Made by a program: the position numbers and the translations under genes. 40,700 nucleotides of DNA, from positions 1 through 40,700 of IMG/VR virus record IMGVR_UViG_3300044946_000010; one strand, 5' to 3'. This document shows positions 1 through 40,700 of the stretch, in pieces. Origin of the DNA: a virus. Position 1 is the first letter of the stretch. Each line of letters starts with the position of its first letter. Below the pieces are notes generated by a model. That model saw nothing but the letters and a program-made list of their open reading frames with translations. It was not told where the DNA came from and did not search any database.

Positions 1-98
1 CCTTGAAGCAAATTGTTCGAGGCTTGCGCGAGCTGTCGACGATGCTCGACCTCATTCGTTAGCATCAGCGGAACGCCTTGGTATCCCTTCTGAGTCAT
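1..98 (-). CDS. 5' part of 109-aa virion protein (duplicate created by the overlap)
   Basis: This is the first 32 codons of the protein encoded intact at 40342-40671, present again only because of the 127-base overlap. Its ATG (96-98) overlaps the TGA of the next gene (95-97) in an ATGA junction, which shows that the two genes are neighbours on the circular genome. It should not be counted as a separate gene. Confidence 0.9.
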   Translation of the reverse strand, partial: MTQKGYQGVPLMLTNEVEHRRQLAQASNNLLQ

Positions 99-127
99 CG
101 CCGCCCCGACATATGAATCGAATCTTC
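1..127. repeat. Terminal direct repeat (assembly overlap), left copy
   Basis: Bases 1-127 are identical to 40574-40700. A perfect 127-base overlap equals a common maximum assembly k-mer, so the simplest reading is a circular contig left unclipped rather than a packaged terminal repeat. The repeat cuts through a structural gene whose intact copy is at 40342-40671. Confidence 0.95.
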
Positions 128-1609
128 TGGAATCTCAACGCCCTGAAGATTCGTGAAGCTTCCAGTCGTCTGAATCCTAGCCCGTAGGTAGCGGCCATCG
201 GCCCTAGTCGGGCACTCGCCATTCAAATTGATCGCACTCGGTGCCGTGAAGGTAGGCGAATCGATCAGACGTTGACGGGTCCCGATCTGAATCGTGGGAT
301 TGCCGCCATCTACCATGGGCCGCGCGCTCGTCAAGAACGCCCGCTTACCAGCGAAGCCGAACTGCTCAAGTTCCACCGTATCGGCCGTCGCTGGAGCCGG
401 TGCCCCGGTGAAATAGTTCAGCTTGTGATTCGGATCGAAGGCCCCGATTAGTACTTGACCGCCAGTCCATACCCGAGAATCAAGAGAGAACGGCAGCGTA
501 TCGAGCGTGTAACCAGTGCTATCGAGCGAATCCAGCGAATAGCCCTGCGAGATCGCCCGGAAAATGTACTCCGCGCTGATCTGCGCGAAGCCCCATTTGT
601 CGAGCGCCCAGTTGTACACGAGCAACGAATCCGGAACGCCGCCAGGTGCCGAGGTCGACGGATAGAGCCACATCACTAGCCGATTCACTGGATCGACAGT
701 GCCGACCACGTTTGCGAGATAGGTAATGTTGATGTTCGACCAGAACGTCTTGTCTACGCGGTCAACGCCAATCGGTCGCGACATCGACCCATCGAATACA
801 TAGAAACCGTCTTCGCCGAGGTAGTAGACCAGCGAGCCGATCTGAGCAATGCTTTTCGGCGCAGGCGTGCCGCGCACACCTTCAGCCGGATAGAAGCCGA
901 AGACTGTCGGAGAACCTTGGAACACAACGCGGAACACTGCGCGCTCGAAGAAGATCGCGCCATCTGCGGTCCCAAGGTTGCCAACGATGCCTCGAATCCA
1001 ACCCTGATCGCCCGGGATGATCTGCGAGCCTGCCAGCAACTGAGCCTCTTGCACGCTGCCGGCGGCCGGCCATGTGGTCGGGTCATCGATCGCACACCAC
1101 TGAACGCGTTGTGGCTGCTCGCCGTTCGTGCCGTCGAAGGTGTTCGCCACCATCACGAAATCCTTGATCGTCGCGATGTAGCGCGCCTGCGGGGCTGCCG
1201 CGGCGAGATCGGCAAATTTAGTGCTGGAATTGAGAGTGAACGATTGAAGATTCTGAGACTGAGCCGCACCGATGATACGCTGACCATACTGAGTGAAGTA
1301 CCATCCGTCACCAGACGGAACCGCATATCCGCCTACTTTGCTGACGTTTGCGAAAGCCGTGTTACCAGGCGAAAGTTCGTAGAGTGAATTAGCATCGCCA
1401 GCGAACACATAGTTGTTCGCGCCCGTATCGATCGCAATCAAAGCACCGAGGCATTGCTTAGCCAAAGCATTGCTGCTGTAGTTCGAGAGCGTCCCAACGG
1501 GCCCCCATGATTCTTTCGTTCGAGGGAACAGGTTGACCACATTCGCAGACGCGCCTTCCGCATTGTTCGGCGGAAGGTCTGGCGCATAGTTGGCGATAGG
1601 GAGCAGCAT
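95..1609 (-). CDS. P22 gp10-like tail / packaged-DNA stabilisation protein
   Basis: A 504-aa protein rich in beta strands and Gly/aromatic turns, with the opening pattern NLFPRTKESWGPVG near residues 27-40 that I associate with P22 gp10-type hub proteins. In P22, gp10 closes the portal-adaptor channel after DNA packaging, and its usual length is about 470 aa. The gene follows the adaptor gene, with its ATG overlapping the adaptor stop at 1609, and precedes the small virion protein in an ATGA overlap. This is the same order as portal completion proteins in short-tailed phages. The functional name rests on sequence style and position, so it could be another beta-propeller-like tail hub protein. 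Confidence 0.65.
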   Translation of the reverse strand: MLLPIANYAPDLPPNNAEGASANVVNLFPRTKESWGPVGTLSNYSSNALAKQCLGALIAIDTGANNYVFAGDANSLYELSPGNTAFANVSKVGGYAVPSGDGWYFTQYGQRIIGAAQSQNLQSFTLNSSTKFADLAAAAPQARYIATIKDFVMVANTFDGTNGEQPQRVQWCAIDDPTTWPAAGSVQEAQLLAGSQIIPGDQGWIRGIVGNLGTADGAIFFERAVFRVVFQGSPTVFGFYPAEGVRGTPAPKSIAQIGSLVYYLGEDGFYVFDGSMSRPIGVDRVDKTFWSNINITYLANVVGTVDPVNRLVMWLYPSTSAPGGVPDSLLVYNWALDKWGFAQISAEYIFRAISQGYSLDSLDSTGYTLDTLPFSLDSRVWTGGQVLIGAFDPNHKLNYFTGAPAPATADTVELEQFGFAGKRAFLTSARPMVDGGNPTIQIGTRQRLIDSPTFTAPSAINLNGECPTRADGRYLRARIQTTGSFTNLQGVEIPEDSIHMSGRR

Positions 1610-2292
1610 CAGGCGGCCACCATCGCGAGAGAGGAGCCGGAGATTTCCTCGGCCTTATCCGTCAGGACGAATTTCGCCAAGCCGTCTTGATAGATGCCAT
1701 CCCACATTTGAAGACCTTCCGCGTCCTTGTTGAAGCGCGCCGCGTATTTCAGGCATGCAGCCAAGAGAACTGTGGGGATCAAGTTCACCATCCACGTAGT
1801 GCTGTTCACCGTCGTCAGTTGTGGCGATCTCATCCAATATGTCCCCGTGAGCGCATAAGCACTGTCCGGATACGGACCGAATACGAAATTTTGTCCAAGG
1901 CGAGCGAAGTATTGCGGGATACCGCCAGCAGCTTGGCTCGGAAACTGCGTATAGATGAATTCGGATGTCTTGCGTTCGACTTCGAAAGTTTGCCCACTCG
2001 CCGACACCAACATAATCTTCATGCCGAGATAGCCGTTAGGCAGAGCAGTTCCAGCCCCCACCGTCGTCGAACTGAATGGCGCCTCGATCGCCTGGACGCC
2101 CTTCCCTTGGTTGATGGAGAAGATATCGCGATAGATATCTGCTTCTGCCAACTGGATGAAATAGTCGATCCAGCCGCCGAGATCCGAGCGCGCGAACCAG
2201 TCCTGAATCGCCTGCTTCAGCGAGTTGTAGTCATAGACTCCCGCAACGCCTGCGGGAGTTCCTCCGCTTATTGGTGAGACGAAAATGGTCAC
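1609..2292 (-). CDS. Head-tail adaptor protein (P22 gp4 / SU10 adaptor-like)
   Basis: A 227-aa protein. The N-terminal half has the alpha-helical pattern of portal adaptors (QDWFARSDLGGWIDYFIQLA near residues 31-50). The middle carries a beta-rich segment with the recurring adaptor pattern IPQYFARLGQNFVFGPYP (about 124-141), followed by a C-terminal helix with cumulative Ala/Leu packing. Adaptors of this family form a ring under the portal and bind the tail hub. The partner proteins are here: an SU10-type portal at 9632-11782 and the gp10-like gene directly downstream. The start ATG at 2292 lies 48 nt after the tailspike stop. Confidence 0.75.
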   Translation of the reverse strand: MTIFVSPISGGTPAGVAGVYDYNSLKQAIQDWFARSDLGGWIDYFIQLAEADIYRDIFSINQGKGVQAIEAPFSSTTVGAGTALPNGYLGMKIMLVSASGQTFEVERKTSEFIYTQFPSQAAGGIPQYFARLGQNFVFGPYPDSAYALTGTYWMRSPQLTTVNSTTWMVNLIPTVLLAACLKYAARFNKDAEGLQMWDGIYQDGLAKFVLTDKAEEISGSSLAMVAA

Positions 2293-2340
2293 AATGTCAC
2301 CTTAATGAACTACCCATGCACTATCGCTAGTAGAGCGCGC

Positions 2341-4101
2341 TCACTGCTTGAAGTAATTCAACTGCCCGATCAGCGTGCTAGAGTTCGAGAAATTACTGTT
2401 GGTGAGCGAACCCGTTCCACTAGTGCCCTGAATGTAAAGATTGACGGTTGTTCCGCCTGCGGCGGCTTCGGCCAAAATCGGACCGGTCAATAATGCCATA
2501 CCGGAAGAACCAAGGACTGGGGATACACCACCATAGTAGAAGCCGCTGGCTGGTCCAGCCTGAATCGGCAATCCAGTTAGCGTCGCCGCACCGGTGGACG
2601 AACCGACCGCTGACAGGGATACATAGAACTGCACGGATACCTGCATCCCCTTGACTTCATATTCGCATGACTGTGTGTTGTATGTGAGTCCTGTCGTGCC
2701 ACCCCCAAATGCAATGCCAAGCGCGCACGAAGCGGGGCCGCCATTGATGCGGTTGCCGCTCGAACTGCCGGTTTCGGTGATGCCGTTATATGCAAGGACC
2801 GTATTGCCAGTTTGAGTCATCGCATGCAATTCGCTGCTCGTCGTGTTGTTCAAGACGACTGCATACGAACCATTATTGCTTTTGTTGTAGTTATGGATAT
2901 CGGAGTCGATAGTCACATTATTCGAGTTTGTGACATAGACTCCATCGTCAGCGGTCGCGATATGCAGTCCACGTACGGTCGTGTACGTCACACCATTCAT
3001 TAGAAATGCATACGTAGCGCTATTACCGGCCCAGACGTTGGAGAACATCACATCCTTCACGCCCTGAGCATTCGTGCCCTGCTGTAGGGTGATGCTTGGT
3101 CCGCTAGTGGTGTCAGAGACGATGTTGCTGAAGTGACCAAACTGGCACGGCACAGTGCTTTGCACGAAGGAATAGCCGCACAGAGCCCATCCATTGATGC
3201 CGTTTTCAGCCTCATCATTGCTGAACTTTGAGCCAGCGAAGTATCGAAGTTCATAACCGATATTCGAAACCCCCTGTACGGTCGTGTTCGTGACGATCAG
3301 CGCGTTATTTGGCATCGCGTCTGAAACATTCGTCGGTACGCCGCCGTACAGTCCGTCATAATTTTGCTGGGCGCCAGAACCATACACCCGCACGTTATCA
3401 ATAACTGTCTGCCACTGGTCCTGCATATCGAGTGCATGGCGGCAACCCGTGAAGAACATATCCCGAATAATGCCGCTGTTGACATATGTGAAGCTGATTC
3501 CGTGTGCACTGGTGTTTGACAATCCAGGGCACTGAATCCACATCGACTCAACTCCTGTGTGGTTGTCAACTGCTGAGAGCGTACCATTGTCAACGACGGC
3601 GGCCGCGTTGGCCGTCATAATCAACGCTGTCGCCTCTCGACTAGCACCAACTAGCACGACACCGCTGCGGCCCGTCAGGTTCAGCGACGCGCTGATTTTG
3701 TACTTTCCCGGAGGGAAGTACACAATACCGCCGTTCTGTACGACGCTGGTGACCGTAGAAAAATAGTTGATCGCGTTTTGGATGCCGGTTGTGCTATCGG
3801 CTATGCCGGTCGGATCAACTCCAGAGAAGTCAAGTACAGAGATCCAATCCTGGAATTTATTCGTCAGTGGTCGTGCAACACTCCCGGTCGCCCCTTGCAA
3901 ATACTGAAGCTGGCTCGTAGCTCCTGTGGCTGTAGTCGCTCCTGTACCACCAGAGGCAATAGGAAGCGGATTTGTAAGCCCGATCGTGGCAGCATTCAGC
4001 GTGCCATCAATCGTAACGTTATTGAAATGCGGAGAGGGATAACTCTGCGCGAGCGCCAGCATAGGCAGCCAAAGCACCGAGATCAGGATTCTTTTGATCA
4101 T
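2341..4101 (-). CDS. Tailspike with pectate-lyase-like beta-helix and N-terminal signal peptide
   Basis: A 586-aa protein from the ATG at 4101, one base after the upstream stop (4103-4105). An open frame extends to 4206, but that part overlaps the upstream gene and looks non-coding. Residues 1-18 form a classic Sec signal: MIKR, a hydrophobic core, then LALAQ at the likely cleavage site. Residues about 85-150 hold the pectate-lyase superfamily pattern (VLDFSGVDPTGIADSTTGIQ, then GGIVYFPPGKYKIS), followed by Asn/Ser/Thr-rich repeats typical of a right-handed beta-helix, and a small beta-rich C-terminal domain. It probably binds or cleaves host surface polysaccharide. The secretion signal is odd for a virion protein assembled in the cytoplasm. 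Confidence 0.8.
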   Translation of the reverse strand: MIKRILISVLWLPMLALAQSYPSPHFNNVTIDGTLNAATIGLTNPLPIASGGTGATTATGATSQLQYLQGATGSVARPLTNKFQDWISVLDFSGVDPTGIADSTTGIQNAINYFSTVTSVVQNGGIVYFPPGKYKISASLNLTGRSGVVLVGASREATALIMTANAAAVVDNGTLSAVDNHTGVESMWIQCPGLSNTSAHGISFTYVNSGIIRDMFFTGCRHALDMQDQWQTVIDNVRVYGSGAQQNYDGLYGGVPTNVSDAMPNNALIVTNTTVQGVSNIGYELRYFAGSKFSNDEAENGINGWALCGYSFVQSTVPCQFGHFSNIVSDTTSGPSITLQQGTNAQGVKDVMFSNVWAGNSATYAFLMNGVTYTTVRGLHIATADDGVYVTNSNNVTIDSDIHNYNKSNNGSYAVVLNNTTSSELHAMTQTGNTVLAYNGITETGSSSGNRINGGPASCALGIAFGGGTTGLTYNTQSCEYEVKGMQVSVQFYVSLSAVGSSTGAATLTGLPIQAGPASGFYYGGVSPVLGSSGMALLTGPILAEAAAGGTTVNLYIQGTSGTGSLTNSNFSNSSTLIGQLNYFKQ

Positions 4102-4102
4102 G

Positions 4103-4441
4103 TCAGGATACCGAGATGACGCCGCCGTTGTTCCAAAGTTTCCCAGTGGATGCGGGCAATGTTGTCGTGCCAATCGCGCCCACCATATCCAAGAGCTGAA
4201 CGTCATTCACTGTCGTCGTTGTGATGTTGATACCGCTGATGACGAACTGATATCGACCATCGGCAGCATAGAACGAGAAATTCCCGAGAGAGTCCGTCGT
4301 CAGCGGGTTCAGAGCGACAGTCACACCGTTATCGGAATAGATTGTGGCAGGCGTTCCAGCAGGGTAAATATTCACCTGAACGCTCGCCCCAGAGATCGGA
4401 ATCCCGCTATTCCCAGCGATGCTGCTGAGATACTTTTCCAT
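4103..4441 (-). CDS. Small Ig-like / carboxypeptidase-regulatory-like tail protein
   Basis: A 112-aa protein. The start is taken at the ATG at 4441, two bases after the TGA of the upstream gene; the open frame runs further upstream, but that part is a shadow of the 102-aa gene. The pattern ISGASVQVNIYPAGTPATIY followed by TDSLGNFSFYAADGRYQF resembles transthyretin-like or carboxypeptidase-regulatory beta-sandwich domains often found in phage tail and baseplate proteins. It sits directly before the tailspike gene and may form its attachment collar, which is inference. Confidence 0.65.
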   Translation of the reverse strand: MEKYLSSIAGNSGIPISGASVQVNIYPAGTPATIYSDNGVTVALNPLTTDSLGNFSFYAADGRYQFVISGINITTTTVNDVQLLDMVGAIGTTTLPASTGKLWNNGGVISVS

Positions 4442-4443
4442 GG

Positions 4444-4752
4444 TCAGATCTTCCGATTGGTCGTCCGGTATGCCGCGTATTCTGGACCCTTCAGGATCTT
4501 CGCCACATACGGCCAGTGGTCCTTGTTCATGAAGTCCCAGCCGTACTGATTGCGGATCTTCAGCAACTCCACGACCGGCACGTTCATCGTCTGATGCAGG
4601 CCGTCCGGCATCCGCTCTGCGGTATTCTCTGCCGCGCGGCATTCGTGCGCATACTGAAGCGCCTTCTCTACGTCCTGCTCGTAGCTCACGAAGATCTTTC
4701 CGTCTTCCTCGTGATAGGCCGTGCGCATCCCGTCGGGGCTGTTCGTGGTCAT
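4444..4752 (-). CDS. Hypothetical 102-aa protein between tail genes
   Basis: A soluble, charged 102-aa protein that I cannot assign to a named family. It has an acidic first third (EEDGKIFVSYEQDVEKAL) and a basic, aromatic-rich C-terminus. It lies in the late tail operon, 13 nt after the 98-aa gene, and its stop is two bases from the start of the Ig-like gene, so it is almost certainly co-translated with tail proteins. It could be a tail assembly factor or a minor virion protein. Confidence 0.65.
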   Translation of the reverse strand: MTTNSPDGMRTAYHEEDGKIFVSYEQDVEKALQYAHECRAAENTAERMPDGLHQTMNVPVVELLKIRNQYGWDFMNKDHWPYVAKILKGPEYAAYRTTNRKI

Positions 4753-4765
4753 GGCTTATCTCAAA

Positions 4766-5062
4766 CTAGTGAGTAACAGCGACAATATTCAGCGTGCCGC
4801 CTGCTGTATCTTGAATCACGGCAATCATTTCGCCCGCTTGGATGCGGATGATGTACGGCGGATCGCTAGCCTTGATCAGCATGTCTTTCGTTGTGGCAGT
4901 CGGATTTGCGCCGACAGCGACATGACAATTGGCCGTTGCTGAAATTTGCACAGCTTGCTGTGTATCAGTGAATGCCGAGGACTGCGCAGAAGTCCCGGAG
5001 AACGTGACGTTCTGACCGGTCCCAGCAATCGGACGCCAGATCGAAATAGGTGACCAAGCCAT
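4766..5062 (-). CDS. Small beta-rich virion protein (hypothetical)
   Basis: A 98-aa protein rich in Thr, Ala and Val with alternating beta patterning and no charged helices, the style of a small phage structural protein. It is the first gene after a strong intrinsic terminator at 5075-5100, so its expression depends on read-through or a promoter I cannot see. Position between the capsid block and the tail block would fit a minor head or tail component; I do not recognise a named family. Confidence 0.6.
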   Translation of the reverse strand: MAWSPISIWRPIAGTGQNVTFSGTSAQSSAFTDTQQAVQISATANCHVAVGANPTATTKDMLIKASDPPYIIRIQAGEMIAVIQDTAGGTLNIVAVTH

Positions 5063-5074
5063 TTATTTGCCCCA

Positions 5075-5100
5075 ATAAAAACGGGCGACCGAAGCCGCCC
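5075..5100 (-). terminator. Intrinsic terminator downstream of capsid block
   Basis: On the minus strand a 7-bp stem (arms 5094-5100 and 5083-5089, with one G-U pair) closes a UUCG loop (5090-5093) and is followed by five Ts (5077-5081). It lies 19 nt after the 234-aa gene and just before the next gene, so it should reduce transcription of the tail genes relative to the capsid. Confidence 0.85.
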
Positions 5101-5118
5101 CTAAGTGTTGCGTAGCGG

Positions 5119-5823
5119 TTAAGTGTACGTGCCGCGGGCCGTGGTCTGCCACGTTGCAGTCGGGCTTGCGCCCAAGGCAGTGACCGTCACGATGCCTTCT
5201 AGCCATGTGCCGCTTGCGATCGTTTGGGTGGCACCCGAAAGCGTCCAACCCGTGTTCGTCACAATCGTCCATGCATTTGCATCAGCACTCGATTTGATGA
5301 AACGAAGCCGGTAAGTTGCGCCAACCTTAACCGACCACATCGAGGCAACCAAGTTGGCGACCGTCGGCAGCGTGGCGTTTGCTGCCCCACCGAGAGTTCC
5401 ACTCAGATTCAGATCAACGCATGCCGAACCGCCGGTCACGTTTGCTGCGGTCAGCGTCGTGCTGGAGGTGGACGTATTCGTGTTGAACGAAACCGTCGGC
5501 TCGCCATCAAGAATGACTTGAGCCGAACCCGGAGCCACTTCGATCACGGTGGCGGCAGCGCCGGCAGGAATTGCGATACCGTTTGCAGCAACGTTGCCAT
5601 TGATCGTGTCAGTACCATTGCCATACAGACGAATTGCGTTCACCGTATTGTTCAGCAGGAACCCGCGCCACGATCCAGAGGAGAGTTGCGGCAATGCCAC
5701 GCCATCCCCAGAGTTCGTGCCAGCGGTAACGGCCGTCGAGGTATTGACGGTAGTGAAGTCTTCGTTGATGACCGTCGCGCCCGCTTGCGTACGCGTGGTG
5801 CCGGCCGTGATGATGCTTCCCAT
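5119..5823 (-). CDS. Capsid-associated structural protein (decoration or head-fibre candidate)
   Basis: A 234-aa protein very rich in Thr, Ala, Gly, Ser and Val, with many short beta strands and repeated NTSTSSTTL-like stretches. The N-terminal segment ITAGTTRTQAGATVIN resembles the entry strands of head decoration or fibre proteins. It lies immediately downstream of the capsid gene, separated by a 10-bp hairpin, and has a good Shine-Dalgarno (AGGAGAATC) before the ATG at 5823. High-level co-expression with the coat protein fits a decoration role. The family is not recognised with certainty. Confidence 0.6.
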   Translation of the reverse strand: MGSIITAGTTRTQAGATVINEDFTTVNTSTAVTAGTNSGDGVALPQLSSGSWRGFLLNNTVNAIRLYGNGTDTINGNVAANGIAIPAGAAATVIEVAPGSAQVILDGEPTVSFNTNTSTSSTTLTAANVTGGSACVDLNLSGTLGGAANATLPTVANLVASMWSVKVGATYRLRFIKSSADANAWTIVTNTGWTLSGATQTIASGTWLEGIVTVTALGASPTATWQTTARGTYT

Positions 5824-5847
5824 TTGATTCTCCTGAATTCAATGTGA

Positions 5848-5873
5848 GAGCGGCCGGTTTGCGCCGGCCGCTC
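5848..5873 (-). promoter_or_regulatory. 10-bp GC-rich hairpin after the capsid gene
   Basis: A perfect 10-bp inverted repeat (5848-5857 with 5864-5873, 6-nt loop) starts 3 nt after the capsid stop codon. No T-run follows on either strand, so it is not a standard intrinsic terminator. It more likely protects the capsid mRNA 3' end or acts as a processing or attenuation site. Confidence 0.6.
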
Positions 5874-5876
5874 CGA

Positions 5877-6482
5877 TCAGCCGAGCGTATCGTAGATCGC
5901 GCCGTGGGCCTTCTCGTTCGACATTTCGAGGCAATAGTCGACCAGAAGCATCTTCTTGTCGCTGTCACCGGTCTTCGCGAGCGGAACGGTCTGGAACGGA
6001 CGCAGATACGCGACACGCACATAGTTCGGATTGATGAAAAAGCAATCAGCCGAATGCGCAAGGAAGATGTCCGGCACGATCTTGACTTGACCGAAATCGC
6101 CTTCATAGATCGCGACAGCCGTGCGCAGCACTTGATCTTCCACTTCCGTGAAACGCGTGCCCGGACCCGTGAACTTCGAGATGTTCGTCTTGTTCACCGG
6201 CGAGACCAGCGCGTATTCCGGGCTTTCACCGGACGACGAGAAGATCTTCTGAAGCACCGAAATCACTTGCGCTTCCGTGATCGCGACCGGCGTGCCGTCA
6301 TACGTGCGGGTGCTCGAACCATCGGTCCAGCCGTTCGCGGCCAGCGACGGGTTTGCACCGCCGTTACCGTTCTGGAAAACCGTGTTCGTGTACAGCCAGC
6401 ACGGCAGACCAGCAGTGAGCGACGGCGTAGCCGACGAGCCTGCGTTCTTCGCCTTGTTCTGCGTCAGAACACCTTCGATATC
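5877..6482 (-). CDS. Major capsid protein, exon 2 (SU10/DUF5309-like)
   Basis: This encodes the C-terminal 201 residues of the coat protein. The exon opens with DIEGVLTQNKAKNAGSS, the direct continuation of ...KKSKELKR at the end of exon 1, and later contains the coat-type beta-rich segment VKIVPDIFLAHSADCFFINP and a PLAKTGDSDKK loop. Joined to exon 1 (7404-7772) it gives a 324-aa protein of normal length for this coat family. An ATG at 6485 allows an apparent independent ORF, but its first codon comes from the intron's last bases. The intron between the exons must be removed from the RNA to make full-length protein. Confidence 0.9.
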   Translation of the reverse strand, partial: DIEGVLTQNKAKNAGSSATPSLTAGLPCWLYTNTVFQNGNGGANPSLAANGWTDGSSTRTYDGTPVAITEAQVISVLQKIFSSSGESPEYALVSPVNKTNISKFTGPGTRFTEVEDQVLRTAVAIYEGDFGQVKIVPDIFLAHSADCFFINPNYVRVAYLRPFQTVPLAKTGDSDKKMLLVDYCLEMSNEKAHGAIYDTLG

Positions 6483-7403
6483 CATCAGTTACGCTAAGGC
6501 TCTTTATCCTTAGCTCTCCGGCTTTCGTCGGAGTGTCGGACTATATCTCCAACCACTTGTTGCTCTTGCTACGGTTCGCCGCCCAAGTCAGGATTTGAAG
6601 GTTCCACTCGACATGCAATCCGCACACGTTCTTGCCGTTCAACGGCACGACATGATCGACCTCATGCTGAACGCCCGTCTCTTCGGTAAGACGCTTCGCT
6701 TCAACATAGATCGCTTCGATTGCTTTCAAGTCTGCCCATCCGGGAGTCGCCTGCAACTTTTGCGCTCGCCGCTTGGCCCATTTCGCCAGATAAGCCGACT
6801 TGTTCTGCCGATAGTGCTCCCGTCCGTACTCAAGCAGCGCTTGCCGTACTTCAGGGCTTGATTCCTTCCTTTCCTTTCGTTTAGCTAGGAGTTCGTCACG
6901 ATTCTCGATCCATCTTTGAGTGTGACGCTCTTTATCGCGCGCTTTCACTTCTTCGCGCGCCTGATAAGTCTTGGTTCGCTCCAGAACCGCATCGCGATTC
7001 TTGACGTAGTAGTCGGCCATGTACTGCTTGATTTCCGACGCCTTGACTTTTCGGCGCACTGCGCACTGCACTAAACGCTTTTCTCGGTTCGCATCGTAAG
7101 TGCGTTTCGAGGCTACTGCGTAACAGCTTTTGCAGGATGAGGTTAGCTTGCCTTTGCTCCGATAGAAATCAGAAAAAGACTTCTCAATCTTGCATTTAGA
7201 ACAACACTTGGTTGCCGGGCACTCGTGGGAATCCATAACCCAATTTTACGGAAATTGGGCTGTATTTCCTAGTCTCTGAACCTTCCAGTCGTTACCTTCT
7301 GGCTTGGCTGCTGATTGGCTTGCGGGCGGTGTCAACCCGTTTAGCTTTCCAGACAATTCACCCGGTGTTTACTCGCTACTTACGCAGCGAGGGCGCGAAA
7401 TCC
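6483..7403 (-). ncRNA. Group I self-splicing intron in the capsid gene
   Basis: A 921-nt insertion interrupts the coat gene between Arg123 (CGT) and Asp124. The 5' exon ends in U and the intron ends in G, as group I introns require. The intron holds the conserved core elements: an R-type (P7 5') sequence GTTCAGAGACTAG at 7269-7281 and an S-type (P7 3') sequence GAGATATAGTCC at 6538-6549, whose GACTA/TAGTC bases can pair. A possible P1 uses exon GCGU with an intron GCGC guide. An HNH endonuclease ORF fills the loop between R and S. Exact splicing restores a continuous coat protein, which is strong support for the boundaries. Confidence 0.9.
6541..7236 (-). CDS. Intron-encoded HNH homing endonuclease
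   Basis: A 231-aa protein. It begins with a zinc-finger-like Cys cluster (C11, C12, C15, then C35 and C38) and a long, highly charged helical middle (residues about 60-165). It ends in an HNH motif, with HEVDHVVPLNGKNVCGLH and then NLQILTWAANRSKSNKW (about 189-228). Such enzymes cut intron-less alleles so that repair copies the intron. The TAG stop lies inside the intron's P7 3' core sequence, so the ORF and ribozyme are tightly interlocked. The start is the ATG at 7236, 23 nt after the capsid-gene intron core begins to give way to AT-rich sequence. No strong Shine-Dalgarno is visible, so expression may be low. Confidence 0.9.
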   Translation of the reverse strand: MDSHECPATKCCSKCKIEKSFSDFYRSKGKLTSSCKSCYAVASKRTYDANREKRLVQCAVRRKVKASEIKQYMADYYVKNRDAVLERTKTYQAREEVKARDKERHTQRWIENRDELLAKRKERKESSPEVRQALLEYGREHYRQNKSAYLAKWAKRRAQKLQATPGWADLKAIEAIYVEAKRLTEETGVQHEVDHVVPLNGKNVCGLHVEWNLQILTWAANRSKSNKWLEI

Positions 7404-7772
7404 ACGCTTCAGCTCCTTCGACTTCTTCATGAGCTGATAGCCCATCTTGTTCGTTCCGCCCGCGGCGATCACGGCCTGACCCTTGCCGGAGAGCTGGACG
7501 ACCTTGTTCGACGTCTGGACGTAGTTGCCCATACGAGCAGTCGGAACGAGAGCCTGAGCGGCCGGATCGTCACCTTCGATCTGGGCGTTGTTCAAGTTCT
7601 GCGCGGCCAGAGAATCGGTATCCCACTCATGATTCCCTTGAGTGGCCCGGTTCTTCTTGCTCATGTTGAGCAGAGGCGTCTTGTACGGATCGACGTTGAA
7701 GATGAGATTCGAGAGGTCTTCTCGAATGTTCGTTTGCTGATACGTTTGGTAAGTATTGCTCGGCACGCTCAT
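7404..7772 (-). CDS. Major capsid protein, exon 1 (SU10/DUF5309-like)
   Basis: This encodes residues 1-123 of the coat protein. The N-terminal pattern TNIREDLSNLIFNVDPYKTP followed by ..TQGNHEWDTDSLA is characteristic of the DUF5309/SU10 coat family, and the exon ends ..MGYQLMKKSKELKR. Without splicing, translation would add seven intron-coded residues and stop at 7380-7382, giving a 130-aa truncated product. GGAGGG stands just before the ATG at 7772. The scaffold gene lies directly upstream, the usual capsid gene order. Confidence 0.9.
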
Positions 7773-7787
7773 GGCGCCCTCCTATTA

Positions 7788-8840
7788 CTATCGCGCGAAG
7801 AAGTCGAACGCCGCTGCTTGGGCGTCCTCATCGCGGGGATTTCGGTTGAGCCGGTCCAGTACTTGCTTGCGACCGACTTCGCTAGGGTTGACATCCTGCC
7901 GAGATCCCGGGGCGGCCATCTTGGGCGCTTGCCGAATCTGTTTCAGGGCCTCAGGGCTCGACGCTTGGAGTGCCTGATAACGCGCCGCATCATGCAGAAT
8001 TCGCATGTAGCGGTGGTCGTAGATCTGGGCCAGCTCGGCGTCCTTGAACCCAAGGCTTTGGGCGTACTTCGTCATTGCTTCCTTGTCTTGCTTGAACGTC
8101 TCGGGCGTGCGCCATTCGGGCACTGCATCCATGAGACGTTGATGCTCCTGCGAGAGCATGTTTTGTATGCTTTGCTGCTGCTCGATCTGCTGCTGCTGAG
8201 CCTGCTGATTGAGCGCGCCGATGTAGTTCTGGATCTGACCTTGGCGCTGCTGGAATTCGGCTTGAAGAGCGGCGAATTCGGCCGGGTTCTGAGCACGGAG
8301 CGCATTCCAGTCGACGCGCTGATACTCGTGAGTGAGCATCTGCATCGCCACGTTGCCGAGATCCTGGTTCTGCTTGAACTGGGTCTGCAACTGCTGAACG
8401 TGCTGAGCGCGTTCGTTTTCCCAGGCGCTACGATCGTTCGCCAGTTGGACAGACTTGTTATTGACGTGGCCTTTGAGCTGGTAGCTCTCGATCAGATCGG
8501 CGAGTGTAGCCTTCCCATCGACGCCATCGATCTTCGTCGCGAGATTAAGCGCGCGAACCGACTGCGGGTCGATCTTGTGAGCGGCGAGCAGTTCGTCGAG
8601 CGTCGCGTATTGCGGACCCTCGGCCGGTTGCTGGTCGCCTTGCTGCTGTTGCTGCGCCTGAGCGTTAGGATCGATCTGGGCCGCGCCATCCGACTGCTGA
8701 GCGGCATTCTGATCAGCCGAAGCCGCATCCGGCTTCTTCGGCACATCAACAATGCTGTGTTCACTGAAAAAGCTATCGAACTGCGGGCTCGAACTGATTG
8801 CGGCGCCCTCGGTCGGGGTGGTCGCTTGAATGTCGCTCAT
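7788..8840 (-). CDS. Scaffold protein
   Basis: A 350-aa protein. The acidic, low-complexity N-terminus has a Gln-run near residues 62-67. A long helical Gln/Ala-rich coiled-coil region follows (about 145-255, including QQRQGQIQ and QQQQIEQQQ), and the C-terminus is basic and ends in ..AAFDFFAR. This architecture, and the position between portal-side genes and the coat gene, fit the assembly scaffold that directs procapsid formation and then leaves. GAGG lies about 10 nt before the ATG. A terminator stands immediately upstream, so scaffold and coat may be transcribed separately from the portal block. Confidence 0.8.
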   Translation of the reverse strand: MSDIQATTPTEGAAISSSPQFDSFFSEHSIVDVPKKPDAASADQNAAQQSDGAAQIDPNAQAQQQQQGDQQPAEGPQYATLDELLAAHKIDPQSVRALNLATKIDGVDGKATLADLIESYQLKGHVNNKSVQLANDRSAWENERAQHVQQLQTQFKQNQDLGNVAMQMLTHEYQRVDWNALRAQNPAEFAALQAEFQQRQGQIQNYIGALNQQAQQQQIEQQQSIQNMLSQEHQRLMDAVPEWRTPETFKQDKEAMTKYAQSLGFKDAELAQIYDHRYMRILHDAARYQALQASSPEALKQIRQAPKMAAPGSRQDVNPSEVGRKQVLDRLNRNPRDEDAQAAAFDFFAR

Positions 8841-8853
8841 GTTTGTATGGCCT

Positions 8854-8882
8854 CAAAAAGAAAAGGCCCGCAGATGCGAGCC
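8854..8882 (-). terminator. Intrinsic terminator between portal block and scaffold
   Basis: A 7-bp stem (8876-8882 with 8865-8871, one G-U pair) and AUCU loop are followed on the minus strand by TTTTCTTTTT (8855-8864). It lies between the 67-aa gene and the scaffold start, whose Shine-Dalgarno immediately follows the T-run. Confidence 0.8.
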
Positions 8883-8958
8883 AGTGTCGAAAATGGAGGG
8901 GCTTCTCACCCCATTGCGCCGCTTCTTTTAACGTCCCCGACGGTGACAGGACGTTCTA

Positions 8959-9162
8959 TCATTCCACTGATGCGATCACGGAAAATTCAACGTCGCGGGG
9001 TGCCACCAAAACTCTCACGCCTCTTGGTACGCAAAGCTGCGTTACTTCAGAGACATGGCTTTCATTAAGCTCGGGAGGGATGCGTATGAGCAGCGTTTCT
9101 CCAGGCTGCACATCAAGCCGCATAATTTCGATCCTGAGAACCTCTATCGCCGTCTCGTTCAT
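8959..9162 (-). CDS. Hypothetical 67-aa late protein
   Basis: The ATG at 9160-9162 shares a base with the TAA of the previous gene (TAATG), and GGAG lies 9 nt upstream. A TTG at 9177 would add five residues and is less likely. The protein shows the pattern LDVQPGETLLIRIPPELNE, a compact alpha/beta fold seen in small phage proteins of unknown function. It sits between the portal and scaffold genes. Confidence 0.65.
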   Translation of the reverse strand: MNETAIEVLRIEIMRLDVQPGETLLIRIPPELNESHVSEVTQLCVPRGVRVLVAPRDVEFSVIASVE

Positions 9163-9449
9163 TAACCGTTGCTCCAAAGAGTAAAGCGCCGTTTGCGCTC
9201 TTCTTCCTGCTGAATCTGAAACTGCCGAATCTCGCCCGTCTGCTTGACGCCTTCGAGGTATTTTTCGAGCTGATTCCAGACCTGCAACGCCACGATCAGA
9301 CGCGTGTGCATCGTCTGGTCGGCCAGCGGGACGGCGTTCATCTGGCGTTGGATGCCATCAAGCACCGCAGCCTTCGCATCGATGAAAACCTGCGAGTCGA
9401 GAACCAGCGCAGCTTTGCCAGCGCGGATGATTTCGTCATCATGCGACAT
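9162..9449 (-). CDS. Hypothetical 95-aa helical late protein
   Basis: I start this gene at the ATG at 9449 (MSHDDEIIRAGKAAL). The frame is open up to 9635, but that part is Arg/Ser-rich and overlaps a better candidate. The protein is almost wholly helical and ends in a highly charged EEERKRRF tail. It overlaps the end of the zinc-ribbon gene by 11 nt and the next start by one base. Its position next to the portal suggests a head-assembly accessory; I know no function. Confidence 0.65.
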   Translation of the reverse strand: MSHDDEIIRAGKAALVLDSQVFIDAKAAVLDGIQRQMNAVPLADQTMHTRLIVALQVWNQLEKYLEGVKQTGEIRQFQIQQEEERKRRFTLWSNG

Positions 9450-9639
9450 GTGGCTTCCTCTCGTGGCAAGCCCGGAGCGACAACTGCTTGCAGCACCGCT
9501 GGCATGTCGTCCAGTAAAAGTGATCGAAGACACCAGGAATCGGTGCAGGACATTCGCAAGACTGCCGATGCTTTCGAATGGTGCCTTGCGCGAACAAGTC
9601 GGCAACCGTTTCGCCAACGATCGACGAAAGATCATCCAC
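9439..9639 (-). CDS. Small Cys-rich (zinc-ribbon-like) protein
   Basis: A 66-aa protein with a GTG start at 9639 that overlaps the last 8 bases of the portal gene. It contains CEC followed 17 residues later by CQRCC, a plausible zinc-binding knuckle, and ends in a basic HERKPH tail. Its overlaps with both neighbours fit the translational coupling style of this genome. A shadow ORF cannot be fully excluded. Confidence 0.5.
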   Translation of the reverse strand: MDDLSSIVGETVADLFAQGTIRKHRQSCECPAPIPGVFDHFYWTTCQRCCKQLSLRACHERKPHVA

Positions 9640-11782
9640 GCTGCACCTCGTTCACGTCGTGATTGACCATTTGACCGGCATCGGCTGCCGGATCTTGCTT
9701 AAGCTGGCTCGCGACGATCTGGCCGATGATCTTGACGACCGTCTGCCATTCCTGCGAGTTGATCTGAGCCATCTGCATGTCGCGGTCTTGCGCATTCTGC
9801 TGCGCGCCGTGCACGACTTCAGCCTGCGCCTGTTGTTGCTCAGCAGTAGCTTTGATTTGCTCTGTTTGAAGACGCATGCCGGCGATTTGCTTGTCTGCGT
9901 CAGCCTTCATCTGAGCAGCGGCAATGCGCGGGTCTTGCGGTTGTTGCGCCCGCTGCTGCATCGCTTGCTGGAACTCAGGCGAATCCGGGGCCATAGCGAA
10001 CTCGCTCGGGTTCTCGAAGCCCAGCAAGTGGCAGACCTTCTTGAATGTGTTGAACGCTTGCTGCGGGCCCACCATGCCGAACGACGCCAACTCTTTCTGC
10101 GCCTGTCCGAGCAACATGATGTTCTGCCGCGCTTCCTCGCGCGTGCCGGAACCCAAGCCGACGTTGATCAGCAGTTCAGTGCGCTCGCTCCATTCGCCCG
10201 GGTTTTGCTGCACCCAGCGACCGCCAGTGATCTGGAGCACCATCTGCTGGTCCTGATGGCGGCGCAGCAGGTTGTGGATCTTCTGGAACGTGTCTTTGAC
10301 GCCTTCAGCGAGCAACCGAGCTACCAACTGCACCTTCTTCGCCGCCGCAGCCATCGAAGCCAGTTGACCGCCCTTCGTCACGTCCTGCAATGCGTCAGCG
10401 TCGACGCCCATCGTGTCCTTGCCGATCCCCGTGCGCATCTCGCGTTGGAGATCGCAGTACTCAAGCGCCGGCACGATCTGACTCATCATGTTAGATGGCG
10501 TCGTGAGCGGCATGATCACGCCTTCCGGCGGCCCATCCGTGCGCACGATCCGACCCGGGCGCGAAACCAGCAGGTCGCCCATGTTGACCTTCTGCCAGTC
10601 AACCGCGTAACCCTGGTTGTTCGTGATGTAGAGATTGTCGAGCGCTTGACGGAACAGGGTCGTCTTGATCACCTGAAGGTCGTACAGCAGATCGTAGTAG
10701 CTGATCCCGACGTGGCGATGCGGCATACGGATTGCCGAGCACGACGTGAAGCTCAGCTCTTCCACCTCGTCGTTGTCGAGGATCTTATCGCCGCCTACCA
10801 TCACGCGGCGAAGCTCTGCGATCCCGTCACCATCGTAATCGATACGAATGAAGACCGTCCGCAGGCTACAAAGCTGGCTAGCCGGATCGGTCGGCTCTTC
10901 CTCGCTCAACTGATCCGTCACCTCATCGCGAGCCAGAGCGATCAGATCGAGCCAATCCGGCGTCGCGATCTCGATCGCATCGACCTTCGCCGGATCAAAT
11001 CCCATCTGCTTCAGTTCGGAGCGCGATTTCTTGCTCTCGTGCTCAACGAACGGCGCGCCTTCCAAGCCCTGCCGAGCCTGAGGCGAGACACGCATCTCTT
11101 CAGGCGGCACGCAATCGACTTGCACCCGGCCGACATTGCACGTGCGACGAATCTTAAGATCGAACATGGGCTGAGGCTGCGGACCATTCGGTCCTGGCAT
11201 CAGGACTTGCTTCTCGTCCTGCTCCATCACCTCGATTTCGTCGCCGCGTTCTTTGGCGTCTTGCATCAGCATCGTGACTTCCGGCACACCAAGGCCGGAA
11301 TACGTCTCGACGCTCGTCTTGCGCTTCTTCAGCCAGTACGACGAGATGTAACCGTTGCGCAGCAACAGCGCGTCTTTGAAGAAGTCATGCAGGATAAAGA
11401 AGCCGTCGTTCTGCCGCATGAAGACGTGGTTCACAACCTCCGTCTCGATCTCGGCTTGATCCTCATCATCTGGGGCCTGCGGATCGAACTGCACCGGCTT
11501 GCCCGAGCCAACGAAAATCTCCATCAGCGTCGGCATAATCCACTCGACCGTATCGCGGAGCTCAGGCATTACGATCTGGGAGCGGTCGTCTACCTCATTG
11601 CCGAGCGGGCGAGCGTAATAGGCGTTCAGCGCGTTGTAGCGGTCGATCTCCAGCGTCGTCATGATCTGGCTGGCCGGCTTAACGCTGCCGCCAACAGACG
11701 GACCGACAGAGACGCTGGAGCCGAGCGCGGCCTTTTCCCTCTGGCCGATTTCCGCGAGCAGCTCGGTTTCTGTCATTGCCAT
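9632..11782 (-). CDS. Portal protein (SU10/P22-type)
   Basis: A 716-aa portal of the long (about 700-residue) class found in P22-like and SU10-like phages. Twelve copies form the DNA entry and exit pore at one capsid vertex. The N-terminal wing region shows RSQIVMPELRDTVEWIMPTL (about residues 67-86) and FFKDALLLRNGYISSYW (about 133-150). The C-terminal part (about 620-700) is a Gln/Ala-rich helical barrel or tail with repeated QMKADADKQIAGM-type helices. It follows the terminase genes and a small coiled-coil protein with a TAATG overlap. GGAG lies 9 nt before the ATG at 11782. Confidence 0.9.
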   Translation of the reverse strand: MAMTETELLAEIGQREKAALGSSVSVGPSVGGSVKPASQIMTTLEIDRYNALNAYYARPLGNEVDDRSQIVMPELRDTVEWIMPTLMEIFVGSGKPVQFDPQAPDDEDQAEIETEVVNHVFMRQNDGFFILHDFFKDALLLRNGYISSYWLKKRKTSVETYSGLGVPEVTMLMQDAKERGDEIEVMEQDEKQVLMPGPNGPQPQPMFDLKIRRTCNVGRVQVDCVPPEEMRVSPQARQGLEGAPFVEHESKKSRSELKQMGFDPAKVDAIEIATPDWLDLIALARDEVTDQLSEEEPTDPASQLCSLRTVFIRIDYDGDGIAELRRVMVGGDKILDNDEVEELSFTSCSAIRMPHRHVGISYYDLLYDLQVIKTTLFRQALDNLYITNNQGYAVDWQKVNMGDLLVSRPGRIVRTDGPPEGVIMPLTTPSNMMSQIVPALEYCDLQREMRTGIGKDTMGVDADALQDVTKGGQLASMAAAAKKVQLVARLLAEGVKDTFQKIHNLLRRHQDQQMVLQITGGRWVQQNPGEWSERTELLINVGLGSGTREEARQNIMLLGQAQKELASFGMVGPQQAFNTFKKVCHLLGFENPSEFAMAPDSPEFQQAMQQRAQQPQDPRIAAAQMKADADKQIAGMRLQTEQIKATAEQQQAQAEVVHGAQQNAQDRDMQMAQINSQEWQTVVKIIGQIVASQLKQDPAADAGQMVNHDVNEVQRG

Positions 11783-12021
11783 TACGGCTGCTCCTTAGGC
11801 TTCGGCCCCGGCTTGCTACGTTGCTCCAGCTTCTCGACGCGCAATACAAGCTCTGCGTAATGTTTGCAGAACTCGATACGCGACATGTAGCCAATCTGAG
11901 ACGTCAAATCCATCACGCGCTGTTCGAGCTCGGCGATTCGTTGCTCGTGGGCGATGCTCATTGTGCTGAAATCCGCATGTTGGATAGTGTATTCATAGGG
12001 TTTATATGCCGAAATCGTCAT
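11782..12021 (-). CDS. Small coiled-coil protein between terminase and portal
   Basis: A 79-aa protein with heptad-like spacing in residues 25-70 (HEQRIAELEQRVMDL and then ELVLRVEKLEQ) and a basic Pro/Lys-rich tail. The ATG follows the terminase stop directly (TAA then ATG), and its own TAA overlaps the portal ATG. Small coiled-coil proteins in this position may bridge the terminase and portal, which is inference. Confidence 0.7.
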   Translation of the reverse strand: MTISAYKPYEYTIQHADFSTMSIAHEQRIAELEQRVMDLTSQIGYMSRIEFCKHYAELVLRVEKLEQRSKPGPKPKEQP

Positions 12022-13329
12022 TTAGACGATCCCGAGTTTTCCGTATTGGATCGGCTTCATTTCCTTCGGCTCCTGCCAAATGACAGCAGCCAATCCCGCA
12101 GCATCCGCGCTATGCGAAGACCAATCGTGGTCAGGGCCGAGGCCGATCTCGCGCTCAACGTCTCGCTTCTCGTGATACCAGCCCAGTGCGGCCCGGCCCG
12201 CTTCAGTCGTAGCCTCATTGAAGCGCATCTGCGGGAACAGCACGCGCATGCGATCAATGCGTGCCATCGCGGCTCCGCGTCCTTGGTTAGGCACCACGGT
12301 CACCGAGTAACCTGCGCCTCGCAGGACGCTCTCATACGACACGGCGAATACCTTGTCGTGTGTCGCGCCATCGTGGGGGAGCCAGAACTGCGCTCTGCTG
12401 GGTTCGTAGCCTTGCGACCTGCACCAGGCTATGTGAGCGTCGACGGGCTGACCTACGGCTTCGTAGTGATTCACAAACCGAATCTCGCGGCCGATGAACT
12501 GAACCGCCCAGATCGCGAACGCGTCGGCCTTTGCTCCCGTGCCACCGATGTCGCATACCAAGCGGATCGTCATCAGCGGATCGGCAGGGAAAAAACCAAT
12601 CCGCCCTTCGTCCTTCGCCTTCTGGAGATGCTTGGCGAAGTATGCGCCTTCCAGCGTAGTAACGAAATCGCCTTCCCAGATGTGCGCGTATTGCTCGGGT
12701 CGGTCTTCCAAATCCCGCTGCCGATCGCGCTCCAGCTTGGCTGGGAACTTTGGATTGTCGCGCCAGTTCAGCTCGACGCCCTTTATGCGTACATCCTTGC
12801 TGCCGCGGAAGCGCTTCTCAACAGGCGATGTCTTCCGCTTCGGATTCCATGTAATCCATAGCTCAGCATTCCAGCCTTCGCCTTCCTCGCGAAGCGTCGG
12901 GATCAGTGTTGTCCAAGCCTCATCAGTGACCGGCTCAGCCTCATCAACCCAGCATACGAGAATCCGGCCCTTCGACTTGATGCTGGCGATGTTCCGATCC
13001 AAGCCGGCGAATACGAACGAAATACGCCCGTCGCGCGACTTGATGTAATTGTCGCCAATGTCGTAATACGACTTGAGGAACGGCTCATCCTCGATCGCCC
13101 GCTTGCATTCCTCAAGCGACGAATCGGACAGCGAGTTCATGAACTGCCGAGCGCAGAGCAAAATGCCCGTGATGCCCGACATGCCGAAGATGTAGCCCTT
13201 CACCGCGACCATCTTAGCGAAGCTGCGGGTCTTGCCTGAGCCGCGCCCACCGTGGCTATACCTTACGTCGGCCTCTCCGTCGAAGACCGGTATCAGCTTC
13301 TTAGGAAGCTTGATCTGCGCCGTTGTCAT
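12022..13329 (-). CDS. terL: Terminase large subunit
   Basis: A 435-aa DNA-packaging motor of the PBSX/Terminase_3 type. The Walker A motif GGRGSGKT is at residues 27-34, and Walker B (ILVCWVDEAE) places D129 and E130 for ATP hydrolysis. The C-terminal RNase H-like nuclease has candidate metal ligands D260 (VCDIGGTGAKADAF), D320 (WLPHDGA) and D409 (SSHSADA). The length is normal for the family. It overlaps the small-subunit candidate by 29 nt and is followed directly by the coiled-coil gene. Headful packaging is common for this type but cannot be shown from sequence alone. Confidence 0.93.
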   Translation of the reverse strand: MTTAQIKLPKKLIPVFDGEADVRYSHGGRGSGKTRSFAKMVAVKGYIFGMSGITGILLCARQFMNSLSDSSLEECKRAIEDEPFLKSYYDIGDNYIKSRDGRISFVFAGLDRNIASIKSKGRILVCWVDEAEPVTDEAWTTLIPTLREEGEGWNAELWITWNPKRKTSPVEKRFRGSKDVRIKGVELNWRDNPKFPAKLERDRQRDLEDRPEQYAHIWEGDFVTTLEGAYFAKHLQKAKDEGRIGFFPADPLMTIRLVCDIGGTGAKADAFAIWAVQFIGREIRFVNHYEAVGQPVDAHIAWCRSQGYEPSRAQFWLPHDGATHDKVFAVSYESVLRGAGYSVTVVPNQGRGAAMARIDRMRVLFPQMRFNEATTEAGRAALGWYHEKRDVEREIGLGPDHDWSSHSADAAGLAAVIWQEPKEMKPIQYGKLGIV

Positions 13330-13672
13330 CCAGCGCTACCAACGTCACGGTCGTTACAGTCTCGATCGGGCCGCCATTCGGGCCGCTAGCCTCAACCGGC
13401 TGCACCGCCTTGCCATATCCACGCTCGATGATTGCCTGAGCCGCGGCGAGCCGATTGCGCTCGTTCTCACCGCGATTCATGATCCCAGCAATCACTGCGA
13501 GCGCCTCGGGAGCCTTCTGTTTGCATGCGGCAACGAGATCAAGCTCTTCCTGTGTCTTCTTCGGGCGACCGCCAGGGTTGCCAGACTGACCCGGTTTGAA
13601 GCCGTTACCGGTATTGCCGCCTCGCTTTCCCTTGGTTGTTTTTTGGTTGCTGTCTGCCATCTTTCGCCGCAT
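13301..13672 (-). CDS. Terminase small subunit candidate (DUF5681-like N-terminus)
   Basis: A 123-aa protein. The N-terminal pattern FKPGQSGNPGGRPKKT (about residues 25-40) is the DUF5681 signature, found in proteins that often sit in the small-terminase position. A helical middle (LAAAQAIIERGYGKAVQP) follows, and then an acidic beta-rich tail. Its place immediately before the large terminase with a 29-nt overlap supports DNA recognition for packaging. An internal ATG at 13660 (MADSNQ) is an alternative start; neither has a clear Shine-Dalgarno. Confidence 0.65.
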   Translation of the reverse strand: MRRKMADSNQKTTKGKRGGNTGNGFKPGQSGNPGGRPKKTQEELDLVAACKQKAPEALAVIAGIMNRGENERNRLAAAQAIIERGYGKAVQPVEASGPNGGPIETVTTVTLVALDDNGADQAS

Positions 13673-13699
13673 CCCGTCTTCGAGGTAGCGCTCCAGTGG

Positions 13700-13798
13700 T
13701 TATTTACAATATGAAAGGGATCGGCCGATATCCACGATGGTGATGACGATCACTGCAAGGACAGCCATCGAAGCGATCCAGCCGATGATGCGAAGCAT
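13700..13798 (-). CDS. 32-aa membrane protein
   Basis: The ATG at 13798 directly follows the TAA of the upstream gene (TAA then ATG). The product is one hydrophobic helix (residues 3-24, IIGWIASMAVLAVIVITIVDI) with a short polar tail. Such small membrane proteins recur in this genome. The tight junction supports a real gene, but its function is unknown. Confidence 0.6.
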   Translation of the reverse strand: MLRIIGWIASMAVLAVIVITIVDIGRSLSYCK

Positions 13799-14080
13799 TT
13801 AAAGGTCTTCCCATTCCTGATGTGAGCCGGGGTGCTTCGAGTCGTTGTGCGTCTTCGTGCGTTGCCCACGCTCGGGATTCTTTCCCATCACGCGATCTGC
13901 TTTCGCATCGATCTTCTTCTCGGTCGACGGAGACATACGGCCGGCATTGACCTGTTGGCTTGCACGAGCCTTTGCATTGGCTGCGTGGCTGGCATCGGGC
14001 ATGGGGTAAGCTTTCTTGCCCGGAAGGCCGAAGTCAGACTTCGGAAGAGCCTTGCGCTCTTTAGTGGTCAACTTGGACAT
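13799..14080 (-). CDS. Conserved phage protein of unknown function (93 aa)
   Basis: A very basic, hydrophilic 93-aa protein with the pattern KALPKSDFGLPGKKAYPMPD followed by HAANAKARASQQVNAGR. I have seen this kind of sequence in many phage genomes near terminase or structural genes. Later charged segments suggest an unstructured or nucleic-acid-binding protein. It is the first gene after the tRNA block, and TGGAG precedes the ATG. No function is assigned. Confidence 0.8.
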   Translation of the reverse strand: MSKLTTKERKALPKSDFGLPGKKAYPMPDASHAANAKARASQQVNAGRMSPSTEKKIDAKADRVMGKNPERGQRTKTHNDSKHPGSHQEWEDL

Positions 14081-14089
14081 TCCAGGCTC

Positions 14090-14120
14090 CAGAAATGGAA
14101 ACGCCCGCTGGATGCGGGCG
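14090..14120 (-). terminator. Terminator-like hairpin after the tRNA
   Basis: A perfect 7-bp GC stem (14114-14120 with 14102-14108, 5-nt loop) is followed on the minus strand by TTTCCATTT. It starts 9 nt past the tRNA CCA end and precedes the 93-aa gene. The T-run is weak, so partial termination or tRNA 3' processing are both possible. Confidence 0.5.
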
Positions 14121-14128
14121 ATGGATCG

Positions 14129-14204
14129 TGGTTGCGGGGCGCGGAGTCGAACCGCATACTTCGAGCTTATGAGACTCGCCGTCTACCGGTGGCTTACACC
14201 CGCA
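14129..14204 (-). tRNA. tRNA-Met (anticodon CAU)
   Basis: A 76-nt cloverleaf with encoded CCA (14129-14131). The acceptor stem pairs TGCGGGT with CCCCGCA, with a mismatch at the seventh pair. The anticodon stem CGAGT/GCTCG closes the loop CTCATAA, with CAU at positions 34-36. The T-arm is TGCGG, loop TTCGACT, CCGCG. The D-arm is short, with only three clear pairs. The 3' half and the CGAAG after the anticodon stem resemble initiator tRNA, but the stem lacks the three G-C pairs of an initiator, and position 1-72 is a normal U-A pair. It may be elongator Met, or Ile if the anticodon C is modified to lysidine. Confidence 0.85.
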
Positions 14205-14425
14205 ATAGAGGTTGAGAGCGGCCGGCGCTGATCTCCGGCACGTAGCGGCCTCTGCTTCCTCCCGGCGGTTTGCAGCCGCCCTGACACAATCCGGGAACTC
14301 TGAAGCAGTAGGTACAGCGAATCAGCCTTCGCATTCGCTCTCACGGCTGCCGACTGCCCTTGCAAGGTATCGCTTTTCCGCCTTTCGGCCCGGGAGAGCT
14401 CTAGTCCCAACAATCAGCATGCGTG
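14205..14425 (-). ncRNA. Candidate structured non-coding RNA upstream of the tRNA
   Basis: This 220-nt stretch between a terminator and the tRNA has no convincing gene but has dense, nested pairing. A 7-bp closing helix joins 14214-14220 to 14336-14342. Inside it are a 5-bp hairpin (14221-14225 with 14235-14239) and a long bulged hairpin (14252-14258 with 14302-14308, then 14260-14263 with 14293-14296, then 14264-14268 with 14276-14280). A 7-bp helix, 14316-14322 with 14333-14339, competes with the closing helix. A GAAA-capped mini-hairpin is at 14380-14389. I do not recognise a known RNA family. A 76-codon open frame here lacks coding character. Confidence 0.5.
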
Positions 14426-14452
14426 AAAACAAAATGCCCGCTCTAGGCGGGC
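14425..14452 (-). terminator. Intrinsic terminator of the leftward early/middle operon
   Basis: A 6-bp GC stem (14447-14452 with 14436-14441, 5-nt loop) is followed on the minus strand by ATTTTGTTTT (14426-14435). It ends transcription of the 14.5-20.7 kb operon before the RNA/tRNA block. Confidence 0.8.
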
Positions 14453-14543
14453 GAACGGCTGGGGGAGCCGATAGGAGACACAACACGAAGAACTCGGAGC
14501 CGCTTCACAAAATCTCTGGACGCGACTACGCCCACTTCAATTC

Positions 14544-14564
14544 AAGACTCTACTACAGAGTCTT
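14544..14564 (-). other. 8-bp hairpin spanning a stop codon
   Basis: The perfect inverted repeat 14544-14551 with 14557-14564 (5-nt loop) contains the TAG stop of the 143-aa gene in its loop. No T-run follows. It may be a weak terminator or an mRNA end-protecting hairpin ahead of the terminator at 14425-14452. Between these two elements (14453-14543) I see no gene. Confidence 0.4.
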
Positions 14565-14984
14565 GAGGTTTACAAGTCCCAGCGATGCAAGTTTCGGGCG
14601 AAGCATTTCCTTCGTTTCCCGGTAATCTTCTTCCTGCGTCTCAGGATATCGATTGCTTGACCATACTGAGCCGCCGCAGTCCATATTGCGCATTGCGGTA
14701 TTGACCGCGACGCGGTGGCGCAAGCCGAGTTTCTGGATCAGTGGGTCGATCAGCTCTCCCTTCGTCTTCTGAAGCTGGTAATCGACTAAGTCGTTAAGGT
14801 CGTTGTAATCCATCCATTGGCGGCTGGCGCGGAAATCACGGCAAGTAGGATCGCAGCCAGAGTGCGCATGGACCTCTTGATAGCCGGCAGCCCATTTGTA
14901 CCACGCATAGAGGGCATCGTCGATCTCGTCGTACATGGGAATCCCCGCTCGTTGCGATTGTCTTTCGATTGCCGCGCAGTCCAT
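14553..14984 (-). CDS. Hypothetical late-regulator-position protein (143 aa)
   Basis: The protein has the pattern ALYAWYKWAAGYQE, then CRDFRASRQWMDYNDL, and later KLGLRHRVAVNTAMRNMDCG. This resembles a family of phage proteins found at the end of middle operons, just before late genes, where antiterminators of the Q type often sit. That function is inference. The ATG at 14984 directly follows the upstream TAA. A second ATG at 14936 (MYDEIDD) has GGGGA 7 nt upstream and may be the true start, giving 127 aa. It is the last gene of the leftward operon. Confidence 0.7.
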   Translation of the reverse strand: MDCAAIERQSQRAGIPMYDEIDDALYAWYKWAAGYQEVHAHSGCDPTCRDFRASRQWMDYNDLNDLVDYQLQKTKGELIDPLIQKLGLRHRVAVNTAMRNMDCGGSVWSSNRYPETQEEDYRETKEMLRPKLASLGLVNLKTL

Positions 14985-15299
14985 TTATCCCCCGAAAAGT
15001 CGTTTCCACCATGATTTCCCATATACCGCATCAATGCATACTGGGTCGCCATGTTGCATAATGATTGCGCCAGGCTTCGTCTCTGGAGCTGGAGGACGCT
15101 CCATGAACAGCGTCGCTTCGATACCGCATATCGACTCGTTAGTAGCTCCCATCGGCTCGCATACTCCGCGCGCAGTCACGCAAGTCGTCAGCAATTCTCC
15201 ATTTACGACGCTGCGGCGAGACTCAGGATGTCCACACATCGGAACGACATATGATTCATTTGGGAATACGGCGTGCGCGCAGTCCTTGCATAGCTTCAC
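14985..15299 (-). CDS. Cys-rich hypothetical protein (104 aa)
   Basis: The N-terminal half contains CKDCAH and MCGHPESR, then CVTARGVC and later ICG, a spacing that suggests one or two bound zinc ions. The C-terminal part is Pro-rich and ends WWKRLFGG. It overlaps the ligase-like gene by 4 nt (ATGA) and abuts the next start, so it is translated within this operon. The function is not recognised. Confidence 0.7.
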   Translation of the reverse strand: MKLCKDCAHAVFPNESYVVPMCGHPESRRSVVNGELLTTCVTARGVCEPMGATNESICGIEATLFMERPPAPETKPGAIIMQHGDPVCIDAVYGKSWWKRLFGG

Positions 15300-15862
15300 G
15301 ATTCCTCCCTATTTTGCGAGTCACGATGAAAATCCTTGCGCTTGATCTTCACCATTCTGCCGTCTTGATGGTGCCAGACGATTCCCTCTCCGTTGAATCC
15401 CAGAAGATAGTCGCGGAGGCCGTCAAAGTCACGTGGCACATCATTCAATCGAATGACACCATGCAGAAATAGCGCATGCACTTTCAGTGCAAGCGGATTT
15501 CCTTGGATCTTCGGGCCGCAGAGTTCGTAGGTGCCATTCACCCATCCTTCCCCGCTATCCTTGAATGCCTCGCGGTGATACTGGTCCTCTGGACCATCGC
15601 CTACCGGCAACCACCCGGGCCAATGCCCCGTCGTCGGATCGGGATCTTGCGCGGCCTCGAAACCGGCCGGCGGCGTCTTTCCTTTCTTCGCGTCATACCG
15701 CTTGTAAAGGATGCCGCCACGAACCATGCAGCACGTACCGTCCAGCTTCAGCGTCGCGATTCCTTCGCCATTGATGACCCATTCAGCACCCGGAACAACT
15801 TCATTGCGGACGAGGCGGTCGCCTTCGTAGTTGCGTTGAAATAACGAGATGATTTTCTTCAC
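15296..15862 (-). CDS. RNA-ligase-like nucleotidyltransferase (DUF5565-type)
   Basis: A 188-aa protein with the covalent nucleotidyltransferase motifs in order: motif I TLKLDGT (adenylated lysine candidate K39), motif III-like TYELCG (111-116), motif IV EGIVW (159-163) and motif V MVKIKRKDF (170-178). These define the adenylation domain of ATP-dependent nucleic acid ligases; there is no OB-fold or other extra domain. Small single-domain versions are annotated as RNA ligases in some phages and could repair tRNA cut by host defence nucleases, which fits with the phage tRNA nearby. DNA versus RNA substrate cannot be decided from sequence. Confidence 0.8.
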   Translation of the reverse strand: MKKIISLFQRNYEGDRLVRNEVVPGAEWVINGEGIATLKLDGTCCMVRGGILYKRYDAKKGKTPPAGFEAAQDPDPTTGHWPGWLPVGDGPEDQYHREAFKDSGEGWVNGTYELCGPKIQGNPLALKVHALFLHGVIRLNDVPRDFDGLRDYLLGFNGEGIVWHHQDGRMVKIKRKDFHRDSQNREES

Positions 15863-16044
15863 GCTTCCTCCTTATCCAGACAGTCGCGGAACCATTCCCA
15901 TCCGCAGCGGCTGCAAGTCAGACAAAGATCCTCTTTAACCACCGGATATTGAGTACCGGGATACATCCAAGGTTCGGCGCGGTACTCCACCGTCTTCCCC
16001 GGATACCCGCACTTAGCGCAGTTCTCGTGTTGGTCGTATTTCAT
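15859..16044 (-). CDS. Zinc-ribbon protein (61 aa)
   Basis: The start is the ATG at 16044, which overlaps the upstream TGA in an ATGA junction; the longer open frame to 16110 is a shadow of the 38-aa gene. Two CxxC knuckles, CAKCG and CSRCGW, with CLTC close to the second, fit a zinc ribbon. The C-terminus is acidic and overlaps the ligase-like gene by 4 nt. It is a possible nucleic-acid-binding or adaptor protein. Confidence 0.7.
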   Translation of the reverse strand: MKYDQHENCAKCGYPGKTVEYRAEPWMYPGTQYPVVKEDLCLTCSRCGWEWFRDCLDKEEA

Positions 16045-16157
16045 TTTGCTTTCGCCCCGAAAATTCCCCACGGCCCTGCGGCTCGGTTCATCGCGATAAC
16101 TTCGTCCCAAATCCGCTCAAGACGGTTCTTGTCCATTTCCAGTTTTACGGATTTCAT
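16041..16157 (-). CDS. 38-aa hypothetical protein
   Basis: The ATG at 16157 overlaps the TGA of the upstream gene, and its own TGA overlaps the next ATG, both as ATGA. The peptide has an amphipathic helix (LEMDKNRLERIWDEVIAM) and a Gly/Pro tail ending GIFGAKAK. The two coupled junctions are the main evidence that it is translated. Confidence 0.65.
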   Translation of the reverse strand: MKSVKLEMDKNRLERIWDEVIAMNRAAGPWGIFGAKAK

Positions 16158-16717
16158 GCTGCTGCCTCCATTTCGTCGAGATGGTCGAGGTGAATGGTCA
16201 TGTCTTGCCGTATGACTCGGCCGGTGATCGTCTCGCGGGGCTTGACCAATCCGGACGCAACGAGGAACGGATTGACAGCTGCAATGGCGCGCTCAGGACG
16301 CGTGCGCCCCTTTCGTTTCGTCACCACATCCTTGTCAGCGCCTAAAGCAATCAGTCGTGTGTAGACGCCACGGCGCGGGATTTCGCCCGCGATATGCCAT
16401 TCGCCCCGGTGAAGTCGAAGACATTCTCCGGTCGATTGTTTTGTTTTCCCCGTCTTCGCCGCAAGCTCGCCGGCCGTCATGGGGCGCTCTGCAAGCAATT
16501 CAACGATTCGGTTCCAACCGCGATTCTCGAAGAATCTGCCATCCGTCGGGCGGCGCAACTTCAGAACCTTTTGCGCATATGCCTTGAATGAGCTGGCCGG
16601 ATGATTCGGCAGCATCTTCTCGATCTCTTCGATCGGCATATGGGTCGGGTAATGCTTCTTCAGGATAGCCACCTCAGTCGTCAGCCAAGGGGAACGATTA
16701 GGTTTGCGCACTTTCAT
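16154..16717 (-). CDS. Putative DNA-binding protein (Myb/SANT-like plus winged-helix-like)
   Basis: A 187-aa protein. Residues 8-57 (SPWLTTEVAILKKHYPTHMP, then ML..HPASSFKAYAQKV) match the helical spacing of Myb/SANT or GcrA-like DNA-binding domains. Residues about 66-115 (IVELLAERPMTAGELAAKTG) resemble a winged helix that reads modular promoters. The basic C-terminal segment may add contacts. It lies in the leftward operon with replication genes, so a role as a transcription or replication regulator is likely but unproven. Confidence 0.65.
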   Translation of the reverse strand: MKVRKPNRSPWLTTEVAILKKHYPTHMPIEEIEKMLPNHPASSFKAYAQKVLKLRRPTDGRFFENRGWNRIVELLAERPMTAGELAAKTGKTKQSTGECLRLHRGEWHIAGEIPRRGVYTRLIALGADKDVVTKRKGRTRPERAIAAVNPFLVASGLVKPRETITGRVIRQDMTIHLDHLDEMEAAA

Positions 16718-17145
16718 GCGACCTCCTGGTGATTCCAGTAGTTCTCTTCGACCACCTGCATTGCTGCGGCAAGCTCGCCGATGGTGATCATCTTCAGTTG
16801 CTCCACCCAGATCCCGATCGCATCCGCCACAGCCTTCTCATCCTCGCCCGATTGGAAAGCAAGTCTGCCCGTTTCGTGATAAACCGGAACCATACGTCGC
16901 ATTGCTTCATGTGCTTCGTTAAACGCATCCCGCGCCTCCGATCCAAGTCCAGCCTTCGCCAGCAGCCAGCCATGGTTAAGGCAGTTCGCCAGCGTGTCCC
17001 ATTGGTCTTTCGTGCCATGGCCGCGTGTGACCGCATCCAACGCTGCCAACGCAGCAATCTCAAGTTCGTCCGAGAACTCGCCCGTCACCGCCTCCTTCAT
17101 GACCCGGTTCCTCTCAAGCGCTGCGGCACAAGCGTTTAGCTTCAC
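16714..17145 (-). CDS. Hypothetical helical protein (143 aa)
   Basis: The GTG at 17145 overlaps the stop of the preceding 12-codon ORF (GTGA). The protein is mostly helical with a repeated Ala-rich pattern (LEIAALAALDAVTRGHGT and NHGWLLAKAGLGSEARDAF) and an acidic C-terminus. I have seen similar proteins in other proteobacterial phages without known function. Its stop overlaps the next start by 4 nt (ATGA). Confidence 0.7.
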   Translation of the reverse strand: MKLNACAAALERNRVMKEAVTGEFSDELEIAALAALDAVTRGHGTKDQWDTLANCLNHGWLLAKAGLGSEARDAFNEAHEAMRRMVPVYHETGRLAFQSGEDEKAVADAIGIWVEQLKMITIGELAAAMQVVEENYWNHQEVA

Positions 17146-17180
17146 GGGCCGCGGCCGGTATTTTTCTTGGGTTTGCTCAT
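17142..17180 (-). CDS. 12-aa basic micro-ORF coupled at both ends
   Basis: MSKPKKNTGRGP. Its ATG (17178-17180) overlaps the stop of the HNH gene, and its TGA (17142-17144) overlaps the GTG start of the next gene; GAGGAG lies just upstream. It may be a coupling peptide that carries ribosomes across the gap left by the HNH insertion. Function as a peptide is unproven. Confidence 0.35.
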   Translation of the reverse strand: MSKPKKNTGRGP

Positions 17181-17779
17181 CTCCTCACTCCTTTCCCGTT
17201 GTGAGTTTTCTTCTCTGCGAACAGAGCCTCAAAATCAGAGGCACCGGCTTTCTTGCGCCTCACGATCGTAAAGTTGGAAACATTTACGCGAGGATCGCGC
17301 GCCCATTCATTCGGCGTCTTTGTTTCACCATCGAAAGTAATGGCGTGATGACCCTTATACGTGTGCCGTGGCATCCGGATGCCACGTTGCGTATTGCATG
17401 GGCTACAAAGCGGCCTCAGATTTTTCGGGTCGTTATTGGCCGGGTTCTCGTCGATATGGTCGATATGCGCCGTCTTCCACGTCAGATGCTTGCCGCATAG
17501 CTCGCACGGCGGAACGATATCCCCGATACGGTCATAAACGATCTTTCGGTGCTCCCATACCTGCCCAGTGCTATCCGCCAACGGATGATCCGGCATGTAT
17601 ATCGTCCAGTAACCCCTAGAATCCTGACGGCGAATCGTCCTTTGCTTTGGCGAAAGATGGTAGGAGCCATTCCTCATGAACCGGAAGTAATGCTTCTGGC
17701 AGACTTGCTGCTCGGTGTACATTGCGGTCCGATCGCATCCCTCGATCTTGCAATTTTTGGGTTCTACGCGCTTTTTCAC
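17177..17779 (-). CDS. Free-standing HNH endonuclease overlapping ninG
   Basis: A 200-aa protein starting at the GTG at 17779. The N-terminal Cys/His cluster (CKIEGCDRTA and CQKHYFRFM) is a likely zinc finger. The HNH core is at about residues 92-136 (CELCGKHLTWKTAHIDHIDE, then NLRPLCSPCNTQRG), and a helix-turn-helix-like DNA-contact tail follows (TPNEWARDPRVNVSNFTI). Such genes behave as homing endonucleases. Its first 164 bases overlap the 3' part of ninG in another frame, as if it had landed in the end of that gene. Confidence 0.85.
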   Translation of the reverse strand: MKKRVEPKNCKIEGCDRTAMYTEQQVCQKHYFRFMRNGSYHLSPKQRTIRRQDSRGYWTIYMPDHPLADSTGQVWEHRKIVYDRIGDIVPPCELCGKHLTWKTAHIDHIDENPANNDPKNLRPLCSPCNTQRGIRMPRHTYKGHHAITFDGETKTPNEWARDPRVNVSNFTIVRRKKAGASDFEALFAEKKTHNGKGVRR

Positions 17780-18320
17780 GGAAGATCCTTTTCAGACGTT
17801 TCAGATATTCGACATCGAACTTCCTTACGCTTTGGTCGGATTCGAGCGCTTCCACTGCCTCGATCCCGATCTTCGCGATAAGCCCCTTGCGCATTTCGAC
17901 GGAGTTCGATCCCAAGAATCGATTGCACTTCACGCATTGCGCCGCACAATTTTTTAGGTTGAAGCGGTGTTGCGGGGCGCTTCCAACACTCCGGTAGTGC
18001 CCGCAGTCGACGGCACCCCCAAACACCTGCTTTGGAGCCAGACCGCAGCTAATGCATGGCAACCCGAAGTCACGCGTGCGGACGTAGGCATTGAACGTCG
18101 CCTGAGCATCCCGTAAATGCTCGCCCCTCGTCTTCACACGTTCCCGGTCCTCCCGAGCCGTCCTGCGGGCTGTACGTGCGTCCTGAGCGGCTTTCTTCTC
18201 GGCTAGCTTCCTCGCCCATTCAAGCGAGCACGGCACCGAGCACACCTTCGACATCGACGAGATCGGCGTGAAGTCGTGGCCGCAGACCTTGCAGCGTTTG
18301 GTCTTAAGCGCGCGGATCAT
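17616..18320 (-). CDS. ninG: NinG-like recombination/endonuclease protein, 3' end overlapped
   Basis: A 234-aa NinG family member. It has a Cys pair at the start (C10, C13), a basic coiled helix (residues 35-75), and then the zinc-bound nuclease core with CISCGLAP, GGAVDCGHYRSVG and CAAQCVKCNRFLGS (about 89-140). In lambda, NinG works with Red recombination. The family normally ends soon after the LKRIFREKARR helix. Here about 44 extra residues are read through the start of the overlapping HNH gene, so the native stop was probably lost when that gene arrived. Confidence 0.85.
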   Translation of the reverse strand: MIRALKTKRCKVCGHDFTPISSMSKVCSVPCSLEWARKLAEKKAAQDARTARRTAREDRERVKTRGEHLRDAQATFNAYVRTRDFGLPCISCGLAPKQVFGGAVDCGHYRSVGSAPQHRFNLKNCAAQCVKCNRFLGSNSVEMRKGLIAKIGIEAVEALESDQSVRKFDVEYLKRLKRIFREKARRTQKLQDRGMRSDRNVHRAASLPEALLPVHEEWLLPSFAKAKDDSPSGF

Positions 18321-18753
18321 CGCTGCGTTCCGTGTAATGCTGGATTGCGTGCGTGGGGCCGATCACCGGGGCCGTCTGAACGGCCGAGGAAATCGGCTGA
18401 CGCTTTCCTACATGTGCCGTCATTTCGATCAATGCTCGTTCAATGCGCAGCAGCCATCCGTAAGCGTTTCGATCCTTCTCACGGTTGAATGCCAACTCGC
18501 CGCCCAGCGCATGACCACGAAGTTCCTGCCGGCAGAGCGAGATCGCCTCTTCGTCGCGGCCTCGCAGAGCGAGCGATAGGCGACACAAAACGCCATTCGC
18601 CCGGAGAACCATCGTGATCGCCGCATTTGCGCTAGATGGCTGCTCGTGATGGCAGAAGCACCACCATTGACCGCCGCTTCCCATCGAGCCGGCCAGTGGG
18701 CAGCCATACGCCGCACACATGCCCCACGGTTGGCCTTCAACCAAGTCGTTCAT
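18304..18753 (-). CDS. Hypothetical Cys/His-containing protein (149 aa)
   Basis: The start is the ATG at 18753, which overlaps the replication gene stop (ATGA); the longer open frame to 19050 lies inside that gene. The N-terminal part has CAAYGCPLAG and WWCFCHHEQ, a possible zinc site, followed by helices. It overlaps ninG by 17 nt. Position between replication and ninG genes suggests a DNA metabolism role, but no family is recognised. Confidence 0.65.
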   Translation of the reverse strand: MNDLVEGQPWGMCAAYGCPLAGSMGSGGQWWCFCHHEQPSSANAAITMVLRANGVLCRLSLALRGRDEEAISLCRQELRGHALGGELAFNREKDRNAYGWLLRIERALIEMTAHVGKRQPISSAVQTAPVIGPTHAIQHYTERSDDPRA

Positions 18754-19658
18754 GCTGCCCCTCGCTCGTTGATCGCATTGATGATTCTGGCTTTGAACTG
18801 CGCTTCGCTTTCGCCCGGACGCGCATCCGCAATCCCGAGTTCGCGCGCCTTGGCGCTCATGGATTGGATCGTCATCATCCAAGCACCCTCTTTCGGCTTC
18901 TTCGGTACCTCCATCGTCGCAAGCACGCGGTCCGCATAGGCGACGATGTTTGAGATAGGCTCTGTCGCTTCCGCGTAAGACTTCGCGATCGCCGCGTCCA
19001 CCTGCGCCGCCTGAATTCCGGCATTGACCCAGCGTGCGAAGATCGGCCAATAGCGCTTGCGATGGCTGATGTCAGTCGGATCTGCCTCGAATGCATGCTT
19101 TGCCCTAAGGTGTCGAAGCCACTCGGCCTCGTCTTTCGGAATCCAATCATCGTCATGATCGCTAGCAGTAGCGATGACGATTGAAGTACGTAGAGAGGTG
19201 TTAGTACCTTCTTCTCTTACTCTTACTCTTTCTCTAGTCCGCTTTTCATCTGCATCGTCTGCGGACAGATTGCGGACAGATTGCGGACATTTGTCCTTCT
19301 TGCGTCCGTTCTCTTTTCGCTTTTGATCCTCCGCTCGACGCTTTGCGGACTGGCTGTTGTGCTCGTCGAACTCAGGCAGGACAAGGGTTTGCGAGCCGTC
19401 GAAGTGCAACCATTCGACCGAAACCATCGCCTGAGAAAAGCCCTCCCAGCCGATCATGTGATCCATCAATTCTGGTGTATAGCCAACCAGTACACCATCC
19501 TCGCTGTGTTGGTCAAAAATGCACCAAACTGCATGAAGTCCGCCGATGACACGAAACTTGTCCGTCTTTGTCTGGACATCGTGCGGACGCATTGCGGACA
19601 AAATGCGGACAATTTTCGGATGCGTGAGCAATTCAGACCTCATTTTTATCCAAGCCAT
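18750..19658 (-). CDS. Replication initiation protein O-like
   Basis: A 302-aa protein starting at the ATG at 19658, with GAGGAGG upstream; an open frame to 19706 adds residues that look non-coding. The N-terminal domain (MAWIKMRSELLTHPKIVRIL, then WLHFDGSQTLVLPEFDEHN) has the winged-helix pattern of phage O or DnaT-like initiators. A charged linker follows (KRRAEDQKRKENGRKKDK), then a C-terminal helical part (RYWPIFARWVNAGIQAAQVD) like helicase-loading regions. It probably opens the phage origin and recruits host helicase. No phage DNA polymerase or helicase is seen, so the host machinery is needed. Confidence 0.7.
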   Translation of the reverse strand: MAWIKMRSELLTHPKIVRILSAMRPHDVQTKTDKFRVIGGLHAVWCIFDQHSEDGVLVGYTPELMDHMIGWEGFSQAMVSVEWLHFDGSQTLVLPEFDEHNSQSAKRRAEDQKRKENGRKKDKCPQSVRNLSADDADEKRTRERVRVREEGTNTSLRTSIVIATASDHDDDWIPKDEAEWLRHLRAKHAFEADPTDISHRKRYWPIFARWVNAGIQAAQVDAAIAKSYAEATEPISNIVAYADRVLATMEVPKKPKEGAWMMTIQSMSAKARELGIADARPGESEAQFKARIINAINERGAA

Positions 19659-19695
19659 CGTGCCTCCTCGGCACCTTTGAAAGGAAGCTCTGCAC

Positions 19696-19785
19696 TCACA
19701 GTTCATGCCCCATCACGAGATACGGCGCTCCAATGAAGAGCATGCCGAAGAAGCCGAAGAGGAAGCCGTCGATGAGCCAGTTCAT
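19696..19785 (-). CDS. 29-aa membrane protein
   Basis: The ATG at 19785 overlaps the TGA of the 103-aa gene. The peptide is one hydrophobic, Phe- and Gly-rich segment (FLFGFFGMLFIGAPYLVM) with polar ends. It is one of four tiny membrane proteins around the 103-aa gene, and its function is unknown. Confidence 0.6.
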   Translation of the reverse strand: MNWLIDGFLFGFFGMLFIGAPYLVMGHEL

Positions 19786-20093
19786 GCCGGGATCTCGGTA
19801 TCGATGTCGTCGGTTACAGGGATGCCACCCAAGGGAATCAGCTTGTCGTCGCGCATTGGAATTTCCGCGAAGAATTTGGTCGACAAAGAACCTTTCCAGG
19901 GGAGGGCCTCACGACCGCGAACGCGCCATACGGCCCCACAATATGTAGTAATAAGACAGCGGACAACACCGTCAACGGAAAGGAATTCCTCTCCCTCAAC
20001 GGCAATACTCAAGACCTCGACAATTCGGCCGTTTAACTCAGGCAGCATCTCGATGCCTCTTATGATTGCAAGATCGCCGGCTTTTACGTTCAC
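19782..20093 (-). CDS. Hypothetical SH3-like protein (103 aa)
   Basis: The GTG at 20093 overlaps the previous stop (GTGA). The N-terminus (KAGDLAIIRGIEMLPELNGR) has the look of a small SH3/KOW-like barrel, followed by beta-rich sequence and an acidic tail. It sits between tiny membrane proteins in the leftward operon. It is a soluble protein of unknown role. Confidence 0.65.
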   Translation of the reverse strand: MNVKAGDLAIIRGIEMLPELNGRIVEVLSIAVEGEEFLSVDGVVRCLITTYCGAVWRVRGREALPWKGSLSTKFFAEIPMRDDKLIPLGGIPVTDDIDTEIPA

Positions 20094-20182
20094 TTTCCAC
20101 CTCTAGTAAGCCAGCCAAGCAACCCAAACAGCCCGAAGAACAGGGCTCCCCATGCGATAAGTGCGATTGAAAGTTGGCTCAT
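20090..20182 (-). CDS. 30-aa membrane protein
   Basis: The ATG at 20182 overlaps the TGA of the 47-aa gene, and its own TGA overlaps the GTG of the 103-aa gene. The product is a single transmembrane segment (LIAWGALFFGLFGLLGWL) with a basic end (TRGGK), so the C-terminus is probably cytoplasmic. Confidence 0.6.
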   Translation of the reverse strand: MSQLSIALIAWGALFFGLFGLLGWLTRGGK

Positions 20183-20322
20183 GGCAGCACCGTTAAGAAG
20201 AGACACGCCAGAATCAAAGCAATGGAAGCGATGCGGAGTTTGTCCGGTGGCACTTCGAAAAAACCGATTGCCCAGAAAACCGTCGACATCGCAGCCAAAT
20301 GCCCACAGATCAAACGAATCAT
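20179..20322 (-). CDS. 47-aa two-segment membrane protein
   Basis: ATGA overlaps at both ends. Two hydrophobic stretches (residues 8-22 and 31-47, IASIALILACLFLTVL) are joined by a short polar turn EVPPDK, a holin-like hairpin topology, although it is not in the lysis block. Function is unknown. Confidence 0.6.
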   Translation of the reverse strand: MIRLICGHLAAMSTVFWAIGFFEVPPDKLRIASIALILACLFLTVLP

Positions 20323-20420
20323 GATGATTCCCCCATTGCCGCTACAGCCATGAACAGAGCGCCATAACAGGCGCCGGTCATGAAGGCGGAGAGCAGCAAG
20401 ATACAGGTGGTTTCGGTCAT
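20319..20420 (-). CDS. 33-aa membrane protein
   Basis: ATG at 20420 with AGGGAGAC upstream, and TGA overlapping the next ATG. The peptide is hydrophobic through TCILLLSAFMTGACYGALFM. It is the first of the chain of tiny membrane proteins after the HTH gene; function unknown. Confidence 0.55.
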   Translation of the reverse strand: MTETTCILLLSAFMTGACYGALFMAVAAMGESS

Positions 20421-20474
20421 TGATAGTCTCCCTGATGGAACTACGCCTTGATATTATCGTGCCGATGTACGAGA

Positions 20475-20675
20475 CTAGATCGTGCCGCTGGCGAAAAGAT
20501 CGGCCAGCGTTTTCAGCTTCACGTATGAAGCATTAGGGAATTTCCCTACGCTGAATTTTTGAAGCCACGAATACGAAATACCTGTGAGACGCGAGATCTC
20601 CGTGAACCTGCCGTTGCGCTTGACGAGCGCGGTTCGAACGTCATCGATAAGGGACGGGCCTTGCTGGGTGCTCAT
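20475..20675 (-). CDS. Small HTH regulator (66 aa), leftward
   Basis: The start is the ATG at 20675, with GGAGG upstream; the open frame continues back across the promoter region and is not coding there. Residues about 20-57 (RFTEISRLTGISYSWLQKFS, then NASYVKLKTLADLF) form an XRE/Cro-like helix-turn-helix. It heads the leftward operon and faces a second HTH gene on the other strand, the arrangement of a Cro/CI-like switch. It probably represses its own promoter and perhaps the rightward one. Confidence 0.75.
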   Translation of the reverse strand: MSTQQGPSLIDDVRTALVKRNGRFTEISRLTGISYSWLQKFSVGKFPNASYVKLKTLADLFASGTI

Positions 20676-20772
20676 TCGGTGTTTCCTCCATAAGTTATGT
20701 ACAAAGATAGCACTGAGGTAGTGATGGAGCAAGATATTTTTGTTTCTGGAATGAAACATCAGGAGATATACT
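20676..20772. promoter_or_regulatory. Divergent control region between two HTH genes
   Basis: For the leftward genes, a -35 TTGCTC (20727-20732, minus) and -10 TATCTT (20704-20709) are separated by 17 bp. A perfect palindrome CATAAGTTATG (20689-20699) overlaps the expected start point and could be an operator, and a looser CACT-n5-AGTG (20711-20723) lies in the spacer. A convincing rightward promoter is not seen, but AGGAG precedes the rightward ATG. Confidence 0.55.
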
Positions 20773-21063
20773 ATGGACGTGCAAGAACTACGCGAGATCA
20801 TCGCCGCAAATATCCGCGAGTGCATGGTGGCGACCGACATCAAAACAGTGGCAGAGCTGTCAAGGCTGGCAAACATCCCACAGGCCACGCTCAATCTCTA
20901 TATGACGCCGAGTAAGCCGAAGGGCGCGCCGAACTTGCGGCACCTAATAGTGCTCGCGAACTATTTCGGGATGGAGCCTTGGGAGTTGCTCTGCCCGGTC
21001 GGCGCTGCCGAGCGCGCGGTCATCAAAAGCATGGAGGCGTGGATGCGATCTAAGGATGGATAA
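20773..21063 (+). CDS. XRE-type HTH regulator (96 aa), rightward
   Basis: Residues 3-60 hold five short helices of the XRE family: ELREIIAANIRECMVATD, then VAELSRLANIPQATLNLYM for the recognition pair, and a hydrophobic LRHLIVLANYFGMEPWELL core. The C-terminal tail is basic. It is the first rightward gene and is divergent from the 66-aa HTH gene, so the two likely form the transcriptional switch. With no integrase present, this may time early transcription rather than maintain lysogeny. Confidence 0.8.
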   Translation: MDVQELREIIAANIRECMVATDIKTVAELSRLANIPQATLNLYMTPSKPKGAPNLRHLIVLANYFGMEPWELLCPVGAAERAVIKSMEAWMRSKDG

Positions 21064-21079
21064 AAATCCAAAAAACCGC

Positions 21080-21108
21080 TTGCATTCTCTCTACCTCGTT
21101 GCTATTCT
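21080..21108 (+). promoter_or_regulatory. Sigma70-like promoter for the rightward early genes
   Basis: -35 TTGCAT (21080-21085) and -10 TATTCT (21103-21108) with a 17-bp spacer, placed 43 bp before the first gene of the accessory early run. Confidence 0.6.
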
Positions 21109-21150
21109 TGTATTCAACGTCACGACAGACGAACAACCGAGGAGCCAGCC

Positions 21151-21333
21151 ATGAACACGCAGACCCTGATCACCTGGATCGACAGCCACTGCACCGCGGA
21201 GCCGACGATCGACAACGGCGATGGCACGCTGAACGTTTCGTGCATCGCAGTGGGCGCAGATCACGGCGTGTTCACGGAGTACTCGACCATCCCGGCGACG
21301 CTTAAGGCCGCGCGAGACTGGCTCGGCTATTGA
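21151..21333 (+). CDS. Hypothetical early protein (60 aa)
   Basis: GAGGAG precedes the ATG. The small acidic protein has a beta-rich centre (DGTLNVSCIAVGADHGVF) and a C-terminal helix (TLKAARDWLGY), the style of small early host-interaction proteins. It lies directly downstream of a sigma70-like promoter. No family is recognised. Confidence 0.65.
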   Translation: MNTQTLITWIDSHCTAEPTIDNGDGTLNVSCIAVGADHGVFTEYSTIPATLKAARDWLGY

Positions 21334-21357
21334 TCAATGCAGCCAAGGGAGCCAGTC

Positions 21358-21501
21358 ATGAACGCCAGCCTTTCCAGCCAACTGACCGATTCACGGAATG
21401 CGCGCGACGCGGCATTGCGTAACGGACAAGGTGCTGCTTACGTACGCCATGCGAGGCTGGTGCGGATGCTCGCGGCTCAGATCATCGGCATTGGTTGCTG
21501 A
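21358..21501 (+). CDS. Hypothetical basic early peptide (47 aa)
   Basis: AGGGAG lies 8 nt before the ATG. The peptide is Arg/Ala-rich and helical (SRNARDAALRNGQGAAY, then VRHARLVRMLAAQ). It is placed between two similar small genes in the early run. No function is recognised. Confidence 0.5.
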   Translation: MNASLSSQLTDSRNARDAALRNGQGAAYVRHARLVRMLAAQIIGIGC

Positions 21502-21528
21502 TACCCCTCCCGCTACAGGAGAACGACG

Positions 21529-21660
21529 ATGACCACAGAACACGAAATCTTCGCGCAGAAAGGTATTGACCTCGCCCTCTACCGCGAATTGCGTGCCGAA
21601 GGATGGGCCGCCCAAGCAGCGATCTTTTATGCGCGTCGCGCAGGCCGTTGGCTCGCCTGA
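21529..21660 (+). CDS. Hypothetical early peptide (43 aa)
   Basis: AGGAG lies upstream of the ATG at 21529. The peptide is helical (EIFAQKGIDLALYRELRAEG, then WAAQAAIFYARRAGRWLA) and amphipathic with a basic end. It ends 28 nt before the next ATG. No function is recognised. Confidence 0.5.
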   Translation: MTTEHEIFAQKGIDLALYRELRAEGWAAQAAIFYARRAGRWLA

Positions 21661-21687
21661 ATGGCCGGTTGCCTATGGAGAGAAAGG

Positions 21688-21948
21688 ATGGACCTGAGCA
21701 ATAAATTCACCGGCGACCGCGCCGACCTGATCGAATGTATCAAGGCGCTGCTCACGCTCGACGAACACAACGTGCTGACCGCGCGCGACCTTGGCCGCTC
21801 GGCGCGGTCGCTGCTCGCCGCAGCAGTGGACGAACTTCAGAAGGCTAAGGCCGAGATCGACAAACTGAACGCCGAGAACGCTGGGCTCGCTCTCGACAAG
21901 ATCGCTTCCACAGCGAGCACATCGGCCGACCAGCGTCCTATCGCCTGA
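21688..21948 (+). CDS. Hypothetical coiled-coil early protein (86 aa)
   Basis: The ATG at 21688 has GGAGAGAAAGG upstream and is preferred to the ATG at 21661. Residues 40-70 (LLAAAVDELQKAKAEIDKLN) predict a coiled coil, followed by a Ser/Thr-rich tail. It is probably a small dimerising early protein of unknown role. Confidence 0.6.
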   Translation: MDLSNKFTGDRADLIECIKALLTLDEHNVLTARDLGRSARSLLAAAVDELQKAKAEIDKLNAENAGLALDKIASTASTSADQRPIA

Positions 21949-21984
21949 CCACCCGCTCCCGCCCTGCGGGCAATGGAGACCAAC

Positions 21985-22209
21985 ATGAAATACGCAGCCG
22001 CAATGATCCTGATCGCCCTGGTGGCGTGTACGTCGACGCCGACGCAGCACGTTGACCACGGCATCGGCAACGGTGGTCACTCGGCGGCAGTCGGTGCCCG
22101 CGGCGGTCGCAGCGCTACGGCTGGCGGCATGGGTCACGGAAGCATCGGAGGTCGTGGCGCGAGCGGTAACGGTGCTGGTGCTGCTTCTGGTGGCATGGGT
22201 CGTCGGTAA
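21985..22209 (+). CDS. Glycine-rich lipoprotein (74 aa)
   Basis: The start is at MKYAAAMILIALVAC, a lipoprotein signal peptide whose lipobox LVAC puts the lipidated cysteine at residue 15, with GGAG upstream of the ATG. The mature part is almost entirely Gly, Ala, Ser, His and Arg repeats (such as GGRSATAGGMGHGSIGG). Early phage lipoproteins in the outer membrane or periplasm can block superinfecting phage, but this one is not known to me and the role is inference. Confidence 0.65.
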   Translation: MKYAAAMILIALVACTSTPTQHVDHGIGNGGHSAAVGARGGRSATAGGMGHGSIGGRGASGNGAGAASGGMGRR

Positions 22210-22221
22210 TCGGAGGCTGTC

Positions 22222-22512
22222 GTGGACAAGCTCAGAACACTCCACCGTCTCGGCTTCACGGTCGACCCTGCTGCACTTGAACGTGAGGTTGCGAAGTCAC
22301 TGGCTCGTCATGAGCTGTACGACGAGCTCGATGCAAGCGACAAAGCCGAGGCGCGGATGTTCGAGTTGCTGGCTGAGAACGATCGGGACGAAGTGCTGAA
22401 GGCAATCGGCCGGATCGTATGGGACGCATTCTCCAGAGTGGTGAAGCGCGAGATCGATGTCTTGAATGAACAGATCGCGGAAGAGTCGGTGCGCGATCGG
22501 ATGGAGAACTGA
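22222..22512 (+). CDS. Hypothetical charged helical protein (96 aa)
   Basis: GTG start at 22222, preceded by GGAGGCT. The protein is acidic and nearly all helical (ASDKAEARMFELLAENDRDE, then EIDVLNEQIAEESVRDRMEN). It lies in a run of small early genes with tight spacing, and no family is recognised. Confidence 0.6.
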   Translation: MDKLRTLHRLGFTVDPAALEREVAKSLARHELYDELDASDKAEARMFELLAENDRDEVLKAIGRIVWDAFSRVVKREIDVLNEQIAEESVRDRMEN

Positions 22513-22513
22513 C

Positions 22514-22729
22514 ATGGACTGGATGCAGCCCCTCGTAGTGAATGGCGGAACGCTCTACGCGGGCGTGAATGGTGAGCGGTGGCTTGGCGAGTTTTCGAGC
22601 TACGAAGCCGCCCGCGAAGCGATGTCGATCAAGCGCGAGCAACGCGTGGTGTACAGCGAGCGCGATACCTACTGCATGACGGCGAGCGATCTGGATCTAT
22701 TGGAAGCTATCGCCGCGGATGAGCGATGA
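22514..22729 (+). CDS. Hypothetical early protein (71 aa)
   Basis: The ATG at 22514 follows the upstream stop by one base; a longer open frame is a shadow. It is a small alpha/beta protein, MQPLVVNGGTLYAGVNGE then SSYEAAREAMSIKRE, with an acidic end. Its last 11 bases overlap the next gene. Confidence 0.6.
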   Translation: MDWMQPLVVNGGTLYAGVNGERWLGEFSSYEAAREAMSIKREQRVVYSERDTYCMTASDLDLLEAIAADER

Positions 22730-22928
22730 AATGGGAACTATCAAGCGCCTTTGGCATGATCTTCACGAACTTGGTCAATGCCAAGCTCAGCGAGAAGGTA
22801 AGTACGCAAATGACAAGCCAGAGACGAACATGCGATGCACCCACACCGCAAAGTATGACATCCATGGGCGTAGGCTATGCCAAAAGCATGCAGAAGTCGC
22901 GGCTTTGCGAATTCTGCTCGGAGACTGA
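22719..22928 (+). CDS. Hypothetical Cys/His protein (69 aa)
   Basis: The start ATG overlaps the previous stop region. The C-terminal half MRCTHTAKYDIHGRRLCQKH has two Cys and three His that could bind zinc, a pattern seen in small phage proteins of unknown function. It is followed after one base by another ATG. Confidence 0.6.
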   Translation: MSDEMGTIKRLWHDLHELGQCQAQREGKYANDKPETNMRCTHTAKYDIHGRRLCQKHAEVAALRILLGD

Positions 22929-22929
22929 A

Positions 22930-23076
22930 ATGAACTTCCATCGTTTGCATACCGAACTCGTACTACTCGCTGGAGGTTACATGGAAGTCGCATGTCCGGA
23001 CATGGAGCTTCCGGAGCTTCTTCGTCACTGGTCAATCCGCCGCATCGTTGACTGGAAGAATGTGGTCTGGTGCTGA
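22930..23076 (+). CDS. Hypothetical early peptide (48 aa)
   Basis: The ATG at 22930 is two bases after the upstream stop. Short peptide with a hydrophobic N-terminal helix (LHTELVLLAGGYMEVAC) and a Trp/Arg-rich end. The only evidence is coding style and junction; it could be a chance ORF. Confidence 0.4.
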   Translation: MNFHRLHTELVLLAGGYMEVACPDMELPELLRHWSIRRIVDWKNVVWC

Positions 23077-23118
23077 ATGCCGCCCGCAAGGCTGCGCCGG
23101 TACACGATGGAGAGTGAC

Positions 23119-23205
23119 ATGAAACAAACCATGATCGACTGGACGATAGCAATCGTATCCGGAATCTTGCTGGCCTATGGGGCTGCTAGTGGGTGGGCGG
23201 CATGA
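23119..23205 (+). CDS. 28-aa membrane protein
   Basis: GGAG lies upstream of the ATG at 23119. There is one transmembrane segment (WTIAIVSGILLAYGAASGW), and the stop overlaps the next ATG (ATGA). It is paired with the following membrane protein, as in the leftward operon. Confidence 0.55.
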   Translation: MKQTMIDWTIAIVSGILLAYGAASGWAA

Positions 23206-23336
23206 TCATCATCACACGAACCATCGACAACCTATACGAACGCCATCCTATCGCAACGATGGCTGCAATGATCCTGGTTGCTTTCGTTTGCATGGTGGCG
23301 ATTGCAGTGCTGTCGCACGATGGATACCCGATTTGA
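23202..23336 (+). CDS. 44-aa membrane protein
   Basis: The ATG overlaps the previous stop. A polar N-terminus (TRTIDNLYERHP) precedes one transmembrane helix (ATMAAMILVAFVCMVAIAVL). It lies just before the recombination genes, and its function is unknown. Confidence 0.6.
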   Translation: MIIITRTIDNLYERHPIATMAAMILVAFVCMVAIAVLSHDGYPI

Positions 23337-23352
23337 TATTTGAGGAAAAGCA

Positions 23353-24177
23353 ATGGACCGCGTGATTGAACAAACCGAGATGGATGTGGTCGATGCACTG
23401 CCGCGCGAATGCAATCCGTCGGTAGCTGTCGGGCAGCCCACCAAAACCGCCATCACGGCCATGGCGACGCCTGCTGAATTGTTGCGCTACGCGATGGACA
23501 GCGGAGCCGATCTGGACCGCTTGGAACGGCTGATGGACATGCAGATGAAGTGGGAAGCGAACGAAGCTCGCAAGGCGTATCACGACGCGATGACTGAGTT
23601 CAAGAAAAACCCGCCGACCATCTACAAGGACAAGCACGTCGAGTTCCGCACGGACAAGGGTGTCACTGCCTATGACCACGCGACCATTGGCAACGTGGTC
23701 GAAAAGGTCGTGGCTGCTCTGGCTGAGCACGGATTCAGCCACCGCTGGATGCCGTCCAGATCGGAAGGCGGGATGATTTCCGTTACCTGCGTCATCACGC
23801 ATAAGCTGGGGCACAGCGAGGAAACGAAGCTCGAAGCTGGCCTCGACCAATCGGGCGGAAAGAACAACATCCAAGCCATGATCTCGACGAAAAGCTATCT
23901 GGAGCGCCATTCTCTGCTGGCTGCTGTTGGCTTGGCGACGCGCGATACACCAGACGACGATGGCCGGAAAGCTGAGCGCGCTAACGACATTCAGGCGCTT
24001 GTCGACAAATGGCTGAACAACATCAACGGCTCAAAGACCGAGAAGGAAGTTCGTGGCCTTTGGGCTCAGGCTGCACCAGAATTGCGTGCAACGAAAGACA
24101 CAGCGGCCTTCAGTGAAGTCAAGCATGTGGTGGAAGGCAAGATAGCCGACTTCAAAGCTGCCGCGGAGGCGAAATGA
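23353..24177 (+). CDS. ERF-family single-strand annealing protein
   Basis: A 274-aa ERF protein. The conserved ERF region is at about residues 58-200: ARKAYHDAMTEFKKNPPTIY, then VTAYDHATIGNVVEKVVAAL, WMPSRSEGGMISVTCVITH, and the SYLERHSLLAAVGLAT segment. The N-terminus is variable and the C-terminus is a charged helical tail. ERF proteins form rings on single-stranded DNA and anneal complementary strands. Its stop overlaps the YqaJ exonuclease start by 4 nt, the usual two-gene recombination pair, which here also includes NinB. Confidence 0.92.
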   Translation: MDRVIEQTEMDVVDALPRECNPSVAVGQPTKTAITAMATPAELLRYAMDSGADLDRLERLMDMQMKWEANEARKAYHDAMTEFKKNPPTIYKDKHVEFRTDKGVTAYDHATIGNVVEKVVAALAEHGFSHRWMPSRSEGGMISVTCVITHKLGHSEETKLEAGLDQSGGKNNIQAMISTKSYLERHSLLAAVGLATRDTPDDDGRKAERANDIQALVDKWLNNINGSKTEKEVRGLWAQAAPELRATKDTAAFSEVKHVVEGKIADFKAAAEAK

Positions 24178-24827
24178 TCATCGTCACCTGCCAACAGGGT
24201 TCAGTGGAATGGCTGGCTGCGCGATGCGGCGCCACTACAGCCTCATGCTTCGCAGATGCGATCTCCGTCCTCACACGCAAGTCGGGAAGCAAGGAAGCTG
24301 GCGATCCGACTGGTGCATCCGACAAGTATTGCTACGACCTCGCGATCGAGCGCATCAGTGGCAAACCATACGGCGAGCCGATTAAGGCATGGACGCTGGA
24401 ACGTGGTCATGCGTTGGAAGTTGAGGCACGCATCGAATACGAAGCGCAGACGGGCTATCTGGCATCGGAGTCCGGCGTGATCCTGACCGATGATCGCCGG
24501 TTCGGCTACAGCTCGGATGGGCTCGTAGAGGATGACGGCCTCATCGAAATCAAGTGCCCGGTTGATAGCGTCAAGATCATCGACATGCTTCGAACTGGTG
24601 ACGTGTCTGAGTATTACCACCAGATTCAAGGCGGATTGTGGATTTCTGGCCGGAAGTGGTGCGATTTCGTCCAGTACGTCCCTGCCCTCGAAAACGGCGG
24701 CAATCATCTGTTCGTCAAGCGGATCAAGCGCGACGAAACGTTTATCGACCAGATGGTCGAGAAGCTGCTCGCGTTCGATGCTCGTGTGAACGAAGCCGTC
24801 GCCCTTCTTAGCAAGAAAGTAGCGTGA
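24174..24827 (+). CDS. YqaJ / lambda-type exonuclease
   Basis: A 217-aa 5'-3' exonuclease of the PD-(D/E)XK YqaJ family. The catalytic cluster has D115 in YSSDGLV, E125 and K127 in LIEIKCP, and Q151 in YYHQIQGGLWISG, the YqaJ helix signature. E84 in ALEVEARIEYEAQTG is the typical upstream acidic residue. It resects double-strand ends to make substrates for the ERF annealer encoded just before it. Length and motif spacing are normal. Confidence 0.93.
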   Translation: MIIVTCQQGSVEWLAARCGATTASCFADAISVLTRKSGSKEAGDPTGASDKYCYDLAIERISGKPYGEPIKAWTLERGHALEVEARIEYEAQTGYLASESGVILTDDRRFGYSSDGLVEDDGLIEIKCPVDSVKIIDMLRTGDVSEYYHQIQGGLWISGRKWCDFVQYVPALENGGNHLFVKRIKRDETFIDQMVEKLLAFDARVNEAVALLSKKVA

Positions 24828-24835
24828 GGTAAGCC

Positions 24836-25222
24836 ATGCCGACCTACATCCTCCGAAACAAAGAGATCGCCCAGCGGATGGTGGATTACATCAAGGCCGT
24901 TGCTGGCCCCGCTGCCGCCTCGGGAAAGCCGATCGTCGTCGAGATCGGCGAATACCAGGCGAAGCGCAGCACGCAAGCCAACGCCCGCTATTGGGCGCTC
25001 CTGGAAGAAATCTCCGGGCAAGCATATGTAGATGGCAAGCGGTTCAGCCGGGAAGCGTGGCACACATACTTTCGCGAGCAATACGCCCCCAAAGAAGATG
25101 GGCCCGCGGGACTGACTCCGATGAGCACAAGCCAGATGGACAAGGAAACTTTCCAGCGGTACACGACGCAGATCGAGGTCTACGCAGCGGAAACGCTAGG
25201 CGTCGAGTTTGCGGCAATTTGA
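24836..25222 (+). CDS. ninB: NinB recombination mediator
   Basis: A 128-aa protein with NinB hallmarks: VEIGEYQAKRSTQANARYWALLEEIS (residues about 35-60; Q-A-N-xx-Y-W is the family signature), and later HTYFREQYAPKE and STSQMDKETFQRYTTQIEVY. NinB (Orf) binds single-stranded DNA and replaces RecFOR functions in lambda. It follows the exonuclease by 8 nt, forming an ERF-exo-NinB recombination module with ninG in the opposite operon. The 84 bases that follow hold no gene. Confidence 0.9.
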   Translation: MPTYILRNKEIAQRMVDYIKAVAGPAAASGKPIVVEIGEYQAKRSTQANARYWALLEEISGQAYVDGKRFSREAWHTYFREQYAPKEDGPAGLTPMSTSQMDKETFQRYTTQIEVYAAETLGVEFAAI

Positions 25223-25306
25223 CTTCATGGCGGTCCTTATGGGCGGCTAATACAGCGCCCCTCTTTCTGCCATTGAGGCTTGATCTACTGATTTAGAGGA
25301 TGCCAC

Positions 25307-26077
25307 GTGGCCGCGTACTACAACGAGATCGACTCTTACTGTTGCGACTGGCTAAGCAATCTGATGGATGCTGGATATATCACCCCAGGCGTTATTTGTG
25401 ACAAATCTATTGAGGACGTTTTCCCAGATGAGCTACGAAAATTCGATCGATGCCACTTCTTTGCAGGAATCGGGGTATGGGACTACGCGCTCAACATGGC
25501 CAGATGGGGAGAAAGACCTGTTTGGACCGGTAGTGCGCCCTGCCAACCTTTCTCCGCGGCAGGCAAAGGAGCTGGGTTTGATGACGAGCGGCACCTCTGG
25601 CCTGCATGGTACTGGCTCATCGGCGAGTGCCGCCCTCCAATCATCTTTGGAGAGCAGGTTGCGAGCGGCGCTGTCGATCCTTGGATCGACCTTGTACACG
25701 CTGACATGGAAGCGCTGGACTACCCCTTCGGGTGTGTCCCGTTCCCGTCTGCGGGCGTCGGCTCCCCGCACATCCGCGACCGCGCGTACTGGATGGCCTA
25801 CGCCCCGGAGCTCGGATGGAGAGAAGAATGTGCGGACCCTGGAAGGGTCTTTGCGCGAAATCGAACGGAAGGGGTCTCCGCAAGATCTCTGTCAGGCCGC
25901 TCAACTTGTAATTGGCTTCCATTCAGAGACGGGAAAGAACGCCCTGTTGAACCCGGCACATTCCCGCTGGTTGATGGGGCTCCCTCGCGAGTGGGACGAC
26001 TGCGCGCCTACGGCAACGCCATCAACGCTTCGGCAGCACAAGCGTTCATTGAAGTAGCAATGGAGTGCATCCGATGA
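25307..26077 (+). CDS. dcm: DNA cytosine-5 methyltransferase
   Basis: A 256-aa methyltransferase with a GTG start, preceded by GAGG; an ATG at 25300 is out of frame. Motif I is at residues 51-56 (FFAGIG), motif IV at 78-83 (PCQPFS, catalytic C79), motif VI as GEQV (E116), motif VIII at 157-161 (RDRAY), and the C-terminal motif X-like part is RLRAYGNAINASAAQ. The target-recognition region is short, as in small phage enzymes. It probably protects phage DNA from restriction. Nearly its whole 3' three-quarters is overlapped by another plausible protein in a different frame. Confidence 0.9.
   Translation: MAAYYNEIDSYCCDWLSNLMDAGYITPGVICDKSIEDVFPDELRKFDRCHFFAGIGVWDYALNMARWGERPVWTGSAPCQPFSAAGKGAGFDDERHLWPAWYWLIGECRPPIIFGEQVASGAVDPWIDLVHADMEALDYPFGCVPFPSAGVGSPHIRDRAYWMAYAPELGWREECADPGRVFARNRTEGVSARSLSGRSTCNWLPFRDGKERPVEPGTFPLVDGAPSRVGRLRAYGNAINASAAQAFIEVAMECIR
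25428..26057 (+). CDS. Dual-coded protein overlapping the methyltransferase
   Basis: This is a second open frame in the same direction, 209 aa from the ATG at 25428 (the frame is open from 25368), with GAGGA upstream. It has family-like features rather than shadow composition: DLFGPVVRPANLSPRQAKEL, then LGSTLYTLTWKRW, a GWPTP motif, and a C-terminal block NPAHSRWLMGLPREWDDC. I recognise this pattern from phage proteins of unknown function found with cytosine methyltransferases. Both frames look conserved at the 3' end. It may be genuine overlapping coding, but the methyltransferase is the surer gene. Confidence 0.55.
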   Translation: MSYENSIDATSLQESGYGTTRSTWPDGEKDLFGPVVRPANLSPRQAKELGLMTSGTSGLHGTGSSASAALQSSLESRLRAALSILGSTLYTLTWKRWTTPSGVSRSRLRASAPRTSATARTGWPTPRSSDGEKNVRTLEGSLREIERKGSPQDLCQAAQLVIGFHSETGKNALLNPAHSRWLMGLPREWDDCAPTATPSTLRQHKRSLK

Positions 26078-26535
26078 GAACGTGCACAGCATGTAATGAA
26101 ACGAAACCCCTGGCGGCCTTCAGCAGGGATAAGCGTCCCGGCCATCAGGCTCGCTGCAAAGAATGCCGTAAGGCTGAAGTCAATGCATGGCGGACGAAAA
26201 ATCGCGAAGCATACAACGCAAGCGAACGTCGCAAGTATCTCGAATCGCCGGCCAAGTGGGAACGCCATCTGAAAAGCAAATACGGGATCACGGCGAAGGT
26301 ATATGACGACCTGCTCGCGGCTCAGAACGGCGCATGCGCGATCTGCGCACGAACGGCCTCCGATCTGGGCGAAACCCTTGCTGTCGATCACGACCATGTG
26401 ACCGATGCGATTCGCGGGCTTCTGTGCGCCATGTGCAATCGAATGCTGGGCTGCGCACGAGATGTTTCGGATGTTCTCCGAAGCGGTGCCGCATACCTCG
26501 ATCGCAATTCATCCTCGCCGCGCGAGACATCCTGA
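26074..26535 (+). CDS. Recombination endonuclease VII-like (HNH-fold) protein
   Basis: A 153-aa protein from the ATG at 26074, with GGAG 8 nt upstream and an ATGA overlap with the methyltransferase stop. An N-terminal zinc site (CTACNETK, then CKECRKAE) precedes the EndoVII-type core: YGITAKVYDDLLAAQNGACA, CAICARTASDLGE, then VDHDHVTDAIRGLLCAMCN. Members of this group resolve DNA branches (T4 gp49) or act as homing nucleases. Position beside recombination genes allows either. Confidence 0.88.
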   Translation: MRTCTACNETKPLAAFSRDKRPGHQARCKECRKAEVNAWRTKNREAYNASERRKYLESPAKWERHLKSKYGITAKVYDDLLAAQNGACAICARTASDLGETLAVDHDHVTDAIRGLLCAMCNRMLGCARDVSDVLRSGAAYLDRNSSSPRETS

Positions 26536-26556
26536 CCACCTGAGGACCAAACCACC

Positions 26557-26739
26557 ATGACGACCTACATCCACCGAATCGTTTGGATGTGGCGATGCGC
26601 TCGCGTTTTCCGTGCTAAGGCCGCGCTTCCACGCGAAACTGCATGGGCTTTCGGCGCAGCTTGCTACGAACAATATGCCCACGAAGGCTTCAGCCCGACT
26701 GACGCCGCATGGGAAGAAATGTCCTACTGGAACGACTAA
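26557..26739 (+). CDS. Hypothetical early protein (60 aa)
   Basis: GAGG lies upstream of the ATG. It is a helical, Trp/Ala-rich protein (RIVWMWRCARVFRAKAALPR, then FSPTDAAWEEMSYWND) that I have seen in similar form in small proteobacterial phage genes. It is probably soluble, and the function is unknown. Confidence 0.65.
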   Translation: MTTYIHRIVWMWRCARVFRAKAALPRETAWAFGAACYEQYAHEGFSPTDAAWEEMSYWND

Positions 26740-26741
26740 CC

Positions 26742-27512
26742 ATGACGACCACCGAAAATAGCCGCGCTGATGCGCTGACAGAAGACCGCGAGGCGCTGCT
26801 TGGCGAAGCAGAGCGCATTGCCGCCCACCTGTACAAAACCGGTCATTACCTCGCCGCGCGAGTTATGCGCATCCTCGCCGCATCCCCTGTCGAGCAGCCC
26901 ATTCCAGCGCCGCTGTCGTGGCTGGAATGGGCTGTCGAGCGGTGGGAGGAAGAAGTGAAAAACCGGCCGCTCACCAACGTTCACCGCCGCACGCTCGACG
27001 ACACGTGGCGTCAGGTCATCCGGAACTGTGGCGGCGATGACGTGTCGCTGCTGGGCCCGCGTCACGACGACCTGATCGCGCCCGCAGCAGCGCCGATCGA
27101 ATATCGCTACGAAGGTGGCACGCACTGGTGCGACCTTGGTCCCGCCGAACACATGCGCCCGGATTTCAAGGGCGTCTATCGCCTCAAGGCTGGCACGTTC
27201 CCGGTATGGGCTAGCGATCCCGCACCCTCGCTGGCGGACGAGCGGGCGGCACCGTGCAACACGGTCTCTCATCCTGGCGATCGCGTGTCCATGACGATTA
27301 CCCAGTACGCAGAGTTGCAACGCGCGTCCGCGCTGCTGGACTGGCTTGAGCATCAAATCCGCCAGCGTGGCTTGCAGGGCATTTCATTCGACTGGGTACC
27401 AAGCGTCGATGGCGAACCGAGCGGCTATCGGTATATGAGGCGGCATTTCATCACGGAACAGAAAAGGACTCTGCGAGACGCGATTGACGAAGCCCAACGG
27501 AGTGAGAAATGA
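26742..27512 (+). CDS. Hypothetical early protein (256 aa)
   Basis: The start is at MTTTENSRADALTEDREALL. The N-terminal region is helical with RIAAHLYKTGHYLAARVMRI, a segment also seen in other phage accessory proteins. The middle is Trp/Pro-rich, and the C-terminus ends in a helix. It appears mosaic, built of short modules found in several phage hypothetical proteins. The ATGA overlap with the next gene supports translation. No function is assigned. Confidence 0.65.
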   Translation: MTTTENSRADALTEDREALLGEAERIAAHLYKTGHYLAARVMRILAASPVEQPIPAPLSWLEWAVERWEEEVKNRPLTNVHRRTLDDTWRQVIRNCGGDDVSLLGPRHDDLIAPAAAPIEYRYEGGTHWCDLGPAEHMRPDFKGVYRLKAGTFPVWASDPAPSLADERAAPCNTVSHPGDRVSMTITQYAELQRASALLDWLEHQIRQRGLQGISFDWVPSVDGEPSGYRYMRRHFITEQKRTLRDAIDEAQRSEK

Positions 27513-27964
27513 ACTTCAAAATTTCTGATGAAGATCTTGATGCGATCGACATCACGGCTCGCGCCACGTTCAAACGCCATCAAAGCGGCGTGCGCGGACA
27601 GCAAGTATCGGCGTCCGACTCATGGGATTCTCACATCGTATGGGCAACGGCTGCATTGCTCGCAGCCCGCGCCGCATCTGCCAGTGAGACGGGGGCGGAA
27701 GGGGAGATCTATCAGGTCTCGTTTGCTGACGAAGAGGGATGGTGCGATGCGCCGAAGGAAGTCTTCGACCGGCACCCTGCACACGCTCGTCGAATCGTCT
27801 ACGCCGCCCCACAGCCCGCGCAAGCCGACGCTCGGGTCGAGCCGATGGATCGCTTCATCGCTGAATTCGGGCACCGGCTCGCAACGTTACTGGGAATCGA
27901 CGCCTTCGACATTGCAGATCGCGACGCGCAGCTCGTCGCCCTTCTCCAAGGAGCCAACCAATGA
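27509..27964 (+). CDS. Hypothetical early protein (151 aa)
   Basis: ATGA overlaps at both ends. The first part (ISDEDLDAIDITARATFKRH) is helical, and the middle (EIYQVSFADEEGWCDAPKEV) resembles small repeats in phage accessory proteins that end in RRIVYAAPQ. It is a mosaic-type protein of unknown function, common in appearance among phage early regions. Confidence 0.65.
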   Translation: MNFKISDEDLDAIDITARATFKRHQSGVRGQQVSASDSWDSHIVWATAALLAARAASASETGAEGEIYQVSFADEEGWCDAPKEVFDRHPAHARRIVYAAPQPAQADARVEPMDRFIAEFGHRLATLLGIDAFDIADRDAQLVALLQGANQ

Positions 27965-28461
27965 GTCGGCGCATAAAATCCGCGCCGTCTCTAGATAGGG
28001 TCCGGGAATTGTTTTCCTACGATCCCATCGAGGGCCGATTGATAAATCGAGTAACGCGCGCGCGAAGTTTGGCTGGGGCCCCTTCGGCATATCGATCAAG
28101 CTCGATCTATCGAGAAGTATGTATGGATCAACAGCGATACCGCGAGCATCTGCTGATCTGGTTCCTTCACCATGAAACATGGCCGACAGGCCAAATAGAT
28201 CATCGTGATCGCAATAAGAAGAACAACAGGATTGAGAACCTTCGACTGGCTACAAATTCGCAGAATGCGCAAAACCAGAAGTGCCGGTCCGATTCGTCTA
28301 CCGGCGTTAAAGGCGTCAGCGCAACCGGAAAGACATTCGCTGCGCGAGTGGCCGCAGGCGGCAAGAGAATTCAGGTCTATGGCTTCGAAACAATCGCTCT
28401 CGCGAAAGAGTTTCGCGATCTTATGGCAATCATGATCCATGGAGAATTTTATGCCGAATGA
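27961..28461 (+). CDS. HNH endonuclease with AP2-like DNA-binding domain
   Basis: A 166-aa protein. The N-terminal part (LFSYDPIEGRLINRVTRAR) leads to an HNH core IDHRDRNKKNNRIENLRLAT (about residues 78-97), followed by the Asn-rich SQNAQNQK linker. The C-terminal STGVKGVSATGKTFAARVAA and FETIALAKEF segment matches AP2-type DNA-binding strands. Free-standing homing endonucleases often have this layout. It is inserted between small early genes with an ATGA overlap and could be mobile. Confidence 0.88.
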   Translation: MSRRIKSAPSLDRVRELFSYDPIEGRLINRVTRARSLAGAPSAYRSSSIYREVCMDQQRYREHLLIWFLHHETWPTGQIDHRDRNKKNNRIENLRLATNSQNAQNQKCRSDSSTGVKGVSATGKTFAARVAAGGKRIQVYGFETIALAKEFRDLMAIMIHGEFYAE

Positions 28462-28747
28462 CAACGTGCTGACGAAGCCACGCGACGCGATCGCACGCTC
28501 CAAGCGAATCCTCGCGCTGGTCGATGAGTATCACGAGAACCCCACGCGCGACACGCGTACTGTACTTCGAGTCGCGCTGATGGACGAGTTTCAGCCGGAG
28601 CCGCGCGCCGAGGTGACGTTTAGCGAGTGGTTCGAGCGCGAATACCCGATGGGTGACGATGGAAGTCGGCCGAAGTACCGCGCGACAAACGTGCTGGATT
28701 TGATGATCTCGGCATGGAACGCCGCCCGCACCGGAGCCTCATCATGA
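28451..28747 (+). CDS. Hypothetical early protein (98 aa)
   Basis: The ATG at 28451 overlaps the end of the HNH gene, with GGAG 7 nt before. A helical N-terminus (TKPRDAIARSKRILALVDEY) and an acidic middle (VTFSEWFEREYPMGDDG) are followed by a short helix. It appears to be a small accessory protein in the early operon, of unknown function. Confidence 0.65.
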   Translation: MPNDNVLTKPRDAIARSKRILALVDEYHENPTRDTRTVLRVALMDEFQPEPRAEVTFSEWFEREYPMGDDGSRPKYRATNVLDLMISAWNAARTGASS

Positions 28748-28896
28748 AATACCCCGACTACATCGTGATCCGCGTCAAGCGGCCCGAGGAATACGACGAC
28801 GTGTGCGCCGAACTTGTCGCGGAGGATTTTCTCGCCTCGCACGACAACGGGCATTGGGAATATGAGGCATCCGATGAAGGGGAACGCCAATCATGA
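28744..28896 (+). CDS. Hypothetical acidic early protein (50 aa)
   Basis: ATGA overlaps at both ends. It is a very acidic peptide (PEEYDDVCAELVAEDFLASH) with a beta-alpha look at its start (YPDYIVIRVKR). Acidic early peptides can mimic DNA or bind host factors, but nothing here proves that. Confidence 0.6.
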   Translation: MKYPDYIVIRVKRPEEYDDVCAELVAEDFLASHDNGHWEYEASDEGERQS

Positions 28897-29207
28897 AAAT
28901 CACCGATGACATGCTGAAGCATGCTGAAGCAGCGCTTTCATATCTCGCAGCATGCGGCGGATTCGATCAAGAGGTTGCGATTCTTCGCGCTGCGCTTGAT
29001 CAAGCCGCCCGCCGCACCACGCCAGACAGGGAGGCGTGGATCAGCGCATCCGAGCGAGTCCCTATGCCAAGTACATCCGAAGTGCTGGCATGGAACAGCG
29101 AAGGTTGGTGCGCGGTTGTAAACCCGGAATATGTTTCGCCAGCCTTCCCGGAGTACACCCACTGGATGCCCCTGCCGACCGCCCCCACTAGCGATAAGGG
29201 AGACTAA
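28893..29207 (+). CDS. DUF551-containing protein (104 aa)
   Basis: The C-terminal half has the DUF551 pattern: AWISASERVPMPSTSEVLAW, and later YTHWMPLPTAP, where THWMPLP is the family signature. The N-terminal part is helical (MLKHAEAALSYLAACGG). DUF551 proteins are widespread in phages and prophages with no known function. The ATGA junctions and its neighbours fit a run of early accessory proteins. Confidence 0.85.
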   Translation: MKITDDMLKHAEAALSYLAACGGFDQEVAILRAALDQAARRTTPDREAWISASERVPMPSTSEVLAWNSEGWCAVVNPEYVSPAFPEYTHWMPLPTAPTSDKGD

Positions 29208-29210
29208 CCA

Positions 29211-29699
29211 ATGATCGACCAAGACAAGATGCGGGCGCTGGCGAAACGACTCCATGGCATCGGCGGCACGCACATGCGGATCATCGATGAAGCCGCCGAC
29301 GCCATCGACCTCCTTCTGGCAGAGGTGGAAGGACTCCGGGCCGCGCGTATTGCCTATGCAAACGAGTTCGCGCCTGACGCAGAAGGCTTGCCCGACACTG
29401 GCAACATCCACGCGAACATCCGCAAGCTGAAGGCCGAGTTGGAAGCCGCTGCGGCGGATAAGCGGAGACTCGATTTCCTCGACTCTCTCAATGCGAGGCT
29501 AAACGAGCATTACGGCACGACGTTCGGATGGAAGCTAATTCTCAGCCCGAACATCGTGCGCCTGCTGAGCGGTAATCATCGTCGCGGATATGTCGGCGAC
29601 ATCGATCTGAACGATGCTAATTATGGCCTTGCGTCATTCGATAGTTGCCGTAAGGCGATCGACGCCGCCCTCGCGCAACGACAGGGAGAGGAATCGTGA
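29211..29699 (+). CDS. Hypothetical coiled-coil protein (162 aa)
   Basis: It begins MIDQDKMRALAKRLHGIGG and has helices with coiled-coil spacing (residues about 20-55 and 70-100, ANIRKLKAELEAAAADKRR). The C-terminal segment (WKLILSPNIVRLLSGNHRRG, then FDSCRKAIDAALAQRQG) resembles accessory phage proteins of unknown role. Its stop overlaps the GTG of the Lar-like gene. Confidence 0.65.
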   Translation: MIDQDKMRALAKRLHGIGGTHMRIIDEAADAIDLLLAEVEGLRAARIAYANEFAPDAEGLPDTGNIHANIRKLKAELEAAAADKRRLDFLDSLNARLNEHYGTTFGWKLILSPNIVRLLSGNHRRGYVGDIDLNDANYGLASFDSCRKAIDAALAQRQGEES

Positions 29700-29875
29700 G
29701 CGAACTGAAGCCATGCCCGTTTTGCGGTGGCCGCGCAGAGATTCAACGAGGCGCATACACGCAGTACGTGATGTGCCTGAAGTGCGAAGTCATGGGGCCG
29801 AACCTGTCTTCGGATGAGGAACTGTCCGACGCATGGAACCGCCGCGCCCCTGCTAGTGAGGGAGAACAGAAATGA
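29696..29875 (+). CDS. Lar-like restriction alleviation protein (59 aa)
   Basis: GTG start at 29696, overlapping the previous stop. The sequence opens SELKPCPFCGGRAEIQRGAY and has a second CxxC region, MCLKCEV, then WNRR near the end: the zinc-ribbon pattern of Lar family proteins. In the Rac prophage, Lar reduces type I restriction. It fits with the methyltransferase as an anti-restriction function, though many Lar-like proteins are untested. Confidence 0.8.
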   Translation: MSELKPCPFCGGRAEIQRGAYTQYVMCLKCEVMGPNLSSDEELSDAWNRRAPASEGEQK

Positions 29876-30156
29876 CCTACTTCAAAAAGAAGCCTGTCGT
29901 GATTGAAGCCTTTCGTCTGGGCCATGACAACATGCCTGATTGGTTCTGCGACGCCCGCACCTCCAATACAGTGACGACTCACAATGTTGACGGCCGCTGG
30001 CGCGGCGGACCCGACTATGCGCTCATCAAGACGCTCGAAGGAGAGATGCGTGCCGAGTACGGGGATTGGATCATTAGGGGCGTAAAGGGTGAACTGTACC
30101 CATGCAAGCCCGATATTTTCGAAGCTACATATGAAGCAGTTGAGGGCGGAGCCTGA
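29872..30156 (+). CDS. Conserved phage protein of unknown function (94 aa)
   Basis: It begins MTYFKKKPVVIEAFRLG and carries GDWIIRGVKGELYPCKPDIF, a signature shared by many small phage and prophage proteins, plus an end TYEAV. It is a compact beta-rich fold. An ATGA overlap links it to the Lar-like gene. It is the last clear gene of the rightward operon. Confidence 0.85.
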   Translation: MTYFKKKPVVIEAFRLGHDNMPDWFCDARTSNTVTTHNVDGRWRGGPDYALIKTLEGEMRAEYGDWIIRGVKGELYPCKPDIFEATYEAVEGGA

Positions 30157-30318
30157 ATGCATACCGCCTTTCAGCGCATATTGGAGATCACGAAGGAGTG
30201 GATGAATGAGGGCAATTCATCCATCTCAGCTTGTCGGCAGAGCGTCGATGTACCGAGCGAGCGCGTGATCCTTGAGGTTGATGAATGGAAGGGAGGGCTT
30301 GCCGATCTGAATGAGTGA
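30157..30318 (+). CDS. Possible 53-aa protein at the operon end
   Basis: The ATG follows the previous stop directly, and the frame runs 53 codons (MHTAFQRILEITKEWMNE at the start). It overlaps the lipase gene on the other strand by 93 bases, where the lipase sequence is clearly real. It could be a true convergent overlap or chance. Confidence 0.3.
   Translation: MHTAFQRILEITKEWMNEGNSSISACRQSVDVPSERVILEVDEWKGGLADLNE
30200..30222. terminator. Convergent-region hairpin (possible bidirectional terminator)
   Basis: A perfect 8-bp inverted repeat (30200-30207 with 30215-30222, 7-nt loop) sits where the rightward early and leftward lysis operons meet. Neither side has a T-run, so intrinsic termination is uncertain. 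Confidence 0.35.
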
Positions 30319-30813
30319 GCCGCTTTGAGGCCATAGTGGGGGTACAGCCGGGACCGCATCATTACCATTGCGGTAGAGGTTCATGTGCGTCCCGGCAAGT
30401 ACAGTCGAGATGCTGGCATCGGGGCTTACGCGAGGCGGCGCAAAGCCCCATACCGCCTTAACCGGATTCCCATTCGCCACGAATGAAGCCGCAGCGACGA
30501 TGGCAAGCGCGGCCCCGAGGGAGTGCCCAACGAAGATCACAGAGTGCCCGCTAGCAGCGTCGATAACGTCCTGCTGAATGGTCTGGTAGGCGTTCCAGAA
30601 GCCACCGTGCACATGCCCGAGGAATGGCACCGGGTCAGGTTTTACGTCGAAGTCGGCTAGCAGATCGGCTACGCTATCGGTACCGGGGAACGCGATAACT
30701 CGACCATCTGCAACGTCTCGAACGATGGCGCAGGAAGGGCCGCTGTTCGTGCCGATATCGGGAGGCGCGTTATACGCCTCCTGAGCCAGCAAAGCGAAAT
30801 CCCTCGGAGTCAT
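30226..30813 (-). CDS. Class-3 lipase / alpha-beta hydrolase
   Basis: A 195-aa alpha/beta hydrolase. The nucleophile elbow is GHSLGA with S98; the likely acid is D152 in RNGNDAVPAVPP, and the base is H183 in LKDHALARYID, the spacing of class-3 lipases. No signal peptide or membrane segment is visible, so it is cytoplasmic until lysis. It is the last gene of the lysis operon and overlaps the lipoprotein gene by 4 nt. It may attack membrane lipids at lysis, like LysB in other systems; this is inference. Confidence 0.85.
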   Translation of the reverse strand: MTPRDFALLAQEAYNAPPDIGTNSGPSCAIVRDVADGRVIAFPGTDSVADLLADFDVKPDPVPFLGHVHGGFWNAYQTIQQDVIDAASGHSVIFVGHSLGAALAIVAAASFVANGNPVKAVWGFAPPRVSPDASISTVLAGTHMNLYRNGNDAVPAVPPLWPQSGSLIQIGKPSLPFINLKDHALARYIDALPTS

Positions 30814-31199
30814 TTTGCGGGACCGTAGGCAGCAAGACCGGCACTAAGTGCCACGTTCGCAATTAGCAGCGCATTCGATACTGCGGCAATCTGCTCGGCT
30901 GGAACGCCAGCAGCACCCTTCAGAGCTGCAAGTGCCGCCGGAATGGTCGAGTTGACCAGCGTGGCAATGCTCGTCGGGTCGATCGCTTCCTGAGCGGCGC
31001 AAACACCGCGCAAACCAGCACCTACGGCCATGATCTTCGGATCGATGGTGTACATCGCTTCGACCGACGCACTGACCGGTTCGAAGACCGTGCAAGCCTT
31101 GACGACTTGAGCCTTCAGATCGGCCGGCGTGACCGGAGCATTGGCACAACCAGCGAAAGCGACGGACGCAACGACGCCTACTGCGAGCAGCATTTTCAT
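30810..31199 (-). CDS. Lipoprotein in the lysis operon (129 aa)
   Basis: The start is the ATG at 31199 (MKMLLAVGVVASVAFAGC), a lipoprotein signal whose lipobox FAGC gives C18 as the lipidated residue. The mature part is Ala/Val-rich and helical (PADLKAQVVKACTVFEP, then IPAALAALKGAAGVPAEQ). It lies between the small membrane protein and the lipase. The position suggests an outer-membrane lysis role such as an o-spanin-like protein, but it is longer than most and lacks a Pro-rich stretch. Confidence 0.75.
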   Translation of the reverse strand: MKMLLAVGVVASVAFAGCANAPVTPADLKAQVVKACTVFEPVSASVEAMYTIDPKIMAVGAGLRGVCAAQEAIDPTSIATLVNSTIPAALAALKGAAGVPAEQIAAVSNALLIANVALSAGLAAYGPAK

Positions 31200-31221
31200 A
31201 GTGGTTCCTTGGGAGTAGGAA

Positions 31222-31398
31222 TTACAACTTCGGAGTGGCTTGCAGATTCGTGACGGCGTGATAGCCGAGCAGCGCGGTGATCTGGGTTCCGATGGCGGCA
31301 ACGAGGGGCGCAGCGTCGGCCTTACCGGTGAACACGAGCGCAGCCCAGAGGCCATTGAGGCCACCACCGGCGATGAGCTTCAGAATGTTTGGATTCAT
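31222..31398 (-). CDS. Small membrane protein, holin candidate (58 aa)
   Basis: ATG at 31398, 4-nt overlap with the lysozyme gene. A Gly-rich hydrophobic segment (LIAGGGLNGLWAALVFTG) and a second one (APLVAAIGTQITALLGYHAV) give two possible helices. It lies directly after the lysozyme, where a holin would be expected, although the topology is not decisive. Confidence 0.6.
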   Translation of the reverse strand: MNPNILKLIAGGGLNGLWAALVFTGKADAAPLVAAIGTQITALLGYHAVTNLQATPKL

Positions 31399-31895
31399 TG
31401 CGACGCCTCCGGTTGAGGTTGAGCTTCCCCCGCGCCGGGGTCCTTCGAGAAATCAGATCCGAGGATGAACAGCGCGCGCTCCGCAGCACGACGATTGACG
31501 AGACCATCCAGCACGATCCCATTCGACTTATTCCAGAGCGAGAATTGATCGGCCGCGCCTTGTTCATTATGGCCATTTAGCATGCGCAGCAGAGTCGAAC
31601 CACCGAATGCGCCAAGCCCGATGTTGTAGGCTAGATCGCACATCGCGGCCTTTTGTTCGTCGGTGATCGGAACTACCACCAGAGCATCAATATGCTCGCC
31701 GATTCCATTCATGCGGTACACCAAATCCTCGTCTGCCTGTTCTTGCGTCCAGACGGTCCCTTGCGTGATCGCTGGACCCGTGGCGCCGTAGCCAACGGTC
31801 GTCTTGCGCCATCCATAGACCGGATCGGGATATGCCTCAAGATTGCATCCTTCGAATTCCTTGGCGAGGCTAATCGCCATGTCGAGCCATGTCAT
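31395..31895 (-). CDS. Endolysin, GH24 lysozyme
   Basis: A 166-aa T4/P22-type muramidase. The pattern KEFEGC, then AYPDPVYGWRKTTVGYGA gives the catalytic E15, D24 and a Thr in TTVGYG. Later AAMCDLAYNIGLGAFGGSTL and LDGLVNRRAAERALF are the usual lysozyme helices. There is no N-terminal membrane anchor, so release needs a holin. It overlaps the upstream DUF1003-like gene by 4 nt. Confidence 0.93.
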   Translation of the reverse strand: MTWLDMAISLAKEFEGCNLEAYPDPVYGWRKTTVGYGATGPAITQGTVWTQEQADEDLVYRMNGIGEHIDALVVVPITDEQKAAMCDLAYNIGLGAFGGSTLLRMLNGHNEQGAADQFSLWNKSNGIVLDGLVNRRAAERALFILGSDFSKDPGAGEAQPQPEASQ

Positions 31896-32242
31896 TTATC
31901 TTCTCCTTCGGTGAGGGTTTTCAGGAGTCTCTCATCAGATTCCTTTAGCGCGCGTAGAAGCGCGATCTGTTCTGCGTCGCGATCACGAGCGGTTTCTGCC
32001 ATGCCAATTAGGGCTGCGACCATACGCTCCATACGTTCTGCGCCTTCCTCTTGGAACATCAGCATGATCGTGCTGGCGATCGTGGCGTCAATCGAGAGGA
32101 TCAAGTTCGTTGCGCCAAAATCCGCGTCATAGCCATGCGTCCAGTGCAGCGTAAGTGACGTTCCGATAAATACGAAAACGATCTTCAGGAAGTTGCGAGG
32201 CTTCCTGACAGTCAGGTAAAAGCGGAGGATCAACTTACGCAT
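31892..32242 (-). CDS. DUF1003-like membrane protein (116 aa)
   Basis: Two transmembrane segments, FLKIVFVFIGTSLTL (about residues 18-32) and NLILSIDATIASTIMLMF (about 46-63), and a charged C-terminal helix. The NLxLS..A...M pattern resembles DUF1003 membrane proteins. It directly precedes the lysozyme gene and so is another holin candidate. Confidence 0.65.
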   Translation of the reverse strand: MRKLILRFYLTVRKPRNFLKIVFVFIGTSLTLHWTHGYDADFGATNLILSIDATIASTIMLMFQEEGAERMERMVAALIGMAETARDRDAEQIALLRALKESDERLLKTLTEGEDK

Positions 32243-32450
32243 GCCGCATCACCCATAAGACTTGCCATGCGCCCAGCACAAGTTCAATGGCAAACAAAGC
32301 GACGACGATCCAGTTGAGGCGCATGCCTTCGGCGTGCTTTTCGTCGGCCTCTTCGCTTGAGCGTGCTTGTTCAAGTAGATCAAGCCGCGCGCCGTAGTGA
32401 TCGAGGCGATCGTCAACCAGCGCGAACCGCCCTTCGGTGATCTCGTCCAT
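32235..32450 (-). CDS. Tail-anchored membrane protein (71 aa)
   Basis: The ATG at 32450 is two bases after the upstream stop; a GTG at 32471 is an alternative. A coiled-coil-like soluble part (LVDDRLDHYGARLDLLEQAR) is followed by one C-terminal transmembrane helix (WIVVALFAIELVLGAWQVLW). It is paired with a similar upstream protein in the lysis operon. Confidence 0.65.
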   Translation of the reverse strand: MDEITEGRFALVDDRLDHYGARLDLLEQARSSEEADEKHAEGMRLNWIVVALFAIELVLGAWQVLWVMRHA

Positions 32451-32452
32451 GA

Positions 32453-32749
32453 TCAATGCATCTTGAGCCACAGCGAGATCAGAGCGATCACGAACATCCC
32501 GGCGCTGATCAGCAGCGAATGCTTGACCGGGACCGAGTTGTGCGCGTCGCGCATCTGCACCGTGAATTGCTCGTTGATATCCTTTCGAAGTTCGGTGATA
32601 TCGTCCTTCGTCGCCACTTTAGCGACCGCTTCCCGGAGACTCGATATGATCTCGTCGTGACGTGTCACGCGATCGTCGAGTCGCTCGATTGCGTTGTCGG
32701 TTGCGTCCTGCCGCGCCCGCAGTTCTGCGATAGCCATGTTCTGGTCCAT
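32453..32749 (-). CDS. XhlA-like coiled-coil, C-terminal-anchored protein (98 aa)
   Basis: Residues 5-60 are a coiled coil (ELRARQDATDNAIERLDDRV, then IISSLREAVAKVATKDD), and residues 78-95 are a transmembrane helix (SLLISAGMFVIALISLWL). XhlA-type proteins have this layout and help holins in some phages. It is the first gene of the lysis operon. Confidence 0.7.
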   Translation of the reverse strand: MDQNMAIAELRARQDATDNAIERLDDRVTRHDEIISSLREAVAKVATKDDITELRKDINEQFTVQMRDAHNSVPVKHSLLISAGMFVIALISLWLKMH

Positions 32750-32766
32750 AAAATCCCCGGTTGTCG

Positions 32767-33228
32767 TTAGTTGGATGGAAGAATGGAGATGCTGTCGCTG
32801 AAACCAGCGCGCAATAGATTCGCGGGAGCGCTACTCGTGCTCCACGTCGTGCTATTTGTCTTCGGCACCACCAGAGAAACTGATGTCGCATTGTTAACGA
32901 TCTTGATATTTCCGGCCCAATTTGGAGCCACTGAGAATGCAAGCGTGGTGCCGGGTAAACTCCCTGTGTTTTCAACAAGGAAGTTGAGATGACCGCCGAA
33001 CCATGGAGCGGAGCCTAAATTGACCGTCGTGCCGCCACCACCGGAGCTAGCCAACGGGCTACCGTTGTACTGCGCGGTCTTGCCGAGCAAGTCGCTGAAG
33101 CTGACTGGTGCCCCGCTTTTCCCGGCGAGAGCAACTACCCATGAATCGAGTAGGGAAAGCGGCAATGAGCGACCTAGTTCGGTTGCGATCTGTGTCATGG
33201 AAAGGGGGAACGAGGCCTGTAGCGTCAT
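32767..33228 (-). CDS. Small beta-rich tail protein (153 aa)
   Basis: A Ser/Thr/Gly-rich structural-type protein, with an N-terminal helix (LSMTQIATELGRSLPLSLLD), then glycine-rich beta sequence (SGGGGTTVNLGSAPWFGG). The ATGA overlap with the S74 tail fibre gene suggests a tail-tip or fibre partner. Family is not recognised. Confidence 0.65.
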   Translation of the reverse strand: MTLQASFPLSMTQIATELGRSLPLSLLDSWVVALAGKSGAPVSFSDLLGKTAQYNGSPLASSGGGGTTVNLGSAPWFGGHLNFLVENTGSLPGTTLAFSVAPNWAGNIKIVNNATSVSLVVPKTNSTTWSTSSAPANLLRAGFSDSISILPSN

Positions 33229-34118
33229 TTTGCCTCCACCAGTTCTCGAAGCCGCATTACTTCTTTGGCTAATTCTACGCAGGCAACCATTGCGGCCTGT
33301 CCATAGGCAACTGACAGAATTCCATTGTCGCTTTCTAGAACGGCCTCTGGCAACAATGCTTGAAGAGATTGAGCGCCTACCCCAGCCTGACGCTGTTCTG
33401 TATCGATGCGCATATAAGTACCACTTCTAATGGTCGAGAGACGTTTTACAAAGTCATCCGGCAGAGACTCCCAATCTTGCTTAAGGCGCTCATCAGAATT
33501 TGCAGTTATAGTGCCGGATGCCGTCAAATTGCCGCTATCAGTTAGTGTCATAGTGATAGCGGTATTGGGTGAATTAACCCACTCCAATTGAGAACTGGCA
33601 CCATTGGCTCGGATGGTTGGGGAATAGCCACCCTGACCCACCAGCATCAGAACGCCGCTATACAGTCCATTACTGTTTGTAATTACAATAGAAGAGAATC
33701 GATATTGTGACAGCGGAAAAGAGGAATTGATGGGGTTAAAAAATCCTACATCTACTTCAGAAAGTCCATTATCCAAAGACGCGCTACCATCCCATGTTAC
33801 TGTGACCGTAGTAAGGGACGTATATGCAGATACCGAAATTGACCCATAGATAATACCGGCCGTAACAAATGCACGCACACGCCGACCGACACTATAGATA
33901 GCAGTCTGATTTCCCGCGAGCGTGAATTGTGTAGCGCTGACATATGTAGGGGTTAGCCCGTAGTTCAGCCATTCAGGGTTTTGGAACCATGTGGCTACGT
34001 CAGCCATCATCTGCCGTGCGCTATCATTGACCGTGGACGGTGGCTGCCCTTCCGCCCAGTTGATCGTGCCGGCGGTCGCATTGTTCGCCGCAGTCGTGGA
34101 CCATTGCCAGAGTGGCAT
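33225..34118 (-). CDS. Tail fibre with C-terminal S74 intramolecular chaperone
   Basis: A 297-aa protein from the ATG at 34118, with AGGTGA upstream; a GTG at 34127 would add three residues. The N-terminal attachment part (MPLWQWSTTAANNATAGTIN) is followed by beta-rich shaft sequence. The C-terminal region (about 207-297) contains NSDERLKQDWESL, then a helical GVGAQSLQALLPEAV and the closing helix VACVELAKEVMRLREL, which fits the peptidase S74 chaperone. The domain trimerises the fibre and usually cuts itself off at the Ser of the NSD/E region. It would recognise the host surface. Confidence 0.85.
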   Translation of the reverse strand: MPLWQWSTTAANNATAGTINWAEGQPPSTVNDSARQMMADVATWFQNPEWLNYGLTPTYVSATQFTLAGNQTAIYSVGRRVRAFVTAGIIYGSISVSAYTSLTTVTVTWDGSASLDNGLSEVDVGFFNPINSSFPLSQYRFSSIVITNSNGLYSGVLMLVGQGGYSPTIRANGASSQLEWVNSPNTAITMTLTDSGNLTASGTITANSDERLKQDWESLPDDFVKRLSTIRSGTYMRIDTEQRQAGVGAQSLQALLPEAVLESDNGILSVAYGQAAMVACVELAKEVMRLRELVEAK

Positions 34119-34138
34119 TTTTATCACCTATACTTGAA

Positions 34139-34158
34139 TATCCCGCGCATGGCGGGAT
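34139..34158. other. 7-bp hairpin in the tail fibre leader
   Basis: Inverted repeat ATCCCGC / GCGGGAT with a 5-nt loop, between the ejection gene end (34229) and the fibre start (34118). There is no T-run on either strand, so a role in RNA processing or translation is more likely than termination. The remaining bases of this gap show no clear gene. Confidence 0.4.
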
Positions 34159-34228
34159 GGGGGTATTCATGTACGACCAGATCGTTCAGATTGGGCTAGT
34201 CAAGATTGGAATAGCTATCATCCTAGGA

Positions 34229-36643
34229 TTACTGGCCGGGATTTACGAGGCCGCCACTAAGCGCGTTCCCAATGGCTGGACGACCATAGTTAAGCAACCC
34301 CTGCATGAGAGGATTTGGAACCGCCTGCGCCGCCGCAGCAGCACGAGCATCGAGATACGGGAGGACCGAGTTCGGGTCCATCAGAAGCCCCGTTAGGCGA
34401 TCCTGAAGGCGTCCGCCGACCATCTGGCCGATTTTGTTGCCGGCCCCAAGAATCCCGAGTCCGGCCATCGGATGACCCAGCGCCGTAGCTCCAAGCGCTC
34501 CCACCACTTTCCCGACGTTTCCGGCACCCCCGAATGTCGGGCCGTAGAGTTGTCGCGCCAACCAGCCTTGCGCGGCCAGGTTGTATGCCGTGTCGCTGCC
34601 CGGTGAGCGGATCGAGTTTGAGATCGTCGCGCGCTGCAAATCCTGCCCGATGCCCTGAAGAGCTTGCAGCGCATTCGCATCAATCCCATACTTCGCCGCA
34701 TCGCCGCCGTTCATCGCGCTTGTGAGCGCAGAACGGAACGGCATCAATTGGATCTCGGGTACGCCTCCCGCATTCATTGCACGCGTGCCGAGGCCGTTCG
34801 CGATCTGCTGGCCCACTCCTATCGTGTTGATCGGTACGCTCATTTCCGCGAACTTCTGTGCCGCCTGGCGCTGGGCCGGAATGAAACTCTGGGTCCAGCT
34901 CTGAAGCTGAGACTGCGCATCAGCAAGACCAGCGGCGAGCGATTTATTGCCGGACGCCTTGGCGCTCCCGATCATGTCGCCAAGCGCCTGATTGGTGTAG
35001 TCGAGCGCCCGCCCGCTAATAGCTCGGCTCGGGGATTTATAGAGCGTCCCGGTCGGCCCCATTTGCGGCCATACAAGCGTCTCTCCCCGGTTTGCTGCCA
35101 GTTGGTCGGCCTGCTGCATGGCCTGCTGCACTGCTGGCCGCTGCGCGAGCTTCATGAACCCGGAGCCAACGTTGGCTGTCTGCGTGGCCGCCTGATCGTA
35201 GAGCGGTTGCACTGCGTCGCTGCGCGCCGTTTGCGCGGCCTTCAACGCGTCCGGCGTCTGCGCGATCCCCATGAGGGTCTGCCAACGAGCGTTGTTGTTT
35301 TGGATGGCTCGCTCGGTCGCAGCAGTCTTGAAAGCCGGAATGTTGCCAGCCGCTTTCTCCGTCTGCACGAGCATGGGATTGCCAGCTACTTGCGCGGTTG
35401 TCGGTTGAGATCCCGGAACGAACGTCTGAGCCCCTCGGATATTCGCCGCGGCTGCTGACGCTTCCGACGGATTCATGAGGTTGGTCATACCTTCGCCAAC
35501 ATAGCGCTCGGGTTGCAGCACCGGCCGCGCAGCATTCCAGAGCCCCGTCCCAGCCGCTTTCGCTCCCTCATAGGCAAGCGGGATAGCAGCGCCCATTAAT
35601 CCGCCGATCCCGGCCTGCTGCATCTTCTGTTGGCCGAAAGACTGGTCGCTATTCCCGGTGGTAGGCATCAGAGCGGCGCTCGTAGCGCCCTGCAATGCGC
35701 CCATCCCGACACGCCCAGCGAGCCCAGTTCCGCCGCCCATCGCCATTACCGGGAGCGTGCCGATCGCATTGCCAGCGAGACGCCCCCAATCGGTTCCGGG
35801 CGTCGGCTGCTGACCAGTCACAATGCCGGTCAGCGTTTGCGGTTGCTGACGGGCGCGCTGGGCCGCATATTGGGCATTCTGCGTATCGATGGTCTGCTGC
35901 ATCTGCGGCAGCGCGGCTGCGGCATCCTTGGCGAACTGCGAATTCGGGGCGATCTTGTTGGCCAGCCACGAGATGCCGTGAACCAGATCCTGCGTGCCGC
36001 CGCGCACCACGTCGCCGATACCCATCGTGACGCTGCCCGGCACTTTCCAGTTGCCTTGCGGTTGCGCTGACAACTGCGGCGCGCGCATGGCAGCCGGCAC
36101 GGCGGCATTCGACGCGGCGGATTGCGGAGCGTTGAGTCCCGCGAACGGATCGACCATGGCCGCTTGCGGGGGGGGCTGACCGTTTCCTTGCAGACCAACA
36201 AACGGATCGACTTGCCCCTGATGCGGCGCATTGACCGGAGGCAGCCCCGGCATTTCCTGCTGCTGAGTCGGCATCGAGGTGCCCCCGTAATTGGCCGCGA
36301 CCTTTTGCACATAGGCGTGCGTTTTCGGCCCCCAGTTCGACTGATCTGTGCCGCCGTGGTAAGCCATCAAGGCGTTTTGCACGTTGCCGTATCGATTGAG
36401 GTTTTCCGACAGCAGTTTGGCGATACCGGGTACCGCTTGTTGCGGATCAAATGGATTCGTGATGCCGAGTGATTTCGCCGTGGCCGGAATGAACTGGCCG
36501 AGTCCTTGGGGCTGCCCGTACTGCGTTTGCGGGCCCACCGCATTCGGATTGCCGCTTGACTCGGTCTGAATGACGGCATGAATCAGCGACGGGTCAACAT
36601 TGAACTGCTGTCCCGCCGACTGAATGATCGAGTTCAGGTCCAT
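34229..36643 (-). CDS. Ejection protein with N-terminal lytic transglycosylase domain
   Basis: An 804-aa internal virion protein. Residues 1-115 form an SLT-type lytic transglycosylase: IHAVIQTESSGNPNAVG gives the catalytic Glu (E28), then GLGQFIPATAKSLG and NVQNALMAYHGGTDQ. The rest is long, Ala/Gln/Gly-rich and partly membrane-like (e.g. IGTLPVMAMGGGTGLAGRVG), as in proteins that enter the host envelope with the DNA. This is the role of gp16-like ejection proteins in P22. Its start touches the stop of the 544-aa gene. Confidence 0.85.
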   Translation of the reverse strand: MDLNSIIQSAGQQFNVDPSLIHAVIQTESSGNPNAVGPQTQYGQPQGLGQFIPATAKSLGITNPFDPQQAVPGIAKLLSENLNRYGNVQNALMAYHGGTDQSNWGPKTHAYVQKVAANYGGTSMPTQQQEMPGLPPVNAPHQGQVDPFVGLQGNGQPPPQAAMVDPFAGLNAPQSAASNAAVPAAMRAPQLSAQPQGNWKVPGSVTMGIGDVVRGGTQDLVHGISWLANKIAPNSQFAKDAAAALPQMQQTIDTQNAQYAAQRARQQPQTLTGIVTGQQPTPGTDWGRLAGNAIGTLPVMAMGGGTGLAGRVGMGALQGATSAALMPTTGNSDQSFGQQKMQQAGIGGLMGAAIPLAYEGAKAAGTGLWNAARPVLQPERYVGEGMTNLMNPSEASAAAANIRGAQTFVPGSQPTTAQVAGNPMLVQTEKAAGNIPAFKTAATERAIQNNNARWQTLMGIAQTPDALKAAQTARSDAVQPLYDQAATQTANVGSGFMKLAQRPAVQQAMQQADQLAANRGETLVWPQMGPTGTLYKSPSRAISGRALDYTNQALGDMIGSAKASGNKSLAAGLADAQSQLQSWTQSFIPAQRQAAQKFAEMSVPINTIGVGQQIANGLGTRAMNAGGVPEIQLMPFRSALTSAMNGGDAAKYGIDANALQALQGIGQDLQRATISNSIRSPGSDTAYNLAAQGWLARQLYGPTFGGAGNVGKVVGALGATALGHPMAGLGILGAGNKIGQMVGGRLQDRLTGLLMDPNSVLPYLDARAAAAAQAVPNPLMQGLLNYGRPAIGNALSGGLVNPGQ

Positions 36644-38277
36644 TATTGGCCGATGAATCCGTTTTGAAGCGCCCAGTTGTATTGCGTCGTGAACTGCTGG
36701 CGTTGTGCGTCATTCATGGACTTATACGCGGCTTGCTTCTTACTAGTGTCCATCGTGTCCCATGCGAAAACGCTAGGATTGATGCGGCTCGCAAACTGCG
36801 ATTTCCACGTTGAAAACTTGTCCGGACTCAGGCCGGTTTGGCTGAATGCGTTCACGGCAGCCTGATTCATCCGTTCAAGAGCCATGTTCGCGCGCACCAC
36901 GTCCTGAGCAGCAAGATTCGAGATATGCGTATTGGCGTTGCCGGAGAGTGTCGTGGCGAGCTTCGAATCCGTTCCCTCACCCAGCGCGCCGGCCTGATTC
37001 ATGGCGTACTGGATCAGATACTTGTTCGCCTCGTCGTAGGACTGGATCTTGTTCGGATCGACAACGCCGACGCTCTGAAGGAACCCGGGACCATGCGCGA
37101 GCAAGAACGACTTCGCCGTGTTGACGGTATCGCTACCGGGGCCCGTATCAGCATTCTGGAGGCCAGTGAGCGCCTTGTTCAGGTTGAACATGCGGGTACC
37201 GAATCCGCCAGCCGCTTGCTGTTCGGCCGCGTATTGCGTCGCCGACTTCTGGCCCATGGTGGCTTGCGCTGAGGCTTCTGCGGGGCCAAGAGAGGGGCGA
37301 ACGCCGCCACTCTGGCCGCCAGCTTGAGACCCCGGGAAACGACCATTGCTTCCGCCGAAGAGGCCCCCACCATTCGCCGTTTGATCAGCCAATGCGCCTG
37401 CGTTGATGAACGTCGGATTGCCTTCGGCGTCGAAGCCGGTCGTTGTATTGCCGTATGCCTTACCGATCGAAGCAGCCGCCGCACTTTGCTTGACAGCTGC
37501 GCCACCCCCAGGAAGCGCAGCGACCGACCATCCTGTCGGGCTGTTCTGATCCGGCACATTCATGAAACCAGCCGGAGCCGGTCCGGGGGTGCTTTGCAAT
37601 TGTCCATTGCGGAAATATCCGGCGCCCGGCCGAAGCGGAACAACGCCCTCTTTGTCGACTGCTCCGCGGAGGGCAGTCATATATTCCGGCGTGCCTTGTC
37701 CATACGCTGCGGCAGCATTGCGTTGGATGTCCGTCGGCATTTGCATTGCAAGAGCGGGGTCTTTCTCGACTGCGATCCGCATCATGTCACCACCACCCTG
37801 AATCCCTGCCATGTTCATCAGCATGCCTTGCTGGAACAGATCCTGCGGTGAGCGTCCGTAGATGGATGCGCCAGACGAAGCGGGGCTAGCTTGCGGTGCT
37901 TGCATTTGAGGCGCTGCACCACCAAGGCCGGCCGACAGGCCCGACATCGGGGCGATATTTGCCGTGCCATAGACCGGCGATCCTTGCGCAAGCGTCGGAT
38001 CTGCCTGGGCGCTTTGTTGAGGCTGCGCGCCACCCATCAGCCCTTGCATGGCACGCATGCGAAGTAATTGCTGTTGGGTCTGGAATGCATTACCGACGCC
38101 CTGTTGCATTTGACCCAATCCATTGCCGAGGGCCTGACCCATGCTTACCGGAATTCGGGAGGGACCCGACGCTTGTAGTAAGCCCTGAGCCATCCCAAGC
38201 AATCCCGCCGTCTGCGGATTGGCGAACATGCCCATCAAGCCGCCGTTGGGGTCGGTGGTTCCGTCAAAGAGGCCCAT
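36643..38277 (-). CDS. Internal virion / ejection protein (544 aa)
   Basis: A Gly/Ala/Gln-rich protein of ejection-protein type, with MGLFDGTTDPNGGLMGMFAN at the start and long stretches of low-complexity sequence in the middle. The C-terminal part is helical and acidic (AYKSMNDAQRQQFTTQYNWA). It lies between two other internal proteins and shares a one-base stop/start overlap with the transglycosylase gene, so it probably joins the same ejected complex. Confidence 0.7.
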   Translation of the reverse strand: MGLFDGTTDPNGGLMGMFANPQTAGLLGMAQGLLQASGPSRIPVSMGQALGNGLGQMQQGVGNAFQTQQQLLRMRAMQGLMGGAQPQQSAQADPTLAQGSPVYGTANIAPMSGLSAGLGGAAPQMQAPQASPASSGASIYGRSPQDLFQQGMLMNMAGIQGGGDMMRIAVEKDPALAMQMPTDIQRNAAAAYGQGTPEYMTALRGAVDKEGVVPLRPGAGYFRNGQLQSTPGPAPAGFMNVPDQNSPTGWSVAALPGGGAAVKQSAAAASIGKAYGNTTTGFDAEGNPTFINAGALADQTANGGGLFGGSNGRFPGSQAGGQSGGVRPSLGPAEASAQATMGQKSATQYAAEQQAAGGFGTRMFNLNKALTGLQNADTGPGSDTVNTAKSFLLAHGPGFLQSVGVVDPNKIQSYDEANKYLIQYAMNQAGALGEGTDSKLATTLSGNANTHISNLAAQDVVRANMALERMNQAAVNAFSQTGLSPDKFSTWKSQFASRINPSVFAWDTMDTSKKQAAYKSMNDAQRQQFTTQYNWALQNGFIGQ

Positions 38278-38278
38278 A

Positions 38279-38683
38279 TCATTTCCCGATGTTCATGAGG
38301 GCATCCCGCAGCCACGGCACGAGGCCAGTGATGCCAGTTTCCTGCTGCCCCGTTCCCTGCTGCCCGATCTGATCGCCGTGCATCATGGCTTGGGTCATTA
38401 TCGGGCCCAGCAGACCGCCGAATTGCGGCTGTTGCTGTTGCTGCTGACCCGGCTGTTGACGCGCCTGTTGCATCATTTGAACGCCCATCAAGCCCATCGG
38501 CATAAGATTCGCCATATTTGGCGTAACGCCTTGCTGGATATTGCTCATGGGCGATGCGCCCATTCCTCCAAGCCCAGCCGGCATCGCCCCTTGATACTGC
38601 GTCGCCGGATTGGCAAATGGATTTTGCTGCATCAGTTGTTGATCGACGCCCGGCATCTGGAAACCAAAGTACGGATAGTTCAT
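38279..38683 (-). CDS. Met/Gln-rich internal virion protein candidate (134 aa)
   Basis: A low-complexity protein rich in Met, Gln, Gly and Pro, with a QQQQQQ run and repeated short GLGGM motifs. It is probably disordered, like many minor ejection or scaffold-associated proteins. It is followed after one base by the 544-aa ejection protein. No family is recognised. Confidence 0.6.
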   Translation of the reverse strand: MNYPYFGFQMPGVDQQLMQQNPFANPATQYQGAMPAGLGGMGASPMSNIQQGVTPNMANLMPMGLMGVQMMQQARQQPGQQQQQQPQFGGLLGPIMTQAMMHGDQIGQQGTGQQETGITGLVPWLRDALMNIGK

Positions 38684-38692
38684 GATTGTCTC

Positions 38693-39931
38693 TCAGGTAA
38701 CCAAATGATCAGCACCGATTGCCGAATAATCGACCTTATCGAAGCCGCTCGGATCGCGCCATACTGCCCATGGGGCGAGACAACGTACATCATCCGCCAT
38801 GACGCCGACGCGCTGGACATTCGGCTCATCCCAGACGTATCGGTAACGATAGACCGAGAGCCCATTTTCAAGTCGATCACCGGTAATTTCGATATCTTTC
38901 TTCAAGCGGCGATCGGAGAAAATTCCGCTCATGCCGCCGAGCAGCCCTCCGCCAATTGCGCCGGCCGCCGTGCCAATACCCGGAACAACGCTCCCAAGCA
39001 TCGCGCCAGTAGCCGCGCCACCCAATGCGCCACCCATTCCGCCGGCAAGCTGATTTTGGTAATACGGCGTTGTCGTGCTGGTATTGCCACCATACTGACC
39101 TTGGATCAGGTTCGAGTAATTGTTGAGCAACTGCCACGGCGCATTGATCTGCTGTTGTTGAAGGGCCTGCTGATTGCCGCCCATGTTGTATAGGTTCGTC
39201 GCCGCGCCATTGATCGAATTGACCACATTCGGCGACATAGAGAGGCCACCCAATTGCTGCTGCGTGGCCGTGTTGTAGTTATTCGACAGCCCCGTAGCAC
39301 CTTGAAGCATGTTCCCCATGTTCTGCTGATACATGCTGTTCACGAGGCTAGCATCAGTGTTTCCGAGCTGCGTTGCCAAATCCTGCTGGTTCTGGCTGAC
39401 TGCCTGTCCGTATGCGCCGGAGCCATACCTACCCGAGCCTTCGAAATTGCTGGCCGTCTGCGGTGCAGTGGCAGTCTGGTACGCTCGCGTGATGGCATTG
39501 TTCGCAGCATCCAGTGCACCGGTCTGATACGGATTGTTCATCATAGAACCGTTGGCAAACTGGCTGAATGCCGAGTTGCCTGGGTTTGAATTCAGATAGT
39601 TACCGTTCAGTAGATTTTGGGTATAACCGCCAGCTGAATTATTGACGCCTGAGGCAGCGCCGAAATTAGTACCATTAGCGACGTTTTGGGTAGCGCCCAT
39701 GGCTTGTTGCTGCATAGGCGTGAAACCTGCGACTGAAGCCGATGGATTTCCCGCATATTGGTTATATGTATTTTGAGCACCAGAAAATACATTGCTCAGA
39801 TACGGTTGTTGGCCTGTCCACGGGGTAGCGACCGTATTGCTCGTGCTGCTGCCGCCTCCGCCACTTCCATTAGCTGGTACGGGCGGCATGCCAAGCCGCA
39901 TCAAATGCAATTGGCGAGGATTGCGGATCAT
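38693..39931 (-). CDS. Internal virion protein fused to an S74-like domain (412 aa)
   Basis: The start is the ATG at 39931, which overlaps the previous stop (ATGA). Residues 1-330 are Asn/Gln/Ser/Gly-rich with ejection-protein-like repeats (NNAITRAYQTATAPQT and GGALGGAATGAMLGSVVPG). The C-terminal 75 residues contain SDRRLKKDIEITGDRLENGL, then WDEPNVQRVGVMADDV and a YSAIG end, matching the peptidase S74 start. An S74 chaperone is usual in tail fibres but less expected on an internal protein. Confidence 0.8.
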   Translation of the reverse strand: MIRNPRQLHLMRLGMPPVPANGSGGGGSSTSNTVATPWTGQQPYLSNVFSGAQNTYNQYAGNPSASVAGFTPMQQQAMGATQNVANGTNFGAASGVNNSAGGYTQNLLNGNYLNSNPGNSAFSQFANGSMMNNPYQTGALDAANNAITRAYQTATAPQTASNFEGSGRYGSGAYGQAVSQNQQDLATQLGNTDASLVNSMYQQNMGNMLQGATGLSNNYNTATQQQLGGLSMSPNVVNSINGAATNLYNMGGNQQALQQQQINAPWQLLNNYSNLIQGQYGGNTSTTTPYYQNQLAGGMGGALGGAATGAMLGSVVPGIGTAAGAIGGGLLGGMSGIFSDRRLKKDIEITGDRLENGLSVYRYRYVWDEPNVQRVGVMADDVRCLAPWAVWRDPSGFDKVDYSAIGADHLVT

Positions 39932-40338
39932 AGCTTTTTCTCGACATAGAGATGAGTCATTTCGTAGCCGCCCAGCAAGCGCAGAAAGCCGCGCCACCAT
40001 CCCGGACGAGCTTGCAGTTCCATTGCATGACAGCCGTTAGCCTTCGCCCAGCGTTCAATCGTTTCCATCGCGGGGACTTGCCACTCACCACGGTTTCGCC
40101 CGGTGACGATGCGCAAGGTGCAAACGCGTTGTTTCGGATAATTGCAAAGGCGAGTGATACCTACTGCGTAGGCCGTTTCGGTGCGCCAGATCCAGAGTTG
40201 GTCTTCGCCTTCGAGAAGGCCAATGCGAATATCGTTTTCATCGAACTTGCCCCGGCTCGTTTTACAGGCAGCAGCGATCCAGGGACGAACCTCATCCCAT
40301 ACATCATCGATCAGATGCTTTTGAATTCCGTAAAGCAT
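39928..40338 (-). CDS. GNAT-fold-like virion-associated protein (136 aa)
   Basis: The C-terminal part CNYPKQRVCTLRIVTGRNRG and METIERWAKANGCHAMELQA, then GWWRGFLRLLGGYE, resembles the core strands and helices of GNAT acetyltransferases. Such proteins occur next to ejection genes in short-tailed phages, with unproven enzyme activity. It is followed by the S74-fusion gene with an ATGA overlap. Confidence 0.7.
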   Translation of the reverse strand: MLYGIQKHLIDDVWDEVRPWIAAACKTSRGKFDENDIRIGLLEGEDQLWIWRTETAYAVGITRLCNYPKQRVCTLRIVTGRNRGEWQVPAMETIERWAKANGCHAMELQARPGWWRGFLRLLGGYEMTHLYVEKKL

Positions 40339-40341
40339 GCG

Positions 40342-40671
40342 TTACCCAATCAGCAGGACATTGAAGGTTCTATCCACGGTTGCCGTATTGGCATGCGTGA
40401 GCGTTGCAGTCCCGTTCTTCTGCGAAGAGACGTAGAGGCTAGAAAGCGCGCCCGCGGCATTAGCGGTGAGAGGCTGGAATCCGAAATACGTGTTCGCGCC
40501 GATGCGCTCGTCAATTACGGTCGTCGTGCCAGAGCTGGCCGTCAACGTCACTTGAACCACCGAATTCAGTTTGCCTTGAAGCAAATTGTTCGAGGCTTGC
40601 GCGAGCTGTCGACGATGCTCGACCTCATTCGTTAGCATCAGCGGAACGCCTTGGTATCCCTTCTGAGTCAT
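40342..40671 (-). CDS. Small virion protein of unknown function (109 aa)
   Basis: The N-terminus is helical (NEVEHRRQLAQASNNLLQGK) and the rest is Thr/Ala-rich beta sequence (VVQVTLTASSGTTTVIDERI and GTATLTHANTATVDRTFNVL). The pattern is common in phage structural modules and may be a head or tail-tip protein. On the circular genome it directly follows the gp10-like gene with an ATGA overlap, and it ends 3 nt before the GNAT-like gene. Confidence 0.7.
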   Translation of the reverse strand: MTQKGYQGVPLMLTNEVEHRRQLAQASNNLLQGKLNSVVQVTLTASSGTTTVIDERIGANTYFGFQPLTANAAGALSSLYVSSQKNGTATLTHANTATVDRTFNVLLIG

Positions 40672-40700
40672 CGCCGCCCCGACATATGAATCGAATCTTC
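40574..40700. repeat. Terminal direct repeat (assembly overlap), right copy
   Basis: Identical to 1-127. Removing one copy gives the 40573-bp circular genome. Confidence 0.95.

Follow-up and report, generated by a model that had tools for sequence, protein, structure and literature searches.

The 40.7-kb stretch of viral DNA analysed here (hereafter the window) very probably carries a mobile group I intron, of the IA type as judged from its P7.1 and P7.2 stems and with an HNH-type open reading frame (ORF), in a phage major capsid gene, where splicing and homing would be expected of it. Independent support was found for the group I intron, for the endonuclease ORF and for the split capsid gene; it comes from a match to a covariance model, covariation among related introns, a capsid profile and relatives in which the site is empty.

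The interrupted capsid gene and its splice junction

The major capsid gene runs on the minus strand from 7772 to 5877 and is split by a 921-nt insert into two exons.

7404 to 7772, minus strand: exon 1 of the major capsid gene, codons 1-123, ending ...AAG CGT (spliced-frame translation; alignment to intron-less relatives; PF17236 over residues 7-321)
5877 to 6482, minus strand: exon 2 of the major capsid gene, codons 124-324 (spliced-frame translation; PF17236 match; alignment to relatives)

In silico removal of 7403-6483 yielded a 324-aa capsid protein without stops, which matched the Pfam family PF17236 (SU10 major capsid; E=1.2e-81, residues 7-321, profile positions 5-290 of 292) and the PHROG family phrog_1328, "major head protein" (1.5e-79). 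The surroundings resemble a head module, with genes for a scaffold (7788-8840, phrog_3927), an SU10-type portal (9632-11782, PF23899) and a terminase (12022-13329, PF04466); a promoter scan around the capsid gene found nothing above chance. An earlier reading of the sequence alone (the sequence-only reading) had proposed that the capsid gene is split by 921 bases at 6483-7403 and that splicing gives a coat protein of normal length. Its coordinates were exact, and the split was borne out by the capsid profile and the empty-site relatives.

The position of the junction was examined in two ways. All U|...|G splice pairs near the ends of the insert were scored with the capsid profile as an unbiased test, and the proposed pair ranked first (157.4 vs 150.3 for the runner-up). 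Alignment to intron-less relatives placed the junction at KELKR^DIEG, so that both results agree with the sequence-only reading, in which splicing after a U and before a G restores KELKR|DIEG. The comparison with intron-less relatives had been suggested together with that reading; all of the best 80 capsid relatives in IMG/VR, the nearest of which shares 94% aa identity, were uninterrupted at the junction. No intron was found in these 80 or in the Paraburkholderia relative L094, and within the close clade of the window, as represented by the best 80 IMG/VR capsid relatives, the intron is known from the window only. L094 (Paraburkholderia bannensis NBRC 103871) is a bacterial genome whose capsid gene is intact, lacks the intron and encodes a protein 80% identical, a hint that phages of this group infect Burkholderiaceae.

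The 45 bases up to the junction are so conserved that phages whose capsids are 50% identical still align there at 84-89%. The bases at the junction are CGT|GAT in the window and CGC|GAC in close relatives, among which the window alone has CGT before the junction. Nearly all relatives listed have CGC, the exceptions being the more distant L025, with CGT, and L039 and L044, which the display shows shifted by one codon. For its U-G pair at the splice site a group I intron requires a T at position -1, and the CGT of the window is therefore compatible with insertion at a T that was already present as well as with coconversion.

Ribozyme structure and covariation

A covariance-model search, also suggested with the sequence-only reading, matched Rfam Intron_gpI (RF00028) to 7420-6516 on the minus strand, end to end over model positions 1-253, with 61.1 bits against a curated cut-off of 50 bits (E=3.1e-13). 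The elements of the intron are as follows.

6483 to 7403, minus strand: group I intron, 921 nt, start GGAUUUCGCGC, end UAACUGAUG with terminal G (Rfam RF00028, 61.1 bits; best splice pair; covariation with 21 related introns)
7393 to 7407, minus strand: P1, exon GCGU and intron G1 with CGCGC, U-G at the splice site (structure and covariation)
7372 to 7391, minus strand: P2 hairpin, 8 bp, GUAA loop (structure; compensatory changes in 8/8 pairs)
7359 to 7365, minus strand: P3 5' strand, CCGGGUG (Rfam; structure; covariation)
7280 to 7355, minus strand: P4-P5-P6 domain (Rfam; structure; covariation)
7270 to 7276, minus strand: P7 5' strand, R element with bulged A (structure; 100% paired, 2 pairs changed on both sides)
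7228 to 7269, minus strand: P7.1 and long P7.2 hairpin, IA-type extra stems (structure; covariation)
7215 to 7221, minus strand: P3 3' strand, inside the HNH ORF (Rfam; structure; covariation)
7209 to 7214, minus strand: P8 5' strand (structure; covariation)
6550 to 6555, minus strand: P8 3' strand (structure; covariation)
6538 to 6543, minus strand: P7 3' strand, S element UAGUCC (structure; covariation)
6516 to 6533, minus strand: P9 hairpin (structure; covariation)
6493 to 6514, minus strand: P9.2 hairpin (structure; covariation)

The group I core had previously been read from an R element at 7269-7281 and an S element at 6538-6549; we found R at about 7270-7281 and S at 6538-6549, pairing as P7 through five contiguous pairs and one further pair across the bulged A. 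Helices P1, P2, P3, P4, P5, P6, P7, P7.1, P7.2, P8, P9 and P9.2 all form, with 75 of 75 pairs standard in the window, and they include the P3-P8 and P4-P6 core with the P7 pseudoknot. The extra stems between P7 and the 3' strand of P3, P7.1 (4 bp) and P7.2 (8 bp), point to an intron of the subgroup IA type. The P10 pairing was weak or unclear, and energy-based folding of the 5' part alone was uninformative, the result not being unusual (z=-1.07). Over the whole window, Rfam found no second group I intron; a marginal tRNA match was seen at 14133-14203 on the minus strand (31.3 bits vs a cut-off of 29).

Covariation was assessed by aligning the window ribozyme, with the ORF loop omitted, to 21 capsid introns from sequence only and counting the pairs of the stated structure. 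Across these 22 introns, 89.3% of the cells were paired, and 265 cells were doubly changed, whereas shuffling gave 84 +/- 8 such cells and sliding gave no more than 54; compensatory changes were seen in most helices. P1 was paired in all scorable introns, and both partners vary in four of its five pairs; guide sequence and exon therefore change together, which in turn supports the splice sites assigned in the related introns. The U-G pair at the splice site was present in P1 in 20/20 scored introns; the site search had required a U and a G at the splice ends and had left the G partner in P1 free.

By the known mechanism, the transcript would fold, a guanosine bound in P7 would attack after the U of the P1 U-G pair, and the exons would be joined to encode the full-length 324-aa coat protein. 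An unspliced message reads from exon 1 through 7 intron codons to a stop and yields a truncated peptide of 130 aa only, so splicing must be efficient in late infection. This early stop, together with an in-frame ATG at 6485 that lies directly before exon 2 and opens a 202-aa frame, would also suit a capsid that truly consists of two chains, exon 2 being translated from the ATG abutting the 3' junction (MDIEGV...) and the insert being a decayed element. However, the ribozyme is intact, with 0/75 pairs mispaired, the close relatives all make a single chain, and most related introns end in ATG, TTG or GTG even in phase 1 or 2, where that codon is out of frame. Because the related introns end alike when out of frame, the ATG seems to belong to the intron end, and we dropped it as a start codon; a two-chain capsid is thus extremely improbable in our judgement. 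The position of the intron in the gene for the most abundant late protein also makes it conceivable that it acts as a regulatory element and sets the timing of coat protein synthesis; the sequence-only reading held that a splicing step would control the most abundant virion protein. Yet all sampled close relatives manage without the intron, and an Rfam scan of the capsid gene found no RNA family besides the group I intron. We consider such a role very improbable, and a selfish mobile intron can be explained without any control of the coat protein by splicing.

The candidate endonuclease reading frame and the probable mobility of the intron

The intron contains one long reading frame.

6541 to 7236, minus strand: candidate HNH-type homing endonuclease ORF, 231 aa (ORF list; PHROG matches; intron coordinates 168-863)

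The ORF starts in the 3' strand of P7.1, continues across P3 (3' strand) and the loop of P8, and has its stop codon in the 3' strand of P7, so that the coding sequence overlaps the catalytic core at both ends. In PHROG it matched phrog_26577 (1.8e-26) and phrog_1035, "endonuclease VII" (1.6e-18), while a Pfam search gave no HNH or other match at E<=0.001. Inspection by eye showed a zinc-ribbon-like CxxC at the N-terminal start and, at the C-terminus, the HEVDHVVPLNGK...N...N-K motif typical of HNH enzymes, in an HNH-like sequence that reads HEVDHVVPLNGKNVCGLHVEWNLQ...NRSKSNK. For the HNH endonuclease ORF named in the sequence-only reading, the PHROG endonuclease matches and the motif speak in favour, with Pfam silent at that threshold.

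None of the IMG/VR relatives of the ORF lay in an Rfam-detectable intron; the relative L085, with 64% over the C-terminal 73 aa, is outside any detectable intron. Close copies of the intron together with its ORF were sought in phage records and IMG/VR, where either the core alone or the endonuclease alone was shared, never both. As the relatives of the ORF lie outside Rfam-detectable introns, the intron and its endonuclease are probably of separate history, and a composite origin is usual for such pairs.

For the same reasons, namely the lack of a Pfam HNH match and the location of the nearest relatives outside Rfam-detectable introns, we only infer that the 231-aa protein has endonuclease activity and drives homing. 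The presumed enzyme would cut or nick capsid genes that lack the intron, close to the conserved KELKRD codons; repair templated by the copy with the intron would then spread it and convert nearby bases. A real intron that is no longer mobile, its HNH ORF being degenerate or not a homing enzyme for the capsid site, would account for the PHROG-only match, for the location of the ORF relatives and for the absence of the intron from the close capsid relatives. On the other hand, the frame is open over 231 codons from the CxxC start to the HNH-like end, it is placed within the intron as homing endonuclease genes are, and the altered -1 base is consistent with insertion or coconversion. We therefore hold an immobile intron to be unlikely and favour a mobile one.

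Three further endonuclease genes, apparently free-standing, occur in the window at 17177-17779 (HNH), 26065-26535 (endonuclease VII-like) and 27961-28461 (HNH_3). At 30226-30813 on the minus strand, next to a lysozyme-like ORF, lies an ORF with a GHSLG motif that by eye resembles a class 3 lipase, an unusual cargo for a small phage.

Related introns in SU10-type capsid genes

An exact search of IMG/VR for the P4/P6-P7 core returned at least 120 matching stretches, and the capsid profile showed that, among the matches listed, many adjoin SU10-type capsid genes; Rfam found group I introns in 9/9 of the core-match loci tested. Two further capsid-directed scans enlarged the set of split capsid genes. 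Related introns occur in SU10-type capsid genes in IMG/VR at about nine sites, at window residues ~21, 29/30 (SP^EETP), 56, 88, 112, 118, 121 and 123/124, and at ~241 (VTP^WGT), the last being given in profile positions. Two samples of 80 loci, query loci included, contained roughly 12 and 8 split capsid genes, that is, about 10-15% of loci with at least one intron in the two IMG/VR groups sampled; these counts are lower bounds, since the ranking favours intact genes.

These genes (in L310, L333, L108, L140 and others) share with the window a PF17236 capsid and a homologous ribozyme, whereas their introns are mostly ORF-less (234-273 nt), lie mostly at other sites and are found outside its close clade. 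In two distant marine phages, L310 and L333, ORF-less introns (273 and 264 nt, respectively) interrupt the gene exactly at the codon boundary used in the window (KL^DIE, phase 0) and have the same 3' end, which in L333 reads CUGAUG|GAUAU as in the window. The capsid genes of L140, L303, L160 and L219 have two introns each. A single SU10-type capsid gene in L108 (minus strand, ~3300-5077 of the reverse complement) holds four group I introns, and the three with assigned splice sites are all without a long ORF. A second candidate for an ORF-bearing capsid intron was seen in a Pseudomonadales MAG contig (L095:3273-5162), whose capsid gene is interrupted near residue 31 by 957 nt that contain an HNH-like frame of 290 codons. 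The L219 contig also gave a glutamine riboswitch match at 12501-12549 on the minus strand (RF01739, 58.5 bits).

The host genes of the same-core introns were further identified with Pfam from 71 upstream open fragments among the matches listed. These included 16 psbA and 6 SU10 capsid fragments and one each of P22 coat, Phage_capsid_2 and HK97-type capsid; DNA polymerase, terminase and tape measure genes were other hosts. Capsid genes were thus the second most frequent identified host among the matches listed, and the view that they are an uncommon intron site does not hold there, nor does it for the SU10-type family with its sites of insertion described above. Same-core introns also adjoin capsid genes or capsid-like proteins in L130, L107, L126 and L173. 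The psbA introns of phages, such as that of cyanophage S-PM2, resemble the window intron in their core motifs and in that several related introns may occupy one highly expressed gene, and differ in the host gene. In L183, three group I introns with this type of core lie in the psbA gene of a presumed cyanophage.

The ribozymes nearest to that of the window are mostly capsid introns, with up to 71% identity over ~250 nt. The ribozyme tree placed the window in a group of four (support 0.92) with the L108 intron at site 121, the second L160 intron and the L183 psbA intron; the other nodes near the window intron were weak. A capsid-only lineage was not established, given these weak nodes and the psbA intron in the supported group, and cannot be claimed from such a tree. 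We tentatively put forward, as a possibility we rate somewhat below even, that SU10-type capsid genes are a standing niche of one group I intron lineage that passes from phage to phage and, by changing its guide sequence, switches between about nine conserved sites within the gene; the capsid ribozymes would then be each other's closest relatives across sites, and the window intron would be the member that gained an HNH gene.

Introns in capsid genes are already known. Mycobacteriophage LittleE (Cluster J) has, like the window, an intron (~0.82 kb) with a homing endonuclease ORF in its major capsid gene, with a U before the intron and a G at its 3' end, and its splicing was shown by RT-PCR and N-terminal sequencing; unlike the window, it has an HK97-like coat family, a different site, a Mycobacterium host and a LAGLIDADG-like ORF on the opposite strand (PMC3706429). 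A capsid intron of Tuc2009 is cited in the same paper (PMC3706429). Group I introns are typical of the major capsid protein (MCP) genes of Delta crAss-like phages, and in one Zeta crAss-like genome the MCP is in five fragments; these unrelated gut phages resemble the window in having group I introns in major capsid genes, at times several in one gene (PMC7886860). For SU10-type capsid genes, our literature search turned up no report of introns, although this does not prove that none exists.

Annotation is misled by split capsid genes, both halves of which resemble truncated proteins, and marker-gene surveys can miss such genes; the wider recurrence in the SU10-type family deserves a proper survey. 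With introns recurring at conserved codons in an essential and strongly expressed gene, this family provides a clean comparative system for studying intron site switching and the tolerance of phages for splicing in the late transcript that they make most of.
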